From Stigmatella aurantiaca DW4/3-1 (lineage in GTDB: Bacteria; Myxococcota; Myxococcia; Myxococcales; Myxococcaceae): a stretch of 64,000 bases of DNA. Below, one piece after another: positions 1-64,000 of the stretch. Below the pieces are notes generated by a model. That model worked only from the letters and a program-made list of their open reading frames with translations. It did not search any database and was not told where the DNA came from. The translations under genes were made by a program, and so were the position numbers. How positions within the stretch are numbered: position 1 is the first letter of the stretch; each line of letters starts with the position of its first letter. Location of the stretch: the NCBI RefSeq assembly GCF_000165485.1, contig NC_014623.1, positions 8,822,893-8,886,892 on the forward strand, read 5' to 3'.

Positions 1-574
1 AGGCATAGGCCACCAGGGGCGCATCGCCGGGACTCATCCGCCGGATCCGCGCCCGGGCCGCCACCATCGCCACCAGCGTCGCCTCGCTCGCGGAGCCTTG
101 GATGACGCCGCCGCCCGTGGGGGAGGTGGAGAGAAAGGATGCGGGCAGCCCCAACAGCTCCACCAGCCAGTCCATCACCCGCGCTTCCAGCTCCGTGCAG
201 GCGGGCCCCGTGGACCAGAGCATCCCCTGAACGCCCAGCCCCGCGGAGAGCAGCTCCCCCAGCACCGCCGGCCCCGAGACGTTCGCGGGGAAGTACCCAA
301 AAAAGGAGGGGGACTGCCAATGCGTGGTCCCGGGCAACACCACCTGCTCCAGGTCCTGGAACACGGCCTCCCAGCCCTTCTCCCCGTCCAGCCCCTGCTC
401 GGGGGGATGCGGCGGCAACCGGGCCGCCACATCGCCCGGCGCCACGGGCGCTCGAACAGGGAAGGACTCCAGCCGGTCCCAGTACCCGGCGATCCAATCC
501 ACCATCCGGTAGCCCAGCTGCCGGAACTCCTCGGCGGCCAGGTGCGGCACCGCCCCCTCTTGCTTCTCGCTCAT
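1..574 (-). CDS. Aromatic-L-amino-acid decarboxylase family protein (N-terminal part)
   Basis: The first 191 residues of a group II PLP-dependent decarboxylase; the gene runs off the left edge, so the PLP lysine is not visible. The N-terminus has the family pattern: an LGYRMVDWIAGYW helix near residues 19-31, then HWQSPSFFGYFPAN, then a LLG.PASFLSTSPTGGGVIQGSASEATLVA segment, which in AADC/DOPA/tyrosine decarboxylases lines the cofactor and substrate pocket. The family decarboxylates aromatic amino acids to amines in the cytoplasm; the substrate cannot be chosen from this fragment. ATG start with AGGAG eight bases upstream. The next gene lies 67 bases upstream on the same strand. Family call is strong, substrate unknown. 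Confidence 0.88.
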   Translation of the reverse strand, partial: MSEKQEGAVPHLAAEEFRQLGYRMVDWIAGYWDRLESFPVRAPVAPGDVAARLPPHPPEQGLDGEKGWEAVFQDLEQVVLPGTTHWQSPSFFGYFPANVSGPAVLGELLSAGLGVQGMLWSTGPACTELEARVMDWLVELLGLPASFLSTSPTGGGVIQGSASEATLVAMVAARARIRRMSPGDAPLVAYA

Positions 575-641
575 GCGGTCTTCTCCTCGCGCCCCCCGCC
601 TTAGCAGGATGGCCCAGGAGTGCCACGCCGCGGAGCGCTTC

Positions 642-1616
642 TCAGCGCCGACGGCGGGACCGGCCGTTGCCGAGCAACCCCAACAAGGCCACGAGCGCCG
701 CCAGGGAGCCCCCCGTGGCGGAGCAGCCATAGGTGGGGGACAACTCCTGCGAAGAACCGGAGGCCGGCGGATTCACCGAGCCCGGCGAGCCCGGCGTCAC
801 CCCAGGGGAAGTGCCCCCCTCGGACGGCGTGCCCTCCTCAGGCGGAGAAACCTCGGGAATCCCAGGCTGCGGCGTCTCCTCTTCCGCCGGATCCTCCTCC
901 GACTCGGGGGGCGGGGGAGGAGGCAGCACGTCCTCGAGCGCCGTCGCCTGGATGAGCCCGTCGTGGTAGACGACGCCCGTCTCCTTGATGGTGTCGCTGC
1001 GGTACAGGCCCAGCTTCATGTAGCTCTTCATCCCCGCGTACATCGTCGCGAGGTTGCGCTTCTTCAGCACCTGCTGGCCGTTGTGCCACAGCTCGATGAA
1101 GCCCACCTTCGCGTCCGCCGACCACTTCACGTGGAAGATGAACTCGTGCCACACCCCCCGCGTGAGCGGCGTGCGCCAGGGCGTGACGCTGTCGGTCATC
1201 GTCAGCCGGATCTCCTCGCCGTAGACGAAGAACTCCACCGGCGGTGAGCCGCAGCACCCGTCGTGGTGCCACTGGGTGAAGACCTGCCACGTCTTGACGC
1301 TGGGAAAGTCCGGCGCGAACATCACCTTCCACCGGTAGTAGTACTCCGAGCCCACCTGCTCGTTGCTCAGGTACACCAGTTCGTTGCGGTTGCCGCTGGC
1401 GTTGATGGGGTCATCGCCCTGCTTCACCATCGCCTTGAGCGCGTACTTCCCCTCGGCCACCGGCGACGTCACCACCGCCAGCCGGTCCGCCCGGACCATC
1501 TGCGAGTGGGAGTACTGCGAGTGATCGCCCGTCTCGAAGTCTCCTCGCCAGACGACATCGGCCCGCGCCGGTCCAACCACCAGGATCACCGCGAGCCAGC
1601 CAATATGAAGTCTCAA
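642..1616 (-). CDS. Secreted polysaccharide lyase (heparin-lyase/alginate-lyase-like fold) with MYXO-CTERM tail
   Basis: After a signal peptide (LRLHIGWLAVILVVGPARA, then DVVW) comes a jelly-roll domain of about 215 residues. It resembles the heparin lyase I/PL20 group: FETGDHSQY near the start, a QWHHDGCCGSP segment, and GVWHEFIFHVKW...GFIELWHNG near the end. A Pro/Glu/Gly/Ser-rich linker follows, then YGCSATGG, a hydrophobic stretch and RSRRRR, the pattern of the MYXO-CTERM sorting signal processed by myxosortase and used to place proteins on the outer surface. It probably cleaves an acidic polysaccharide; the substrate is unknown. I chose the TTG at 1616 because GAGG lies nine bases upstream and it gives a clean signal peptide. 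An in-frame ATG at 1685 would add an acidic, AT-rich N-terminus with uncharacteristic codons. Confidence 0.82.
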   Translation of the reverse strand: MRLHIGWLAVILVVGPARADVVWRGDFETGDHSQYSHSQMVRADRLAVVTSPVAEGKYALKAMVKQGDDPINASGNRNELVYLSNEQVGSEYYYRWKVMFAPDFPSVKTWQVFTQWHHDGCCGSPPVEFFVYGEEIRLTMTDSVTPWRTPLTRGVWHEFIFHVKWSADAKVGFIELWHNGQQVLKKRNLATMYAGMKSYMKLGLYRSDTIKETGVVYHDGLIQATALEDVLPPPPPPESEEDPAEEETPQPGIPEVSPPEEGTPSEGGTSPGVTPGSPGSVNPPASGSSQELSPTYGCSATGGSLAALVALLGLLGNGRSRRRR

Positions 1617-1931
1617 GAATCGATTCCTCAAAATTTGTATGTCCGCCAACGAATGCGAGCACCCTAACTCAAAATCACGTTTCATTCCTGTCACACATCT
1701 GCGCCGCCCCCTCGGCTCCAGAGCGTGGAACCGGACAAGGGCCCGGCCGCCGTGAAACATGTTTCAGATGCTCCGTAACGCGCTGAGCCTTCCCGGCGGC
1801 CAGGGGAGCCCTTCCTGCCATCGTCCGCTTCCAACACGGCCGGACGAGCAAGGGGCTGACGAACCGCTGGCGTGGTGTATGGTCCCTCCCCCCCTTCGCG
1901 GTGCCCGCTGGCCGGGCATCCTGGGTGCCCC

Positions 1932-2957
1932 ATGCTTCTCCTGCGCGATGTCCAGAAAAGCGATCTCGCCGGCCTCAAGCGCCTCGCCGCGGTGCTCAAC
2001 ACCGTCAACCTGCCCAACAACGAGGAGACGCTCTCCGCCATCATCGACAAGTCGGTGAAGAGCTTCGCCGGCAAGGTGAAGAACCCGCTGGAGCGCGAGT
2101 ACCTCTTCGTGCTCGAGGACCCCCGCAACGGCACCCTCATCGGCACCTCGATGGTCATCGCGCAGCACGGCACCTACGAGGCCCCGCACATCTATTATGA
2201 GGTGAGCGAGCGCGAGCACTACTCGGCCTCCATCGACCGGCACATCCGGCACAAGGTGCTCTCCATCGCGTACAACTACGAGGGCCCCACGGAGATCGGC
2301 GGGCTGGTGGTGGATCCCCCCTACCGCGCCACGCCGGACAAGCCCGGCAAGCAGCTGTCCTACGTGCGCTTTCTCTTCATCGCCATGCACCGGCGCCTGT
2401 TCCGGCCGCGCGTGCTCGCCGAGCTGCTGCCCCCGCTGCTGCCCGATGGGCGCAGCCTGCTGTGGGAGGCGTGCGGCAGGAAGTTCACCGGGCTGTCCTA
2501 CCAGGACGCCGACCGGCTCAGCCGCCAGAACAAGGAGTTCATCAAGGAGCTGTTCCCCGCCTCGGACATCCACGCGGCGCTCTTCCCGGCCCGCGTCCAG
2601 AAGGTGCTCGGGGAGGTGGGCCCCCAGACGCGCGGCGTGCAGCGGATGCTGGAGCGCATCGGCTTCCGGTACATGGAGCGCATCGATCCCTTCGATGGAG
2701 GGCCGCACTTCGAGGCCAACGTGACGGACATCACCCTCGTGCGCCGCTTCCGCACGGTGAAGCTGGCCGAGGAGGACTTCGAGATGGAAGGCGATGACGT
2801 GCTCGTCGCCTTCGAATGGGAGGCGGGCCGCAACCGCTTCCGCGCGGTGCGCACCCATGCGCGGCTGGACAACCAGCTCGTCTTCCTCCCCGCCAAGGCC
2901 AAGGAAGTTCTCGGCGCGCCCGCGGGGGCGAAGCTGTCCGTCATCCCCTTCGAGTAA
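1932..2957 (+). CDS. astA: Arginine N-succinyltransferase
   Basis: Full-length (341 aa) AstA-family acyltransferase of the GNAT-like fold, which transfers succinyl from succinyl-CoA to arginine as the first step of the AST arginine degradation pathway. Diagnostic stretches are MLLLRDVQKSDL at the start, GTSMVIAQHGTYEAPHIYYEV, IGGLVVDPPYR, LSYVRFLFIAMHRR, LLWEACGRKFTGLSYQDAD and ENKEFIKELFP-like sequence around residue 205. The ATG at 1932 begins the conserved N-terminus; an upstream in-frame start would add a Pro-rich segment not seen in the family. None of astB, astC, astD or astE is adjacent, so the pathway is either dispersed or the enzyme works alone here. It diverges from the polysaccharide lyase gene. 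Confidence 0.9.
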   Translation: MLLLRDVQKSDLAGLKRLAAVLNTVNLPNNEETLSAIIDKSVKSFAGKVKNPLEREYLFVLEDPRNGTLIGTSMVIAQHGTYEAPHIYYEVSEREHYSASIDRHIRHKVLSIAYNYEGPTEIGGLVVDPPYRATPDKPGKQLSYVRFLFIAMHRRLFRPRVLAELLPPLLPDGRSLLWEACGRKFTGLSYQDADRLSRQNKEFIKELFPASDIHAALFPARVQKVLGEVGPQTRGVQRMLERIGFRYMERIDPFDGGPHFEANVTDITLVRRFRTVKLAEEDFEMEGDDVLVAFEWEAGRNRFRAVRTHARLDNQLVFLPAKAKEVLGAPAGAKLSVIPFE

Positions 2958-2966
2958 GCCCGGGGC

Positions 2967-4061
2967 TCAGGGGCGCCGCACCACCCGGTGCGTGCCCCGC
3001 AGCAGCTCCAGCCACCGCTCGCCCGCCTCCACCGAAGTGCCTTTCGGATCCACCAGCGCCAGCGCCAGGTGCGTCTCGGGGCGCACCGCGTCCAGCGAGG
3101 TCGGATCCAGCTCCAGCCCGCCGCCTCCGGGAAGGGCCACGCGCACCCACGCGTGCGGCCTCGCTGGCCCTCCCTCCACCGCCAGCAGGCCGTGCACCAG
3201 TGCCACCCGGTGCCCCCGCGCCTCCGCCTCCGCCGCGAAGCGCAGCGCATGGGCCAGGCACCCGCCCGCCTCGCCCGCGCCCCCCTCGCGCCAGTCCGCC
3301 GCGCCCGGCCCCTTCTCCGGAAAGGCCGCATGCACCCGCGCCGCCAGGGCCCGGGCCGCGGCCGCGTCCCACTCCGTCATCCCCGGCACCCGCCCAGGCA
3401 CCGCCCACGCGGGCTCGAAGGCCAGCACCCCGGAATTCCCTTGAACAGGCACCCCCTGGGAGAAGAGCTCCGGCGGAGGGCGCACCTTCTCCCCGGGAGC
3501 CGACCGCGTGAAGCGGGACTCGCCCACCTCCAAGACCTGGAGCCACCCTTGCGCGTCGTAGCGCGCCCGGAAAGGGGACCCCAGGAGCGTGCCTTCCGCC
3601 TCGGCCCCCCGCACGGCGGTGAGGCAGTGCGCGCCCTCCCGGCCCGTCAGCTCCTCCCGGCCCGTCACACACCCCGGGCGGGGAGGCCCCCGCCACAACC
3701 AGAGCGCCTGGGGCACGCTGTCCGTCCCCTCCACCGTTCCCTCCGCGCTCAGCGCCAGCGTCACCTCCTGCTTCCGCTCCCCCACCTGTCCCCCGCGCGT
3801 GTGCAGGTGGCGCGAGACATAGGTGAACTGCCCGGCGGACCGTCTCAACGTCACCCGCCCCACCGGAATCCCCCTCCACGAAAAGAGGTAACTCATGGAG
3901 TCCTCCAGCCCCTGGGGCATGGAGGACCCGCCCCCCCTCGGAGGGGCGGACGTAGCAGGTAGGGGCAGGAGTCCGGCGCAGAGCCAGCAGAGCAGGACGC
4001 CAAAGCGCGCAAGGAATTGAGGAACGGGGCGACAAGGCAGGCTAGCTTCACGGCTGCTCAT
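2967..4061 (-). CDS. Exported transglutaminase-like protein
   Basis: 364 residues. The N-terminus has a basic stretch and a hydrophobic segment ([24 protein letters not shown]), consistent with a signal peptide or membrane anchor. The C-terminal third carries a transglutaminase-like triad in order: Cys in [23 protein letters not shown], His in HAWVRVAL and Asp in [11 protein letters not shown]. Members of this superfamily are cysteine proteases/amidases or acyl transferases; a specific reaction cannot be read from the sequence. The middle region is a beta-rich domain of unknown type that begins [18 protein letters not shown]. The stop lies 9 bases from the end of astA (convergent). The ATG at 4061 overlaps the start codon of the divergent chemoreceptor gene; a longer start at 4196 would lie inside that gene. 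Confidence 0.72.
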
Positions 4062-7000
4062 GGGAGCCAAACGGTACCTCTTCGGCTTCGGACTTGTCGG
4101 GGGGCTTGTCTCCGCGCTCCTCCTCGGCTCGTTGTTGCAGACACTCGCCCACGTGGAGCTGGGCTCCCAGGGCTGGCTCTGGCTGCTGATCGCCACCCCC
4201 TTGCTCTATCTCCTGGGCGGGTGGCTGAGCTGGTTCAGCTGGGCGGGGTACCGCAGCCGGATCCGCCGGCGGGTCATCACCCGGCTGGCCGAGGGGGACC
4301 TGGCCATCACCACCCAGGCCGAGTTCGAGGGCCGCGAGGACGTGCGCCGCCTGCTGTCCTCCCTGCGCCGCGCCATCTCCCAGGTGCAGCGGGTGACGGC
4401 GAACATGCACCGCACCAGCACCAGCGTCTCCGAGCAGGCCCGGATGCTGCTGGAGGCCGCGCGGAGGCAGGGCCAGGCGGTGGACCACTCGCTGGAGGCG
4501 GTGTCCCGCATGGGCGAGACGCTCCAGGGGGCCGGCCAGCGGGTGGCGCAGATGGACAGCTTCGCCCACGAGACGACGAACGCGCTGGTGGAGATGACGG
4601 AGCGGCTCCAGCAGGTGGGCTTCGCCCTGTCCAGCCTGGATGAGTTCTCCCACCACACCAGCGAGCTGGTGCAGGCCATGAGCGAGCGGCTGGACAACAT
4701 CGCCGCCGCGGGAGACGAGCTGGCGCTGTTCGCCAACGAGGCCGAGAGCTTCGTGTCCGTGGTGGGCTCGGGCATCGAGGCGGTGCGCCGCCGCGCCAAC
4801 GAGACGAACGAGCTGGCCCAGGCCGTCACCGCCACCGCCCAGCGGGGCGAGGAGCTGGTCAACGACAGCGTCAAGGGCATGTACCGGGTGAAGGAGACGG
4901 TGCGCAAGGCCGCGGAGATCGTCGACTCGCTGGGCACGCGCTCGCGAGAGATTGGCCGCATCGTGGACGTCATCCAGGAGATCGCCGACCAGACGAACCT
5001 CCTGGCGCTCAACGCCGCCATCATCGCCGCCCAGGCGGGCGAGCACGGGCGGCCCTTCGGCGTGGTGGCCAACGAGATCCGCGGGCTGGCGGAGCGCTCC
5101 GCGCGCTCCACCCGGGAGATCTCCACCCTGGTGTCGGGCGTGCGCGCGGAGGTGGACACCACGGTGGTGCTGGTGAAGGAAGGCCGCGAGCAGGCCACCA
5201 CGGGCGCGCTGCTGGGAGACCGGGCGGCCACCGCCCTGGTGGAGATCCGCAACATCACCCAGCGCACCTTCGCGGCGGTGGAGTCCACGGTGGAGGAGAC
5301 CCGGCGCCTGGAGCAGCAGGGCTCCACGGTCATCGAGGCCAGCCAGCGCGTGGCCACCCGGGTGGACGATGTGACGAGGGCCGCCATCGAGCACGCCGGA
5401 CAGGCGCGGGAGCTGGTGCGCAAGACCGGGGAGATGGTGCGCCTGGCGCGCGATGCCTCGGAGAAGGTGGAGGGGCAAGCCCGCGCCGGCAACATGCTGT
5501 CCGAGTCGGTGGTGCGGCTGACGGCCGCCATCGATGGCATCCGCAAGGCACACGCGGTGCTCACCCGGGGCGAGGTCTCCATCCGTGACGAGGTCACCCG
5601 CGTCCGGGAGGATGCGCGGCGGGTCATCCGCAGCGGCGATGAGCTGAGCCGCACGGTGGATCAGCTTGGGCACGAAACGGTGAGTCTGGAATCAGAGGTG
5701 TTCCGCTTCCGCCTGCCCCAGCCCCACTCCGGGGGCACGCTGCGCGTGGGCATCCACCAGGCAGCGGCCTTGCGCGCGCGCCAGACGCTGGACCCGCTCT
5801 TCAGCGTGGAGAACCAGCTGGCGGAGCTGTGCGCCTGCGTCTTCTCCAACCTGCTCCGGCTCGAGGATGGCGTGCTCGTGCCGGACCTGGCCGAGCGCTG
5901 GGAGATGGACCCTTCGGCCCGCATCTTCTGCTTCTTCCTGCGCCGGGGCGTCACCTTCCACGATGGGACGGCGCTGACGGCCTACGACGTGAAGCGCCAC
6001 TTCGAGCGGCTGCTGGACCCCATGGTGCGCTCGCCGGACCGCTCGCTGCTGGAGGACATCGAAGGCGCTGGGCCCTTCACCGCCGGCACCACGCGCGACG
6101 TGAGCGGCCTGCGCGTCCTCAACGAAGGGTCGCTGGAGATCCGCCTGCGGGAGCCCAAGGCCTTCTTCCTCCACCTGTTGACCCTGACGCCCACGGCGGT
6201 GGCCCGGGTGGACTCGGATGGACGGCTGCTGGGAACGGGCCCCTACCGCCTGGAGCTCTTCGACACCGACCGCATCCTCATGGAGCGCAACCCCACCTAC
6301 TTCCGCCGCGATCTGCCGTGGCTGGACCGCCTCGAGTTCCGGCTGATGGACTCGCGGCAGGAGGCGTTGGATCAACTCCAGGGCGGCAAGGTGCAGTTCG
6401 TCTCCTTCCTCTACGCTCAGCAGGCCCAGTCCCCGGGCATGGAGGAGCTCCAGACGGCCGCCAGCTCCACCCCCTCCACCGCCTTCGTGGGCCTCAACCT
6501 GCGCGAGTCGCTCTATGACGACATGCGCGTGCGCAGGGCCATCCGCGCGGGGCTGGACATCCCCTCGCTGGTGGAGCAGTTCCACCCTGGCGCACGCGTG
6601 GCCCGGACGCTCACCCCGCCCGAGCTGCTCCAGGGCCTGGAGCCCGGGAGCATGCCGGGACCGGACGTGGCGCGGGCCGAGCAGCTCCTTCAGGAAGCCG
6701 GCGTGCGCACGGTGCCGCTGACGCTCTACTACCCCGCCGGCCGGGACTCCTCCGAGGAGGATGCGGTGCTGTTCCGGCCGCTCGTCGAGGCGGGACTGCT
6801 GGAGCTGCGCCACGTGGAGCTGCCCTCGCAGGACTACACCACCCGCCTGCGCGAAGGGCGCATCCCCGCCTTCCGCACCCTGTGGATCGCCGATTACCCG
6901 GACCCGGACAACTTCCTCTATTTCCTGCTGAACTCGAACGCGCAGAACATCTATCCGCTGGGCTACCGCAACCTGGCGCTGGACCGGCTGACCGCCGAGG

Positions 7001-7206
7001 CCCGCGTCTCCATTGATCCGGATCTGCGCCACCAGCTCTACCTGCGCGCCGAGGCGATCTGCGAACAGGACTGTCCCCTCATCCCCCTCTACCACGACCG
7101 CATCTACGCCGTGGCGAGCCCCGTGGTGCAGGGCCTGCGGCTGCACATGACGCCGCCCCAGGTGCGCTTCGAGGACCTGTGGATGGACTCCGACGCGGCC
7201 CTGTGA
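4060..7206 (+). CDS. Chemoreceptor-like protein fused to a cytoplasmic oligopeptide-binding-protein domain
   Basis: 1048 residues. Two membrane helices (about 7-29 and 38-60) are separated by only some eight residues, so there is no periplasmic sensor. Next come a short HAMP-like segment and a long methyl-accepting coiled coil with its hairpin tip at about 301-345 ([14 protein letters not shown], then [21 protein letters not shown]). From about residue 555 to the end the protein is an SBP_bac_5 (OppA/DppA-type) solute-binding domain: [67 protein letters not shown], and [10 protein letters not shown]...CPLIPLYH near the end. With two helices both ends face the cytoplasm, so the ligand domain is intracellular, as in the SgrR regulator. 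The tip departs from canonical NAAIEAARAGE: Glu is Ile and Arg is Gln, both trimer-contact positions in E. coli receptors. It presumably senses an internal peptide-like or small ligand and signals to a CheW/CheA array (inference). Confidence 0.88.
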
Positions 7207-7218
7207 CGTCCGCCGGGC

Positions 7219-9348
7219 TCAAGGCCGGGCCCGCCGGGTGCCCGTGAGGCCATGCCGCTGGGGCCAGCCGCGCGTCTCCGCCTGACCCTGGAGCCCCAGG
7301 TCGAACACCTCCAACCGCCAGGTGCCCTCCCGCTCCAACACGACATAGAGGTACCGGTCCACGTGCGTTGCCCCCGCGACACGGGGGTCTCCAGCCAACG
7401 GACACACCGCCAGCGCCTCTCCTTCCGCGAACAGCTGCAGGTAGGTCCTCGGGGTTCCTCCGTCCGGGGTGATGTCGCTGAGGGTGCCCACCACGCCCCC
7501 GCTCACCAGCGACGCCTCATGGAGGAGGCTCACCGAGCCAGGCGGAGCCACGGGCACTTCCCAGCGGGTGCCGCCGTCCTGGACAGCCAGCGCGCGCAGC
7601 AGGAGTTGCCCCGTCTGCGGCGTGCACGGGGCGCCGCCATCCTCGCAGACCCTCGCGAACGCATAACCGGTGTCCTCCAGCAGGAGCGTGGGCTCGTCCA
7701 GGGGACGCCGCTGCTCGCCCCAGGGCACGGGCGAGAAGGCCCCCCCATCGGTGCTGGTGAAGGACCGCGCCCCCGTGAAGAGCCACCCACTGGCCACCGC
7801 CAGCGAGGCGCCTGGCTCCCCGGGTGTGCCCCCATCATTGGCGGTGTCCACCAGGGGCACGGTGTCAAACCCCGGACCGGCATCCGACGGCTCCGCGAAC
7901 ACCACCCGGTCCCCGCCCGCGGTGCTCAACACCACCCGGCCCTGCTCATCGAGTGCCACGCGGGCGCCCGTTCCTCCAAAGCCCTCCACCGGCCCCGCCC
8001 GGAGCACGCCCCCATCCGCGCCCAGCCGCACGAGCGTCGAGCGCACGCCGCCGTCCGCGCCCGCATCCTCCCCGTCCTCCTCGGGGCCATTCCACGACAC
8101 GAGCGCCACCACCTCTTCCTCAGCGCTCACCGCCGTGCGTCCCACCCCCGTGGACGGCACGCCCCCGTCCAGCCCCTCGCCCACTTCCCTCAACAGGGCA
8201 TTCCACAAGCGCTCACCAGGACTCGCCAAGGCATAGCGCTCCAGCCCTTCGGACTCACGGACCAGGACCCCTGCATCGGACACGGCCAGCAGCGTGCGCA
8301 CCCCGCCATCCGGGTAAGGGACTTCGAAGCGCTGCAAGCCGTTGCCGGTGAAGGAGACGAGCCGACATCCCCCATCCTCATCGCAGACCGAGGCGAAGAG
8401 CGCCCCTTCGTGGGACAGCACCACCGGCCCGCCCTCCTCCGCCATGGGGGCTCCGCCGAGCAGCGCGGAGAACCGGGAGACGAGGTCCTCCACGGGGGGG
8501 CGCACACAATCGCCACCGCGGCACCGGCCCTCCCCCTGGCAAGGCGTCCCAGGAGCACACAGGAACCCCTCGGGGGTGGGCAGGGTGCGGCAACTTCCAA
8601 AGAGACACAGGTGGGCGGTCTTGCAGTTGGTGGGGCCGCACACCGTGTAGTCGGCGGCATCCCGCTCCCCGCAGCCGCTCTCCCGGTCACACACGCCCAC
8701 CCGGCAAGGGTTCGTGGGCTGGGGACAGCTCACCTCCGACGTCACACACCCTTCCGTGGGAGAACACGCATCCACCGTGCAGGGATTGTCGTCGTTGCAC
8801 GTGCGGGGGGCTCCCACACACTCGCCCGACTGGCACCGGCCGTTCTCCTGGCACCGGCTGGTGGGGATGCAGGCCTTCCCATCCGGCGACAGCGTCTCCA
8901 CACAGAGGCCCGGCTCCAGCTCGAAGCGGGACTCCCGGCACTGCATCGAAGGCACACAGGCCAGGGGCCGGACCCCCTCGCCTCTCAGCACCACGGTCTC
9001 GGTGCGGCTGCCCGCCACCAGGGTCAGGACGCCTTGCACCTGGCCCTCTCCGGCGGTGAACACCACCTCCACCTCCACGGAGCCCCCGCCCGGAACGGAC
9101 ACCGTCCGCGGGGCCACCGAGAAGGGGGCTTCGGCCGTCGCCGTCACCTGCGCCTCCGCGCGTCCGGTGCCCAGCAGCGTCACCGTGCGCCGGGCCTGGC
9201 CGCCCTCCAGCACCCGGCCGAAGTTCACTTCGGCCTCCCGGGGCCGGAAGTCGCCCCGTGAATTGCCGAGCCCTGGACCATCACACCGGCAAGCCCCGGA
9301 GAACACGAGCGCCACGAGGAACAGGAACCAAGGCCGGGTGCGAAGCAT
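7219..9348 (-). CDS. Large Cys-rich lipoprotein with Ig-like and propeller-like regions
   Basis: 709 residues with a lipoprotein signal (MLRTRPWFLFLVALVFSGAC). Residues about 35-125 form an Ig-like, Hydin/ASPM-type beta domain (VNFGRVLEGGQARRTVTLLGTG, then VEVVFTAGEGQVQGVLTL). Residues 130-275 are Cys-rich repeats of the type CxxxxCxxxxxC...GECVGAPRTCNDDNPCTVDACSP, common in myxobacterial surface proteins. The remaining 430 residues are rich in 'DGG' and short beta repeats resembling a propeller. No catalytic motif is visible; it is probably an outer-membrane surface lipoprotein. The DedA gene lies 56 bases upstream on the same strand and the chemoreceptor gene converges 12 bases away. Confidence 0.78.
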   Translation of the reverse strand: MLRTRPWFLFLVALVFSGACRCDGPGLGNSRGDFRPREAEVNFGRVLEGGQARRTVTLLGTGRAEAQVTATAEAPFSVAPRTVSVPGGGSVEVEVVFTAGEGQVQGVLTLVAGSRTETVVLRGEGVRPLACVPSMQCRESRFELEPGLCVETLSPDGKACIPTSRCQENGRCQSGECVGAPRTCNDDNPCTVDACSPTEGCVTSEVSCPQPTNPCRVGVCDRESGCGERDAADYTVCGPTNCKTAHLCLFGSCRTLPTPEGFLCAPGTPCQGEGRCRGGDCVRPPVEDLVSRFSALLGGAPMAEEGGPVVLSHEGALFASVCDEDGGCRLVSFTGNGLQRFEVPYPDGGVRTLLAVSDAGVLVRESEGLERYALASPGERLWNALLREVGEGLDGGVPSTGVGRTAVSAEEEVVALVSWNGPEEDGEDAGADGGVRSTLVRLGADGGVLRAGPVEGFGGTGARVALDEQGRVVLSTAGGDRVVFAEPSDAGPGFDTVPLVDTANDGGTPGEPGASLAVASGWLFTGARSFTSTDGGAFSPVPWGEQRRPLDEPTLLLEDTGYAFARVCEDGGAPCTPQTGQLLLRALAVQDGGTRWEVPVAPPGSVSLLHEASLVSGGVVGTLSDITPDGGTPRTYLQLFAEGEALAVCPLAGDPRVAGATHVDRYLYVVLEREGTWRLEVFDLGLQGQAETRGWPQRHGLTGTRRARP

Positions 9349-9404
9349 GGGCCGGACTTAACCAGCTTCGGGCAAGCCCCTGAAGGGGAAGCCGTCTCTG
9401 GGTG

Positions 9405-10019
9405 TCAGGTAGCTGGGGTGCGCCGCCGCGCCAGGGTCCGGACGACCACGGCCAGCACCCCGATCACGACCAGAATCACCACGGCCATCTGGTAGCGCGC
9501 CATCAACCCTTCCAGGCGCTCCAGGTTTCCCCCCACCGCCCGGCCCACCGAGAGCACCAGCGCATTGTGGGCCATCGCGGAGATCGTGCCCAGCAGCAAC
9601 GCATTGCGCCGGGGCATGCGGGCTGCCCCCGCGGCGATGAAGATGATCCCTCGAATTCCAGGCAAAAAGCGGTTAACGAGCAGCAGCCAGGGCCCACCGC
9701 GCCTCATCCTCGCCTGGACTTCCGCCAACCGGGCATGCGTCAGGCCAAAAAAGCTCGTGTCTGGCTTTGCCTCGAAGCGCCGTGCTACCCACGTCCCAAA
9801 CCAGTAATTGATGGCCGCGCCCGCGACACTGCCCGCCGTCACAACCACGAAAACAAGAGGCCAGGGATGGTCTCCCCGTACCGCATACACCCCCCCCAGC
9901 AGGATGATGGTATCCCCGGGGAAGGGCGGCACCAGGTACTCCAACATGGCCGCCAGGCCCAGGATGAGCACCCCCGCCAGCCCCAGCGCCATGATGAGGT
10001 TGTCGAGGAACTCCACCAT
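9405..10019 (-). CDS. DedA/VTT-domain inner-membrane protein
   Basis: 204 residues, the usual DedA length, with several membrane helices. The family signature E-x-x-x-P-x-P-G-D is present as EYLVPPFPGDTIILLGG (residues about 27-43), and the second conserved half FLPGIRGIIFIAAGAARM near residue 120 carries the F-x-P-G-x-R motif. DedA-family proteins are lipid transporters/scramblases that help carrier-lipid recycling and maintain proton-motive force. A basic C-terminal tail (RTLARRRTPAT) follows the last helix. The gene diverges from the kinase-receiver-cyclase gene 93 bases away and could be co-transcribed with the lipoprotein downstream. The individual substrate is not inferable. Confidence 0.88.
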   Translation of the reverse strand: MVEFLDNLIMALGLAGVLILGLAAMLEYLVPPFPGDTIILLGGVYAVRGDHPWPLVFVVVTAGSVAGAAINYWFGTWVARRFEAKPDTSFFGLTHARLAEVQARMRRGGPWLLLVNRFLPGIRGIIFIAAGAARMPRRNALLLGTISAMAHNALVLSVGRAVGGNLERLEGLMARYQMAVVILVVIGVLAVVVRTLARRRTPAT

Positions 10020-10112
10020 CCACCCACCTGCCTTTCAGAGCCTTCCGCTTCATCTGGTTCCCTGCCAGGCCCCTTGCAACCCTGTTTGGCGCATACCACG
10101 CCGCGCCGTAAG

Positions 10113-12152
10113 ATGGAGGACATCCACGAGGTGACTTCCCGTCCCCCGAGAGCAGAGCGCATGACCGAACGCCCCATCGGCGGCAGGTACATTCTGGAGC
10201 GAAGAATTGCCGGGGGAGGGATGGGCGCCATCTGGATGGCGCTCGACAGCCAACTCCAACGGCACGTGGCGCTCAAGCAAATGGCCTCCCATCGCGTCTC
10301 CTGCGCCGAGGACCGGCAACGGTTCGCCCGGGAGGCAAAAGCCATCGCGCGCCTCCACCACCCCCACGTGGTTCAGGTTCACGATTACGGGGTCGATGAG
10401 GATGTGCCCTACATCGTGATGGAGCTGCTCGAGGGCGAGGATCTCGAAGCGCTGCTGGGCCGGCGGCAGCGGCTCACCCCCGCCGCGGTGACGCCCCTGC
10501 TGCTTCAGGCGGCGCGGGCGCTCGACGCGGCCCACGCGGCCGGCATCGTCCACCGGGACCTCAAGCCCGCCAACCTCTTCCTGGCCCACGTGGACGGCGA
10601 GGAGATGCTCAAGGTGCTCGACTTCGGGCTGGCCCTGCTGAACGAGGGCGCCGAGCCCACGCCTCAGGGCAAGGAGCTGGCGGGAACACCCCGCTACATG
10701 AGCCCCGAGCAGATGCGGGGCATGACCCGGCTGGACCACCGCAGCGATCTCTGGTCGCTCGGCATCGTGCTCTACCGGAGCCTCACCGGTCAGTTCCCCT
10801 TCTCCGTGGATGCCCTGGAGGCCCTGCGCGACGGCACCTCCCCGCCCAGCCTGATGCCCGTCTCCCAGGTGGCGCCCGAGCTGGGCAAGGAGGCGGACGG
10901 CTTCTTCGCGCGCGCGCTCGCCCCGGACCCGTCCCAGCGCTTCGCCTCCGCCCAGGAGATGGCGGTGGCGTTCTCCGCGCTGGTGCTGGCGGGCCGCCCG
11001 ACCCGGCCCGCGAAGATCCTGATCGTGGACGACGAGCCCGACACGATCCTGGTGATGCAGCAGCGCTTCCGCAAACAGATCGAATCCGCGGCCTACGAGC
11101 TGATCTTCGCCACCAACGGAGAGGAGGCCCTCGAGAAGCTGCGGCAGCATCCGGACACGGACGTCGTCCTCACGGACCTCAACATGCCGAAGATGGACGG
11201 GCTGTCGTTCCTGGCCCGGGTGGGTGAGGTGAACTCCCTGGCCAAGGTCATCATCGTCTCGGCCTACAGCGACATGAGCAACATCCGGACGGCGATGAAC
11301 CGCGGGGCCTTCGACTTCCTGGTGAAGCCCGTGAGCTTCCAGGACCTGAAGTCCACGCTGGAGAAGACGCTCAAGCACGTGGGCGAACTGCGCCGGATGC
11401 TGCGCTCCACCGAGGAGAATGATCTGCTGCGGATGTTCGTGCACGGCGGCGTCGTGGAGCGGGTGCTCTCGGCGGTCCGCACGCCGCTGGGGGTGGCCGG
11501 AGAGCGCGTGGACGCCACCGTGGTGTTCGTCGACGTGAAGAACTTCCTGCCCGTCACCCGCAGCGAGCTGCCCGACGCGGCCATCCGGCGGCTGAACGCC
11601 AACTTCGAGGTCATCGTCTCCGAGCTGGTCTCCTCGGGGGGCGTGGTGGACAAGTTCGTGGGGGACGCGGTGATGGCCGTGTTCCGGGGCCAGGGGCACC
11701 TGGGCCGGGCCGCCGAGGCCTGCCTCCAGACGCGGCAGCGGCTGAGCGACCTGGCCTTCCGCAGCGGCGAGCACTCCGCCTACACGCATGGGGTGAGCAT
11801 GGGGCTGGCCTCGGGCGAACTCCTCTCCGGAAGCATCGGGGCCAAGACGATGGGCCGCCTGGATGCCACGGTGCTCGGAGATGTGGTGAACACGGCGGCC
11901 TGGCTCGCCTCCGTCGCGGGCAAGGATCAGCTCCTCATCCCAGAGGCACTCCGGGAGCGGCTGGAGTCCCGCTTCGAGTGTCAGGCGGTGGGCCCCCACC
12001 TGCTTCCTGGCCAGAAGACGCCCGCGCCCCTCTACAACATCGTGAACCGGAAGGAGCCCGTGGTCTCGACCTCGGATCCCACGGCTTCAACCCCCCCGCG
12101 CAAGGAGAAAGACGATCCCCGCATGGTCGCGCTCAACGAAGGAAGGGACTAG
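10113..12152 (+). CDS. Ser/Thr protein kinase - receiver - class III cyclase-like fusion
   Basis: 679 residues, soluble, with three modules. (1) A Hanks-type kinase, about 24-290, with glycine loop AGGGMG, Lys55 in HVALK, catalytic HRDLKPAN, DFGLAL and GTPRYMSPEQ. (2) A CheY-like receiver, about 300-420, with IVDDEPD, phospho-acceptor Asp355 in VLTDLNMP and Lys405 in FLVKP. (3) A class III nucleotide cyclase homology domain, about 465-640. The metal aspartates are present (Asp474 in FVDVKNF, Asp518 in KFVGDAVMAVF), as are GD and Asn593. The position of the transition-state Arg is Trp597 (NTAAWL instead of NxAARL), so cyclase activity is doubtful. No strong ribosome site supports this ATG; in-frame alternatives are GTG 10131 (GGAGG 11 bases upstream) and ATG 10161. 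It lies two bases upstream of the FHA-GAF-cyclase gene, so the two are surely co-transcribed. Confidence 0.9.
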   Translation: MEDIHEVTSRPPRAERMTERPIGGRYILERRIAGGGMGAIWMALDSQLQRHVALKQMASHRVSCAEDRQRFAREAKAIARLHHPHVVQVHDYGVDEDVPYIVMELLEGEDLEALLGRRQRLTPAAVTPLLLQAARALDAAHAAGIVHRDLKPANLFLAHVDGEEMLKVLDFGLALLNEGAEPTPQGKELAGTPRYMSPEQMRGMTRLDHRSDLWSLGIVLYRSLTGQFPFSVDALEALRDGTSPPSLMPVSQVAPELGKEADGFFARALAPDPSQRFASAQEMAVAFSALVLAGRPTRPAKILIVDDEPDTILVMQQRFRKQIESAAYELIFATNGEEALEKLRQHPDTDVVLTDLNMPKMDGLSFLARVGEVNSLAKVIIVSAYSDMSNIRTAMNRGAFDFLVKPVSFQDLKSTLEKTLKHVGELRRMLRSTEENDLLRMFVHGGVVERVLSAVRTPLGVAGERVDATVVFVDVKNFLPVTRSELPDAAIRRLNANFEVIVSELVSSGGVVDKFVGDAVMAVFRGQGHLGRAAEACLQTRQRLSDLAFRSGEHSAYTHGVSMGLASGELLSGSIGAKTMGRLDATVLGDVVNTAAWLASVAGKDQLLIPEALRERLESRFECQAVGPHLLPGQKTPAPLYNIVNRKEPVVSTSDPTASTPPRKEKDDPRMVALNEGRD

Positions 12153-12154
12153 CC

Positions 12155-13744
12155 ATGTGGCTCATCATGAACCCTGGCCTGCTCACGGAGAGCGTGTTGC
12201 CGCTGCCCGAGGGGCCCACGACCATCGGCCGGACGGAGGAGAACAGCCTCTGCGTGCTCCACGCCAGCCTGTCGCGCCGGCACGCGCGGGTGGAGCGCCA
12301 GGGCGAGCAGGTGGTGCTCTTCGACCTGAACAGCAAGAACGGGACGTTCCTCGGTGACACCCGGGTGGAGCAGCGCGAGCTGCGCGCCGGGGAGACCTTC
12401 CGGTGCGGCGAGGTGTCCTTCAAGCTGGTGGCGGCGCTGGGCGAAGTGAAGCCCACCCACGTCCAGCCGCTCCGCACCCGCTTCTCTCCGGCCTCCATGG
12501 AGGAGCTGCTCTCCCAGCAGACCCTCGCCGGCAGCTCCATCCTCAAGGTCCGGCAGACGGCCGGAGGGGACAGCCGCATCGCCGACAAGCTCCAGGTGTT
12601 GCTCAAGGTGAGCCACCTCCTGTCAGAGCTGGGCCCCATCGACGAGATGCTGGAGCGCATCATCCAGCTCGTCTTCCAGATCCTCGAGGTGGACCGGGCC
12701 GCCATCTTCCTGGTGGACACCGCGAGCGGCACGCTGCGCCCCCGGGTGGCGCGGCTCGCCTCGGGCCAGGCGCCCTCCCAGTCCTTCTACAGCCAGCAGA
12801 TCGTCGATTATGTGCGCAGCCGCAGCGTGGCGGCGCTCTTCGCGGACGCCTTGCAGGACTCCCGGCTGGATGGGGCCTCCTCGGTGATGCTGCAATCCAT
12901 CCACGGCTCCATGTGCGTGCCGCTCAAGGCGCGCGACGAAGTGCTGGGCGTGCTGTACGTGGACAACCTCACCCAGGCCAACCGCTTCACCGAGGAGGAC
13001 CTGGAGTTCCTCACCGCCTTCGGCAACCAGGCCGCCATCGCCCTGGAGATCTCCCTGCTCTCGCAGCGGCTGGCGGAGGAGGCCGCGCTGCGCAACTCCT
13101 ACCTGCGCTTCTTCCCTCCCTCCGTCATCAAGAAGATCCAGGGCGCGCGAGGGGCCCCGCTGGACATCGTCGAGACGGAGGTGACGGTCCTCTTCTCGGA
13201 CATCACCGGCTTCACCTCCCTGTCCTCCACCCTGCACCCCCGCCAGGTGGTGGACCTGCTCAACGAGTACTTCCCCGTCATGGCCGACATCGTCTTCCGC
13301 CACGAGGGGACGCTCGAGAAGTACATCGGCGACGCGCTCATGGCCGTCTGGGGCGCACCGTTTCCCCAACCGGATGACGCGGACCGGGCCCTGCGCGCCT
13401 CGGTGGAAATGCAGCGCGCGCTGGTGGGCCTGAACGCGCGCTGGCGGGCGCAGGGCAAGCCGGAGCTTCAGATTCACGTGGGGCTCAACACGGGCCGGGT
13501 CGCCGCGGGCAACATCGGCTCCGAGCACTACCTCCAGTACGCCACCATCGGAGACGCCACCAACGTCGCCAGCCGCATTTGCAGCGCGGCCGAGGCCGGA
13601 GAGATCTGCATCGCCGAGACCACGCTCCAGCGCTGCGCGGAGCGGCCGTGGCCGCTGGCGAAGCTGGCGCCCGTTCACGTCAAGGGCAAGACGGAGCCCC
13701 TGACGCTGTACCGGGTGGACTGGCGGGACGCGCCCTCGACGTGA
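12155..13744 (+). CDS. FHA-GAF adenylate cyclase (class III)
   Basis: 529 residues. FHA domain, about 20-90, with the phosphothreonine-binding GRTEEN, SLSRRHARVE and NSKNGTFL motifs. GAF domain, about 150-290 (SHLLSELGPIDEMLERI to FGNQAAIALEIS). Class III cyclase, about 325-505, with both metal aspartates (Asp339 in FSDITGF, Asp373 in KYIGDALMAVWG), the Lys/Asp pair expected for ATP (EKYIGD and YATIGDATN) and the transition-state Asn450/Arg454 (NVASRI). All catalytic positions are present, so it should make cAMP. The FHA domain suggests control by a Ser/Thr kinase, plausibly the kinase encoded two bases upstream (inference). ATG with GGAAGGG seven bases upstream. Converges on the Crp-family gene 18 bases away. 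Confidence 0.92.
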   Translation: MWLIMNPGLLTESVLPLPEGPTTIGRTEENSLCVLHASLSRRHARVERQGEQVVLFDLNSKNGTFLGDTRVEQRELRAGETFRCGEVSFKLVAALGEVKPTHVQPLRTRFSPASMEELLSQQTLAGSSILKVRQTAGGDSRIADKLQVLLKVSHLLSELGPIDEMLERIIQLVFQILEVDRAAIFLVDTASGTLRPRVARLASGQAPSQSFYSQQIVDYVRSRSVAALFADALQDSRLDGASSVMLQSIHGSMCVPLKARDEVLGVLYVDNLTQANRFTEEDLEFLTAFGNQAAIALEISLLSQRLAEEAALRNSYLRFFPPSVIKKIQGARGAPLDIVETEVTVLFSDITGFTSLSSTLHPRQVVDLLNEYFPVMADIVFRHEGTLEKYIGDALMAVWGAPFPQPDDADRALRASVEMQRALVGLNARWRAQGKPELQIHVGLNTGRVAAGNIGSEHYLQYATIGDATNVASRICSAAEAGEICIAETTLQRCAERPWPLAKLAPVHVKGKTEPLTLYRVDWRDAPST

Positions 13745-13766
13745 GGCGCGGGGCCCCCGCGCTCAC
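13741..13766. terminator. Imperfect palindrome between convergent genes, possible bidirectional hairpin
   Basis: A 26-base G/C-rich imperfect palindrome, beginning GTGAGGCGCGGGG and ending CCCCGCGCTCAC, contains both stop codons of the convergent cyclase and Crp-family genes. It can fold into a hairpin on either strand, but there is no T-run, so an intrinsic terminator is only a possibility. Confidence 0.3.
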
Positions 13767-14443
13767 TCGGCATCCTGGCCAAGCCGCTCGGGTTTGACGA
13801 GGGTGATCTGCCCACCCTCGTAAGACAGCAGCCCCTCGCGGACGTAGAAGCGAAGCCACTTGTTGGTGCTCTCCCGGGTGAGGCCGCACAGGTTGGCCAA
13901 CTCGGACTGGGTGAGCTTCGGGGTGATGGTGATGCCCTCGGCGGCGGGCTGGCTCTGATGCTCCGCCAGTTCCAGCAAGACACGCACCAGGCGCGTGCGC
14001 GCATCCAGGAACGTCGTGTCGTGGACGAGCTGCGTGACCCGCCGGACCAGCCGGCTGAGCGTGGACAACAGGCGCATGGCCACCTGGGGACGTGCTTCCA
14101 GGAAGCGGCGGAAGTCCTCGCGCTGGAGACTCAGCAGGTCGGCCTCCTCCCGCGCCACGGCGTCCGTCGAGCGCGGCTCTTCATCCAACAAGGCCAGCTC
14201 TCCGAAGAAGTCACCCCGGTCGAGCAACGCCAGAATGACTTCCTTGCCCTCATCCGAGCTGAGGCGGATGGCCACCTCACCCTTGCGGACGATGTAGAGC
14301 GCCGTTCCCACATCTCCTTGATGAAAGATGACCTCGCCCTTGGCATAGCGCCGGGACCGCAAGAGCGAGGACAGGTGCTCCAGTTCCTCTGCCTCGAGGT
14401 TTTCGAAGAGAGCAATTCGGGCCAGAAGCTGTGAATACGACAT
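13763..14443 (-). CDS. Crp/Fnr-family transcription regulator
   Basis: 226 residues. N-terminal cyclic-nucleotide domain, about 1-115, with a phosphate-binding cassette close to E. coli CRP (GDFFGELALLDEEPRSTDAV keeps the Glu, Arg and Ser that contact cAMP ribose and phosphate). Then a dimerisation helix and a winged helix-turn-helix, about 150-215, with LTQSELANLCGLTRESTNKWL. The recognition helix keeps the Arg-Glu pair used by CRP to read TGTGA; the third contact, Arg185 in CRP, is Lys. There are no Fnr-type cysteines. It very likely binds cAMP, two cyclase-domain genes being adjacent, and controls the divergent TPR-cNMP gene through the two CRP-like sites in the 202-base gap. ATG with GGAG four bases upstream. 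Confidence 0.9.
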   Translation of the reverse strand: MSYSQLLARIALFENLEAEELEHLSSLLRSRRYAKGEVIFHQGDVGTALYIVRKGEVAIRLSSDEGKEVILALLDRGDFFGELALLDEEPRSTDAVAREEADLLSLQREDFRRFLEARPQVAMRLLSTLSRLVRRVTQLVHDTTFLDARTRLVRVLLELAEHQSQPAAEGITITPKLTQSELANLCGLTRESTNKWLRFYVREGLLSYEGGQITLVKPERLGQDAE

Positions 14444-14550
14444 GGCGCTCCATCCTCCAGACTCGGTTCAGGCCGCCTCCGAGCATATGACGGGCCCCCT
14501 CAAGGTGACCCGGAACTCCCATCAGAATCCTGCCGGCCGGGCGGACCGGC

Positions 14551-14566
14551 TGTGAGGCGTTTCACG
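14551..14566. promoter_or_regulatory. CRP-like binding site 1
   Basis: TGTGAGGCGTTTCACG matches the CRP consensus TGTGA-N6-TCACA at nine of ten fixed positions. It lies in the gap between the divergent Crp-family gene and the TPR-cNMP gene, 80 bases before the latter's start. Binding is inferred from the site and from the conserved Arg-Glu of the recognition helix. Confidence 0.6.
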
Positions 14567-14573
14567 TTTGAAG

Positions 14574-14589
14574 GGTGAGGGACCTCACA
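14574..14589. promoter_or_regulatory. CRP-like binding site 2
   Basis: GGTGAGGGACCTCACA also matches TGTGA-N6-TCACA at nine of ten fixed positions. Its centre is 23 bases from that of site 1, about two helical turns, so two dimers could bind on the same DNA face. It contains the perfect inverted arms GTGAGG/CCTCAC. Confidence 0.58.
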
Positions 14590-14645
14590 GCGACCCGAAC
14601 CCAGGCGCCGTACGGTTGCGTCATTCCCGCAACAAGGAGAACGCC

Positions 14646-15998
14646 ATGGCCCCTCTGAGCCTCGCCGCCCTGCCCACCTTCCCCAAGCCTTCCGCCCCCT
14701 CCCAGAGCAGGCCTGCCCCCCTCCCCTCCCGGGATGCAGGCAATGAGGCGCAGGCCATGCCCCTGCGGGAGACCAAGGACCGGGGCATGGCGCTGCTCGC
14801 CCAGGGGTACTGGGAGGCGGCACTGCAACTGTTCCAGGAGGTGGTGCGGGCTGCCCCCCACGAGCCCTCCCACCACCAGAAGGTGGCCGAGCTGCTCCAG
14901 CGCCTCGGACGGACGCAGGAGGCCATCGTGGAGTACTCGCAGGCGGCGGAGTCCTGGGCGAAGGAAGGCAGGCTCCTGCGCGCCATCGCCCTGTGCAAGC
15001 TCATCCTCCAGCTGGATGAGACCCACACCGCGACCCAGTCGCTCCTGGCGGACCTCCAGGCCCGGCAGGAGCCGCCCCGCGGTGTCACCTCGCGCCCGGT
15101 CCAGCCCCTGCCTCCCGGGCTGAAGCCGGCACGGGCCCGTTCCGAGCCAGCCTCCCTCGCGCCGATGGCGCCCATTCCCCTCTTCGCGTCCCTCGGACGC
15201 GAGATGTTCCTGGAGATGCTCGCGGGCGTCGAGCGCAGCGTGTTCCAGAGGGGCGAGCGCATCCTCCAGGAGGGGGCGCCCGGAAGCTCCATGTTCGTCA
15301 TCGTGGAAGGCGAGGTGAACGTGGTGCGCCAGGGCCAAGAGGGCCAGCCCCTCACCGTGGCCACCTTGGGAGAAGGCGGTTTCTTCGGAGAGATGGCCCT
15401 GCTCTACCCGGTGCCCCGGCTGGCCAGCGTGGTGGCCGGAACGCGCACGGTGCTCCTGGAGTTCTCCCGGGAGCGGATGGAGGACATCGCCACGCGCTAC
15501 CCACAGGTCGCGGAGGTGGTTCAACGCCTCTACCAGGGCCGGTTACTCGCCAACGTGCTGCGCAGCAATCTCCTCTTCGCCGCCTGGCCCGAGGCGCTTC
15601 AGCGCGGGGTGGCGGAAGCCTTCACCCCTGTCGCCGTCCCGGCGGGCGAGGAGTTGCTGACCCGGGGGCATCCCGCCCACCAGCTCTACTTCCTGCTGCG
15701 CGGCCACTGCACCGTCTTCCACAAGCACCTGGATGGCCACGAGACGGCTTATCCCGGCATGAATGAAGGCGCCGTCTTCGGTGAGGTGTCCCTGCTGCGC
15801 AGCAGGCTCGTCACCGCCTCGGTCCGCACCACCACCCCCTGCGTGCTGCTGAAGCTGGAACAGACCCACCTCGAGCGGCTCCTCATGACCTACCCCGCCC
15901 TGCGCGAGGAGTTGCGGCAACTGGGCGCCGAGCGCCTGCTGCGCACCACGCAATTGCTGTCTGGACAAAAGCTGCCCCGCGCCTCGGCGTGCATCTGA
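14646..15998 (+). CDS. TPR protein with two cyclic-nucleotide-binding domains
   Basis: 450 residues with no signal peptide or membrane helix. After a Pro-rich N-terminus, residues about 40-140 form TPR-like helical repeats (GYWEAALQLFQEVVRAAP, QEAIVEYSQAAESWAKEG). Two cNMP domains follow. The first, about 180-300, has a good phosphate-binding cassette (GGFFGEMALLYPVPRLASV). The second, about 330-440, is weaker (AVFGEVSLLRSRLVTASV, without the usual Pro-Arg pair). It may be a cAMP-responsive adaptor or scaffold. ATG with AAGGAG six bases upstream. The divergent Crp-family gene and the two CRP-like sites suggest it is a target of that regulator. Confidence 0.87.
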   Translation: MAPLSLAALPTFPKPSAPSQSRPAPLPSRDAGNEAQAMPLRETKDRGMALLAQGYWEAALQLFQEVVRAAPHEPSHHQKVAELLQRLGRTQEAIVEYSQAAESWAKEGRLLRAIALCKLILQLDETHTATQSLLADLQARQEPPRGVTSRPVQPLPPGLKPARARSEPASLAPMAPIPLFASLGREMFLEMLAGVERSVFQRGERILQEGAPGSSMFVIVEGEVNVVRQGQEGQPLTVATLGEGGFFGEMALLYPVPRLASVVAGTRTVLLEFSRERMEDIATRYPQVAEVVQRLYQGRLLANVLRSNLLFAAWPEALQRGVAEAFTPVAVPAGEELLTRGHPAHQLYFLLRGHCTVFHKHLDGHETAYPGMNEGAVFGEVSLLRSRLVTASVRTTTPCVLLKLEQTHLERLLMTYPALREELRQLGAERLLRTTQLLSGQKLPRASACI

Positions 15999-16028
15999 GC
16001 GCTCCTTGACGCTCCCATGCAGAGGGTT

Positions 16029-16910
16029 TCACTCCAGGAAACGGCGATCCCAGCGCCGCACGTGCTCCCCCATCAGTGATCGCCTCGGAACGTGTTCATG
16101 GTAGCGCCATGGCTCCAGTGTCCGTACCAGCTCGCGATAGAGGGGCAGATTGCGCCCCTCCGTGAGATCACCCGCTTCAGGCCATAGTCCCAGGGTGATG
16201 ACAGCGCGGCCTTCCTCCAGACTCTGGAAATCGAAGCCCGTTTGAATCAGATGGGGCAGCGCTTGCACCGGTGGCCTCATGAAGTTCATCCAAGATGGAA
16301 CTCTCACACGTTGCCCCAAATGCCAGGAGATGGTGCTCACATCGGCAACGTCTATCCCTGGGTAGCGGAGGCACAGCTGACGCGACTCCTCGGTCTCCAG
16401 CAGCCCGGTCAACGATTTGAACGCGAGCCCAGCATGGCCAGAACTCCAAGGCAACGTGGCGGCCAGATGGAGAGCGAATGCACGCACATGCTCAGGCCCA
16501 CTCGCCTCCAAGTATTCCGTAGGAAGCCAGAACGACACAGCACTCACGGCGTCAGACGCTGAAGCAGCGTCCAGGGTGGCACGGCTCTTGCCATAATAGC
16601 TGAACCCATATGCACCCACTTCTTGTGGTGTATCCCTCATTTCCAAGAGGGTCCATTGGCCTTCGAGCATTTCCCGCCGGAGTTCCCGCTGCCGAAAACC
16701 ATCGAGTTGCTGCCAATTCCCCTCGTAATCGACATAGAAACCCAACGATTGAGGCCCCACTTCCCGGCAATAGCATTCCAAGGCATCCAAAATACAAGGA
16801 GCCACCTCTTCATGAGGAAGGTGCATGTAAAAACACACATGCAGGCTTTCACGCACCCAGAGCGCGCCATGCTCCGCATGGAGCCGGATGCGCGGATAGT
16901 GGGCTTTCAT
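16029..16910 (-). CDS. DUF3396 (type VI immunity-like) protein
   Basis: 293 residues, no signal peptide, so cytoplasmic as immunity proteins often are. It has DUF3396 character: an N-terminal segment with CFYMHLPHEEVAPCILDALE, LGFYVDYEGNWQQLD, FWLPTEYLE, and a typical ending YRELVRTLEPWRYHEHV...RRWDRRFLE. Some DUF3396 proteins are immunity partners of secreted effectors. I chose the ATG at 16910 because it overlaps the stop of the upstream lipoprotein gene as ATGA and has GGAAG just before it; a start at 16934 is possible. Base composition is visibly less GC-rich than the neighbours, hinting at transfer together with its partner. Confidence 0.75.
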   Translation of the reverse strand: MKAHYPRIRLHAEHGALWVRESLHVCFYMHLPHEEVAPCILDALECYCREVGPQSLGFYVDYEGNWQQLDGFRQRELRREMLEGQWTLLEMRDTPQEVGAYGFSYYGKSRATLDAASASDAVSAVSFWLPTEYLEASGPEHVRAFALHLAATLPWSSGHAGLAFKSLTGLLETEESRQLCLRYPGIDVADVSTISWHLGQRVRVPSWMNFMRPPVQALPHLIQTGFDFQSLEEGRAVITLGLWPEAGDLTEGRNLPLYRELVRTLEPWRYHEHVPRRSLMGEHVRRWDRRFLE

Positions 16911-17731
16911 ATTTTCTTCCGGAGGATTCCCCACACGGGCGCAACCCGCGCAGGGCTCACACCAAAAGCTTCTTCATAGACGTCTCCTTGGGTTCTGTTG
17001 CGATAGGGGTGGATTTCTGGGTACCGCCGCCACTGGGGCTCATTGCTGGCGGGACATGGAAACTTGAAATCATAGACCGCGAGCACATCGCGTGGATTGC
17101 CTGAATGAATGACGACGTCTGGCTCCAAGGTGCCGAGCAACTCAGCCGCGCGCTTGAGTTCTACCAGTTCGCGAACCCGCTCGGCACTGACCAGCGCCAG
17201 TTCACCAGTCGCTGAATCATAGCGATAGCGCTGATTCAGGCTAAAACTTCCCGGCCACAACTCGTTCAGCTTCTGATGAACACACCCCAAGGCCGTTTGA
17301 TGCTTCTCAAGGCCCCATTCCATGGCCCACGTCACCTTCTGCCCACGCGCATCCACTCGCGCCTGTTTCTCGCACTGCTCCACGGTAGGACGATTCCCTT
17401 TCAGGTACTTTTTGCTGATCTCTTCGCTGGCCCACTCAGCACAGTGCTTCATCACCTGATCAATCCGTGCATGTGTCGCGGCGTCCAGCACCTTGAGCAA
17501 GGCGACGGCCGAGGAGCCAGTTTCAACGACACGTCTGGCCAGCGGCACGACCACGGGCTCTCCAGGCGCCGGGGTACAATAAGCTGGAGCGTGCCGGCAG
17601 GAACTGGTCGCTGAATCCATTGATTGCGCGTAACCGCGCGGCCGCCCTTGCAGTGCCTGCGGACCACAGCCTGTCAGGAGCAGGAGGGTCAACAATGTGG
17701 CCCCGCGGACAGCATGGGTGGCAGCGAGCAA
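16907..17731 (-). CDS. Putative toxin lipoprotein with nuclease-like C-terminus
   Basis: 274 residues with a lipoprotein signal (GATLLTLLLLTGC). Several scattered cysteines (CRHAPAYC, KHC, EQC, LGC) suggest disulfides outside the cytoplasm. The C-terminal part reads EPDVVIHSGNPRDVLAVYDFKFPCP, a D-x(n)-D-x-K arrangement like the PD-(D/E)XK nuclease core, and ends with GDVYEEAFGVSPARVAPVWGILR. This layout occurs in polymorphic toxins paired with DUF3396 genes. The toxin role is inferred mainly from the coupled partner downstream. Start is a TTG with GAGG five bases upstream; no in-frame ATG precedes the signal peptide. Base composition is less GC-rich than the flanking genes. Confidence 0.62.
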   Translation of the reverse strand: MLAATHAVRGATLLTLLLLTGCGPQALQGRPRGYAQSMDSATSSCRHAPAYCTPAPGEPVVVPLARRVVETGSSAVALLKVLDAATHARIDQVMKHCAEWASEEISKKYLKGNRPTVEQCEKQARVDARGQKVTWAMEWGLEKHQTALGCVHQKLNELWPGSFSLNQRYRYDSATGELALVSAERVRELVELKRAAELLGTLEPDVVIHSGNPRDVLAVYDFKFPCPASNEPQWRRYPEIHPYRNRTQGDVYEEAFGVSPARVAPVWGILRKKI

Positions 17732-17953
17732 AACTCCCTCGAACGTTTCGAACAGGTCAAAGGCCAGAGCCCGCCCAGGCTACCAGAGCTTTCAGGGCAG
17801 GAACCGGCCAAGCCCCTGCCGACTCACCCGCGCCCTCGGCCGTTCCGCCCCCCCGGCGGACACAAGCGGGGGCCGCGCTCCGGGGGGCGAGCTTCCCCCT
17901 GCCGGGTGTTCTCCGCTCGGGAAGGGGGGCCATTGGCGCTAGGATGCGCGCCC

Positions 17954-19111
17954 ATGTCCAAGCGCATCCGGATCATCGAGGGGACGTGGAACTGCACCTC
18001 GTGTGACACGAAGGGCATCCTTGCCCGGCACAAGAAGTGCCCCCAGTGCAACAACCCCCGGGAGCTCACCGGCAAGGAGTCCGAGTTCGACTTCGGCGGC
18101 ACCGATGCGGCGACGGGCAAGGCCCTGCGCGAGGGCGTGACCGACGAGACGGCGCTGGAGCTGGCCGGCGCGGGCGCGGACTGGTTCTGCGCCTACTGCG
18201 GTGCCTCCAACCGGGGCGACCAGACGCTCTGCAAGCACTGCCAGGCGGAGCGCACCCAGGATGCCAAGGCCCTCCAGGAAGAGGAGGCCGCCGATGACGA
18301 GCACCCCCTGCGCGCCCCCCCGCGGGCCTCCTCCGCGAAGAAGACGCTGGGCAAGGTGGCCCTGGTCCTCGGGGGCAGCCTGTTCTTCTGCTGCTCCGGC
18401 ACCCTCATCTACGGCCTCTGGAGCACCGCCACCCACGACACCTCGGGCCAACTCGTGCGCACCGAGTGGAAGCGCACCGTGTTCCAGGAGCGTTTCACTC
18501 CCGTGACGCTGGAGGGCTGGCAGGACGAACTGCACGCCCAGCCCCCCCGCATGCCCGTGAATGGCCTGGGCGAGTCCGCCGGCGTGCAGAACATCCGGGG
18601 CTGCGTCTCCAGCCGCCGAGGCTCCCGGAAGGTGGCCGATGGCACCGAGCGCGTCTGCTCGACGAAGACGCGCAAGAAGGCCTGTGGCACGGAGGAGAAG
18701 TGCCAGACGCGGAACAAGGGCAACGGCTTTCAGGAAGAAGTCTGCAGGGACGTGACCCGGTACTGCGACGAGTCCTATGAGGACTGCCGCAACGAGACGC
18801 GCTACCGTCAAGAGCCCGTCTATGCCCAGAAGTGCAACTACGACACCTACCAGTGGAAGGAAGTGGCGCGCCGCGAGCTCTCGGGTCAATCCGGAGAGCC
18901 TCCTCGCTGGCCCGAGCTGTCCATGAGCCCCACGGACCGCCTGCGGCGCGAGGAGCACTATGTCTTGCACGTCGAGTACGACGATGACGGGAAGAAGCAG
19001 GCAACCTTCGAGCCCAAGACCGAGCAGGAGTTCCTCTCCTGGAAGCCAGGACAACCGGTGTCCGTGACGGTAACCAATGGTGGGGACATCCAGAAGCTGC
19101 TCCCGCGCTGA
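17954..19111 (+). CDS. Double zinc-ribbon membrane protein
   Basis: 385 residues. The N-terminus carries two Zn-ribbon pairs: CTSC...CPQC (residues about 14-34, CxxC-x14-CxxC) and CAYC...CKHC (about 79-96, CxxC-x10-CxxC, RanBP2-like). A membrane helix follows (KVALVLGGSLFFCCSGTLIYGLW, about 137-160), then an extracytoplasmic domain of about 220 residues with many cysteines (GCVSSRRG, VCSTKTRKKACGTEEKC, RYCDESYEDCRNETRYRQEPVYAQKC). Function unknown; the architecture suggests a sensor or scaffold across the inner membrane. The start was chosen at the Met opening the zinc ribbon; the in-frame sequence further upstream is low-complexity and overlaps the promoter region of the lipoprotein gene. 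Confidence 0.7.
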   Translation: MSKRIRIIEGTWNCTSCDTKGILARHKKCPQCNNPRELTGKESEFDFGGTDAATGKALREGVTDETALELAGAGADWFCAYCGASNRGDQTLCKHCQAERTQDAKALQEEEAADDEHPLRAPPRASSAKKTLGKVALVLGGSLFFCCSGTLIYGLWSTATHDTSGQLVRTEWKRTVFQERFTPVTLEGWQDELHAQPPRMPVNGLGESAGVQNIRGCVSSRRGSRKVADGTERVCSTKTRKKACGTEEKCQTRNKGNGFQEEVCRDVTRYCDESYEDCRNETRYRQEPVYAQKCNYDTYQWKEVARRELSGQSGEPPRWPELSMSPTDRLRREEHYVLHVEYDDDGKKQATFEPKTEQEFLSWKPGQPVSVTVTNGGDIQKLLPR

Positions 19112-19140
19112 ACGGGCGGCACTTGAGGCCGGAGGGTGAT

Positions 19141-19160
19141 ATTGTAACAATACATTGTAC
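19141..19160. promoter_or_regulatory. AT-rich array of alternating half-sites upstream of the barrel-YfiR-kinase operon
   Basis: ATTGTAACAATACATTGTAC contains ATTGT, ACAAT and ATTGT alternating in orientation, so two overlapping palindromes share the middle arm. It is strikingly AT-rich for this genome and lies 37 bases before the start of the outer-membrane barrel gene. A regulator-binding site or promoter element is likely; the protein is unknown. Confidence 0.4.
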
Positions 19161-19196
19161 GAGTACGGTGATCATGTCTTGAGGGAGATCCCCCCT

Positions 19197-20510
19197 GTGT
19201 TGCCTGTTCACACCGTTCTCTGGTGCCGCGTCGGGCTCTGGTTGCTCCCCCTGTGGATGCTCCATGCCGCCCCCGCGCTGGCCCAGGACGACACGCCCCC
19301 AGCCACCGATGAGCAGGCCCAAGCCTCCGCGCCTCCAACGGCCCCCGGGGACCCCGCCGCCGACCCGGCCCCCAAGTCCCCGGAGAAGAGCCTGGAGGAG
19401 CTGCTCCAGGAAGAGGTGGCTCCCGCCTCCGTCGGCTCCTTCGGATACCGCCTGCGCCGCTATGGCATTACCCCGTATGTCCACGGGGTCATCACCACGG
19501 ATCTCTGGCAGTGGGAGCGGCGCAGGGGAAATGTCCCCCACCACAACAGCTTCGAGCTGAGGGATGCCAACCTCTACTTCGGCGCCGACATTTTCGATCT
19601 CATCGTTCCCGAGGTGTTCCTGGAGTTCGAACCCAGCTTCACCTCCTATGAATTCAACACCGGCATCCGGCTCCGGTATGCGCAGTTGGACCTGCGCATT
19701 CACAAGGAGCTCCTGGTCCTGCGGGCGGGCCTCTTCCTGGTGCCCTTCGGGACCTACAACACGGTGACCCTGCCGGCCTTCATCAACAAGCTGCCCGAGC
19801 GGCCCACGGTCTTCCGGGAAGTCATTCCGAGTCCCTGGCAAGAGGTGGGGGTCCAGCTCACGGGCTCGTGGCAGTGGGCTCCGGGCCGGGCCCTGAGCTA
19901 CGCCGTCTTCATCACGAACGGCATGGAGCAATTCAACGGGAACAACCCGCTGGATCCCAACGATGACGGCGTCGATGAAGGCGGCTCCATCGCGTTCTTC
20001 ACCCCCTCGTACGCGGACATCCACAACACCACCAAGTCATTCGGTGCCCGCCTCAGCGCGGAGCTGGCCGAGGGGCTCTCGGTGGGGGCCTCGGGCTACA
20101 CGGGGGCCTACACGTACGATGGGGCCCGGCGGCTGAGCCTTGTCGGCGCCGATGCGACCTTCGTCCGTGGCCCGCTCACCCTCGAGTTGGAGGCCGCGCT
20201 CGCCCACCAGCAAATCCAGGGAGGAGCGCTCGACAAGTGGGGCTATGCCGCCGTCGCCTCCTACCGGGTCAACGCCCAGTTCGAACCCCTCGTCGCCTTG
20301 GATCAGGCCAAGATCGGGACCCTCCCCGCCCCGTTCGATGGCCAGAGCTTCGCCGAGAATGGACACTCCTACTGGGGCGGGTTCATCTTCTTGCCGTTTC
20401 CGGAGCAGATTCCCACAGCGCTCACCAAGGCCGTCTATCGCATCACCTTCCCGAGCCAGGACAAGCCCACGCAGCACGTGTTCACCCTCCAGCTGACCGT
20501 TGGTTTCTAG
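19197..20510 (+). CDS. Outer-membrane beta-barrel (porin-like) protein
   Basis: About 437 residues. A signal peptide ends HAAPALAQDD, then a Pro/Ala-rich linker, a short helix (KSLEELLQEEVAP) and an amphipathic beta-rich barrel ending in Phe (FTLQLTVGF), the classic outer-membrane C-terminus. The middle resembles phosphate-selective-porin O/P-like proteins (ELRDANLYFGADIF, RYAQLDLRIHKELLVLRAGLFLVPFGTYN, PWQEVGVQLTGSW). GTG 19197 is preferred because GGGAG precedes it by about ten bases and it gives a good signal peptide; TTG 19155 is an in-frame alternative. It is the first gene of the YfiR-kinase operon, only 10 bases before the next gene, and may be the outer-membrane component of that sensory system. 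Confidence 0.75.
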   Translation: MLPVHTVLWCRVGLWLLPLWMLHAAPALAQDDTPPATDEQAQASAPPTAPGDPAADPAPKSPEKSLEELLQEEVAPASVGSFGYRLRRYGITPYVHGVITTDLWQWERRRGNVPHHNSFELRDANLYFGADIFDLIVPEVFLEFEPSFTSYEFNTGIRLRYAQLDLRIHKELLVLRAGLFLVPFGTYNTVTLPAFINKLPERPTVFREVIPSPWQEVGVQLTGSWQWAPGRALSYAVFITNGMEQFNGNNPLDPNDDGVDEGGSIAFFTPSYADIHNTTKSFGARLSAELAEGLSVGASGYTGAYTYDGARRLSLVGADATFVRGPLTLELEAALAHQQIQGGALDKWGYAAVASYRVNAQFEPLVALDQAKIGTLPAPFDGQSFAENGHSYWGGFIFLPFPEQIPTALTKAVYRITFPSQDKPTQHVFTLQLTVGF

Positions 20511-20520
20511 CGCCTCTGAG

Positions 20521-21108
20521 ATGACGATGACCCGGTTCTCCCTCCGCGCGCTCACGTTTCTGTTGGTCATGCTGGGCCACAGCCTCCATGCCCTCGCGGC
20601 GGATGATCTGGCCCCCGGCAAGCAGGCCGCGCTCCTGCTCCGCGTCCTGCCCTATGACCGCAACTTCTCGAAGCGCGTGGAGGAAGCCGTCACGGTCGTG
20701 GTGGTGTATCGCGAGAGGAACCTGAAATCCGAGACCTATGGCATCGATGTGACGATGGCCCTGAAGGACATCGCGCGGACGGCCCAGCTGCGCGACCTGC
20801 CCGTGCGCGTCCTGCGCATCGGGTACTCGAGCCCCGAGGAGTTCGAGGCGGCCATGGCGCAACAGCGCGTCGCCGCGCTCTACGTCTGCCCTGGCCTGAG
20901 CGACGTCATCGAGTCCATCTCCGAGATCTCCCGGCGCTACAAGATCCTCTCGTTCTCCGGCCGGGAGGGCGACATCCGCGAAGACATCAGCATCGGGTTG
21001 CTCCGGCGCGGGGCCCGGCCCGCGATCGTCGTGAACCTGAGCACCGCCATGGCTGAAGGCGCGGACCTGGAGCCCGAGCTGCTCGCGCTCAGCGAGATCC
21101 TTCGATGA
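20521..21108 (+). CDS. YfiR-like periplasmic protein (DUF4154)
   Basis: 195 residues with a signal peptide (RFSLRALTFLLVMLGHSLHALA). The mature domain has the YfiR pattern: KQAALLLRVLPYDRNF near the start, VVVVYRERNLKS, then a C-terminal VAALYVCPGLSDVIESISEISRRYKILSFSGREGDIREDISIGLL...RPAIVVNLSTA segment. YfiR in Pseudomonas is a periplasmic repressor that holds the CHASE8 diguanylate cyclase YfiN off. Here the next gene encodes a CHASE8-like histidine kinase, starting in the stop codon of this one (ATGA overlap), so this protein probably controls that kinase (inference). Start taken at the first ATG after the barrel gene's stop; ATG 20527 is equally possible. Confidence 0.82.
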   Translation: MTMTRFSLRALTFLLVMLGHSLHALAADDLAPGKQAALLLRVLPYDRNFSKRVEEAVTVVVVYRERNLKSETYGIDVTMALKDIARTAQLRDLPVRVLRIGYSSPEEFEAAMAQQRVAALYVCPGLSDVIESISEISRRYKILSFSGREGDIREDISIGLLRRGARPAIVVNLSTAMAEGADLEPELLALSEILR

Positions 21109-22613
21109 CCCGCTTGAGGCGTCTTCTGGGTGAGAAGCCCCTGACCGTCAAGCTCGCGGGGCTCCTGTCCGCCGTCATCCTGGCCACCATCCTCAGCCTG
21201 TCGATCTCGTTGATCTCGACCCTGACCTCCAACACGGAGGACCTGCTCCACGAGCGCGCCAAGAGCCTGGCCACGGTGATGGCGACGCTCGTCTCGGCCG
21301 CCATCGAGTTCGAGCACACGGAGGCCGCCACCGAGCGCCTGAGCGCCCTGGCCAAGAGCCCCGATGCCATCTACGCCGCCATCTACGCCCCCGACGGCAC
21401 CCGCCTGGCCCAGTGGGGCGAGGTGCCCCCTTCGTCCCCCTTCCTGCTGCCGGTCCTCATCGCCACCTCGAAAATGGACCATCACCACCTCCAGGCGGCG
21501 GTCCCCGTGGGGGACACGCTCCACTCCTCGCTGGTCATCGCCTTCTCCCGCGCCGAGCAGCACCGCCAGGCAGCCGCCATCATCCAGGCCGCGCTGCTCA
21601 CCTCGGGCCTGCTCCTGCCCATCATGATCCTGCTGGGCGTCCTCGTCGCCACCAGCATCGTCCAGCCGATCCGCGCCATGACGGGGATCGCGGATGCGAT
21701 CGCCCGCGGAGACCGGATCGCGCTCTCGCAACTGCCCTCCAGCGAGCCGGACGAGTCGGGCACCCTGGCGAGGGCATTCCACCGGCTCCTGGTGCAGGAG
21801 CACGAGAACCAGTCCCTGCTCGAGGCGCGGGTGGAGGAGCGCACCCAGGCCTTGCAGAAGGCCAATGCGGAGCTGGCGCTGCGGCTGCGCCAGCTCGCGG
21901 AAGCCCAGGAGCAGCTCGTCCAGACCGGGAAGATGGCCGCGGTGGGCCAGCTGGCCGGGGGCGTCGCGCACGAGATCAACAACCCGCTGGCGGTCATCCT
22001 CGGTTTCGCCCAGGGCATGGATCGCCGCGTGCCCGAGAACGATCCCATGCGCCTGCCCGTGCGCTCCATCGTCCGCGAGGCGCTGCGCTGCAAGAACCTG
22101 GTGCAGGAGCTGCTGACCTTCTCCCGCGTCGGCAAGAAGAACATCGAGTCCGTCGATCTGAACGCCCTCGTGCGCTCCACGCTCGTGCTCGTCGAGGCGC
22201 GCGCGCGGACCCAAGAGGTGAAGATCCTCCAGGACTTCGCCGCGACCCTGCCCATTCTCCAAGGAAACAAGACTCAGCTCCAACAAGTGCTCGTGAACCT
22301 GGGGACGAACGCCCTCGATGTCATGAAGGGCGGAGGAACCCTGACGGTGCGTACGTATCTCCAGGGCACGGAGAGCGTCTGCCTGGAAGTCACGGACACC
22401 GGGAGCGGCATCCCCGAGGAGGTCCGCTCGCGAATCTTCGATCCCTTCTTCACGACCAAGCCGGTGGGTGAAGGGACAGGCCTGGGCCTGAGCCTCGTCT
22501 ACGAAATCGTCCAGCAGCACCGGGGACAGATCGAGGTAGAGAGCCAAATCGGCGTGGGCACCACCATGCGGGTCAAACTCCCCGTGAGCTCAAGCGGGGC
22601 TGCAAGCGCATGA
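21105..22613 (+). CDS. Membrane sensor histidine kinase with CHASE8-like periplasmic domain
   Basis: 502 residues. Membrane helix about 16-40, a periplasmic domain about 41-155 resembling CHASE8 ([39 protein letters not shown]), second helix about 158-185, HAMP about 183-240, coiled coil, then a complete kinase core: phospho-acceptor His289 in [12 protein letters not shown] box [16 protein letters not shown]1 [12 protein letters not shown] box FDPFFTTKP and G2 [10 protein letters not shown]. It should autophosphorylate and pass phosphate to the receiver encoded next, whose ATG overlaps this stop (ATGA). The combination with YfiR suggests sensing of redox or envelope state, by analogy with YfiBNR. 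Confidence 0.9.
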
Positions 22614-23005
22614 TGAGCCTGGCAGGCAAATGCATTCTGATCGCAGATGATGAAGAAGGCATCCGTGACCTCTTTCGATTCACTCTGGAACCCCTCGGCG
22701 TGGAGGTCGTCACGGTCAGCGATGGGTGGGAGGCTTTTGAAGCCGTCCAGCTCCGGGGTTTCGATCTCATCATCTTGGATGTGCATATGCCCCGGCTGAG
22801 CGGTCCCGAGGTGCTCGTGAAGATCCGGGAGCTCCGGCCGGCCCAACGGGTGCTGGTGGTGAGCAGCAGCTCGGATGCCAGTCATGCTTTCGAGCAGCGG
22901 GTGTCCGAGTTCGGCGCCTCCGCCTGCCTGTACAAGCCCGTGGAGCTCGATGAGCTGCTCTCGGCCATCGAACGCGCCCTGTCCGAAGGGGGAAAGGCCG
23001 CATGA
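22610..23005 (+). CDS. Single-domain response regulator (receiver only)
   Basis: 131 residues, just a CheY-like receiver: acidic pocket ADDEEG, phospho-acceptor Asp in LIILDVHMP, and Lys in CLYKPVE. There is no output domain, so it must act by protein contact or as a phosphate carrier. Both ends overlap neighbours (ATGA with the sensor kinase before, ATGA with the receiver-GAF-kinase after), so it is co-translated with them and probably links the two. Confidence 0.9.
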   Translation: MMSLAGKCILIADDEEGIRDLFRFTLEPLGVEVVTVSDGWEAFEAVQLRGFDLIILDVHMPRLSGPEVLVKIRELRPAQRVLVVSSSSDASHAFEQRVSEFGASACLYKPVELDELLSAIERALSEGGKAA

Positions 23006-24717
23006 GCACGCGCGCTTCCGTCCTGGTCATCGACGACGAGCCAGGCATCCGGGACATGCTCTCCTTCGAGCTCTCGCAAGAGGGCTTCGACGTCGAAACG
23101 GCCGAGAACGGCATGGCCGCGGTGGAGACATTGCGGCGCCGGAAGTTCGATCTGGCCATCACGGACCTCAAGATGCCCGGCATGGACGGGGTGGCGACCG
23201 TCGAGGCACTGCGCGCCCTGGATCCGGACATCGAGGTCATCGTCGCCACGGGCTATGCGAGCGTGGAGACGGCGGTCGCCTGCATGAAGCACGGGGCCTA
23301 TGACTACATCCAGAAGCCCTATGACGTCGCCGAGCTGAAGCTCCTGCTTGAGCGGGCGCGGCAGAAGAGCCACCTTCAGAGCGTGGTGGCCCTCTACGAG
23401 GCGAGCCGCGCCCTCATGACGACGCTCCACCACGCGGACCTGGTGCAACTCGTGGTGACGCTGGCCCAGCGGGTGCTTCGCGCGGATGACATCGGGCTCA
23501 TCCTCTGGCGGGACGAGCCCGGGGACTTCCACGTCCACCGGCTGGTGCACGATGTGCTTCCCTCGGAGCCGCTGCTCCTGGCGCTGGCCGGGCGCGTGAC
23601 GCAGAAAGGGGGCGCGCTGCGGCTGGCCGCGCACGAGATCCAACCGCTCGCCTCCCCGAGCGAGAACCGGATCTACTCCTCCGCGCTGGCGTATCCGCTG
23701 GTGGCGCGAGACCGGGCCCTGGGCGCCCTGGTGGCGCTGCGTCGCGGCAACTCCCTGGAGTTCGCCTCGTCCGAGCTCCAGAAAGGAACGGTCTTCGCCA
23801 GCCAGCTCGCCATCTCCCTGGACAATGCCCGCCTCTACGACGAGCTGGCCCAGAAGGTGTCCGAGCTCGTCCGGACCCGCGAACAGCTCGTTCACGCCGA
23901 GAAGATGGGCCTGGCCGGGCAGCTCGCGGGCGCCGTCGCCCACGAGGTCAACAACCCCCTGTCCTTCGTGCAGGCCAACCTCAGCGCCATGAGTGACTAT
24001 GCCCTGATGGTGAACGGCATGTGGCTGGCCTCGAAGGAGGCGGCGCATTACCTCCACGGGCAGAACCTCCCGGAGTCCCAGGCGCACGCCCACATGCTGC
24101 TCGCGCCCGCGGGCACCCAGGAGCGGACGGAGAGCCTGCTCCGGGAGATCGACGAGGTCGTCACCGACACGCTCGATGGCGTGAAGCGGATCGCCGAGCT
24201 CGTCTCCGGCTTCGCGCGCCTCGCCGAGCCGCAGACGTCCGCCAGCCCCGAGCCGGTGGACGTCAATGCGGTCGTCCAAGCGTGCCTCGAGACACTGCCG
24301 GAAGAGGGCGGGCCCAGCGCTGGGGAGATTCACTTCCTCCCATCGCCCTGCCTCGCGCTCATCGCGCGGGAAGACCTCAAGTTCGCCCTGCTCCAGATGA
24401 TGACGTTCCTGCGCGCGCCCACGGGCGGCCAGGCCAACCCCGCCTGCACCCTCATCCTCCAGACAGGAACCTCGGAGGGCCAGCCCTGGCTGGACATGAT
24501 CAACCAGGATCTGCGCCTGACCGAGGAAGAGCGGCGCCGGATCTTCGATCCCCGGGTGGAGCTGGACAGCGGCGGCCGGACGATGCGCCTCAACATCGCG
24601 CTCGCGCTGACGTATCAGATGCTGCGCCGCAACGACGCCGAGGTCTCGACGATGCTCGATCCGGAGCTCGGCATCGTGTTCCGGATCCTGTTCAAGCCGC
24701 CCATGCCGTGGATGTAG
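23002..24717 (+). CDS. Receiver-GAF-histidine kinase with degenerate ATPase domain
   Basis: 571 residues, soluble. Receiver about 1-120 (IDDEPG, Asp55 in ITDLKMPG, Lys105 in IQKPYD). GAF domain about 130-285. DHp domain with intact His314 in GAVAHEVNNPL. The catalytic ATPase region, about 405-571, lacks the expected motifs: the N-box asparagine is absent (LKFALLQMMTFLRAP), G1 DxGxG is replaced by MINQDLRLTEEERRRIFDPR, and the G2 glycines are missing (GGRTMRLNIALALTY). It may therefore be phosphorylated at His314 by a partner kinase or act as a scaffold. Last gene of the operon; it converges on rlmN with seven bases between the stops. Confidence 0.87.
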   Translation: MSTRASVLVIDDEPGIRDMLSFELSQEGFDVETAENGMAAVETLRRRKFDLAITDLKMPGMDGVATVEALRALDPDIEVIVATGYASVETAVACMKHGAYDYIQKPYDVAELKLLLERARQKSHLQSVVALYEASRALMTTLHHADLVQLVVTLAQRVLRADDIGLILWRDEPGDFHVHRLVHDVLPSEPLLLALAGRVTQKGGALRLAAHEIQPLASPSENRIYSSALAYPLVARDRALGALVALRRGNSLEFASSELQKGTVFASQLAISLDNARLYDELAQKVSELVRTREQLVHAEKMGLAGQLAGAVAHEVNNPLSFVQANLSAMSDYALMVNGMWLASKEAAHYLHGQNLPESQAHAHMLLAPAGTQERTESLLREIDEVVTDTLDGVKRIAELVSGFARLAEPQTSASPEPVDVNAVVQACLETLPEEGGPSAGEIHFLPSPCLALIAREDLKFALLQMMTFLRAPTGGQANPACTLILQTGTSEGQPWLDMINQDLRLTEEERRRIFDPRVELDSGGRTMRLNIALALTYQMLRRNDAEVSTMLDPELGIVFRILFKPPMPWM

Positions 24718-24724
24718 ACGGCCC

Positions 24725-25810
24725 TTACGAGCCCTCGTGGACGCTCTGCGCGGGGGCCGCGGGCGGAGGCGGCAGCACGGTGCCCCCGTACTGGCTGGCC
24801 TCCAGCGTGCCGCAGGCCGCGCCGATGTCCTTGCCCCCCGAGTAGCGCCGCGCGATCGGCGCCTTGAGAATTTGCAGGTGGTCCCGGAACGCCTTCAGCT
24901 CCTCGGCGCTGGGGGGCAGGTACTTGCCCGTCGGATCCGTCACGTCGATGAGGTCCACCTTGATGGGGATGCCCTCGAAGGTGTCCTTCAGCGCCTGGGC
25001 ATCCTCCCGCCCCAGGTTGAAGCCGGAGATGGCCACGTAGGCGATCATCGCCCGCTCACGCCGCACCTGCGTGTACTCGCGAATGGCCTCCACCAACTCC
25101 GGCAGCGGGTGCCCCTTCTCGATGGGGAGCACCTTCAGCCGCTTCTCCGGGATGGCGCTCGTCACCGAGAAGGCCAGCCGGTACGGGTGCCCTTCGCTCG
25201 TGTACCGGCGGATGGCCGGGACCATGCCCGCGGTGGAGAAGGTGATGGCCGTGCCGGAGATGGCGAAGCCCGCCGGGTTCGAGAGGATCTGCGCCGCGCG
25301 GATGGTCTCCGCGTAGTTCAAGAGCGGCTCGCCCATGCCCATGAACACCACGCCGCGCACGGGCCGGTCTGCCTCCTCGCGCACCTGCATCACCTGATCG
25401 AGGATCTCCCACGTCTTCAGGTTGCGCTGGAAGCCGAGCTTTCCCGTCATGCAGAAGTCGCACGCCAGGGCACAGCCCACCTGGCTGGACACGCAGACGA
25501 TGTACTTCTCGTCGAAGATGGGGATGCGCACCGCCTCCACGCGCCCGCCCAGGGGCGAGCCGAAGAGGTACTTCACGAAGCCGTCCTCGGCTTGGCGCCG
25601 CTCCACCACCTCCAGCCGCGGCATCTGCCCGTGGGCCCGCAGGTGCTCGGCCACCCGGCGGGGAACCTGCGGGGCCGCGCAGACTTCCTCCACCGTCCGG
25701 GCGCCGTGCGCGAACACGGCCGCGAACACCTTGCGCACCGCCGTGGGGGTCGGCGCCAGGGGCGCCAGGGCTTCCCCGAGTTCCGGCAGTGAGAGTTGCT
25801 TCAGGTTCAC
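24725..25810 (-). CDS. rlmN: RlmN-type radical SAM 23S rRNA (adenine-C2) methyltransferase
   Basis: 361 residues. Radical SAM cluster CALACDFC in the family context SSQVGCALACDFCMTG, the SAM-contact GMGEPLLNY motif, and the essential C-terminal methyl-carrier Cys in GAACGTLEAS. RlmN adds methyl to C2 of A2503 in 23S rRNA and A37 of some tRNAs, affecting decoding and ribosome-antibiotic sensitivity. The start is a GTG overlapping the stop of the anti-sigma gene (GTGA), so translation is coupled; this start matches the usual RlmN N-terminus (NLKQLSLPEL). A longer in-frame start at 25948 lies inside the anti-sigma gene and is rejected. The final 20 residues are Pro/Ala-rich. Confidence 0.92.
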   Translation of the reverse strand: MNLKQLSLPELGEALAPLAPTPTAVRKVFAAVFAHGARTVEEVCAAPQVPRRVAEHLRAHGQMPRLEVVERRQAEDGFVKYLFGSPLGGRVEAVRIPIFDEKYIVCVSSQVGCALACDFCMTGKLGFQRNLKTWEILDQVMQVREEADRPVRGVVFMGMGEPLLNYAETIRAAQILSNPAGFAISGTAITFSTAGMVPAIRRYTSEGHPYRLAFSVTSAIPEKRLKVLPIEKGHPLPELVEAIREYTQVRRERAMIAYVAISGFNLGREDAQALKDTFEGIPIKVDLIDVTDPTGKYLPPSAEELKAFRDHLQILKAPIARRYSGGKDIGAACGTLEASQYGGTVLPPPPAAPAQSVHEGS

Positions 25811-26046
25811 GAGGCGGACTTGATCTTCGAGCGGAGGTACTCGGTCAGTTTCTCCGATACCTCCTTGGGCATGCGCGCGGCCAGGGCCCGCTTGCAGAGC
25901 CCAGGGGTCGCCCGGTAGGTGCGCAAGAAGTCCACGCACGGGGAACACCCTTGCAGGTGTTCACGCAGGTGCTGGGTCTCCTCCTGCGACAGCTCGCCGT
26001 CGAGGAAGTTCATCAGGAGGTTGATGGAATCTTTACAGGTATACAT
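25807..26046 (-). CDS. Zinc-binding anti-sigma factor (ZAS type)
   Basis: 79 residues, soluble, no membrane helix. It carries the zinc anti-sigma motif H-x3-C-x2-C (EHLQGCSPC, residues about 30-37) after an N-terminal Cys (MYTCKDSINLLMNFLDGELSQEE), then a basic helical tail. Such small proteins sequester an ECF sigma factor and often release it on oxidation of the zinc cysteines. The ECF gene lies 69 bases upstream on the same strand and rlmN overlaps its stop downstream, so this is the middle gene of a stress-type operon. Confidence 0.87.
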   Translation of the reverse strand: MYTCKDSINLLMNFLDGELSQEETQHLREHLQGCSPCVDFLRTYRATPGLCKRALAARMPKEVSEKLTEYLRSKIKSAS

Positions 26047-26115
26047 CCAGAGCCTCGACCGCAGCCATCCTCGAATCCGTGCTCCCTTCGAAGATGCCGG
26101 GGACGCCGGAGGGTT

Positions 26116-26733
26116 TCACACTTCACGATTGTCCCGGTTGTAGAACTGGTCAATCGCCTCCCGCAACGCGAGCCGGGCTCGATGCAACCGGCTCTTGATC
26201 GCGGGCACGGAATCCCCCGTCAACTCCGAGATTTGTTCGTAGCTGAGCCCCTCGACGTCTTTCAAGAGGAAGACTTCGCGGTACCCTTCGGGCAGCCGGT
26301 CGGTTGCCTGCTGGATCGCCAGCCCGGTCTCCGCATCCAGCGCCTTCTCCTCGGCATCCCGGCTCCAGTCGCGCTCCGGGTAGGCCGACAGCGAGCCCCG
26401 CTCGGTGAACTCCGGCCCCATGAGCTCGTCCTCGGCCGCCTGCACCACCCGGCGGTGGCGCAGCCGCATCAGGGCATGGTTCGCCGCGATGCGATAGACC
26501 CAGGAGCTGAACGCCGCATCTCCCCGGAATTCCTTGAGGTGTTGGTAGGCGGACAGGAAGGTGTCCTGGGAAATCTCCGCGGCGTCCGCCTCGGAACGCG
26601 TCATTCTCAGCGCCAACCCGAAGACCTTGTCCCGGTGGGACTCCACCAGTGCCTCGAACGCGGCCATGTCTCCGGCTTGCGCGCGCGCCAGCACCTGGCG
26701 GTCTTCTTGGGGTGGGGAAACCTCGTCGGGCAT
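26116..26733 (-). CDS. ECF RNA polymerase sigma factor
   Basis: 205 residues. Sigma region 2, about 25-90 (AFEALVESHRDKVFGLALRMTRSEADAAEISQDTFLSAY, then FSSWVYRIAANHALMRLR). A longer-than-usual linker follows (AAEDELMGPEFTERGSL...RDWSRDAEEKALDAE). Region 4, about 140-200, with DRLPEGYREVFLLKDVEGLSYEQISELTG and the helix-turn-helix SVPAIKSRLHRARL. Directs RNA polymerase to stress promoters; it should be held by the anti-sigma factor encoded next. Start at ATG 26733 has GGGAGG 12 bases upstream; an ATG eight codons earlier (26757) has no ribosome site. The methyladenine glycosylase gene ends 35 bases upstream on the same strand. Confidence 0.92.
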   Translation of the reverse strand: MPDEVSPPQEDRQVLARAQAGDMAAFEALVESHRDKVFGLALRMTRSEADAAEISQDTFLSAYQHLKEFRGDAAFSSWVYRIAANHALMRLRHRRVVQAAEDELMGPEFTERGSLSAYPERDWSRDAEEKALDAETGLAIQQATDRLPEGYREVFLLKDVEGLSYEQISELTGDSVPAIKSRLHRARLALREAIDQFYNRDNREV

Positions 26734-26768
26734 GTCGGGACTCAACCTCCCAGTCATGAGGTCTGCCG

Positions 26769-27350
26769 TCAAGGACGGCAACGCCCCCGCTGGGAGGGCA
26801 CCTTGCTCACATAGACACTGTCCCGGATCCATATCCGGAACGGAGCCTGCGCCCACACCCCCGCATAGTCCACTCCAATGCGAGGGCCCTGCCCCACCCG
26901 CTCCTCTGGCACGGCAACCCCCGCGGTCAGGTAGAGCCCCGCCGTCTGGAGGTCCGCGCGGTTGTGGGCCAGGGTAATCCCGAACGCGCTGCACAGCCGG
27001 CCGGGGCCATCCGTGCGGCGGTGGGGGGGCAACCCCTCCACGGGCTCCACGCCCCGTATCAGCACCGCGCCGGCCAGCCCCTCGGTCTCCGTCACCACGT
27101 TGAAGCAGTGGTGCATTCCATAGATGAAGTAGACATAGGCGCGCCCTGGAGGGCCGAAGAGGACCTCGGTGCGCGCGGTGCGCCCCTTGGCGGCATGACA
27201 GGCCAGGTCGTACTCGCCGATGTAGGCCTCCGTCTCGACGATGCGGCCCACCCGGCGCTCGCCGCCCTCCTCCAGCACCAGGTGGGTGCCCAGCAGTTCA
27301 CGGGCCACGGTGAGGGCGGGACGCTCATAGAAGGAGACGGGCAGACGCAT
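26769..27350 (-). CDS. 3-methyladenine DNA glycosylase (AAG/MPG family)
   Basis: 193 residues, the normal size. Conserved landmarks are the start RLPVSFYERPALTVARELLG, the catalytic region VETEAYIGEYDLACHAAKGRTAR (Glu of ETEAY is the general base), GRAYVYFIYGMHHCFNVV and DGPGRLCSAFGIT. It excises alkylated and deaminated purines such as 3-methyladenine and hypoxanthine in base excision repair. ATG 27350 matches family N-termini; a TTG at 27395 with GGAAG nine bases upstream could add 15 residues. Its position just before the ECF-anti-sigma pair suggests a shared stress role. Confidence 0.9.
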   Translation of the reverse strand: MRLPVSFYERPALTVARELLGTHLVLEEGGERRVGRIVETEAYIGEYDLACHAAKGRTARTEVLFGPPGRAYVYFIYGMHHCFNVVTETEGLAGAVLIRGVEPVEGLPPHRRTDGPGRLCSAFGITLAHNRADLQTAGLYLTAGVAVPEERVGQGPRIGVDYAGVWAQAPFRIWIRDSVYVSKVPSQRGRCRP

Positions 27351-27419
27351 GCAGGAACCGGGGGCACCCTTGCCGGGAGAGAGAACCGCCGTCAACCGTG
27401 GCCGCTTCCGCGGCCCGGC

Positions 27420-28886
27420 TCAGGCGCGCGCGACGTAGCCGACCCGGCCATCCGGACGGACCAGCAGCGATGGCCACGGCCGCAATTCCTCCGGCCCGCC
27501 CTGGGGCTCGGCCACCACGGTGGACGTCCACCGTCCCCACGGCACCGCCTGGGAAGCGGGCCCCCCGGCCGACGGGCGCCGGAGCATCAGCCACCTGCCC
27601 TCGTGCAAGAGCGAGTAGAGCGTCCGGGTGACGCCGTCCTCGCAGTGGAGGGCAAAGTCCGGCAGCCGCTTGCCCGTCACCCCGGGCTCGGCCGCCATGC
27701 CCGGCGGGGCGGGGAGGACCGGGTCGGGATAGGCCACGTCGAAGGCGGAGATCTGCTCGGCCAGCATGCGGTTGGCGGTGGGAAGCGTGAGCAGCTTCGA
27801 CATCGCCGCCCGGAGGGCTTGTCCCGCGGGGTGGGTCGCGTACAGCAGGGCGCTCTGGCTCAGCGTGTTCTGGATGAGGTGCGCCCCCACCGGGTGGCGC
27901 TCGTGCTGGTAGCTGTCGAGCAGCGGCTCCGGTGCCCACCCCCGCAACACCCCCACCAGCTTCCAGCCGAGGTTCATCGCGTCCTGGAGCCCCACGTTGA
28001 GCCCCTGTCCTCCCGCGGGCAGGTGGACGTGGGCGGCGTCTCCCGCCAGGAACACGCGGCCGTCCCGGTAGGTGGCCGCATGCCGGGTCTCGTTGCCGAA
28101 GCGGGACAGCCAGAACGGGGCCTTCATCCCGAAGTCCGTGCCCGCGATGGCCCGCACCGAGCCCGCCAGTTCCTCCAGCGTGACCGGCTCGGACACGGGA
28201 ACCCCCGTCCGCTCCGGATCGAGCACCACGGCGCGATGGTGGAGGCCATCCCCCAGGGGGGCGATCATCAGCACGCCCTTCAGGTTCGAGACGACGAGCG
28301 CCGGCTGGGGAAGAGGCTCCGAGAGCACGATGTCCCCCAGCATCAAGCTCATCGTCGCGTCCGCCCCCGGGAACGCAATGCCCGCGAGGGTCCGGACGGC
28401 ACTGCGGGCCCCATCCGCGCCCACCACATAGCGGGCCGCCGCGTGGAACGTCCCGCCGCCGCAGGTTCCCTCCAGGTGCACCTCCTCGGGGAACTGCTCG
28501 AGCCGGGTGAGGAGGTGGCCCCGGCGGATGTCCACACCCAGTTCCCGCGCGCGCGCCTCCAGGAGGGCTTCCGTCACGGTCTGAGGGATGAACAAGGAGA
28601 AGGGAAACGCGGTCTCAAGCACGGAGAAGTCGAGCCGCGTCTCCAGCGCGGCGTAGTGCCCCAGCGGCAGGCGTTGCCCCCGCGCCATGAACCGGTCCGC
28701 GAGCCCCCGGAGCGCCAGCACCTCCAGGGAGCGCGGGTGCAAGGACAGCGCCCGGGATTGAGACACCCGCTCCGTCCGGCGCTCGAACACCGACACCCCC
28801 ACGCCCGCCAGCGCCAGCTCACAGGCCACCATCAGCCCCACCGGCCCGCCCCCCACGACAGCGACCTCGACCCTCTCGCGTGTCAT
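27420..28886 (-). CDS. FAD-dependent monooxygenase (aromatic hydroxylase / drug-modifying type)
   Basis: 488 residues. Rossmann FAD motif VGGGPVGLMVACELALAG at the N-terminus, the DG motif (VGADGARSAVR, about 155) and the GD motif (GRVFLAGDAAHVHLPAGGQGLNVGLQDA, about 280-310), followed by the thioredoxin-like C-terminal domain of PheA/TfdB-type hydroxylases. Relatives hydroxylate phenols, polyketides, rifamycin or tetracyclines using NAD(P)H and O2; the substrate cannot be read here. It diverges from a TetR gene across two near-identical operators that lie 18-50 bases upstream of its ATG, so it is probably induced when the regulator binds a ligand. Confidence 0.87.
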   Translation of the reverse strand: MTRERVEVAVVGGGPVGLMVACELALAGVGVSVFERRTERVSQSRALSLHPRSLEVLALRGLADRFMARGQRLPLGHYAALETRLDFSVLETAFPFSLFIPQTVTEALLEARARELGVDIRRGHLLTRLEQFPEEVHLEGTCGGGTFHAAARYVVGADGARSAVRTLAGIAFPGADATMSLMLGDIVLSEPLPQPALVVSNLKGVLMIAPLGDGLHHRAVVLDPERTGVPVSEPVTLEELAGSVRAIAGTDFGMKAPFWLSRFGNETRHAATYRDGRVFLAGDAAHVHLPAGGQGLNVGLQDAMNLGWKLVGVLRGWAPEPLLDSYQHERHPVGAHLIQNTLSQSALLYATHPAGQALRAAMSKLLTLPTANRMLAEQISAFDVAYPDPVLPAPPGMAAEPGVTGKRLPDFALHCEDGVTRTLYSLLHEGRWLMLRRPSAGGPASQAVPWGRWTSTVVAEPQGGPEELRPWPSLLVRPDGRVGYVARA

Positions 28887-28903
28887 CGTTTTCTCCCGTC
28901 AAT

Positions 28904-28916
28904 CTAACGACGTTAG
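28904..28916. promoter_or_regulatory. Probable TetR operator 1
   Basis: CTAACGACGTTAG is a palindrome (CTAAC-N3-GTTAG) in the gap between the divergent flavin monooxygenase and TetR genes. It shares both arms with a second copy 19 bases away centre to centre, and sits close to the monooxygenase start. Confidence 0.72.
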
Positions 28917-28922
28917 GTTGAA

Positions 28923-28935
28923 CTAACAGCGTTAG
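28923..28935. promoter_or_regulatory. Probable TetR operator 2
   Basis: CTAACAGCGTTAG repeats the CTAAC-N3-GTTAG palindrome of operator 1 with a different central triplet. It lies 28 bases before the TetR start codon, so the regulator probably represses both directions. Confidence 0.72.
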
Positions 28936-28963
28936 AGTGTCAAGCGGGAGCCAGGACACAGCC

Positions 28964-29593
28964 ATGAGCATTCAACGAGAGCAGGTGGTGCAGACCGCGT
29001 TGGCGCTGCTGGACGAGGGGGGCGTCGAAGGGCTCACCATGCGCAAGCTGGCGCAGAAGCTGAACATCCAGGCCCCGTCGCTTTACTGGCACTTCGCCAA
29101 CAAGCAGGCGCTTCTGGAGGGGATGGCGGACGCGCTGCTCGAACCCGTGGCGCGCACCGTGATGCCTCAAGCGCCCTGGGAGGAGGTGCTCGCCACGGTG
29201 GCCTCCGAGCTGCGGCTCGCCCTGGGCTCCCGCCGGGACGGCGCGCGGGTCTTCGCGGGCACTTATATCGTCACGGAGAATGTGCTCCGCGTGAGCGAAG
29301 CCATGATGGGCGCCTTGCGCGGCGCGGGCGCCTCCCACCGCACCGCCTCCTGGGGCAGCTTCTCCATCCTCTATTACGTGCTCGGCTTCGCCATGGAAGA
29401 ACAGGCGCTCGATCCCCGCTGGAATCCCGGCACCGTGGACATCGCCAAGGGCCGCGAGCAATTCGCGGCCGAGTCCCCCACCCGGTTTCCCCATGTCCTG
29501 GCCACCTTGGAGGCCACCTTCGATGGGAACTTCGATGCCCGGTTCGAGTTCGGGCTCAAATGTCTCATCGCGGGGCTCAAGACGGTGCTGTAA
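28964..29593 (+). CDS. TetR-family repressor
   Basis: 209 residues. N-terminal helix-turn-helix, about 5-50, with REQVVQTALALLDEGGVEGLTMRKLAQKLNIQAPSLYWHFANKQALL, typical of the TetR/AcrR family. The C-terminal ligand domain (GSRRDGARVFAGTY, YYVLGFAMEEQAL, FEFGLKCLIAGL) resembles the TetR_C_1 group that includes tetracycline repressors. It should bind the two CTAAC-N3-GTTAG operators upstream and control itself and the monooxygenase. The start is the ATG opening the helix-turn-helix domain. Confidence 0.9.
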   Translation: MSIQREQVVQTALALLDEGGVEGLTMRKLAQKLNIQAPSLYWHFANKQALLEGMADALLEPVARTVMPQAPWEEVLATVASELRLALGSRRDGARVFAGTYIVTENVLRVSEAMMGALRGAGASHRTASWGSFSILYYVLGFAMEEQALDPRWNPGTVDIAKGREQFAAESPTRFPHVLATLEATFDGNFDARFEFGLKCLIAGLKTVL

Positions 29594-29632
29594 GGGGCCG
29601 CGCCAGGCACGGAACGCCGGGTCCCGGGGTGA

Positions 29633-29651
29633 GTTCGCCAGTGAACATTCA
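29633..29651. promoter_or_regulatory. Nested inverted repeat upstream of malQ
   Basis: GTTCGCCAGTGAACATTCA holds two overlapping inverted repeats: GTTC-N6-GAAC and TGAA-N2-TTCA. It lies in the 210-base gap between the TetR gene and the glucanotransferase gene. It could be an operator for a helix-turn-helix regulator; no partner is known. The rest of this gap shows nothing further. Confidence 0.22.
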
Positions 29652-29803
29652 TCCCCCAGCACGGGCCGGCCCCCCGCGGAGCACGGAGACCTCAAAGCCG
29701 CTTCCCGGGGGCGAACTCCGCTGGCCGCTGCCTGGGAGAGGAAACAGGCGTCCTGTTTATCCAATCAGTTCACAGCGACGGGTTGCTGGGGCAGATTGCG
29801 CAC

Positions 29804-31354
29804 ATGCTCCCTACCGGTCGGCTCTCCGGCCTCCTGCTGCCTGTCTTTTCCTTCCGCTCCCGCACCGACTTCGGCATTGGCGACTTTGGCGCGATGCCCG
29901 GCCTGTTCCGCTGGATGAACGAGGCCCGCCAGAAGATGCTGATGGTGCTGCCGCTGCTGCCCACCGCGCCGGGCGATCCCAGCCCCTACGCCACGCGCTC
30001 GGCCTTCGGCCTCAACCCGCTCTTCATTGACCTCAAGGCCCTGCCGGAGTTTCAGGCCACCGGAGGGGAGGACGCCTTCTCCGAAGAGCAGAAGCGCCAG
30101 CTGGCCGAGGCCCGCGCCGCGCCGCGCGTCCGCTACGACTTGGTCTTCCCCCTCAAGGACGCCGCCTTCGCCCGGGCCTTCGAGCACTTCGAGCGCCAGG
30201 AGTGGGCCGCCAAGAGCCCTCGCGCCCAGCAGTTCCAGGGCTGGCGGGAAGCCCAAGGCGAATGGGTGGAGAGCTACTCGCTCTTCACCGCCATCTCCGA
30301 GGATCAGCAGCGCCGCGCCTGGTGGGAGTGGCCCGAGCCGCTGCGCACGCGCCAACCCGAGCCGCTGCGGGCCGAAGGGGCCCGTCTGGAGCGCCGCGTG
30401 CGCTACCACGCGTGGCTGCAATGGGTGGCCGAGCAGCAGTGGAACACCGTGCGCGAGGAGGCCAAGGCCCGCGGCATCCTGCTGTGCGGGGACGAGCCCT
30501 TCATCATCGGCCAGGACAGCTCGGATGTGTGGGCCCACCCGGACATCCTCCGCCGCGATGCGCGCCTGGGCGTGCCGCCCGATGACTTCTCCGCCACCGG
30601 CCAGGACTGGGGCCTGCCCTACTTCGACTTCGCCGCGATGGAGAAGGACGACTACCGCTGGCTCAAGGCCCGCGCCATCAAGGCCGCCAGCTACTACGAC
30701 CTGCGCCGCGTGGACCACGCCGTGGGCTACTTCCGCCAGTGGATCCGCGACGAGCAGACGCCCACCGGGCGGTTCATCCCCCCGGACGAGGAGAGCCACA
30801 AGCGGCTGGGCGAGAAGCTCTTCCGCCTGCTGTCCCAGGACGCGGGCATCGTCGCCGAGGACCTGGGCGTGATACCGCCCTTCGTGCGCAACATCCTCGC
30901 CACCCTGGGCCTGCCCGGCTACCGGGTGTTGCGCTGGGAGCGCGACGACATGGTCTACCGCCATCCGCACCAATACCCGGCCGTCTCGCTGGCCACCACC
31001 GGCACCCACGACACGGAGCCCATGGCCGACTGGTGGGAGTCCGCCCGGGACGATGAGCGGGCCGCCGTGGCCAGGGCCTGGCCGGAGTTCCAGGGCGTGG
31101 AGAGCGCGAAAGCGTTCACCGCCGAGGTGCACCGCGCCATGCTGGCCGCCGCGCTCAACTCCAGCAGCAACCTGTGCGTGCTGCCCTGGCAAGACATCCT
31201 GGGCACGCGCGACCGCATCAACCTGCCCGGCACCATGAGCGACAGCAACTGGGCCTACCGCATCGCCCAGAACGCCGAGGACTTGCTGGAGGACCCCCAG
31301 TCGCGCGCCGCCGCCGAGCGGCTGGCCTGGCTCACCGCCTCCGCCCGCCGCTGA
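29804..31354 (+). CDS. malQ: 4-alpha-glucanotransferase (amylomaltase)
   Basis: 516 residues, the size of a short GH77 enzyme. GH77 landmarks: RLSGLLLPVFSFRSRTDFGIGDFG, QKMLMVLPLLPTAPGDPSPYATRSAFGLNPLFI, LLCGDEPFIIGQDSSDVWAHPDI, QDWGLPYFDFAAM, YDLRRVDHAVGYFRQW (nucleophile Asp), AGIVAEDLGVIPPFVR (catalytic Glu) and TTGTHDTEPMADWW. It transfers glucan segments between maltodextrins and glycogen in the cytoplasm. Start at the ATG before LPTGRLSG; a TTG seven codons upstream is possible. Single gene with no other glycogen genes in view. Confidence 0.93.
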   Translation: MLPTGRLSGLLLPVFSFRSRTDFGIGDFGAMPGLFRWMNEARQKMLMVLPLLPTAPGDPSPYATRSAFGLNPLFIDLKALPEFQATGGEDAFSEEQKRQLAEARAAPRVRYDLVFPLKDAAFARAFEHFERQEWAAKSPRAQQFQGWREAQGEWVESYSLFTAISEDQQRRAWWEWPEPLRTRQPEPLRAEGARLERRVRYHAWLQWVAEQQWNTVREEAKARGILLCGDEPFIIGQDSSDVWAHPDILRRDARLGVPPDDFSATGQDWGLPYFDFAAMEKDDYRWLKARAIKAASYYDLRRVDHAVGYFRQWIRDEQTPTGRFIPPDEESHKRLGEKLFRLLSQDAGIVAEDLGVIPPFVRNILATLGLPGYRVLRWERDDMVYRHPHQYPAVSLATTGTHDTEPMADWWESARDDERAAVARAWPEFQGVESAKAFTAEVHRAMLAAALNSSSNLCVLPWQDILGTRDRINLPGTMSDSNWAYRIAQNAEDLLEDPQSRAAAERLAWLTASARR

Positions 31355-31365
31355 GGCTCCGGGCC

Positions 31366-31386
31366 GCGGGGCCTTCCGGGCCCCGC
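31366..31386. terminator. Hairpin between convergent malQ and small lipoprotein genes
   Basis: GCGGGGCC and GGCCCCGC form an eight-base stem with a five-base loop, 12 bases after the malQ stop. There is no T-run on either side, so this may be a Rho-assisted or two-way terminator. Confidence 0.35.
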
Positions 31387-31408
31387 TCCCCTGGGCGGGC
31401 CGCCGTGG

Positions 31409-31729
31409 CTAGTCGTCCTCGATGCAGCGGACCTGCAAGGGGATGCCGTCGAAGAAGACACAGCGGCGCCCTTCCCTCAGGCAGTCCATCCGCTCGCAGA
31501 TGCGTGTGTCCACGCACAGGGGGGGGGACCGGCCGTACTCGAAGAGCACCTCCGCGCACAACAGGGACTGCCCCGTGCTATCGAACCCGCAGTACAGCCC
31601 CGGGCATTCGACGACGTCGTCCAGGTTGCTGCCCTCCCGGAGCTTCATCGCCTCGTCTTCACTCGGGCCGCACGAGAGCAGCACCGCCGCCAGGGCCGCG
31701 CCGAGCGCCCCGCTCATTCGCCATGTCAT
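31409..31729 (-). CDS. Small Cys-rich lipoprotein
   Basis: 106 residues. Lipoprotein signal MSGALGAALAAVLLSC, then a short mature part with eight cysteines besides the lipid Cys (VECPGLYCGF, LLCAEV, LCVDTRICERMDCLREGRRCVFF, VRCIEDD), suggesting a disulfide-bonded mini-domain. Function unknown. Start at ATG 31729, with ATG 31717 as alternative; longer in-frame starts would place a long charged stretch before the signal. Diverges from tamA. Confidence 0.68.
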   Translation of the reverse strand: MTWRMSGALGAALAAVLLSCGPSEDEAMKLREGSNLDDVVECPGLYCGFDSTGQSLLCAEVLFEYGRSPPLCVDTRICERMDCLREGRRCVFFDGIPLQVRCIEDD

Positions 31730-31865
31730 GTCGTGCGCACTCTGGCCCAGGCCGCTCCGGCTTGCACGCTTCCTGGCCCCGAGTGTCCGCCATCCGCCCT
31801 TCTCCGAATGAAACGCGACAAAGCCAGCGGCTTGTTGCATCCCGGGCGAGGCAATCGCACCTCGA

Positions 31866-33980
31866 ATGGATATGACCGGTGGCGTGGAAGCCGCCCGCCC
31901 CCGTTACCGTCTGCTGGTCCTGCTCGTTCCCCTGTCCCTGGCCTGTGCGTGTGCCGCGAAGAAGCCCCGGCCGGACGCGCTCAAGGTCGATGACCTCAAC
32001 ATCAAAGGCACCAAGCAGGTCAGCGAGGGCAGCATCAAGTCGAAGATCCTCACCACGGATACGCCGTGGTGGGAGCCGCTGTGGCCCTTCGACAAGGGTC
32101 CCTCATATTACGATCCCAATGCGTGGGAGGCGGACAAGCGGCGCATCGAGCGCTACTACCAGGCCAAGGGCTACTACCAGGCCCGGGTCCTGTCGGACGA
32201 GGTGAAACCCGAGGGCAAGAACGCGGTGAAGCTGGAAGTCACCGTGCGGGAGGGGGAACCCACGCGCATCGACGCTGTGTCGGTGACGGGGTTGGAACCC
32301 CTGACGGAGGAGCAGCGCACGCATGCGCTGGCGGCGCTGCCCCTCAAGAAGGGAGACGTCTTCGAGGAGGAGAACTGGAACGGGGTGAAGGAGCTCATCC
32401 AGGGGCGGCTGCGGGAGATGGGCTACGCCGAGGCGGAGGTGACGGGGGAGGCGCAGGTGGACGTGGCCACGCAACTGGCCACGGTGGACCTCCGCGCGGC
32501 CCTGGGCAGCCGCTACAAGTTCGGCAACGTGTTCGTCTCCACGGACCCCAACCCCAAGGTGAGCCCCAAGCGCATCATCGAGCAGGCCCAGGGCGCCATC
32601 CGCAAGGGCTCGTGGTTCAGCGAGTCGGCGCTCGCCGAGGCCCAGGCACGCGTGTTTGCCATGGGCGTCTTCGGCGCGGTGAAGGTCAACCGGGGCGGTC
32701 CGGACCGGGAAGCCTCCACGGTGCCCGTGGTGGTGGATGTCCGCGAGGCCCCCCTGCGCTCGGTGCGGCTGGGCGGCGGTCTGGGCATTGACGCCACGCG
32801 CCAGGAAGCACGCGCCTTGGCGGAGTGGACCAACCGCAACATCTTCGGAGGGCTGCGGCGGCTCACCGTCCGGGGCCGCGTGGGCTACGCCTTCCTGCCC
32901 TCCTTCTATGCGGGCGACGACGTGAAGAGCGGCGTCATCGGCGACGTCACCACCGAGTTCGAGCAGCCGCGCTTCCTGTTCCGGGACCTGCGCCTGCAAG
33001 CGTCCGTCACCGGCGAGAAAGGCCTGGAGCAGGCGTATTCCTTCTACGGCGGCCGGCTGCGCACGGGCGTCATCTGGCAGCCTCACCCCAACCTGTCCAT
33101 CTTCCCCGCGTACAACCAGGAGCGCTTCCGGCTCCAGGGGCGCGTGGACGGCAACGAGACCATCCCCCCCATCACGCTGGGCTGCCGCGAGCGGGACACC
33201 GGGGATGAGAACGCGCCCTGCAACATCGCCCTGAGCTACCTGGAGACCACCATCGAGTGGGACCGGCGGGACGAGCGGACCGAGCCGCGCAACGGCTTCT
33301 ACGCGGCGCTCTCCATCCAGGCAGGCGGAGGACCGCTTCAGGGAGACTTCACCTACATCCGGCTGCTGCCGGACGTGCGCTACTACTACTCCTTCGGCGA
33401 GCAACAGCGGCTGACCGTGGCAGGCAAGCTGCGCATGGGAACGCTCGTCCCCTACAGGAACGAGGAGACGGGGCTGCGCCAGAGCTCCATCGTCAACCGC
33501 TTCTTCTCGGGCGGAGGCTCGTCCATGCGCGGCTTCAACAGCCGGCGCCTGTCCCCGCTGACCCCCCTGAACCCGGATGATCCGGAAACCACGACGGTGC
33601 CCGTGGGCGGCAACAGCCTCTTCGAGACTTCCCTGGAACTCCGCTACCGGGTGACCGAAAGCCTGGTGGTCGCCAGCTTCTGGGACACCGGGGCCGTGGG
33701 CACGGACTCCCTGTCCTTCGGGGGCAACTCGCCCCTCAACAACCGCCTGTACCACGCGCTGGGCCTGGGCTTGCGCTACCTCACCCTGGTGGGCCCCATC
33801 CGGTTGGACATTGCGCGACGTTTGAATATTGGCTCCCCCTTGCCCATCGAGCCTTCCGGCTCCACATACACTCTGCCCAGTTCCGGAACATGTTTCGGCC
33901 TGGGCGGTAAGAAACGGGAGTACGCCGGAGCCCCTGACGGGCTCTGCACGATCCAGCTGTCCATTGGAGAAGCCTTTTGA
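31866..33980 (+). CDS. tamA: TamA-like outer-membrane assembly factor (POTRA plus Omp85 barrel)
   Basis: 704 residues. The N-terminus has a signal peptide (YRLLVLLVPLSLACACAAKK) with a possible, imperfect lipobox. Three POTRA-like repeats occupy about 40-310 (VDDLNIKGTKQVSEGSI, RIDAVSVTGLEPLTEEQ, RYKFGNVFVSTD). A 16-strand Omp85 barrel follows, with the conserved RGF/Y motif (FFSGGGSSMRGFNSRRLSP) and an ending in Phe (LSIGEAF). It is paired by overlap with tamB, so it is TamA rather than BamA; the TAM complex inserts outer-membrane proteins and moves lipids between membranes. The extended loop near the end (SGTCFGLGGKKREYAGAPDGLC) has two cysteines. Confidence 0.87.
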   Translation: MDMTGGVEAARPRYRLLVLLVPLSLACACAAKKPRPDALKVDDLNIKGTKQVSEGSIKSKILTTDTPWWEPLWPFDKGPSYYDPNAWEADKRRIERYYQAKGYYQARVLSDEVKPEGKNAVKLEVTVREGEPTRIDAVSVTGLEPLTEEQRTHALAALPLKKGDVFEEENWNGVKELIQGRLREMGYAEAEVTGEAQVDVATQLATVDLRAALGSRYKFGNVFVSTDPNPKVSPKRIIEQAQGAIRKGSWFSESALAEAQARVFAMGVFGAVKVNRGGPDREASTVPVVVDVREAPLRSVRLGGGLGIDATRQEARALAEWTNRNIFGGLRRLTVRGRVGYAFLPSFYAGDDVKSGVIGDVTTEFEQPRFLFRDLRLQASVTGEKGLEQAYSFYGGRLRTGVIWQPHPNLSIFPAYNQERFRLQGRVDGNETIPPITLGCRERDTGDENAPCNIALSYLETTIEWDRRDERTEPRNGFYAALSIQAGGGPLQGDFTYIRLLPDVRYYYSFGEQQRLTVAGKLRMGTLVPYRNEETGLRQSSIVNRFFSGGGSSMRGFNSRRLSPLTPLNPDDPETTTVPVGGNSLFETSLELRYRVTESLVVASFWDTGAVGTDSLSFGGNSPLNNRLYHALGLGLRYLTLVGPIRLDIARRLNIGSPLPIEPSGSTYTLPSSGTCFGLGGKKREYAGAPDGLCTIQLSIGEAF

Positions 33981-36900
33981 CGGAAGCACCGCCCCCCTCG
34001 CCCCGCCCTCCTTCCAAGCCTCCGCATGCGCCCTGGCGGCGCTGGGTGCGCCGGGGGGTGTGGGGCGTGTTCGGCCTCGTGGCCGGAGTGCTGTTGCTCG
34101 TCGCCGGGGCGCTCGTTTATGCCACCTCGCCCGCCGGAGAGCGCTGGCTGCTCCAGCAGGGCCTCCCGCTGGCCAACAAGCAGCTGGCGGGCAAGGTGGA
34201 AGCAGGCTCGGTGGACCTGAGCCTGAATGGCGCCACCCTGCGGGACGTGAAGCTCTATACGCCCGAGGGCGAGCTGGTGGCCGAGGTGGCCCTGGTGGAT
34301 GCGCGCCTGGCGCTGCTGCCCCTCGTGGCCCAGCACATCGTGCTGCGCTCCGCGCGCCTGGAGCAGCCGCGCCTGTACCTCGTGCAAGATGAGCGCGGCC
34401 TGAACCTGATGCGGGCCGTGGCACCGCGCGAGCCGAAGCCCGAGGAGCCCGACACGGGCCGGGGCTCGCTGCGCCTGTCCGTGAAGGATTTCAAGCTGGA
34501 GGACGGCTACGTCGACTTCCAGGCCGAGGATGAGGAGACCCCTCGCCACGTGCGGCTGGAGAACTTCGATGCGTCCGGCGCCGCCAGCTACGCCGCGGCC
34601 ACCGTGGCCTTCGATGCGCGCCTGGAGGCCACCGGTGGACTGTCGCTCCCGGTCAGCGGGCCCGTGAAGCTGTCGTTCCGGGGCCAGGGCGAGGAGGAGA
34701 ACCTCTCCGCGGACGTGAACCTCACCCTCGCCGGCCTGGAGGCCGTGGCCCGCGGCGGCATGCGCGGGATGAACGAGGTGTGGGCCGAGATTCAGCGCCT
34801 GTCGCTCACGCCGGACACGGCGCGCGCCGTGGTGCCCACCTGGCCCCTGCTCGTCCCCATCTCCCTGGAAGGCAACGGCCAGAAGCAGGGCGACGTGGCC
34901 CGGACGAGCCTGGATGTGCGCGCGGGCACCGCCAAGGTGGACCTGGATGGCTCCTTCAACCTCGTGACGATGCGCACGGATGGCATCTCGCTGAAGGCCC
35001 AGGACATCAACCTCCAGGAGTTGGTGGAGAACGGGCCGCCCACCTCCATCGTCGCCAGCCTCTCCGCGCGCGGCGGGGGCACGAGCCTGGAGACGCTCGA
35101 TGGCGACGTGGAGCTGACGGTCTCTCCCTCGAAGTTCCGGGAGCAACCCCTGGGCCCCGTGGATCTGCGCGCGAGCGCGAAGGATGGCCAATACACCCTC
35201 TCGCGCCTGCGGGTGCTGGTGCCAGGCGCCTCGCTGGACGCGCGCGGCCAGGGCACCGCCCAGAACATTCAACTGAAGGGCAGCCTGAGCGCCTCGGACC
35301 TCGCCGTGCTGGGACAAACGGTGGGCAAGCTGGGCCCGGGCCCCGCGCTGCCCCTGGCCGGCAGCGGCGTGCTGGACTTCCAGGTAAAGGGGCCCCTGCG
35401 AACCCCTGGCGTGTCGGCCTCGGGAACCTTCGCCTCGCTGGCCTATGCGGACACGTCCCTGAAGGACCTCAACCTGAAGGCCACGCTGCCGGATGCGACG
35501 AAGCCCCTCTCCGTGGATGCCTCGGTGGTGGTGGGTGAGCTGAGCGCGGGGGGACGGACCTTCCAGAACCTCGCCGCCACCGTCGTCACCCAGGACCGGG
35601 CCCTGCAAGCCAACGTGAGCACCCAGGGACAGGTGGAGCTGAGCCTCACGCTGAGCGGCACCGTGGACGAGAACCAGGAGGGCCTGGCGGTGAGCGCGTT
35701 GACGCTGGCCTACCCGGAGGCCACCTGGCGGCTCCAGCGGCCGACGCACGTTGGCTTCGGCGGTGGCCGCATCGAGGTGAAGCCCTCCCTCACCCTCGCC
35801 GCGGAGAACCAGCGGCTGGCCGTCCAACTGGTCAAGGAGGGCGAGCGCGTGGATGCGCAGGTGGACGTGGGCGCGCTGGACCTGTCGAAGCTGCCCAAGG
35901 CGTTCGTCCCCGAGTCGCTCGGCCTGGGCGGCACGCTCTCCGCGCAGGTGAGCGCCAAGGGCGCCCTGTCCCGCCCGGATGCCACGTTCTCCCTGTCGCT
36001 GGCCGACGGGCGCTTCCAGCAGTACACCGGCCTGGGTCTGGACCTGAAGGGCACCTACCTGAAGGACACGGCCCAGGGCACCTTGAGCGCCCGGGTGCCC
36101 GCCGCCCAGCTCAACGCGGACTTCAAGGTGCCGGTGCAGGCGGTGCTCAAGCGCCGCAAGGACGAGCTCAACCTGCGGGTGGAGCTGTCGCGCCTGGACG
36201 TGGCCGAGGTGATGAAGCTCCTCAACCGGCCCGAGCCCTTGAAGGGGCAGATCTCCGGCCTGCTGGAGGTGACGGGCCCCGCGAGGGATCCGCGGCTCGC
36301 CTTCACCCTGCGAGGCCAGGGGCTGGAGGCCAACGAGATGCTGCCCGGCCGGCCGCTGGATCCGCTGGGCTTCGAGCTGCGCGCAGCCTCCGACGCCTCG
36401 GACGGCACGCTGGATGTGCGCCTCGACATGAGCGGCCTGGGCAAGGAGGCCTACGTCACGCTCGCGACGCCCTTCACGTTGGGGCAGCTCATCGCCAAGC
36501 CGCCCACCGCGGACCAGGTGATGCGCACGGTGGTGGGCCTGGAGGCCCAGCTCAACGAGGTGCCCATGCGGCTGCTGGCCCGCGTGGCCGGGCTCCGGGG
36601 CCGGGGCACGGACGGCACGCTGTCGCTGAAGCTCGCCCTGAATGGCTCGGTGCTCGTGCCCCAGGGCAAGCTGGAACTCATCACCCAGGGGGCCACGTTC
36701 AGCGGCGTTCTCCCGCTGGACGCACGGCTCACCGTGCTTGGGGAGGGCAAGGACACCCGGCTGGAGCTGACGGCGAAGCAGCGCCAGGGCGGCGAGTTGC
36801 GGCCCCTGGTGGACTTGAGCGCCATCGTCTCCGCGCCCCTGGGGGCGCTCCAGGATCCGGACGTCATTGGCTGGGTGCCATTCCAGCTCAAGGGCCGCGT

Positions 36901-38659
36901 CCATCCCACGCCCCTGCGCGCGCTCCCAGGCATGGCCAAGACCGATTCCTCTCAGAAAAATGCCGATTCCTCCCCGGACGAGGAGAGCCTGGAGGGCCTG
37001 CAAGGCATCGTCTCGCTGGAGCTGAACGCGGCGGGAACCCCCGCAGCACCGAAGATCGATCTGACGGCGGGCCTTCAGGAGCTCGGCGTGGGGAAGCTCG
37101 CGCTCGGCCAGGCCCGCTTCCACTACGCCTATGCGAATGCCCGCTCCCAGGCGGACGCCCTCGTCACCGCGCCAGCGGGCGGCACCTTGCTCGTCGAGGC
37201 CCACGTGCCGCTGGACCTGTCGCTGCACGCGATGAAGCAACCGCTCGACGTGAGCACCGTGCCCCTGGACGTGACACTCCGGGCGCGCAACTTCGACATG
37301 GCGTTCCTCTCGGGGGCCCACGAGATGATCCGCAGCCTCGGCGGGGTGCTCGAGGCCGATGCGAGCGTCGCCGGCAAGGTGGGCGCGCCCACGCTGAAGG
37401 GAAAGGTGAACTGGAAGGACGGCGAGATTGGATTGATGGGGTTTGGCTCGTACCGGGACATCCGGCTGGCGCTGACCGTGACGGAGGAGCGGCTCCAGCT
37501 CCAGGAGCTGTTCGCGCGGGCCGGCGCAGGGGAGCTGAAGCTCACCGCCGACGCCAAGGCCACCCGCGGCGTGTTCGAACTCACCGGCAAGACGCACCTC
37601 AAGGACTTCCCGATCATCTCCGATGACCAGCTGCTCGCCGTTGTCTCGCTGGACTCGACGCTGGCCGGAACGCTGTCCGCGCAGTCGGTCAACATCCGGG
37701 ATCTCCACATCCCCGAGGCCCACATCGAGCTGCCCGAGGTGAAACGCAAGGACCTCCAGGCCTTGGAGCGGCCCGGCGACATCGTCCTCGTGCGCAACGG
37801 CCTGCTCATGAACAAGCGCCGCAAGCCGGCCACCGCGCCCGCCGGCACGGGCGGCACCGGCAACGCGGGCACCGCGGAAGAGAATGCCTCGGAAGAAGAG
37901 AAGCCGGCGGTGCAGCGCACCTACGAGCTGCACGTTCGCGCGCCCCGCAACCTCTGGGTGCGCGGCGCGGACGTGAACGTGGAGATCGGCATGCCGCTCA
38001 ATGACTTCTACGTCGCCTACCGCCATGAGGCGGAGATCTTCGGCACCGTGCGCGTGCTCCGGGGACGGGTGGACGCGCTGGGCCGGCGCCTGGACATCCA
38101 GAACAACAGCGAGGTGCGCTTCGGCGGCCCGCCGCTGGCGCCGTACCTGAACATCACCGCCGAGCACGACAACGAACGCGAGAACGTGAAGGTCTTCATC
38201 CACGTGCGCGGCCAGGGCAAGGACTTCACCATCGAGCCCACCAGCGAGCCGCCCATGTCGGAGACGGAGATCTACACGCTCTTGGCCACGGGCCGCAGCA
38301 CGCTGGAGCGCAACTCGGGCGCGTCCATGTCCGCGGGCGCGCAGGCGGCCTCGGTGGTGGGCTCGCTCGTGGCCTCGCAGGCCAAGAAGGCGCTGTCGGC
38401 CGAGTTGCCCCTGGACGTCTTCTCCGTCGAGGCCGGCGACAGCGGGGGGCTCCAGGGCACCCGCCTGGAGGTCGGCAAGTACATCTCGGACAAGATCTAC
38501 GTGGGCTACACCGGCCGCGTGGGCGAGGTGGCCAACGAGCGCGAGAACTCCAACGCCGTGCGCTTCGAGTATCAGTTCAACCCGAGCTGGAGCCTGGAGG
38601 CCAACTACGGCGACGCCCGCTCGGGTGGGCTGGATCTCATCTGGAGCAAGGAATACTGA
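33977..38659 (+). CDS. tamB: TamB-like inter-membrane protein (AsmA/DUF490 family)
   Basis: 1560 residues. One N-terminal membrane anchor (GVWGVFGLVAGVLLLVAGALVYATS), then a very long beta-helical repeat region of the AsmA-like bridge type (TLRDVKLYTPEGELVAEVALVDARL, repeated L-x-L patterns throughout). The TamB C-terminal domain follows, about 1300-1560, with VRIRNLRGRVDALGRRLDIQ-like sequence, EVRFGGPPLAPYLNITAEHDN, TEIYTLLATGRS and VGYTGRVGEV...NPSWSLEANYGD. It spans the periplasm to TamA and probably carries phospholipid. Start is a TTG overlapping the tamA stop (TTGA) with GGAGAA five bases upstream, so the pair is translationally coupled. An Ala/Thr/Gly-rich insert near 1285 is a linker. 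Confidence 0.92.
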   Translation: MTEAPPPSPRPPSKPPHAPWRRWVRRGVWGVFGLVAGVLLLVAGALVYATSPAGERWLLQQGLPLANKQLAGKVEAGSVDLSLNGATLRDVKLYTPEGELVAEVALVDARLALLPLVAQHIVLRSARLEQPRLYLVQDERGLNLMRAVAPREPKPEEPDTGRGSLRLSVKDFKLEDGYVDFQAEDEETPRHVRLENFDASGAASYAAATVAFDARLEATGGLSLPVSGPVKLSFRGQGEEENLSADVNLTLAGLEAVARGGMRGMNEVWAEIQRLSLTPDTARAVVPTWPLLVPISLEGNGQKQGDVARTSLDVRAGTAKVDLDGSFNLVTMRTDGISLKAQDINLQELVENGPPTSIVASLSARGGGTSLETLDGDVELTVSPSKFREQPLGPVDLRASAKDGQYTLSRLRVLVPGASLDARGQGTAQNIQLKGSLSASDLAVLGQTVGKLGPGPALPLAGSGVLDFQVKGPLRTPGVSASGTFASLAYADTSLKDLNLKATLPDATKPLSVDASVVVGELSAGGRTFQNLAATVVTQDRALQANVSTQGQVELSLTLSGTVDENQEGLAVSALTLAYPEATWRLQRPTHVGFGGGRIEVKPSLTLAAENQRLAVQLVKEGERVDAQVDVGALDLSKLPKAFVPESLGLGGTLSAQVSAKGALSRPDATFSLSLADGRFQQYTGLGLDLKGTYLKDTAQGTLSARVPAAQLNADFKVPVQAVLKRRKDELNLRVELSRLDVAEVMKLLNRPEPLKGQISGLLEVTGPARDPRLAFTLRGQGLEANEMLPGRPLDPLGFELRAASDASDGTLDVRLDMSGLGKEAYVTLATPFTLGQLIAKPPTADQVMRTVVGLEAQLNEVPMRLLARVAGLRGRGTDGTLSLKLALNGSVLVPQGKLELITQGATFSGVLPLDARLTVLGEGKDTRLELTAKQRQGGELRPLVDLSAIVSAPLGALQDPDVIGWVPFQLKGRVHPTPLRALPGMAKTDSSQKNADSSPDEESLEGLQGIVSLELNAAGTPAAPKIDLTAGLQELGVGKLALGQARFHYAYANARSQADALVTAPAGGTLLVEAHVPLDLSLHAMKQPLDVSTVPLDVTLRARNFDMAFLSGAHEMIRSLGGVLEADASVAGKVGAPTLKGKVNWKDGEIGLMGFGSYRDIRLALTVTEERLQLQELFARAGAGELKLTADAKATRGVFELTGKTHLKDFPIISDDQLLAVVSLDSTLAGTLSAQSVNIRDLHIPEAHIELPEVKRKDLQALERPGDIVLVRNGLLMNKRRKPATAPAGTGGTGNAGTAEENASEEEKPAVQRTYELHVRAPRNLWVRGADVNVEIGMPLNDFYVAYRHEAEIFGTVRVLRGRVDALGRRLDIQNNSEVRFGGPPLAPYLNITAEHDNERENVKVFIHVRGQGKDFTIEPTSEPPMSETEIYTLLATGRSTLERNSGASMSAGAQAASVVGSLVASQAKKALSAELPLDVFSVEAGDSGGLQGTRLEVGKYISDKIYVGYTGRVGEVANERENSNAVRFEYQFNPSWSLEANYGDARSGGLDLIWSKEY

Positions 38660-38665
38660 CGGGCC

Positions 38666-39703
38666 TTACAGCGCGTACATCTCGAAGCAGGAGCCCGCGG
38701 GCCCCGCTCCGGAGATGGGCGCGCTGGAGGCGGGCAGCCACGCCCCTTCCGCGGCGCACTGCTGCCAGGTGCTGTTGCTCGCGGACTGCACGCAGGTGCG
38801 CATCGGCACGGAGCGGCCCAGCGTGGCCGAGGCGCAATACGGGTACGAGGCGCTGCAATTCGAGGGCTTCGCCGTGGCGCCGTCCGTGAAGACGCCCGAG
38901 AGGCACTGCCGCCAGAGCGCGTCCGAGGAGCTCTGCACGCACGCGCGCTCGGCGACATTGGCGTCCACCGTGCCCGAGTAGCAGGTGGCCCCCGCGCCGG
39001 TGCCCCACGCGTACTCGCCCTTGAAGCGGTTGAAGACGCTGGCCACCAGCGACGAGCCGCCCACCGTCGTCTTGCCGCACTGGAGGGCGTAGGCGCCCAC
39101 CCAGGGCGTGTACGTGTAGAGCGCCGCGGTGGCCTTGTTGACCGGCTTCACCGAGCACGGATCTGACGTCTGCTTGGTGAGCCCGACTTTCCAGCCGGAG
39201 ATGGTGGTCCGCCCCGCGTCCAGATCATTGAAGTAGCCCCGGATCTTCTTGGCCGAACACTCCACCTGGTTGCCGAAGCCCGCGTAGGAGATGTCACAGC
39301 CGCTGCTGTCCGGACAGCCACAGCCAGTGGCCTTGGCCAGGTTGGTGGAGGTGCCGCTGGTGATGAGGCTCGACTCGGTCTGGATGCGCGCCAGCATGTA
39401 GAGCGGGCTGATGCCGTAGGCGGCCGAGCGCTCGACGATGAGCGCGGAGGCCTTCTTGCCCCAGGCGGGATCCGTGTAGTTGGCCAGGTAGCTGCCCTTC
39501 TGCTGAAGGAACTGCTGCACCTGCGCGGTGGTGATCCACTGCCCGCCAGAGATGTCCGCGTCCTCGAGCAACCGGTGCATGTCGTACTTCGTGGTGGCCT
39601 CCATCAACACCTGGCCGGTCAGCTCATCCACCACGGGCTCTTCGGATCCACACCCCACCGCGAGCAGCACGGGCATCACGAGCACGCAAGCACGAAGCTT
39701 CAT
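38666..39703 (-). CDS. Lytic-transglycosylase-like lipoprotein
   Basis: 345 residues. Lipoprotein signal RACVLVMPVLLAVGC. A domain, about 40-130, reads ITTAQVQQFLQQKGSYLANYTDPAWGKKAS, then YGISPLYMLARIQTESSLI, where the Glu sits as in lysozyme-fold transglycosylases. A Cys-rich middle follows (GCGCPDSSGCD), then two C-terminal repeats (ACVQSSSDALWRQC and TCVQSASNSTWQQC) that could bind cell wall. It probably acts on peptidoglycan or another glycan at the cell surface. ATG with AGGAG eight bases upstream; the preceding codon is a GTG that could also serve. Diverges from the expansin-like gene. Confidence 0.72.
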   Translation of the reverse strand: MKLRACVLVMPVLLAVGCGSEEPVVDELTGQVLMEATTKYDMHRLLEDADISGGQWITTAQVQQFLQQKGSYLANYTDPAWGKKASALIVERSAAYGISPLYMLARIQTESSLITSGTSTNLAKATGCGCPDSSGCDISYAGFGNQVECSAKKIRGYFNDLDAGRTTISGWKVGLTKQTSDPCSVKPVNKATAALYTYTPWVGAYALQCGKTTVGGSSLVASVFNRFKGEYAWGTGAGATCYSGTVDANVAERACVQSSSDALWRQCLSGVFTDGATAKPSNCSASYPYCASATLGRSVPMRTCVQSASNSTWQQCAAEGAWLPASSAPISGAGPAGSCFEMYAL

Positions 39704-39780
39704 CACGATCTCTCCTGGCGAAGCGCGAGCACGAATGCCCGCGGCGGAAAGTTCGCGTCTTAGAGGGATTCGTATGTTTC

Positions 39781-39816
39781 AAACAATCCTTTTCTTTCGA
39801 CTTTGACGGATTGTTT
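39781..39816. repeat. AT-rich inverted repeat between the two divergent cell-wall genes
   Basis: AAACAATCC and GGATTGTTT are perfect nine-base inverted arms separated by 18 bases, in a markedly AT-rich stretch upstream of both the transglycosylase-like and the expansin-like genes. A TTGACG at 39803 inside it could be a -35 element. Likely an operator or promoter region; the regulator is unknown. Confidence 0.45.
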
Positions 39817-39922
39817 TCTCCCCGTTGTACGCATTCGAGGTGCGCAAAGATCCACCCCGGTCCATCCACATGATCCGCTTGTGAGCACGGTATGCTTTGA
39901 GCCCCTTCAGGAGGTTTGTTTC

Positions 39923-40654
<732 letters not shown>

Positions 40655-40676
40655 GACGGCTTGAGATGACACACGC

Positions 40677-40706
40677 AGGGGCGCCTCCCTCGAGGCGCCC
40701 CTGTTT
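40677..40706 (+). terminator. Strong hairpin terminator after the expansin gene
   Basis: AGGGGCGCCTC pairs perfectly with GAGGCGCCCCT over eleven bases with a four-base loop, followed by GTTTCATT. It ends the expansin transcript and lies at the end of the convergent coiled-coil gene as well. Confidence 0.82.
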
Positions 40707-40708
40707 CA

Positions 40709-41500
40709 TTACGGGCGCCCGACGCCGTTGGCCTCTCGCCGCCCGCCGGGACCTCCCGGGCCGCCGGGACTGCCTCCGCCCCCCTGGCGGGCCTGCCGCC
40801 ACTCGTCGCGCCGCGTCTCCAAGTACTTCCTCTGCTGATCCGCGCCGAGGAGCTTCTGCATCTCCTCGTCCGTCTGCTTGCGCGCCTCACGCAGTTCGCG
40901 CTGCATGTCCCGGGGCTGCTTGGTGCCCGCGCGCACCTCCTCGATGAGGGTCTTGCGGCGGGAATCCTCGTCCTCGAGCCGGCGCAGGAGCTGCTGCTCC
41001 TGGCTGGAGTTCAGCCCCGCCTCGGAGACGAACTTCTTCCAGTTCCCGGAGCGGTCCAGCTGAACCTGGGACATCGCCTGCACCCAGCGCTGCTCTTGCT
41101 CCTGGCGCCGGTTCTCCCGCATCTCGCCCTGCACCGAGGTCATCATCTCCTTGAGGAACTCCCGCCCGCCCTCGGAGTTCAGCGCCTCGCCCGCCATCAG
41201 GCCGCGAATCTCGTCCTTGAGCTGGTCCACCTCCGCGGCCAGCGCGGCAGGTTCGGCCTGACCCGGCGCGCCCGTGGGGCGCCGCTCGGCCTCCCGCAAC
41301 CGCTGGGAGAGCAGTTGCACGGTGCCCTCCAAGGCCTGAACCCGCTTCTCGAGCGCCTGGACGTTCTGGGCCCCCATCCCCGAGGAATCCCCCACGGGGG
41401 GCGGTGGCACGACAATGGGCTCTGAAGAACTCGCCAGCGCCACCACGAGCGCCAGGGCGGACAGGCCGAGAGAGGAGAATCCAAGGAAGCGGTTCATCAT
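40709..41500 (-). CDS. Exported coiled-coil protein, Spy/CpxP-like
   Basis: 263 residues. An N-terminal hydrophobic segment (RFLGFSSLGLSALALVVALASS) is a signal or anchor. A heptad-rich coil follows (VQALEKRVQALEGTVQLLSQRLREAERR), then helices resembling the LTxxQ/Spy family (AGLNSSQEQQLLRRLEDEDSRRKTLIEEV, EMQKLLGADQQRKYLETRR), and a Gly/Pro-rich tail. Probably a periplasmic stress or chaperone-like protein. The ATG is 50 bases after the end of the membrane glycosyltransferase gene on the same strand, so it may be the last gene of that operon. Confidence 0.65.
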   Translation of the reverse strand: MMNRFLGFSSLGLSALALVVALASSSEPIVVPPPPVGDSSGMGAQNVQALEKRVQALEGTVQLLSQRLREAERRPTGAPGQAEPAALAAEVDQLKDEIRGLMAGEALNSEGGREFLKEMMTSVQGEMRENRRQEQEQRWVQAMSQVQLDRSGNWKKFVSEAGLNSSQEQQLLRRLEDEDSRRKTLIEEVRAGTKQPRDMQRELREARKQTDEEMQKLLGADQQRKYLETRRDEWRQARQGGGGSPGGPGGPGGRREANGVGRP

Positions 41501-41550
41501 GGCCTCACGGACGGAGAAGACTCCCAGTCTATTCCACCTGGGCCATCTCC

Positions 41551-43257
41551 TTAGAAAAGCCGGGAGTACGCCGGGGGGAGCCCTCGCCGGGGAGCCCACC
41601 GTTGCCCACTTTCGGGCAGCCAGAGCACGTGGAACGCGCTCGCCTGCCCCTCGTAACGCACGGTGTGCTCCCCCCGCTCCAGGACGAACTCCGGGGACGA
41701 GATGCGAACGCCATCGATGAGCAGGGAGCCCTGCTCCAGCGCGCTCGCGGGCTCGACGAAGTACGTGTCCGCACGGACGGCGAGGAAGCGAGCCTCGACG
41801 AGGCCTCCGGCAGGCACCTCGTACCGCTGGCCCCACAGGGAGATGTCCCCATCGAAGGGCTGGTAGTGACTGGCCAGGAAGCGTTTCAGCGAGGCAGGAA
41901 GCCCGCTCTTGCGCAGATCCTCCAGGTGCAACACGCACCCCTGGGCCAGGAGCGCCTCGGGAACCTCGCGGGCGAGCGTCCCGGCAAGGGCGCCGCGCAG
42001 GTAAGCATCCGTATAGAAGTAGAAGTACGCGTGCGGGCGGCTCACGGAGCCGCCCGAGTTGTCATAGGCCACGTCCTCCGGCGCGGTGAGCGTGGCGATG
42101 AGGGACAGCACCTCGCGCTGGCGCGTGTTGGGGTTCTGGGCCAGCCGCCGCTCCAACCGTCCCAGTTCCACCGCGAGCACCGCGAGCACCGCCAAGGCCC
42201 CCACCGCCTGGCTGGCAGGGGCCTTCAACACCTCCAGGCCCACCCGCACGCCCCGGGCGGCGAGGACGGCCAGGATCCCCAGGAACGGCAACAAACTGTA
42301 GGGAAAGGGGGCTCGCTGAAGTGCGTACGCGCCGAACGTCGCGGGCAGTGCCAGCAGGAGCAGAAGGTCCGGCGCGCTCCAGCGGGAAGGGCCCAGGCTC
42401 CACCAGCCGCGCATCGTGGCGGCCAGCCCGAGTCCCGCGAGGGTGAAGAGCCAGGGGTGCTCCTTCCAGACAGGCCCCAGGTAAACGCGCCAGGAGAAGC
42501 CTGGGTAGTGGCGCTGGTGATCCGCCGCCCAGGCAAAGCACCAATGCCACGCCGCGGCCCAGGAGCCCGTCACCGTGAGGTAGGCCGCGATGAGGGCGAG
42601 CACGGCGCCCATGCCCGCGAGAAAGGCCCGCGGCGAGGAGAGGAGCGCGGGGCTCCGGCCTCGCCGCACCAGCAGATCTCCTACGAGCACCAGCCCGGGG
42701 ATGCCTCCATAGAAGAGGACTTTTTGGGAGGCCCACACGGCGGCCACCAACAACGCTCCCGCGCCGAAGGCCCGGGCGGAGGAGACCGTCCGCCCGGAGA
42801 GCAGGGCGAGCGCCCCCAGGAAGAGGGCGAAGGCAAGAGGATCCGGGCGGATCTCCGTGGCGAACGTGACGAAGGGGGCCGTGGCCAGCAACAGCCCGGG
42901 CGCCAGAAGCATGGCCAGAAGTCCCTGCTTCCAGTTGAGGCTCGCGGCGGCCACGCAGGTGCCCACGAGCGGAACGAGCATGGCGGCCCGCAAGGCCAGG
43001 ATGCTCAGCGGTGCGTCCCCCGAGAACCAGAACACGGGCGCGAGCACCTGGTAGACCAGGGGCAGGTGAACCTCGAAGAAGTCTCGGTACGGCACCTGCC
43101 CCTTCGCCACGAGCCACGCGGCGTGGGCGTACTGGAACTCATCGATGCTGAAGGATTTGAACAGCGCCAGGCGAACGGCCTGGAGGCTCAACCCGATCAA
43201 CGCGCCCCCGAGGCCCAGGAGCGCGGCAAGCCGCCCTCCCGCCGGAGCCCTTCTCAT
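41551..43257 (-). CDS. GT-C membrane glycosyltransferase (GT39/ArnT-like)
   Basis: 568 residues with about ten membrane helices. The first extracytoplasmic loop holds the expected acidic pair in SIDEFQYAHAAWLVAKGQVPYRDFFEVHLPLVY, typical of polyprenyl-phosphate-sugar transferases. A soluble C-terminal domain of about 180 residues (AYDNSGGSVSRPHAYFYF to VLWLPESGQRW) is beta-rich. It probably transfers a lipid-linked sugar to a surface acceptor outside the inner membrane. Its ATG overlaps the stop of the YdeI gene (ATGA), placing it in the VWA-YdeI-GT operon. Confidence 0.77.
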   Translation of the reverse strand: MRRAPAGGRLAALLGLGGALIGLSLQAVRLALFKSFSIDEFQYAHAAWLVAKGQVPYRDFFEVHLPLVYQVLAPVFWFSGDAPLSILALRAAMLVPLVGTCVAAASLNWKQGLLAMLLAPGLLLATAPFVTFATEIRPDPLAFALFLGALALLSGRTVSSARAFGAGALLVAAVWASQKVLFYGGIPGLVLVGDLLVRRGRSPALLSSPRAFLAGMGAVLALIAAYLTVTGSWAAAWHWCFAWAADHQRHYPGFSWRVYLGPVWKEHPWLFTLAGLGLAATMRGWWSLGPSRWSAPDLLLLLALPATFGAYALQRAPFPYSLLPFLGILAVLAARGVRVGLEVLKAPASQAVGALAVLAVLAVELGRLERRLAQNPNTRQREVLSLIATLTAPEDVAYDNSGGSVSRPHAYFYFYTDAYLRGALAGTLAREVPEALLAQGCVLHLEDLRKSGLPASLKRFLASHYQPFDGDISLWGQRYEVPAGGLVEARFLAVRADTYFVEPASALEQGSLLIDGVRISSPEFVLERGEHTVRYEGQASAFHVLWLPESGQRWAPRRGLPPAYSRLF

Positions 43258-43859
43258 GAGTGGATCTTTTCATGCCGGGCGAGCATCTCCACGAACTGGG
43301 CGATGCGCCGGGCGCGGGTCTCGGGCTTCTTCGCGGTCTGGATCCGGAAGTACAGCGCGTAGCGGTTCACCGCGTTCAGGGTCTCGAAGAAGGCCTGGGC
43401 CCGGGGATTGGCGCCCAGGGCCGCGAGGAAATCCTCGGAAGCCACCGCGCGGCTGGGCGAGTCATAGGCTGCCTCCCAACGGCCCTCGCGCTTCGCCCGC
43501 TCCACCGCCGCGAGCCCCGAGGGCTTCATCTCCCCGGCCGCGATGAGGGCCAGCGCCTTCTCCCGGTTGATCTTGGACCAGATGCTCCGAGGCCCCCGGG
43601 GCGTGAACTTCTGGAGATACGCAGCCTCGTCATAGGCCCGCCGCTGTCCGTCGATCCAGCCCCATGCGAGCGCCACCTCCAGCGCCTCCGCGTAGGTGAC
43701 CGATGTGACGCCGGAGCCCTTCTTGGCATGCTTCAGCCACACCCCCTTCGACGACGCGTGGTGCTTGTCGAGCCAGGCCGCCCAGGCCCGCGGCTTCGCG
43801 AAGGCCATGACCGGCAGTTCCCCAGCAGGCGGCTTCACCGTCTTCTTCTTCACTCCCAT
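43254..43859 (-). CDS. YdeI/OmdA-family protein
   Basis: 201 residues, soluble. Matches the YdeI/OmpD-associated family: MAFAKPRAWAAWLDKHHASSKGVWLKHAKKGSGVTSVTYAEALEVALAWGWIDGQRR, FTPRGPRSIWSKINREKALALIAAG, ending FFETLNAVNRYALYFRIQTAKKPETRARRIAQFVEMLARHEKIH. In enterics YdeI has been linked to resistance to polymyxin and bacteriocin-type stress; the biochemical role is unclear. It starts inside the stop of the VWA gene (TGATG) and its own stop overlaps the glycosyltransferase start, so all three are coupled. Confidence 0.85.
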   Translation of the reverse strand: MGVKKKTVKPPAGELPVMAFAKPRAWAAWLDKHHASSKGVWLKHAKKGSGVTSVTYAEALEVALAWGWIDGQRRAYDEAAYLQKFTPRGPRSIWSKINREKALALIAAGEMKPSGLAAVERAKREGRWEAAYDSPSRAVASEDFLAALGANPRAQAFFETLNAVNRYALYFRIQTAKKPETRARRIAQFVEMLARHEKIHS

Positions 43860-46600
43860 CAGCGTCCCAACCTCTTACGGGCCCGAGCGCGGGCGGCCTC
43901 CAGGGCCGAGTCCACGCCCCCCTCGGGTTGTTTCTGGCCTTCTGGCGCCGCCGCGGGCTCCGGGGACACGGGGGCGGCAGGCGCTTTCGGGGGCACGGCG
44001 TTCACGGAGGAGGCGGCACTCGCCCCGGCGGGGCTCAGGCCCCGCGCGAGGACAGGCTTGCGCAAGCGAGGACTGGAGAAGAAGCGGCGCACCCCCACCT
44101 CGGTCAGCAGCACCAGCACCGCGAACCCCACCAGCCAGGGCGCCAGCGCCACGCGGCCCTCGGACACGGGCGCATCGGCGAACAGGCCCGCCAGCGACAG
44201 CCGCTCCACCCCGCCCCCCGCCTGGGCCACCCCGCGCAGCAGCTCCAGCCCCTGCGCCGCGCTGCCCGGCTCGAACTCCGGCGCATAAGGAAACGCCACG
44301 GGCGGCGCCCGCAGCACCCGCGAGCCCAGCTTCACCACGGGGTGCCAGGTGCCTCGGCCCGGCAGCGTGTACTCCGCCACCAGGCGGTCCTCGTCCTCCC
44401 AGCGCATCTGCACCTCCACCGGTGCCCCGCCGCCCTCTCCCGGCAGCACCACCAGCGAGGGGAGCGCCGTGGGCATCGGCTCCCCGGGCGCCAGATCCAG
44501 CGTCACCCTCAGCAGGTTCCCCCGGCGCTCTGCCCGTGCCACCGCCGCGTCTTGAGGCCCACTCCCCTCCTGCATGGACCAGCGCACCATGCCCTCCAGC
44601 GTCGCGCGCAGCCCTCCCCACTCGCGCAGTTCGCCGGTGAAAGGTCCATCCACCTCCGCCATGAAGGCCACCGCGCGCCCCACGCCCCGGGGCCACATCG
44701 CCAGCAAGGGCGCGGCGTTCTCGTCCAGCGTGCGCATCGCGACGTTCGCCTGGGGCTTGAGGTACGTGAGGTTGTACCCACCCACCTGTGGCAGCCCCAG
44801 CGCGGGCAGCCGCCCCAGCAGCGGCAGGTCTGGCGCCGCCTCCAGCGAGGTGGGCACATCCACGAAGGCCGCGCGCGCCACGGTGATCGTCTCCTGGCTG
44901 AAGATGCGCGGCAGGCTCAGCGCGTCTTCGGCGAAGTAGATGCGGCCTCCGCCCAACTGGGCCACCTCCCGCAGCAGGTCCGCGTCCGAGTCCTTCGGCG
45001 TGCCCAGGCCGATGACCGACACCGTCACGTTCTCCCGCCGCAGCGCGGCCAGCGTCGCCCGGTAGTCATCCGGCTCCTCCGAGTCCGCCGCGTCCGAGAA
45101 CAGCAGCACGTGCCGCGTGGCCTTGTCGCTGCGGAGGATCTGCGTCTTTCCCTCGCGCAGGGCCTCGCCCACGAAGATGCCTCCCCCCCCGCTGAAGCCA
45201 CGCGCCACCTTGTTCAGGGGCAACCCCTCCCCCACCGAGCTCAGGGAGAAGATTTCATGTGGCTCGGTGTCCACCATGTGCACCGAGGCATCGTCCTTCT
45301 CGTTGAGCAGGGTGAGTGCCCCCACCACGCCCTCGGCGGCCACCTCCATCTTCGTGCGGCCATCCGGCACCGTCACCCCCATCGAGCAGCTGCAATCCAT
45401 CAGCACGCTGAGGGCCACGGAGGTCCGGCGTTGCTCCTCGCGCAGTTCCAGCGACACGGGCAGCACCGGCTCCAGCACCGAGCGCCGGTAGCCTCCCTGG
45501 CCGAAGCTGTCCCGGCCTCCCGTCATCACGAGCCCGCCGCCCGCCTGCTCCACGTAGGACGCCAGCGCCTGAAGGCCGGGCTCGCCCAGGGCGTTGGCGT
45601 CCACGTTCTCCAGCACCACCGCGCCCACCCCATCCAGGTGGTCCAGCGACAGCGGGAAGGGCTCGCGCACCTCCAGCCTCAGGCCCGCGGCCTCCAGCGC
45701 CTGGGCCAGCGTTCCCGCGGGCTGACGGCTGAGGAGCAGCACGCGCGGCGGCCCTTCCACGCGCAACACCGCGCGGCCCTCGTCGTTCTCCAGGACGCCG
45801 TCCCCGGGCGTCTCCACCTTGAGGCGATAGCGGGCCAACCCCTCCTTCTCGACCAGGTCTCGAAAGGGCAGCACGTTGGCACCCGGATGGAACTCGAAGG
45901 GCCCTTTCACCAGGGGCTGGCCGTCGCGCTCCAGGAGCACCGTGCCCGTCACCGCCCCGGAGGCCACCACCACGGCGGAGAACTGAAAGGGCTCGCGCGC
46001 GGACACCACCGCGGGCACGTCCAGCGAGACGACGGCCAGATCCAGCGGCACCGCCGCGCGCGCCACATGGCGGAAGTCCACGGCGATGCCCCGGGCCGCC
46101 AGCCGCCGGGCCGCCCCCCGTGCGTCCGCACCCGTGGCCCGCCCATCCGCCACCACCAGCACCCGGCCGGCGCGCTCGGGCGGAATGAGGGCCTCGGCCG
46201 CATCCAGCGCCGCCGCGAGCTCCGAGGCTTCCGCATCCACCGGCCGGGAGAAGCCCCCGAAGGTGCCCTCCGCGCTCAGGGGCTGCTCCACCCGGGCCTC
46301 GCGTCCGAAGGCGATGACCCCCAACCGGTCCCCCGCTCGCCGCTGGCCCTCCAGCAGCTTCACCAGCTCCAGCGCCCCCGCGTCCGCGTCCAGCGGCATG
46401 GAGCGGGAGCGGTCCACCACCACCACCACGTCGCTGCCCGCGTGACGCAGCACCAGCTCGGGCCCGGCGAGCGCCCCCACGGCGAGCACCAGCAGCACCC
46501 ACCTGAGGGCCATGGGCACGCCCGGCCGGGCGCCCCGCTTCCAGAGGAAGAGCCCCAAGGGGACCAGCAGCACCAGGGCTTGTGGCAGGGAGAAGCTCAC
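43859..46600 (-). CDS. Membrane protein with two VWA domains and a glutamine-amidotransferase-like region
   Basis: 913 residues. Two N-terminal membrane helices (ALVLLVPLGLFLW, LRWVLLVLAVGALAG), a first VWA domain with MIDAS DRSRS (about 63-67), beta domains, a GATase-1-like fold (about 290-370, LVMTGGRDSFGQGGYRRSVLEPVLP), and a second VWA domain with MIDAS DCSCS near residue 400. One helix lies near the C-terminus (WLVGFAVLVLLTEVGV), then a Pro/Ala tail. It belongs to a widespread BatA/YegL-type group found with MoxR/DUF58 genes. It could be a metal-dependent adhesion scaffold of the complex encoded further upstream at 48.3-57.6 kb. It diverges from the membrane kinase gene. Confidence 0.8.
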   Translation of the reverse strand: MSFSLPQALVLLVPLGLFLWKRGARPGVPMALRWVLLVLAVGALAGPELVLRHAGSDVVVVVDRSRSMPLDADAGALELVKLLEGQRRAGDRLGVIAFGREARVEQPLSAEGTFGGFSRPVDAEASELAAALDAAEALIPPERAGRVLVVADGRATGADARGAARRLAARGIAVDFRHVARAAVPLDLAVVSLDVPAVVSAREPFQFSAVVVASGAVTGTVLLERDGQPLVKGPFEFHPGANVLPFRDLVEKEGLARYRLKVETPGDGVLENDEGRAVLRVEGPPRVLLLSRQPAGTLAQALEAAGLRLEVREPFPLSLDHLDGVGAVVLENVDANALGEPGLQALASYVEQAGGGLVMTGGRDSFGQGGYRRSVLEPVLPVSLELREEQRRTSVALSVLMDCSCSMGVTVPDGRTKMEVAAEGVVGALTLLNEKDDASVHMVDTEPHEIFSLSSVGEGLPLNKVARGFSGGGGIFVGEALREGKTQILRSDKATRHVLLFSDAADSEEPDDYRATLAALRRENVTVSVIGLGTPKDSDADLLREVAQLGGGRIYFAEDALSLPRIFSQETITVARAAFVDVPTSLEAAPDLPLLGRLPALGLPQVGGYNLTYLKPQANVAMRTLDENAAPLLAMWPRGVGRAVAFMAEVDGPFTGELREWGGLRATLEGMVRWSMQEGSGPQDAAVARAERRGNLLRVTLDLAPGEPMPTALPSLVVLPGEGGGAPVEVQMRWEDEDRLVAEYTLPGRGTWHPVVKLGSRVLRAPPVAFPYAPEFEPGSAAQGLELLRGVAQAGGGVERLSLAGLFADAPVSEGRVALAPWLVGFAVLVLLTEVGVRRFFSSPRLRKPVLARGLSPAGASAASSVNAVPPKAPAAPVSPEPAAAPEGQKQPEGGVDSALEAARARARKRLGR

Positions 46601-46712
46601 GGATTGCGGGCACTTTACCTCCGCTCCGCGCCCCGAAACCCACTGGGTTCCTTTAAACCCTGTTGCGCCCTGTCAGCTTTCCTTACGGCTTTCGTGTAGA
46701 CTTTCTTGCGGA

Positions 46713-48308
46713 ATGGTTGCCTTCCGAGCAGGACACCTTCTGCCTTCGGTTCAGGGCGCGGGCTCGCTCTCCTTTCAAGAGGAGCGCGCGTTCCTGCGGC
46801 AACGGTTGGTATTTCTGTACAAGACGCTCTTCGCGCTCTCCGCCGGCTTCTTCGCCGTCACCGCGGGGGCCGGGCTCTTGCTCCAGCATCGCTCGTGGGA
46901 GCGTGTCTTCTTCAGCACCGGCGCTTCGGCCCACCTGCTCAGCATCCTGGGCTCGCTCGGGTGCTGGCTCATCTGCCGCAATGCGGTGCTCTCCATCCGG
47001 GCCCTGAAGTGGCTGGAGGGGCTGGCCCTGGTGGGGTTGCTGTATCTCTTGAAGCTCAGCTCCTACGCCACCGACGATGTCTATGCGCTGATGCTCGGCA
47101 CCAGCTGCGCGAGCATCTCCCGCGCGGTCTTCATCCCCACCTCCGTGCGCAGAACGTTCTGGCTCTCCCTGGCGTGCGCCCTGCCGGACGCGCCCCTCCT
47201 GGCGCTGAGCCTCCACACCCGCGCTGTCGGCGACATCCTGCAACCCACGCTCGACGCGCTGCTCTGGAGCGGCATCAACGTCACCCTGGCCACCCTCGTC
47301 TGCCAGACCATCTACGGGCTGCGGCAGCAGGTGCGCGATGCCCACCGCCTGGGCCAGTACACCCTGCTGGAGCCGCTGGGAGCAGGCTCCATGGGCGAGG
47401 TGTTCCTGGCCAGCCATGCCCTGCTGCGCCGCCACACCGCCATCAAGGTCCTGCGTCCCGACGCGGGGGGACAGGACCTCGAGCGCTTCGAGCGCGAGGT
47501 GCAGCTCACCAGCCAGCTCACCCACCCCAACACCATCGCCATCTACGACTACGGCCGCACCGCCGACGGGCTCTTCTATTACGCCATGGAGTACCTGGAG
47601 GGGATGGACCTGGCGGAGCTTCTGGCCGCGTCGGGGCCCCAGCCGCCCGAGCGCGTCATCCACATCCTCAGCCAGGTGTGCGGCGCGCTCGAGGAGGCGC
47701 ACGGCCGGGGAATGCTCCACCGGGACATCAAGCCCGCGAACCTCTTTCTCTGCCGGCGCCGGGGCATCCCGGACCTGGTGAAGGTGCTGGACTTCGGGTT
47801 GGTGAAGCAACTGGGGGGCATCGAGGAGCCAGGCGCCACCGAGGGCCCCATGCTGGCCGGGACGCCGCTCTACCTGTCTCCCGAGACGCTCTCTTCCCCG
47901 GAGAAGGTGGACGCGCGCTCGGATCTCTACTCGCTGGGCGCGGTGGGGTACGCCTTGCTCACAGGCCACCACGTCTTCGAGGGGCAGAGCGCCTCGGAGA
48001 TCTGCGCGCACCACGTGAACACGCTGCCCACACACCCGGAGGTCCGCCTGGGCACCGCGCTGCCCGCGGACCTGTGCTGCATCATCCTGCGCTGCCTGGA
48101 GAAGCAGCCCGAGACCCGGTTCGCCAGCGCCCGGGAGCTGCGCGCGGCCTTGGAGGCGTGCGTGCACGCCCGGGCTTGGACGGAGCAAGAGGCCGAGCAG
48201 TGGTGGGAGGCCCAGCAGGACTCGGAGTTGGAGAAGACGTTCGTGCGCTCAAACCCCCTGGCGCTCTCCCAGACGCTGGTGACGGACCTGAGCCATCGCG
48301 CGGCGTAG
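46713..48308 (+). CDS. Ser/Thr protein kinase with N-terminal multi-helix membrane domain
   Basis: 531 residues. Residues about 30-205 hold about six membrane helices with almost no loops (LYKTLFALSAGFFAVTAGAGLLL to INVTLATLVCQTIYGL). The Hanks-type kinase follows at about 213-480: GAGSMGEV, Lys in HTAIKVLRP, YAMEYLEGMDLAELL, catalytic HRDIKPAN, DFGLVK, GTPLYLSPE, YSLGAVGYALLTG. The membrane domain precedes the kinase, unlike the usual kinase-then-helix order, so it may sense a membrane or lipid signal. It sits between two minus-strand VWA/MoxR operons and could regulate them (inference). A weak ribosome site precedes the ATG. Confidence 0.87.
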   Translation: MVAFRAGHLLPSVQGAGSLSFQEERAFLRQRLVFLYKTLFALSAGFFAVTAGAGLLLQHRSWERVFFSTGASAHLLSILGSLGCWLICRNAVLSIRALKWLEGLALVGLLYLLKLSSYATDDVYALMLGTSCASISRAVFIPTSVRRTFWLSLACALPDAPLLALSLHTRAVGDILQPTLDALLWSGINVTLATLVCQTIYGLRQQVRDAHRLGQYTLLEPLGAGSMGEVFLASHALLRRHTAIKVLRPDAGGQDLERFEREVQLTSQLTHPNTIAIYDYGRTADGLFYYAMEYLEGMDLAELLAASGPQPPERVIHILSQVCGALEEAHGRGMLHRDIKPANLFLCRRRGIPDLVKVLDFGLVKQLGGIEEPGATEGPMLAGTPLYLSPETLSSPEKVDARSDLYSLGAVGYALLTGHHVFEGQSASEICAHHVNTLPTHPEVRLGTALPADLCCIILRCLEKQPETRFASARELRAALEACVHARAWTEQEAEQWWEAQQDSELEKTFVRSNPLALSQTLVTDLSHRAA

Positions 48309-48317
48309 CGGGCCCGC

Positions 48318-50036
48318 TCACAGCCTCCGTGTCACGTAGAAGTCCGCCAGCAACGCGCCCAGGAGCACCACCAGGGGCCAGCGCGCCCGTCCTGCCGGGC
48401 CCGCGTCCTGCGCGTCCGTCTCCGCGGCCTGGGCTTCGCGCTCCCCTCGGCCCCGGCCCCGCAGATCCGACTCCCGCGCGTCCAGGGACAGCACGTCCGC
48501 CACGTCCACCCGCTCGCCCTCCCGCACCAGCGCATAGCGGCCCGGCACGGGCGGGGCGGGCAGGGTGAGCGCACCGGCGCCAAAGAGGGGCTTCTCTCCC
48601 AACGGTCCTTCCAGCGCGTAGCGGGCTCCCGGCTCCGTCACCACGGGCAGCGGCTCGCCCACGTTGAGCTGCCGCCGCGGGAACCCCTCCTTCGTCCGCC
48701 TCGCCTCGCGCAGCACGTTCCCCAGCAACACCGGCCAGGCCGGGGTGCGCTGAAGGTTGGAGCGGGACAACGCCAGGTTGAGGTGGATCCGCCCGTCCTC
48801 CTCGGACAGCAACACCGCGTCCCCCGCCGTCACCAGTGGGTGCCCCGGAGGGTTGTCCCCGGCCGTCCACCGCACACCGCCCAGTTGCACGTCGTCCAAC
48901 AGCGGATGGCCCTTTTCCGAGAAGAAGGGCCCCACGAAGGTGCGCAGCGTGCCGGCCGCGCCCACCGTCAGCCGCGCATCCGTGCCCGGAGGGCCCCACA
49001 CGAGCGCGCCTTCCGCCGCGTCCACCTCCACGCCCGGCGCCACCCTCAAGAAGCGCTCCAGCGCCTGGCGCGCGGGCGGCTCCAGCGCCTCCGCCAGGGC
49101 CAGGCGCACCGGACGCACCGCGGAGGGCACCAGCCGCACCTGGCCATCCTCCGGCAGCGCGTCCGGGGGCAGCGACACCTCCACCTCCCCGGCGTTCTCG
49201 AAGGTCAGCCGCACCGTGGCCGAGCCCTCGGCGGGCAGTTCCACCCGTTCGCTCCGCTCGGAGCCCTCCTTCGCGCCCGCTCCGGGCCGCGCGAGAATGC
49301 GCAGGTCCACCCGCTCCGGGCCGCCGAAGCGAGCCACCCGCAGCGTCACCGTCGCCCGGGAGCCCTCGTCCCGGCGCTGCGCGGACACCAGCGCCACGTT
49401 GTCCCGGGGGGCGCCCAGCGCCGTCCACCGCACCGTGGGGGGAACCGCCACGCCCTCCTCCGGCAGCGCGTCCGTGAAGAAGTGCACGTGCCGGCCCGGC
49501 CCGGCCAGCTCCTGCGCCCATAATAAGGTGGCCGTCACCTCATGGCTGGCCCCCAGCGCCTGGAAGGACTCCAGCGCCGCCAGCGCCCGCGAGGGCTCTG
49601 CCTCCGGCCCCGCGAGCACCCGGGGCGACAAGCCACTGGCCAGCACCGTCACCCGCGTGGCGCGCACCTCCTTCACCCGCTGGGCGGCCTCGCGGCGCAC
49701 GTGCTCCAGCACCCTCACCCCCTCCGGCCCCCGTGCCGAGAGCGAGAGGCTGCCATCCACCACCAGCACCACGTGGCGCCCCCGGGAGTCCTCCCCCCAG
49801 CGCACATCCGCCAGGAAGAGGGCCGCGGCGAGCACCGCCAGCGCCTCCAACAAGAAGGAGGCCTCGCGGGTGAAACGCTCGAAACGCGGCCCCGCCTCGG
49901 CCCGGGGGCGGGGCGTGCGCCAGAGGAAGAGGGCGCTCACGGTGACAGGCTTCTGCCGCCGCCGCAGGAAGTAGGCCGCCGCCAGGGGCACCCACGCCCC
50001 CAGTGCCAGCAATCCCCAGGGAAAGCCGAAGCTCAC
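48318..50036 (-). CDS. BatA-like membrane protein with VWA-type domain
   Basis: 572 residues. The BatA N-terminus (FGFPWGLLALGAWVPLAAAYFLRRR, then VSALFLWRTPRPRAEAGPRFERF and a second helix SFLLEALAVLAAALFLADVRW) is followed by a VWA-like fold starting VVLVVDGSLSLSARG; the MIDAS is incomplete (DGSLS). Beta domains and a final helix (WPLVVLLGALLADFYV) complete it. A role in a complex with DUF58 and MoxR proteins is typical for the family. GTG start overlaps the DUF58 stop (GTGA) with GGGAGG six bases upstream. The stop lies nine bases from the convergent kinase gene. Confidence 0.77.
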   Translation of the reverse strand: MSFGFPWGLLALGAWVPLAAAYFLRRRQKPVTVSALFLWRTPRPRAEAGPRFERFTREASFLLEALAVLAAALFLADVRWGEDSRGRHVVLVVDGSLSLSARGPEGVRVLEHVRREAAQRVKEVRATRVTVLASGLSPRVLAGPEAEPSRALAALESFQALGASHEVTATLLWAQELAGPGRHVHFFTDALPEEGVAVPPTVRWTALGAPRDNVALVSAQRRDEGSRATVTLRVARFGGPERVDLRILARPGAGAKEGSERSERVELPAEGSATVRLTFENAGEVEVSLPPDALPEDGQVRLVPSAVRPVRLALAEALEPPARQALERFLRVAPGVEVDAAEGALVWGPPGTDARLTVGAAGTLRTFVGPFFSEKGHPLLDDVQLGGVRWTAGDNPPGHPLVTAGDAVLLSEEDGRIHLNLALSRSNLQRTPAWPVLLGNVLREARRTKEGFPRRQLNVGEPLPVVTEPGARYALEGPLGEKPLFGAGALTLPAPPVPGRYALVREGERVDVADVLSLDARESDLRGRGRGEREAQAAETDAQDAGPAGRARWPLVVLLGALLADFYVTRRL

Positions 50037-50890
50037 GCGCCGCCTCCCGCGAGGAAGAGGGCACGCAAGGGGCCTCGCACCAGCGCCTCCAGCGGCTCGG
50101 GCGCGGGCGCGGTCAACAGGGCCGCCCGCGCCCGAAGCGCCGAGGCGCGCAGCATCCGCTGGTGCTCCGTGAAGCGGCGCGCGTAGGCGGCCAGCACCTC
50201 CTCGGAGAGCAGCTCCTCCAGCGCCGCGCCACTCTCGGCATCCACCAGCCGCGCCCCCTCGCCGCCCGAAGGCTCCAGGTCCTCCGCGTCCAGCACCTGC
50301 ACCAGGAACAGGGCCGCGGCCCCGCGCGACAGCCGGGCCACCAGGCCGTCCAGGTCCGCCTCGAAGAGAAAGTCGCTCACCACCACCCGCAGGCCGCACG
50401 GCCTCAGCGGCGGGAGCCGCCCCAAGGCCCGTGGCAGATCATCCCCCGCGTCGAACACCGAAGCCCGCAGCGCCGAGCGGCAGGCGGCTCCTTGTGTCCG
50501 CTCCGCCCGAGCCCCCGCGGTGAGCACCGTGGGCGTCAACCCTTGCAGCCCGCCCACCTCCACCGTCAGCAGCGCCAGCTCCCGCGCGCGCGCCTCCTTG
50601 CCCGCGCTGAGCGCCATGGAGCGCGAGCCATCCACCAACACCTCCAGGCGCGGCGACACCTCGTCCTGGCGGACCCGGAGCACCATCTCCCCGGTGCGCG
50701 CCACCGCGTTCCAGTCCACCTGCCGCAGGTCATCGCCGGGCTGGTAGGCGCGGAAGTCATGCAGCTCCATCGAGGCGCCCACGGAGGTGGCGCGCACCTC
50801 GCCCACCCGTCCCCGGTGGGGCACGCGGGGCAGCGCCAGGGTCAACCCCGGCGCCAACCGGGCCACCGCCTTGTCGTCCACCCCGCTCAC
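50033..50890 (-). CDS. DUF58 protein
   Basis: 285 residues. The family motif is clear: MELHDFRAYQPGDDLRQVDWNAVARTGEMVLRVRQDE (about 40-75), then a VWA-like stretch VLVDGSRSMALSAGKE. DUF58 proteins work with MoxR AAA+ ATPases in maturation or assembly of cell-surface or metalloprotein complexes. GTG start overlapping the ABC permease stop (GTGA), and its own stop overlaps the BatA-like gene, so it is in the middle of a tightly coupled operon. Confidence 0.88.
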   Translation of the reverse strand: MSGVDDKAVARLAPGLTLALPRVPHRGRVGEVRATSVGASMELHDFRAYQPGDDLRQVDWNAVARTGEMVLRVRQDEVSPRLEVLVDGSRSMALSAGKEARARELALLTVEVGGLQGLTPTVLTAGARAERTQGAACRSALRASVFDAGDDLPRALGRLPPLRPCGLRVVVSDFLFEADLDGLVARLSRGAAALFLVQVLDAEDLEPSGGEGARLVDAESGAALEELLSEEVLAAYARRFTEHQRMLRASALRARAALLTAPAPEPLEALVRGPLRALFLAGGGA

Positions 50891-52371
50891 GCTTCGTGCG
50901 CCTGCCGCTCACGCCGCGCGAGCACCCGGTCCGCGACGAAGGTGGCCAGCACCGCCAACCCGCACACGATGTAGAGCAGCCCCGGCGTCATCTTGGGCTG
51001 CTCGTCACTGTAGTTATACGTGGCGAAGTTGACGATCCCCACGGTGGGATTGAGCAAGTTGAGGAAGCCGTCATCGGACTTCTCTCCCAGCAGCAGGGCC
51101 ACGAGGGGAGGAATCACGCTGCACAGGCCCACCAGCGTCACGAACAGGATGCGCACCGACACGGGCGAGGCCCAGCGGTCCGAGCGCGGCATTCGCCCCA
51201 TCAGCAGCGCCGCCGAGAGGAACAAGAGCGCGTAAGCCATCGCGGCCCAGGTGGCGAGGAGCATCGGCTCGTGGTGGGTTCTCGTCTGGGGAGAGCCCAC
51301 CTGGAGCAGTGCGCTGAACAGGGTCCACCCGAGCAGCAGCACCACCATGAGCCGGAAGCCTCGCAGGGCCCCCGGACGCAGCAGGGACCACACCCGGGTC
51401 TTCGCCCGGAGTGCCCGGGCCTGCCCATCCACATCGGTGCAGAGAAAGAGGCCCGTCAGGGTCAGGTGGACCATCCCCAGAAGTCCCCCGGCGAAAGCGA
51501 GCTCCCGCTCCTGGGACTCCGCCCACCAGAGTCCCACCAGCACCGCGGCGTTCAACACCGTCTGGAAGACGAGCACGCGGCGGGGGCCGCGCGTGTAGTC
51601 CTCGGTGCTCAAGCTCAACCGCGAGGCGGCCGTCTCGAAGAGGAGCGCGCCGTAGCTCACCATCAGCCATACCGCCACGCCCACGACGTAGAAAAAATCC
51701 TCCCCCCGCATCATGCGGGAGCTTCCCGTGCTCAGGGCGAACGCCACCCCCAGCCCCTGGGCCACGCCCGCCCCCAGCGTGCCCAGCACCACGAAGTGCA
51801 TGAAGGCGCGCCCCAGCCTGCCGTCGGCCAGCGTGGCCGCGCACACCGCCAGCACCGTCAGGAAGACCAGCCAGAGCGCCCCCAGCGCCAGCACCACGAG
51901 GATGATCGGCAGCTCGATGCCATTGAGGTAATAGCTGAACAGCAGGAACGGCCCCGCCGCCGAGGCATACAGCCCCGCCTGGATGAGGAAGCTCGCCACC
52001 TTGCCCCGCAGGATGCGCCGGGGCCCCAGGCCGGTGAGCGTCAGCAGCACCCACGTCTCGTCCTCGCGCTCGCGCGCCAGCGAGCGGTAGGCGCTGTAGG
52101 GGATGATGAAGAAGTGCACCAGCCCCAGGAAGACGAAGAAGGTGAAGAAGTACGTCTGCCCCTTGGGCCGGTAGCTGCCCCCGCTCATGTCCGCGTACGC
52201 CAGCAGCGACACCAGCAGGCATGCGAGCAACATCAGCCCGAAGCACACCCAGAACAGCCGCGTGCGCAGCCCTTGCCGGACCTCCTTCACGACCAGCGGG
52301 TTGAGCCGCTCCCCCAGCCGTTCTCCCAGCCGCGCCCACCGGGACGGCAGCGGCGCCACGTCCTCGCTCAC
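50887..52371 (-). CDS. ABC-2-type transporter permease
   Basis: 494 residues, about twelve membrane helices. The first part reads LNPLVVKEVRQGLRTRLFWVCFGLMLLACLLVSLLAY, then FFTFFVFLGLVHFFIIPYSAYRSLAREREDETWVLLTLTGLGPRRILRGKVASFLIQ, the pattern of ABC-2 exporters (NosY/GldF-like). Partner of the ATPase encoded just upstream, with GTGA overlaps at both ends. Substrate unknown. Confidence 0.85.
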   Translation of the reverse strand: MSEDVAPLPSRWARLGERLGERLNPLVVKEVRQGLRTRLFWVCFGLMLLACLLVSLLAYADMSGGSYRPKGQTYFFTFFVFLGLVHFFIIPYSAYRSLAREREDETWVLLTLTGLGPRRILRGKVASFLIQAGLYASAAGPFLLFSYYLNGIELPIILVVLALGALWLVFLTVLAVCAATLADGRLGRAFMHFVVLGTLGAGVAQGLGVAFALSTGSSRMMRGEDFFYVVGVAVWLMVSYGALLFETAASRLSLSTEDYTRGPRRVLVFQTVLNAAVLVGLWWAESQERELAFAGGLLGMVHLTLTGLFLCTDVDGQARALRAKTRVWSLLRPGALRGFRLMVVLLLGWTLFSALLQVGSPQTRTHHEPMLLATWAAMAYALLFLSAALLMGRMPRSDRWASPVSVRILFVTLVGLCSVIPPLVALLLGEKSDDGFLNLLNPTVGIVNFATYNYSDEQPKMTPGLLYIVCGLAVLATFVADRVLARRERQAHEA

Positions 52372-53345
52372 GCCACCCTCCCCTTCGTCACCGTCATGAA
52401 GGCATCCTCGAGGTTCAGCTGGCGGTGGCTGAACGCGCAGACCGGCACGCCCGCCCCCACCAGCACCGCCAGGAGCCGCGCCGCCACCTCGTCCACCTGT
52501 GCGGGGGTGGCCCCGGGCTCCAGCGTCAGCCTCACGCGCAGGCCGCCCGCCTCGTGCGTCACCTGGTCCAGGCCCGGCTGCTCCAGCAGCAGCCGCTCCG
52601 CGCGCGCATACGCCGCGTCCCCTTCCGCCCCTACCGCCAGCCGCACCAGCAACTCCGCCCCATGGCCCGCGCTTCGCGCCAGCAGCTCCGCCACGTTGCC
52701 CGTGGCCAAGAGCCGCCCCTGCTCGATGATGGCGCAGGTGTCGCAGATCTCCGCCAGCTCCGTGAGGATGTGGCTGGAGATGAGGACGGCCTTGCCCTGA
52801 TCCGCCAGCGCCCGCAGCAGCTCGCGCAGCTCGATGCGGGCCCGCGGATCCAGGCCATCCGCCGGCTCGTCGAGGATGAGCAGCTTCGGATCGTGCAGCA
52901 GCGTGCGCCCGAGCGCCACCCGCTGCTTCATGCCCTTGGACAGCGCGCTGGTGAGCTTGTCCTTCAGCGGGTGGAGCCCCGTGAAGTCCATCACCGAGGC
53001 CACCCGCTGGCGGCGCACGGCCCCCTTCAGCCCATAGGCGCGGGCGAAGAAGTCCAGGAACTCCCAGACGGTGACATCGTCATAGGTGCCATAGCGGTCC
53101 GGCATGTAGCCGATGAGCGGCCGGGCCTGATCCGGCGCGTCCACCAGCGAGCGCCCGTCCAGCAGCACCTCGCCCTGGGTGGGCGCGTCCAGCGTGGCGA
53201 GGATGCGCATCGTGGTGCTCTTGCCCGCGCCGTTGGGCCCGATGAACCCGAGGATGGTGCCCGCCTCCAGCTCGAAGGACACGTCATCCACGGCGCGCAG
53301 GGCGCCATAGTCTCGCCGCAGCCCCTTCACTTCCAGCAAGCTCAT
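52368..53345 (-). CDS. ABC transporter ATP-binding protein
   Basis: 325 residues. Walker [11 protein letters not shown]-loop region, signature LSKGMKQR (a variant of LSGGQ common in ABC-2 export ATPases), Walker B LLILDEP, D-loop GLDPRAR and H-loop SSH. A C-terminal extension of about 110 residues ([28 protein letters not shown] onward) is typical for NatA/GldA-like proteins. Energises the adjacent permease. ATG overlaps the stop of the exported gene upstream (ATGA). Confidence 0.92.
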
Positions 53346-55171
53346 GGGCCATCCACCTTCCCACGCACGTAGTGCGCTCCCTCATGGAGCTCCGAGGGCA
53401 GGGACGCCAGGAAGCTGAACCCTGCCCCACCCAGGCGGACCACGAACTCGCCGTCCTCCAGCGGCGCCAGGAACGCGAGGTCCTGACGGGAGCGCCCCGC
53501 CAGCGGTGAAGCGATCGGCAGGTGCGTGGAGAGCGGCGTCTTCTCCCACCCCGTCACGGGCTTGGCCACGAGCTCTTCCCCGTCGGCCGCCTCCCCCAGT
53601 GCGTAGTGCACCCCGCCCAGCCGCACGAAGCCCTTTTGGAGCGAGGCCCCAAGGGCGTTCTGCACCTTCACCCGGGAGCCCTCGGACCGGACGATGAGCC
53701 GGGCCCGCGTGGGCACCACGGCCAGCTCGCCCCACTCCAGATAGGTCCGCGCCGGCAGGAAGCCCTCGGCCTTCATGCCGCCTCCAGACCAGTCCACGCC
53801 CAGCTCCCACTCCGAGGCATCATCGGATGCGAGCAGGACGCCCTGAGCGGGCACCTGAATGGGCCCGGAGGCAAGGTTGGCGTAGTAGCCCGCCACGGCC
53901 GCCGTGATGAGCCGGTCTCGCGGCCGGTCCAGCAAGGTGTAGCTGTAGCGCGCGGTGTGGGTGACGAAGCCTTCGCGCAGCACGGAGTCGGCGACAATAA
54001 GGAGGCAGGTGACCAGCGCCACCGCGGGCACCCCCAGCAGCAGCGCCACCGGCCCCCGGCGCCGTGCCAGGTAGAGGCCCCCGGGCCCCACCATCAGCGT
54101 GAAGAGAAAGATGAGCACGAGGAAACGTCCCAGGGGCGCCATGGCATTGGGCAGCATCGCGGCTTCGCTGGGCTCGCCGAGCGCCAGGCGCCGGTCATAC
54201 ATGTCCCCCTGCGTGAACTCCCTGGGCTGGATGGGCAACCCCCTCTTGGCCGAGAGCCCATTGAGCGCGGCCGAGCAGCCCGCGGCGCCCGGCGCGCAGA
54301 GGGCCACCTGGCCCAAGCCATAAGCCGTCCACGGCCCGTGGCCCTCCCCGGCGGGCAGCAAGGGCAAGCGCTGGCGGATGTCCCGGGGAGGAAGGGCGAT
54401 CATGAGCGAGCCCCCCACCGCCGCGTGGTTCTCCAGCGAGGTCCACACATCTGGGGGCAGGCTGGCCACCTCCTCCGTCACCATCACCAAGTCATAGCCC
54501 ACGTAGGCGGCCAGCTCGCGCGGGGCCTGCTGCGCCGTGAGGAAGACGGCGCCCACATGGGCGGCCTGATCCTCCTCGGCGTGAGGAAGGGCCGTGCCGT
54601 GCTCGAACCCCTGCTGGTTGCCAATCACCAGGGCCGAGAGCCCGCTGGCTTGATACAGGTACGCGCCGTTGGACTGTTGCGGCTTGAAGCCCGGACTCGT
54701 CACGCGCAGGGAGCCCGACGTCAGGGGGGCGGGAATCAACAAGGACGTGGCGAGCCGCTGCCGGGGGCCCAGCTCCACCGTGCGGGTGATGGCCGCCGAC
54801 CCGGGCCGGTACCCGCTGAACTCGATCGTCACCTGGCGAGGCACGGCATCGGAGCTCTGGAGGATGACCTCCAAGGGCGAGTACCCGCGTCGCGCCCGCA
54901 TCGTGCTGTTCCGAATCGATACGCGCAGCCACCCCAGGCCATCAAAGCTCTCCAGAGAGCCATTGAGGGCGTTGTAGGCAATGGGCACCGGCGCTTCCTC
55001 TTCGGACGTCAGCTCCGCCACCGCCTCCGTCTGCGGCGCCTCCTGCGCTGCCTCCTCGGGCGCCGTCGCTTCCACCGGGGGAGGCTCCGCGGAGGACTCC
55101 ATCACGGGGGGCGCTGCCGCCCCGGGCGCCGCCAGGAGCAGCGCGGCCAGGAAGCCGCCAAGGTTACCCAC
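53342..55171 (-). CDS. Exported membrane-anchored protein of the MoxR-ABC operon
   Basis: About 609 residues. Signal peptide (GNLGGFLAALLLAAPGAAA), an acidic Pro/Glu linker, a beta-rich extracytoplasmic region (NGSLESFDGLGWLRVSIRNSTMRARRGYSPLEVIL, QQSNGAYLYQASGLSALVIGNQQG), two adjacent helices near residues 345-410 (LGRFLVLIFLFTLMVGPGGLYL, VALLLGVPAVALVTCLLIVADSVL), and a C-terminal beta domain. No enzyme motif; the layout recalls GldG/DUF4350-type partners of ABC-2 exporters. GTG start with GAGGT five bases upstream, overlapping the MoxR stop by eight bases; a start at 55213 would put Cys-rich sequence before the signal. Confidence 0.68.
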   Translation of the reverse strand: MGNLGGFLAALLLAAPGAAAPPVMESSAEPPPVEATAPEEAAQEAPQTEAVAELTSEEEAPVPIAYNALNGSLESFDGLGWLRVSIRNSTMRARRGYSPLEVILQSSDAVPRQVTIEFSGYRPGSAAITRTVELGPRQRLATSLLIPAPLTSGSLRVTSPGFKPQQSNGAYLYQASGLSALVIGNQQGFEHGTALPHAEEDQAAHVGAVFLTAQQAPRELAAYVGYDLVMVTEEVASLPPDVWTSLENHAAVGGSLMIALPPRDIRQRLPLLPAGEGHGPWTAYGLGQVALCAPGAAGCSAALNGLSAKRGLPIQPREFTQGDMYDRRLALGEPSEAAMLPNAMAPLGRFLVLIFLFTLMVGPGGLYLARRRGPVALLLGVPAVALVTCLLIVADSVLREGFVTHTARYSYTLLDRPRDRLITAAVAGYYANLASGPIQVPAQGVLLASDDASEWELGVDWSGGGMKAEGFLPARTYLEWGELAVVPTRARLIVRSEGSRVKVQNALGASLQKGFVRLGGVHYALGEAADGEELVAKPVTGWEKTPLSTHLPIASPLAGRSRQDLAFLAPLEDGEFVVRLGGAGFSFLASLPSELHEGAHYVRGKVDGP

Positions 55172-56159
55172 GAGGCACCTCGGGCACGGCCTGGAGCAGG
55201 GCGTGGATGACATCGGTGGAGGCCACCTTCTCCAGCGAGGCCTCGTAGGCGAGCACGAGCCGGTGGTTGAAGATCGCGGGCGCGGTGGCCACCACCTCGT
55301 CGAAGCCCACGTTGGGCTTGCCGCGCATCAGTGAGAGCGCCCGGCCCGCGGCGGCGAGCGCGAGCGCGGCCCGGGGCGACGCCCCATAGCGGACCAGGCG
55401 GCGCACGGTGTCCGGGGCCTGGGGCTGGCGGGGATCCGAGGCTTCCACGAGCCGGCCGATGAAGTCCGCCACGGGCACGGGCAGGTGCACGCGATCCACG
55501 GCGGCGAAGAGCCCCGCCAGCCGCTGCGCATCGAGCAGTGGCTGCAACACGGGGGGCGCCCCGCGCACGCGGGTGGTGAGCAGGGTGGTGAGCGTCCGGG
55601 CCCCCACGGGGGGAACCTGCACCCGGAAGAGGAAACGATCGAGCTGGGCCTCGGGCAGGGGATAGGTGCCCTCCAGCTCGATGGGGTTCTGCGTGGCGAG
55701 CACGAAGAAGGGCTCGGGCAGGGGGCGCGTCTGGCCCAGCACCGTCACGCTGCGCTCCTGCATCGCCTCCAGGAGGGCCGACTGGGTTTTGGGACTGGAG
55801 CGGTTGATCTCATCGGCGAGGACGACGTTGGCGAAGAGAGGGCCCTCGCGGAAGGTGAACTCGCGGCGGCCTTCGCCCTCCAGCACGTAGGTGCCGGTGA
55901 TGTCGCCCGGCAGCAGATCCGGGGTGAACTGAATGCGGCGGAAGGGCAGGCCCAGGAGCCGCGCGAGCGCCTTGCACAGCTCGGTCTTTCCGAGCCCGGG
56001 AAGTCCCTCCAGCAGCACGTGCCCCCGCGCGAGCACCGCCACCACCACCTGCTCGACGACCGTCTCCTGATCCAGCAACACCTGGCAGAGGCCCTTCTTC
56101 AGTTGGGCTGCCACCTCCGCCGCGCCCTGCACCTCGGCGGGACTCAAGAGCTCAGACAC
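55164..56159 (-). CDS. MoxR-family AAA+ ATPase
   Basis: 331 residues. Walker A GLPGLGKT, Walker B VVLADEINRSSPKTQSALLEAMQE, sensor 1 FFVLATQNPIELEGTYPLPEAQLDRF and sensor 2 GASPRAALALAAAGRALSLMRGK. The canonical MoxR subfamily acts with DUF58 and VWA partners as a chaperone for assembly of complexes. GTG start with AGGAG five bases upstream. It is the second gene of the operon that also encodes the ABC-2 exporter, DUF58 and BatA-like proteins. Confidence 0.95.
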   Translation of the reverse strand: MSELLSPAEVQGAAEVAAQLKKGLCQVLLDQETVVEQVVVAVLARGHVLLEGLPGLGKTELCKALARLLGLPFRRIQFTPDLLPGDITGTYVLEGEGRREFTFREGPLFANVVLADEINRSSPKTQSALLEAMQERSVTVLGQTRPLPEPFFVLATQNPIELEGTYPLPEAQLDRFLFRVQVPPVGARTLTTLLTTRVRGAPPVLQPLLDAQRLAGLFAAVDRVHLPVPVADFIGRLVEASDPRQPQAPDTVRRLVRYGASPRAALALAAAGRALSLMRGKPNVGFDEVVATAPAIFNHRLVLAYEASLEKVASTDVIHALLQAVPEVPRG

Positions 56160-56177
56160 ATCGGCTCCTCTCGGTTC

Positions 56178-57575
56178 TCATGGACCACCAAAATACCGTT
56201 TCACGAGGTCGCGGTTGCGCGGCAGCAGCGGGGTGGAGGAGTGCCCTGGGGCCGCCTCTCCCTGCGCGCTCGGGCCGCGGACCGCCGGGGGCAGTGCCCC
56301 GGGGACGCCGTCCTTCGGGGGCTCCGCCGCCCTCAATCCCCACAATGCCCCTGCTTCGCCGCCCTGACCCGCGGGGAGCGGCTGGAACTTCAACCGCTCC
56401 GGATCCATCTCGGCCTCGTCCCCGAAAACGAGTGGCTGGCTCCCGCCTCCCCGCGCCACACCACTGCCCGAGCCCTCTTTGACCGACCGGCTCGCATGGC
56501 CCGATTGTCCCGCCTGGCCTTTCTGCCCCTCGCCTTCGCCCTCGCCTTCGCCCTCTTTCCCCGGCGTCCCCGCGCTTTTGCCAGACGTGCCTGACCGCCG
56601 CTGCCCCGGGCCCTGCCCCGGCTGGTTCGCGTTCCCCTGCCCGAAGCGCTCCGCCAACTGGCCCTGCCGCCGCTCCAGCGTCTTGCGGAGATCCGAGATC
56701 TGATCGAGCGGGCCCGCCGCCTGGGCCGAGGCGCGCGCCTGGGCGTCCTGGGCACCCTCCCCGCCCTGTTCCCCTTCTCCCCCGAGGCCCATCAACGCCC
56801 GCTCCAACTGCTCGCGCTCCAGGGACGCGCCTTCCGCGCTTCCAGCGGCCGTGAGCGCCTCTTCCAGCTCCCGGGCAGCCTCGGCGGCACCGGCCAGTTC
56901 CGCGGCCGCCTCGGCAGCCCGCTCGGCCAGCCGCTTCTCCACGCCGTCCACGGCTTCCCAGTCCGTGGAGTCGAAGCGGCCCTCCGCCGCCTCTTCGGCC
57001 AGCCTGCGCAGCTCTTCCTCCATGGGGGCCCCCAGGGGCTCCTCCCGAGCAAGCGCCTCGGCCTTCGCCTGAACGGCCGCCACCATGGAGCTGGCCGCCG
57101 CGTTGCGCGGGCGCACGGTGGGCGGAGGCAGGGGCAGCAGGAGGCCCGCGGCCAGAAAGAGCACGGCACCGGCGAGGGCCCCCGCGGGGAGGTGCCAACG
57201 CAACTGGGGAGGCCTCACGGCCTGTGCGAACTGATTGACCGACAGCTCCCACTCGCCCGCGGGCCGCTCCAGACAGGTGAGCAGCAACCCACCGGCGTTG
57301 GCCGAGCGATCCGCGAGCACCGCCGCATGCTGGATGGAGACGCTCCGGCCCCGCGCCCGGAGCCACCACCCCACCAGCCCCGCGACGAGAAACACCGGCA
57401 GCACCCAGAGCGCCCCACCGCGCATCAGCAGGCGAGCGGCAACACAGGCGGTGGCGGCGGCCCACACGGGCACGATGCCCGCCTCTGCCCAGGCCACCCC
57501 ATTGAGACGCCGCTGCACGCGCCGCACGGGAGCAAGCACGAGAGCCTGAAAGCGACGTTCCGCACTGGAGGCCAT
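56178..57575 (-). CDS. Membrane coiled-coil protein, first gene of the MoxR operon
   Basis: 465 residues. Two N-terminal membrane helices (GIVPVWAAATACVAARLLM, WVLPVFLVAGLVGWWL), a short domain SIQHAAVLADRSANAGGLLLTCLE, a third helix (LAGAVLFLAAGLLLPL), then long Ala/Glu helical coiled coil (about 180-310) and a Gly/Gln/Glu low-complexity region (about 310-400). The tail ends LLPRNRDLVKRYFGG. The function is unknown; position and the final RDLVKRYF motif recall proteins that precede MoxR in similar operons. ATG with GGAG three bases upstream. Diverges from exbB over 200 bases. Confidence 0.68.
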   Translation of the reverse strand: MASSAERRFQALVLAPVRRVQRRLNGVAWAEAGIVPVWAAATACVAARLLMRGGALWVLPVFLVAGLVGWWLRARGRSVSIQHAAVLADRSANAGGLLLTCLERPAGEWELSVNQFAQAVRPPQLRWHLPAGALAGAVLFLAAGLLLPLPPPTVRPRNAAASSMVAAVQAKAEALAREEPLGAPMEEELRRLAEEAAEGRFDSTDWEAVDGVEKRLAERAAEAAAELAGAAEAARELEEALTAAGSAEGASLEREQLERALMGLGGEGEQGGEGAQDAQARASAQAAGPLDQISDLRKTLERRQGQLAERFGQGNANQPGQGPGQRRSGTSGKSAGTPGKEGEGEGEGEGQKGQAGQSGHASRSVKEGSGSGVARGGGSQPLVFGDEAEMDPERLKFQPLPAGQGGEAGALWGLRAAEPPKDGVPGALPPAVRGPSAQGEAAPGHSSTPLLPRNRDLVKRYFGGP

Positions 57576-57717
57576 GATCTCCAGGAAGTGTCCGTCACCC
57601 GGCCCTCCTGCCACAAGCCTTCCGGTCACCCCGCGGGAATAGAACTCAGGGGCAGGTGCTCCCGGAATCCCCGCCCTCCCACTGCCCGAGGAACCAGACG
57701 CCAGTACAGCGATTCAT

Positions 57718-57723
57718 TTGACT
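57718..57723 (+). promoter_or_regulatory. Possible -35 element of the exbB-exbD-tonB operon
   Basis: TTGACT lies 53 bases before the exbB start, at the edge of a locally AT-richer stretch. No good -10 hexamer is seen 17 bases downstream (ATGGAT), so this is a weak call. Confidence 0.2.
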
Positions 57724-57775
57724 TTTCACCCCGGAAACGAATGGATGCAATGCGTCTTTCCACCTTGGGAGCTCC

Positions 57776-58477
57776 ATGTTGTCCATGTTCCTTTTCGCCC
57801 AGCTCGCCCCACCGGAACAGGTGGGATGGCTCAGCAGAAAGCTGTTGGGCGTCACGCTCACCAGCGCCGAGTGGGTGCTCTGGCTCCTGGTCATCCTGTC
57901 CGTGCTCTCCCTCGCCCTCATGCTCGAGCGCGCCGTCTACTTCAGCACCCACCGGCTGCCAGACTCGGAGGCGCTGGCGGTGAAGCTGGCCCGGGGCGAG
58001 TTCGAGGCGGTGCGCGCGGCCATCCAGGGCCGCAAGGGCATGGAGGCGGCCGTCATCCGCGAGGGGCTGGCCTCCTCCGCCCAGGGCGCCGACACCGTCG
58101 AGGAGGTGATTGCCTCCACCGTCGCCCGCGAGCGCCCCCAGTACGAGCGGTACCTGTCGTTCCTGGGCACGCTGGGCAACAACGCGCCCTTCATCGGGCT
58201 GTTCGGCACGGTGCTCGGCATCATCAAGGCGTTTCATGATCTCGGCACCGCCAGCGTGAAGGGCGCCGCCATCCAGGAGACGGTGATGGCGGGCATCTCC
58301 GAGGCGCTCGTGGCCACGGCGGTGGGCCTGGCCGTCGCCATCCCCGCCGTGGTGGCCTTCAACGTCTTCAACCGCCAGCTCAAGACGCTCACCAGCCGCA
58401 CCAACGCCCTGGGCCATGCCCTGGTCGCCAGCCTGCGCGCCGAGCGCCCCAAGGCCTCCACGGGAGAGGGGCTCTAG
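57776..58477 (+). CDS. exbB: ExbB/TolQ/MotA-type proton channel subunit
   Basis: 233 residues. Three membrane helices (AEWVLWLLVILSVLSLALML; NNAPFIGLFGTVLGIIKAF with the family GLFGTVLG motif; EALVATAVGLAVAIPAVVAFNVF) and a cytoplasmic helical loop. With ExbD it uses proton-motive force to drive TonB. The order exbB-exbD-tonB supports an outer-membrane uptake motor rather than TolQ or the gliding AglR type, but paralogues are similar. ATG with GGGAG four bases upstream. Confidence 0.9.
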   Translation: MLSMFLFAQLAPPEQVGWLSRKLLGVTLTSAEWVLWLLVILSVLSLALMLERAVYFSTHRLPDSEALAVKLARGEFEAVRAAIQGRKGMEAAVIREGLASSAQGADTVEEVIASTVARERPQYERYLSFLGTLGNNAPFIGLFGTVLGIIKAFHDLGTASVKGAAIQETVMAGISEALVATAVGLAVAIPAVVAFNVFNRQLKTLTSRTNALGHALVASLRAERPKASTGEGL

Positions 58478-58480
58478 GCC

Positions 58481-58921
58481 ATGGCGGGCGGCGCGCAGGA
58501 CAATGACGAGGAGATCACCGGCATCAACGTCACGCCGCTGGTGGACGTGGTGCTGGTGCTGCTCATCATCTTCATGGTGACGGCCAACTTCATCGTGCGC
58601 GAGACGGTGGAGGTGGACCTGCCCCGGGCCGCCAACGGCGGCGAGACGGTGCAGGGGCTGGTCAACGTGGTGCTCGACAAGGACGGGAAGCTCTTCTTCG
58701 ACGGCTTGGAGCTGTCCGAGGCGGAGCTGTCGCGCAAGGTGACCGAGGCGGTGGCCAAGGACAAGGACACCCGGGCCATCATCAGCGCGGATCAGTCCAT
58801 CCCCTACGGCCAGGTGATGCGGCTCATCGACGTGGTGAAGGGCCAGGGCATCGCCAAGTTCGCCCTCAACATCCAGAAGGACGCAGCGCCTGTGCCCAAG
58901 GCCGCGCCCTCGGCGCCCTGA
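58481..58921 (+). CDS. exbD: ExbD/TolR-type proton channel subunit
   Basis: 146 residues. One helix with the essential proton-carrying Asp in INVTPLVDVVLVLLIIFMVTANFI, then a periplasmic domain (VEVDLPRAANGG, VVLDKDGKLFFDGLELSEAEL, SADQSIPYGQVMRLIDVVKGQGIAKFAL). Completes the motor with ExbB; only three bases separate the genes. Confidence 0.93.
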   Translation: MAGGAQDNDEEITGINVTPLVDVVLVLLIIFMVTANFIVRETVEVDLPRAANGGETVQGLVNVVLDKDGKLFFDGLELSEAELSRKVTEAVAKDKDTRAIISADQSIPYGQVMRLIDVVKGQGIAKFALNIQKDAAPVPKAAPSAP

Positions 58922-58937
58922 GCCAGGAAGTCTCCCC

Positions 58938-59735
58938 ATGAGCCAGGTGGCCCTCGACAGTCCTCTTCCGCCCCGGCGCTCCTCGCACTGGGCGATGGTG
59001 TTCGTGCTCGTCTCGGTGGCGCTGCACGGGTTGGGGCTGGTGCTGCTCAGCCGCCTGAAGGAGCGCCCGCCCCCCGCCCTGACCAAGCCGGTGGAGCTGG
59101 TGATGGTGGAGGTGGAGAAGCCGCCGCCGCCTCCTCCTGAGCCGCCCAAGGAAGAGCCGCCTCCGCCGCCCCCGCCTCCGAAGGTGAAGGCGCCCCCCAA
59201 GCCACCCGCGGTGAAGATGGCCGAGTTGGAGAAGCCACCGCCGCCGCCCCCCGAGCAGGCGCCGCCCCCGCCCAACGAGCCGCCCCCCGAGACGCCTCCC
59301 AAGCCGGTGCCCCTCGTGGTGGGCATCTCCATGTCCTCCACCACCAGCGCTGGAGGCTTTGCCGCCCCCGTGGGCAACACCGCCTACGGCAAGGCCGACG
59401 GCAAGGCGACGGCGCCGCAGGAGGTGAAGGCCTACTCGGCCCCCAAGTACACCCCCATCTACCAGGTGGACTCCGAGCCCCGGGTGCTCTCCGAGGTGAA
59501 GATCCCCTACCCGGACGAGGCCCGGCGCGCCGGCATCGAGGGCACGGTGACGCTCTCCATCACCGTGGACCTGGAGGGAAAGGTCGTCAGCGTCAAGGTC
59601 ATCTCCGGTCCAGGCTACGGGCTCAACGAGGCGGCGCGGGATGCCATCCGGCGCTTCCGCTTCAAGCCCGCCGTCAAGGGAGGCGAGGCCGTCTCCACCG
59701 AGATGAAGTACGCCTATACCTTCCTGCTGGACTAA
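58938..59735 (+). CDS. tonB: TonB energy-transducing protein
   Basis: 265 residues. N-terminal helix (HWAMVFVLVSVALHGLGLVLLSRL), a long Pro/Lys/Glu region (many PPPP and EKPPPPPPE units), then the TonB C-terminal fold (LSEVKIPYPDEARRAGIEGTVTLSITVDLEGKVVSVKVISGPGYGLNEAARDAIRRFRFKPA). Passes energy to outer-membrane receptors. Its TAA stop overlaps the stop of the convergent MarR gene. Confidence 0.93.
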   Translation: MSQVALDSPLPPRRSSHWAMVFVLVSVALHGLGLVLLSRLKERPPPALTKPVELVMVEVEKPPPPPPEPPKEEPPPPPPPPKVKAPPKPPAVKMAELEKPPPPPPEQAPPPPNEPPPETPPKPVPLVVGISMSSTTSAGGFAAPVGNTAYGKADGKATAPQEVKAYSAPKYTPIYQVDSEPRVLSEVKIPYPDEARRAGIEGTVTLSITVDLEGKVVSVKVISGPGYGLNEAARDAIRRFRFKPAVKGGEAVSTEMKYAYTFLLD

Positions 59736-60247
59736 CCCTCGCGCGCCCCTGGGAAGGAGGCATCTCCCCGGGCGCTCCGGCCCTGGGGCTTCTGCGCCGC
59801 CAGCCGCTCCATCGCCTGCGAGAGGATGTCCCTCAACGAGCGCTTCTCCTGGGACGTGAGGGCCACGATGACCTCGGGGGGCTCCAGCATGCGCTCCTGG
59901 AGCCGCTGCCTCAGCGCCCGGCCCGCCTCCGTCAGACACAACAGCTTCACCCGCCGGTCATGCTCGGCGCTGCGGCGCTCCATCAACCCCCGCCCCTCCA
60001 GGCGATCCACCAGGCCCGTCACGTTGGACGCATCACACGACAGGTAGTCGGCCAACGCGCTCATGGGCTGGGGCCCACACCCCAACATGCGCAGCACGTG
60101 CGCCTGCACGGGCGACAGCTCGAACTCCGCCGCCAACGCCGGGAAGTGACGCATCTGCTCCTGGATGAGTTCGAACAGGGGGGCCCACGCCTCACGCGCC
60201 AGCCGCTCTTCGGACGAGGCTGGGGACTTCTTTTGCTCACCTGCCAT
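59732..60247 (-). CDS. MarR-family regulator
   Basis: 171 residues. Winged helix-turn-helix with LSPVQAHVLRMLGCGPQPMSALADYLSCDASNVTGLVDRLEGRGLMERR, SAEHDRRVKLLCLTEAG, typical of MarR. Senses small aromatic or oxidising compounds in relatives; ligand unknown. Start at ATG 60247, with GAAGGG nine bases upstream; ATG 60256 is close. Diverges from the DUF547 gene and converges on tonB. Confidence 0.9.
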   Translation of the reverse strand: MAGEQKKSPASSEERLAREAWAPLFELIQEQMRHFPALAAEFELSPVQAHVLRMLGCGPQPMSALADYLSCDASNVTGLVDRLEGRGLMERRSAEHDRRVKLLCLTEAGRALRQRLQERMLEPPEVIVALTSQEKRSLRDILSQAMERLAAQKPQGRSARGDASFPGAREG

Positions 60248-60415
60248 GCTGCTCATCCCTTCATCGTAATTCACTCGTAGCACATGGACAATTGAGTTCC
60301 TCAACCATTGAGGCCCCCGAAGAATGCGCCCCGAGACGCCGGACGCCGCCTTCTCCGGAGCGCATGCCTGAAGGGTGAGACGGCTTTTCGGGCCCGGCCC
60401 TACACTGCGCGTCCC

Positions 60416-61309
60416 GTGGCCGCCCTCGCTCTCCACCGCCACCGCCGGTGGCTGCTCTTCGTCCTCTTCTTCTTGGTGCCCGTGCTCTCGGCCACGGGGG
60501 GACTGTACGTGTACGGACTGCTTCCCGCGCCCGTGCCCCGCCCGGAGGCCCCCTTCGGTTATGCCGGCTACGCACGGGCGCTGCGGCACGTGAAGCCCGA
60601 CGGGGACGTGGACATCTCCGCCCTGGGCCGGCAGCGCGCGGAGCTGGATGCCTTCGTCCGCTCGCTCGCCTCCTTCTCGCCCCACTCCCACCCGGAGCTC
60701 TTCGCCGAGGCCGAGGAGGCACTGGCCTACTGGCTCAATGCCCATACCGCGCTGCTGCTCCAGGCGGTGGTGGATGGCTACCCCGCGCTGGAGAGCGTGA
60801 AGGGCCCCTGCGCCGGGAGCTTCTTCTGGAGCCGCTCCTGGCCGGTGGGCGGCCAGCGGCTGACGCTGTGGGCGCTGGAGCACCGCATCCTCTTGCGGGA
60901 GTTCGCCGATCCGCGCATCCACCTGGCCCTCTTCCGGGGCACGCGGGGCGGCCCCGCGCTGGAGGGCGTGCCCTTCGAGCCGGACTTCCTCGACGCGCAG
61001 CTCAACGACGCCACCCGCCGCTTCATGGGCGACAAGCGCCACGTGCGGCTGGAGGGCACCACCGTCCACCTGGCCCAGGTCTTCAAGACCCGCCAGGAGG
61101 ACTTCCTCGCCGCCCTGCCCGCGGGCCGCAGCGGCAACGTGCTCCAGTTCGTCTGGGCCTTCCTGCCGGACACGTGCACCGAGCGCTATGGCTGCGACAC
61201 CCGGAGTGATTTGGACCGCGCCTGCGGGCCCGCCCTGGATCGCTGCCAGGTGGCCTATCTCCCCGAGGACGAGACGCTGCCGGATGCGGCCGTTCCCCCG
61301 CCGCGGTGA
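60416..61309 (+). CDS. DUF547 protein with N-terminal membrane anchor
   Basis: About 297 residues. A membrane helix (WLLFVLFFLVPVLSATGGLYVYG) is followed by the DUF547 domain: RALRHVKPDGDVDISALGRQRAEL, EALAYWLNAHTALLLQAVVDGYPAL, LTLWALEHRILLREFADPRIHLALF, LDAQLNDATRRFMGDKRHVRLEG and VFKTRQEDFLA. DUF547 function is unknown; some members are plant or bacterial envelope proteins. GTG start chosen because it just precedes the helix; it lacks a clear ribosome site. Diverges from the MarR gene over 168 bases. Confidence 0.78.
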   Translation: MAALALHRHRRWLLFVLFFLVPVLSATGGLYVYGLLPAPVPRPEAPFGYAGYARALRHVKPDGDVDISALGRQRAELDAFVRSLASFSPHSHPELFAEAEEALAYWLNAHTALLLQAVVDGYPALESVKGPCAGSFFWSRSWPVGGQRLTLWALEHRILLREFADPRIHLALFRGTRGGPALEGVPFEPDFLDAQLNDATRRFMGDKRHVRLEGTTVHLAQVFKTRQEDFLAALPAGRSGNVLQFVWAFLPDTCTERYGCDTRSDLDRACGPALDRCQVAYLPEDETLPDAAVPPPR

Positions 61310-61321
61310 GCCCGGCGCGCC

Positions 61322-62404
61322 TCAGCGGTTCGAGATGGACACCCAGCGGCGCTCCGAGTGAGAGCGCCGCACGGCATCCAGCACGCGCATGTTGCGCCAC
61401 CCATCCTCGAACGTGGCCGCGCCGGGGAGGGCCCGGGCCCCACTGCCCAGCGTCCCCGTGAGCGCCCGGGCATAGTGCAGGAACCCCCGGGCCCACTCGT
61501 TGTCCGGCATGCCCTCCGGCAAGGACTCGGGCGCGGGCAGCGCCACCGGCGCCCATTGCCGGCTGCCCACCGGGGAGTGCCACAATGTCTCCCCCACCAC
61601 GCGCAGCCCGCCCTTCGAGCCGTACACCTCCATCCCGTGCAGCGGCTCTCCGGGCTCCACCGACGAGAGGCTCACCGCCGCGGTGAGCTCCCCGCCAAAG
61701 CCCATCAGGGCCTGGATCTCATCATCGGAGGTGACGACCCGGGACTCCCGGGTGTGCTCATCCAGCCGGGTGGTGACGTGTGTGGACATCATCCCCATCA
61801 CCTCCAGCGGCTCGCGCCCCAGCACGAAGCGCAGCGAGTCCACCGCGTGCGAGCCGATGGCCCCCAGCAACCCTCCGCCCCGCGACATGTCCGACCACCA
61901 GTCCCAGGCCCGCTCGGGGCCCGCCCGGTTGTCGCTCCGGTAGTACACACGGGCGTGGTACAGCGTGCCGAGCTCCCCGGACTGGACGAGCTCCCGCATC
62001 CGCTGGCGCGACGGCAGGAAGCGCAGCTCATGGTCCAGCAGCGCCAGCGTCCCGCGCTGCTCGGCCGCCAGCCACATGATTTCCGCCTCCGCCGCATCCA
62101 GCGACGTGGGCTTCTCGCACAGCACCGCCTTGCCCGCCTGCAACGCCGCCAGGGCCATGGCGTGGTGCAAGTGCGGCGGCGTCACGATGCTGACGAGGTC
62201 CACCTGGGGGTTGTCCACCACCTCGCGCCAGTCCCCCGCGCCGTGGGGAATGCCCAGGTCGCGCGCCACTGTCTCCGCGCGCTCGACCCGGGAACTGGCG
62301 ATGGACACCACCTCCACCCCGGGACACGCCTGAAAGGCGGGAACCTGGGTGGAGCGAGCAAAGCCCGTGCCGATGATACCGACCCGAATGCGCTTTGCCG
62401 TCAT
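61322..62404 (-). CDS. Gfo/Idh/MocA-family oxidoreductase
   Basis: 360 residues. NAD(P)-binding Rossmann motif VGIIGTGFARS at the start, the EKP motif (LCEKPTSLDAAEA) that holds the catalytic lysine, and the DxxxH-like loop HAVDSLRFVLGR in the substrate domain. The family oxidises or reduces sugars, inositol or their phosphates. It follows the sugar ABC permease gene by 34 bases, so it probably acts on the imported sugar. ATG with GGAG five bases upstream. Confidence 0.9.
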   Translation of the reverse strand: MTAKRIRVGIIGTGFARSTQVPAFQACPGVEVVSIASSRVERAETVARDLGIPHGAGDWREVVDNPQVDLVSIVTPPHLHHAMALAALQAGKAVLCEKPTSLDAAEAEIMWLAAEQRGTLALLDHELRFLPSRQRMRELVQSGELGTLYHARVYYRSDNRAGPERAWDWWSDMSRGGGLLGAIGSHAVDSLRFVLGREPLEVMGMMSTHVTTRLDEHTRESRVVTSDDEIQALMGFGGELTAAVSLSSVEPGEPLHGMEVYGSKGGLRVVGETLWHSPVGSRQWAPVALPAPESLPEGMPDNEWARGFLHYARALTGTLGSGARALPGAATFEDGWRNMRVLDAVRRSHSERRWVSISNR

Positions 62405-62438
62405 GATGTCTCCATGCCCCGTGTAGGGGCTTCTCCGC

Positions 62439-63677
62439 TCAGGCCCTACCTGCGGCCTGCCTCCCTCGGCGCGACAGCGCATCGATGGATGCGGCCACGA
62501 GCAGAACGGCCCCCGTTACCATGAACTTCACGGACGAGGACAGGGCCAACAAATCCATTCCGTTGGAGATGGAGCCGATAACGAGGGCGCCCAGCAGCGC
62601 GGACCAGGCGGACCCCCGGCCTCCGAAGAGGCTGGTGCCCCCGATGACCGCCGCCGCGATGGCGTTGAGCAGCACGTCGCCGCTGCCGGAGGACTGGTTC
62701 ACTGCCAGCAGACGCGAGGCCGCGAGGATGCCGCCCGCGGCGGCCATGGTGGAGGCCAGGGTGAAAATGGTCACCCGGATGCGGTCCACCCGGATGCCCG
62801 CCCGCCGCGCCGCCTCGGCGTTGCCACCCACCGCGAAGGTGTGGCGGCCAAAGCGTGTGTGACGAATGAGCAACTCCAGCAGCAGCACCACGCCGCCGAA
62901 AATCAGGGCCGCCAGCGGCAGGCCGCGGTCCTGGGTGAAGACGGCGACGGCGGCCACCAGCGCGCCGTGTGTGAACACCATGCGCACCACGGTGGAGCGC
63001 AGCGGCACCAGCGGCAGCCCCGCCGCCTCGCGCCGGCGGCGCTCGACGAAGACGGTGGCCACGTGGACCACGACGATCAGCGCCACCACCAGCCAGGCGA
63101 TGGCCGGCTCGAAGAAGGTGCCCGCCAGCCCGATGATGAACGAGTCATTCAGGTTCACCGTGCCGGTGTTTCCCAGCACGAACAGCTGCGCGCCCTGCCA
63201 CCCGAGCAGACCCGCCAGGGTCACCACGAAGGGCGGAACGCGGAAGCGCGTCATCCACAGGCCGTGAAACGCACCGATCGCCGCGCCCGTGGCCAGCCCC
63301 GCCAGCAGCGAGGGCACCGCGCCGTAGCCCATCTTGACGTTCAGCAGGGCCATCACCGCGGCGGACAGGCCGCTGACCGCGCCCGCCGACAGGTCAATGT
63401 CTCCCAGGAGCAGCACCAGCACGATGCCCGCGGAGATCGTCCCCATGGCGGTGATCTGCAGCATGAGGTTGGTGAGGTTCACGGCGGACAGGAACCGGTC
63501 ATTGGCGATGTAGAAGATGAGCCAGATGACGCACAGGCCGATGATGACCGGCAAGCTGCCCAGCTCGCCCTGGGACAGGCGGCGGAGAAATCCCTGCCAG
63601 GCGCCCTTCAATCCCGGAGCGTCCTGAATCAACCGGGGGTCTACCGCCATGGCCTGCTGTGTGCTGGGCGCGCTCAT
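62439..63677 (-). CDS. Sugar ABC transporter permease (XylH/RbsC-like)
   Basis: 412 residues, about ten membrane helices. Family motifs: FLSAVNLTNLMLQITAMGTISAGIVLVLLLGDIDLSAGAVSGL, FVVTLAGLLGWQGAQL, TFAVGGNAEAARRAGIRVDRIRV and LNAIAAAVIGGTSLFGGRGSAWSALLGALVIGSISNGMDLL. Imports a monosaccharide such as xylose or ribose. Its ATG overlaps the ATPase stop (ATGA). Confidence 0.93.
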   Translation of the reverse strand: MSAPSTQQAMAVDPRLIQDAPGLKGAWQGFLRRLSQGELGSLPVIIGLCVIWLIFYIANDRFLSAVNLTNLMLQITAMGTISAGIVLVLLLGDIDLSAGAVSGLSAAVMALLNVKMGYGAVPSLLAGLATGAAIGAFHGLWMTRFRVPPFVVTLAGLLGWQGAQLFVLGNTGTVNLNDSFIIGLAGTFFEPAIAWLVVALIVVVHVATVFVERRRREAAGLPLVPLRSTVVRMVFTHGALVAAVAVFTQDRGLPLAALIFGGVVLLLELLIRHTRFGRHTFAVGGNAEAARRAGIRVDRIRVTIFTLASTMAAAGGILAASRLLAVNQSSGSGDVLLNAIAAAVIGGTSLFGGRGSAWSALLGALVIGSISNGMDLLALSSSVKFMVTGAVLLVAASIDALSRRGRQAAGRA

Positions 63678-64000
63678 GCTCCCTCCATCTTCAAAGTCTC
63701 GGTCACCTCGGCCTTCTTGGCGCCAGTGATGGCGGAGACCACCTCCACCTCCTTGGCTTCCTTGACGTCGAACGTGGCCACGCGCTTGCCCAGCCGCATC
63801 ACGATGATCCGGTCGGCCACGGAGAACACGTCCATCAAGTTGTGGCTGATGACAACGACCGCCAGCCCCTGCTCGCGCAGCCGGCGGATGAGGTCCAACA
63901 CCTGCCGCGTCTGGGCCACGCCGAGCGCCGCCGTGGGCTCATCCAGGAGCACCATCTTCGGCTCGCCCATCATCGCCCGCGCCACCGCGATGGACTGGCG
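63674..64000 (-). CDS. Sugar ABC transporter ATP-binding protein (partial, C-terminal end)
   Basis: The last 108 residues of an XylG/RbsA-like ATPase; the start lies beyond the right edge. Visible motifs are RQSIAVARAMM after the signature, Walker B MVLLDEPTAALG, and the H-loop ISHNLMDVFSVADRIIVMRLGKRVA. It energises the permease encoded next, with ATGA coupling. Confidence 0.93.
   Translation of the reverse strand, partial: RQSIAVARAMMGEPKMVLLDEPTAALGVAQTRQVLDLIRRLREQGLAVVVISHNLMDVFSVADRIIVMRLGKRVATFDVKEAKEVEVVSAITGAKKAEVTETLKMEGA

Follow-up and report, generated by a model that had tools for sequence, protein, structure and literature searches.

A conserved chemoreceptor fused to an SBP_bac_5 domain in Stigmatella aurantiaca and its relatives, with a very probably cytosolic C-terminal tail

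The findings in this study indicated that a single open reading frame of Stigmatella aurantiaca DW4/3-1, lying at positions 4060 to 7206 (forward strand, ATG start) of the window, the 64,000-nucleotide stretch of DNA that was analysed, encodes a 1048-aa fusion of a chemoreceptor and an SBP_bac_5 protein; the host is a predatory soil bacterium. The fusion is real and conserved; MCPs with C-terminal sensors, and the listing of an SBP domain in McpK, were already known. We consider it rather likely that the product is an orphan membrane-anchored 64H receptor whose ligand-binding domain (LBD) would be a cytosolic SBP of OppA/DppA type, attached after the natural MCP C-terminus. What it monitors is probably the peptide or amino-acid supply of the cell itself.

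The mcpK-type gene (1048 aa plus stop; 4060..7206, +) was delimited by its ORF, by Pfam and by full-length orthologues. The protein began with two helices, residues 3-29 and 36-77, separated by a very short loop (4066..4290, +) and recognised from the AF2 model, hydropathy and positive-inside charge. In the model, the second helix ran from the membrane on into a HAMP-like stretch, followed by a helix, a short connector and a helix with a GDL motif; Pfam made no HAMP call at E 0.01 in the 1048-aa protein. The 64H-length MCP hairpin coil (residues ~103-552; 4366..5715, +) was placed by PF00015 and by the distance from Asn318 to Phe550. MCPsignal (PF00015) matched residues 251-438 with E 1.3e-34 and 120 bits, over the curated cut-off of 34.6 that defines an MCP, and the coil region also matched MCP chains of the PDB in a sequence search, while matches to the DUF948 and SMC profiles were taken as coiled-coil resemblance. 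Alignment, tip-to-junction parsing and a model pLDDT of 84 at residues 551-560 placed the junction of MCP arm and SBP at residues 550-561 (5707..5742, +). The SBP_bac_5 (OppA-like) domain filled the remainder (residues 558-1048; 5731..7203, +), with PF00496 at residues 606-961 (E 4.1e-57, 194.4 bits against a cut-off of 32.4) and a predicted full-length, two-lobed fold over ~558-1045. By its Pfam domain order, with the SBP after the signalling domain, the protein belongs with the MCPs that have a C-terminal LBD. The initial annotation had described two membrane helices with almost no loop, an MCP coil, a boundary at about residue 555 and an SBP_bac_5 C-terminus of ~490 residues, and this layout stood in full, the C-terminal half matching SBP_bac_5 both by sequence in Pfam and by predicted fold.

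The nearest PDB chains to the SBP half by sequence were peptide binders, namely a peptide-transporter SBP (3.3e-38 over residues 575-1032) and OppA (1.4e-28). With the predicted model of residues 558-1045, Foldseek returned 8upi (5.4e-32) and OppA (1.8e-30), and VIA gave Z 35.5 over 487 residues at 3.1 A against OppA 1ola. Opine-, glutathione-, sialic-acid- and nickel-binding members matched the model about equally (Z 32.7-36.4), and the fold therefore leaves the ligand unsettled. A putative pocket stretch (residues 939-954; 6874..6921, +) was located by phmmer alignment to OppA, in which Arg939 aligned with Arg413 and Asp945 with Asp419 of OppA; the AF2 model was weak at residues 941-950 (pLDDT 57). 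All 32 fused SBP domains kept Asp945, but 52 of 53 free SBPs had its equivalent as well, which makes it a signature of the family and not a specific indicator of peptides. Of the 32 fused domains, 13 kept the Arg413 equivalent and 19 had lost it. According to the accessible part of PMC9602780, the predicted ligands of SBP_bac_5 members are almost all di-, tri- and oligopeptides.

The neighbouring genes gave a hint of amino-acid or peptide metabolism. Of the 13 Myxococcaceae loci that offered 3.5 kb or more of upstream sequence, 12 had astA upstream of the fusion. Among 22 distinct loci on the Acidobacteriota side, ACT and DUF711 lay downstream in eight, alanine dehydrogenase and acetyl-CoA hydrolase lay upstream in four, and ten had neither set, six of these ten with flanks of only ~1-1.5 kb. 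No ABC transporter gene was found among the neighbours typed. That the SBP is instead a cytosolic sensor of a non-peptide ligand, such as a metal chelate, an opine- or sugar-like compound or a nucleotide, is conceivable though doubtful; the comparable fit of binders of other compounds and the loss of the Arg413 equivalent in many members favour this idea, whereas the closest PDB sequences and the gene neighbours in three lineages point to peptides and to amino-acid metabolism, respectively.

It is unlikely that the SBP is a docking or structural module that binds no ligand and steadies the receptor or holds a protein partner near the membrane. The loss of the Arg413 equivalent would fit such a role. 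Phe702 and Pro1033 were fixed in 32 of 32 fused domains and rare in free SBPs, as for a new interface, and dN/dS of the SBP half was slightly above that of the coil in six of seven comparisons. However, an entire clamshell has been retained at full length in both phyla, and the family motif with its invariant Asp945 has been retained with it.

The SBP tail is very probably cytosolic, because the charges follow the positive-inside pattern, no later membrane helix was detected, and an N-terminal membrane helix is absent altogether from some relatives. In all 17 proteins compared, net charge was +2 at the N-terminus, -1 to +1 in the loop and +3 to +8 after TM2. At the threshold used, the hydropathy scan passed only the first helix of this protein (both in several orthologues) and found no membrane segment within or after its coil. 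L059, L063, L073, L092 and L199 were the relatives without any N-terminal membrane helix (L059 and L092 recurring as L194 and L195). The SBP began at what looks like a mature SBP start, and no signal peptide was found between the MCP arm and the SBP. A periplasmic tail, brought outside by a third membrane segment and acting as a tethered ordinary SBP, is very improbable and was rejected on this topology evidence. Three TMHMM segments are given for McpK in Table 1 of PMC3945109, itself available in part, and about 10 scanned orthologues had a hydrophobic window in the coil past the tip (e.g. residues 366-384 of the L030 ORF), but this window sits inside the MCP coil, which aligns gap-free to unfused and soluble receptors. 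The absence of such a segment here, the relatives lacking the N-terminal helix and the missing signal peptide argue in the same direction. The earlier suggestion that the receptor reads an internal ligand from its opposite end survived as the best reading, with an SBP fold on what topology indicates is the cytosolic side; the ligand itself is a prediction.

Class HMMs for the MCP length classes are named in the accessible part of PMC6943060. Judged by arm length, the receptor is of the 64H class: 232 residues separated Asn318 from Phe550, the same distance as in the genome's unfused 64H paralogue and one that fits the ~32 heptads per arm of a 64H MCP. As a rough yardstick, 13 of the 22 MCPs of the genome had 150-155 residues from the equivalent Asn to the ORF end, fitting 40H. 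In what we take to be Tsr numbering (381/385/388/391), the hairpin tip (residues 309-356; 4984..5127, +) carried Ile322 at 385 and Gln325 at 388 and kept the equivalents of Asn381 (Asn318) and Glu391 (Glu328). This Ile/Gln pair had been taken by the initial annotation as a hint of a non-standard array. The residues were as described and are not special to the fusion, as the unfused 64H paralogue has the same tip (these two of the 22 MCPs) and Ile occupied position 385 in 12 of 12 unfused 64H receptors read. An odd tip as the sign of a unique array was rejected on these grounds, and the Ile/Gln tip looks like a mark of the length class. Four relatives (L057, L099, L103 and L202) had degenerate tips, and their CheA signalling may not be as usual. 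The genome held 26 CheW-domain places, none of them near the fusion gene. The strict methylation-site consensus, in the form that we presume to be correct, was absent from the coil, with one relaxed match at residue 414.

The fusion was widespread in Myxococcaceae, where 88 of 96 genomes had a match at E <= 1e-60 (82 of these over essentially full length), and a single frame spanned both halves in 87 of the 88 (82 full-length and five partial pieces crossing the junction). At least three of 94 genomes of other Myxococcota had both halves in one frame among the matches listed. In an Acidobacteriota-side sample of 396 genomes, 33 matched at E <= 1e-140, 10 of them already known from the relatives search, and 30 had the full fusion; the relatives search itself yielded 29 fused loci out of 78, with the best 80 of 539 relatives retained. 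No match at E <= 1e-140 was found in the phyla of a deltaproteobacterial genome (G588; 0/345), a Chloroflexota genome (G591; 0/301) and an Oligoflexia genome (G590; 0/290), in samples drawn from larger groups at a strict threshold that may overlook uncommon or diverged members. One stop noted inside the full-length matches of G009, G050, G089 and G090 was taken as the terminal stop, because no stop shows in alignments that finish a few codons earlier; one stop was likewise noted in four of the 30 full-length Acidobacteriota-side genomes (G191, G211, G225 and G413). The gene was mostly single copy per genome, and purifying selection acted on both halves, with dN/dS of 0.05 and 0.10 in the comparison with the nearest relative. 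Homologues split at about residue 555, which the initial annotation had named as grounds for giving up the fusion, were found in one of the 88 matching Myxococcaceae genomes, G057, where two frames were broken at residue 558 and the junction, next to a GC-rich inverted repeat, lacked ~11 bases. G057 was the sole split case, and an assembly or sequencing artefact uniting two genes was dismissed as practically impossible given the continuous frame in the remaining 87 and in the other Myxococcota and Acidobacteriota-side genomes.

One old fusion event behind the natural MCP C-terminus was pointed to, because the fused SBP domains formed one clade and the arm from tip to junction had one length. 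The clade had an SH-aLRT of 99, the only support measure of the SBP tree, in which the free SBPs had been chosen by likeness to the fusion protein and the long branches L180 and L181 meet. The tree held 61 of 87 extracted rows, 26 having been removed by hand (L111 as truncated, the others as likely near-copies). In the MCP tree, the MCP parts of the fusions fell on one side of a branch with support 86; this tree and the coil alignment held 38 of 39 rows (L054 unparsed), of which L222 and L230 were not of 64H length. The distance from tip to junction was 232 residues in all 20 proteins parsed from 23 loci given. It was also 232 in 24 of 24 fused rows of the coil alignment (25 given, L054 unparsed), where rows were cut at fixed tip distances and are equal in length by construction; the results there are that no internal gaps occurred and that the junction letters matched.

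What the computation established is the fusion and its conservation, a predicted fold, the side of the membrane as judged from sequence, the arm length and a single SBP clade, and a mechanism can be proposed around these findings. We infer the coil geometry, because the AF2 model is poor in parts of the coil (pLDDT < 50 at residues 150-239 and 416-508). Since both hairpin arms are of 64H length, the C-terminal arm would return to that end of the rod where HAMP and membrane lie and hold the SBP there, one per subunit. Capture of a ligand would close the clamshell, and closure, passed through the short fixed-length junction, would move the C-terminal arm and change CheA control at the tip. The likeliest ligand would be a cytosolic peptide or amino-acid derivative, in view of the fold, the retained Asp945 and the neighbouring genes. 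Arm length and tip suggest the unfused 64H paralogue (McpJ type) as the likely assembly partner, and not 40H receptors or the 44H DifA-like receptor. Our fullest account, in which a single old fusion spread over Myxococcota and Acidobacteriota and its inward SBP reads the internal peptide or amino-acid pool, driving the coil via the C-terminal arm and a junction of locked length, within a 64H array apart from 40H, is offered tentatively. If true, signals would enter the coil at the opposite end to that described in textbooks, the coil would be drivable from either arm, and the receptor system would itself weigh nutrient state against signals from outside. A widespread receptor family would then sense internal metabolites with a domain so far familiar chiefly from extracellular transport. 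Starvation starts multicellular development in myxobacteria, and a receptor that followed the peptide or amino-acid supply within the cell would feed directly into that decision.

McpK (MXAN_6456) is almost certainly the counterpart in Myxococcus xanthus, and the named Myxococcus orthologues were full-length (1047-1048 aa, 68-69% identical). In Table 1 of PMC3945109, a source available in part, McpK is an orphan MCP of 1048 aa with an MCP domain at 246-463 and, as tabulated in 2014, a 'bacterial extracellular solute-binding proteins domain', which agrees with the fusion in length and domain list. The architecture set out by the initial annotation, real and conserved as it is, had thus been recorded for M. 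xanthus. The same source assigns McpK to 44H with DifA and lists three TM segments, whereas we found a 64H arm length and, from sequence features, two TM segments and a cytosolic tail. In its accessible part, mcpK is mentioned neither with the mutants whose motility is impaired nor with those that show no defect, and by elimination its deletion may alter development, which would be no more than indirect support for an input to the starvation decision. For McpK in Myxococcus, only PMC3945109 was found to concern the protein, and no paper was found for MXAN_6456. In the open literature, including the accessible parts of PMC3945109, PMC7390727, PMC9602780, PMC8235581, PMC6943060 and PMC8846402, we found neither the cytosolic SBP of McpK nor the Acidobacteriota fusion discussed. 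L118, the unfused 64H MCP of the same genome, shared the gap-free coil homology, the 232-residue arm and the Ile/Gln tip, but ended in ...EVRRFRV with no SBP and had a longer N-terminal part; we infer that it is of McpJ type from the length and HAMP place in Table 1 of PMC3945109, as far as available.

With the periplasmic OppA, DppA and MppA, the fusion had in common the predicted fold, the length and the motif W-x-A-D-Y-P-D-P. It differed in being joined to an MCP, in its very probably cytosolic place and in having no ABC transporter among the neighbours typed; transport SBPs have a signal peptide or lipobox, export and an ABC partner, whereas this domain was internal and without a signal peptide. 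SgrR, a transcription factor of HTH and SBP_bac_5, uses this domain inside the cell, with DNA binding and not CheA control as its output. The fusion matched its NCBIfam model weakly (1.5e-5; 23.8 bits against a cut-off of 476), and its N-terminus is an MCP, not an HTH. Other MCPs with C-terminal LBDs (CZB and others) carry a small domain, in contrast to the whole two-lobed SBP of ~490 residues here. The initial annotation's premise that receptors sense through N-terminal domains holds as the norm, but these receptors, which likewise have the sensor domain past the signalling coil, make up a subfamily that is recognised but poorly characterised and spans at least 17 types of domain, according to the available part of PMC7390727.

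The ORF at 4060-7206 (+) encoded 1048 residues, with a Pfam MCPsignal domain (residues 251-438, 1.3e-34) followed by a C-terminal SBP_bac_5 domain (residues 606-961, 4.1e-57), and a sequence search against solved structures matched the C-terminal half to peptide-transporter SBPs (best 3.3e-38, residues 575-1032). An AlphaFold2 model made from 29 fused sequences (mean pLDDT 70, pTM 0.55) was mostly good in the SBP half, where pLDDT averaged over 10 residues was largely 74-93, falling to 66-68 at 851-870 and to 57 at 941-950; the coil was poorly modeled in parts (pLDDT <50 at 150-239 and 416-508). The modeled SBP half matched the peptide-binding SBPs 8upi (5.4e-32) and OppA (1ola, 1.8e-30) in Foldseek, and VIA aligned it with OppA over 487 residues (Z 35.5, 3.1 A). 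These Pfam, sequence and Foldseek/VIA matches confirmed the initial annotation of an MCP and a C-terminal SBP_bac_5 domain in one ORF. Opine-, glutathione-, sialic-acid- and nickel-binding members matched the model about equally (Z 32.7-36.4), and the fold therefore fixed the family and not the ligand. At 4059-4062, the fusion-gene ATG overlapped in a CATG with a possible ATG of a divergent transglutaminase-like gene; the start of either gene may lie elsewhere.

The fusion protein was matched in 88 of the 96 genomes of the window's family (E <= 1e-60), by row count in a single frame over essentially the full length in 82, and as partial pieces crossing the junction between MCP arm and SBP in five more (G005, G008, G013, G088, G095). 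Split homologues with a sequencing error in this genome, the case raised against the fusion in the initial annotation, came down to one of these 88, G057, with two frames; ~11 bases were missing at its junction, adjoining a GC-rich inverted repeat, through either genuine loss or an assembly slip. One-frame continuity in the family and full fusions in other lineages ruled out an artefact. Elsewhere in the phylum, the full fusion occurred in at least 3 of 94 genomes (G150, G152, G160), and among the matches listed G161 held both halves on separate contigs. Of 396 genomes sampled at phylum level from around G192, a Blastocatellia genome, 33 matched (E <= 1e-140), 30 of them essentially full-length and 10 already among the best 80 of 539 relatives; sampling centered on three further genomes (345, 301 and 290 sampled) produced no match at E <= 1e-140. 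Named carriers among the relatives listed were Acidobacteria, Blastocatellia, Chloracidobacterium, Thermoanaerobaculum and Candidatus Aminicenantes.

Among the unfused MCPs encoded by this genome, the nearest was L118 (taken here to be McpJ), ending in ...EVRRFRV, and the fused protein continued beyond that point. Counted from tip asparagine to last phenylalanine, both proteins spanned 232 residues, and so did every one of the 20 fused proteins that could be parsed (23 loci given, 3 unparsed) and each of the 24 fused rows in the coil alignment (25 given); the 38 coil rows had no internal gaps over 448 columns. The SBP domains of 25 fused proteins formed one clade (SH-aLRT 99) against 34 free and two otherwise fused SBPs; because the free SBPs were picked for likeness to the fusion protein, a closer free relative may exist. 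The MCP parts lay together on a single side of a branch whose support was lower (86). These sequences argue for one fusion event, at a precise place. Against the nearest relative, L011, dN/dS was 0.05 in the MCP half and 0.10 in the SBP half, and all 7 comparisons gave values <0.5, indicating purifying selection on both halves; L014 and L055, two of the seven, had identical values and are possibly one gene.

Net charge in all 17 proteins on the Myxococcaceae side of the alignment of fused relatives followed the pattern expected when both ends are inside: +2 for the N-terminal end, between -1 and +1 across the loop, and from +3 to +8 once past the second helix. No segment of the window protein within or after the coil exceeded the hydropathy threshold. 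About 10 orthologues had a hydrophobic window inside the coil, past the tip, where the coil aligned gap-free with other receptors; it may be the third TMHMM segment given for McpK in PMC3945109. Five relatives (L059, L063, L073, L092, L199) lacked an N-terminal membrane helix, which makes an outside location of their SBP very unlikely.

Asp945 aligned with OppA Asp419, which binds the amino group of the peptide. It was kept in 32 of 32 fused but also 52 of 53 free domains, and the equivalent of OppA Arg413 in 13 of 32 fused domains, making a ligand pocket only plausible. Phe702 (6163-6165) and Pro1033 (7156-7158), fixed in all 32 fused domains and rare in free SBPs (6/53 and 5/53), are possible coil contact sites. 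Beyond the computed architecture, conservation, SBP-half fold, membrane side by sequence criteria and fixed arm length, a mechanism can be proposed in which the C-terminal arm of the coil would return to the membrane end, placing the SBP there, and ligand closure of the SBP would shift that arm; the ligand would be a peptide or amino-acid derivative. The internal-ligand reading of the initial annotation was supported in part, by the predicted SBP fold and a tail placed inside by sequence criteria, for a putative ligand.

Upstream of the fusion gene, astA was found in 12 of the 13 Myxococcaceae loci with >=3.5 kb upstream, the window copy being typed by Pfam as arginine N-succinyltransferase family; in L051 and L053 its match, co-oriented with the fusion gene, stopped ~40-55 bases 5' of it. 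Among 22 distinct Acidobacteriota-side loci (Pfam on the L061 and L099 copies, similarity for the others), eight had ACT-domain and DUF711 genes downstream, four had alanine dehydrogenase and acetyl-CoA hydrolase/transferase genes upstream, and ten had neither set, six of these with only ~1-1.5 kb of flank. As a lead rather than a test, the neighbors in three lineages point to amino-acid metabolism. Also in the window, an ORF at 9402-12152 (+), its true start probably well inside the frame, joined protein kinase, response-regulator receiver and guanylate/adenylate cyclase domains.

The Ile/Gln tip, which had hinted at a non-standard array, was present in the fusion protein but not special to it, as it occurred in 2 of the 22 MCPs of the genome, the other being unfused L118. 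The fusion gene was an orphan, with none of the 26 CheW-domain places in the genome near it. CheW was present in 12 of 12 Acidobacteriota-side genomes checked. In four Acidobacteriota-side genomes (L226, L227, L228, L229) an unfused 64H MCP gene directly adjoined a CheW gene, possibly a dedicated 64H pair. Degenerate hairpin tips marked a fusion sub-clade (L057, L099, L103, L202; e.g., NATIFSHNIDERPQD in L057), so its CheA coupling is perhaps changed or lost.

PMC7390727 treats MCPs whose ligand-binding domain is C-terminal as a poorly characterized subfamily, in which at least 17 types of domain occur. In Chloroflexota, SBP_bac_5 ended a BTAD-AAA-TPR protein (L112:277-4218) and a Ser/Thr kinase-AAA-TPR protein (L116:5346-9434), neither showing a clear membrane segment in a hydropathy scan, apparently further intracellular uses of the domain. 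Table 1 of PMC3945109 gives an SBP domain for M. xanthus McpK (MXAN_6456, 1048 aa); in the accessible text of that paper, its GFP fusion was absent from the ten giving clear foci, and mcpK was named neither as a motility-defective nor as a defect-free mutant. In the accessible papers our search turned up no text that discusses the cytosolic SBP, a fusion shared across phyla, membership of McpK in the 64H class, or its neighbors. The fusion is old and conserved, and its putative ligand is open to direct testing. From tip asparagine to ORF end, a rough arm measure since it takes in any tail, 13 of the 22 receptors of the genome had 150-155 residues, fitting 40H, the DifA-like receptor L119 had 166 (~44H), and L118 had 234. 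The fusion protein had 234 to the coil end at Leu552, fitting 64H, one of the twelve classes given in PMC6943060, and from its arm length it is predicted to associate with the McpJ type. By this measure we depart from the published placement of McpK, which PMC3945109 put in 44H and tied to DifA.
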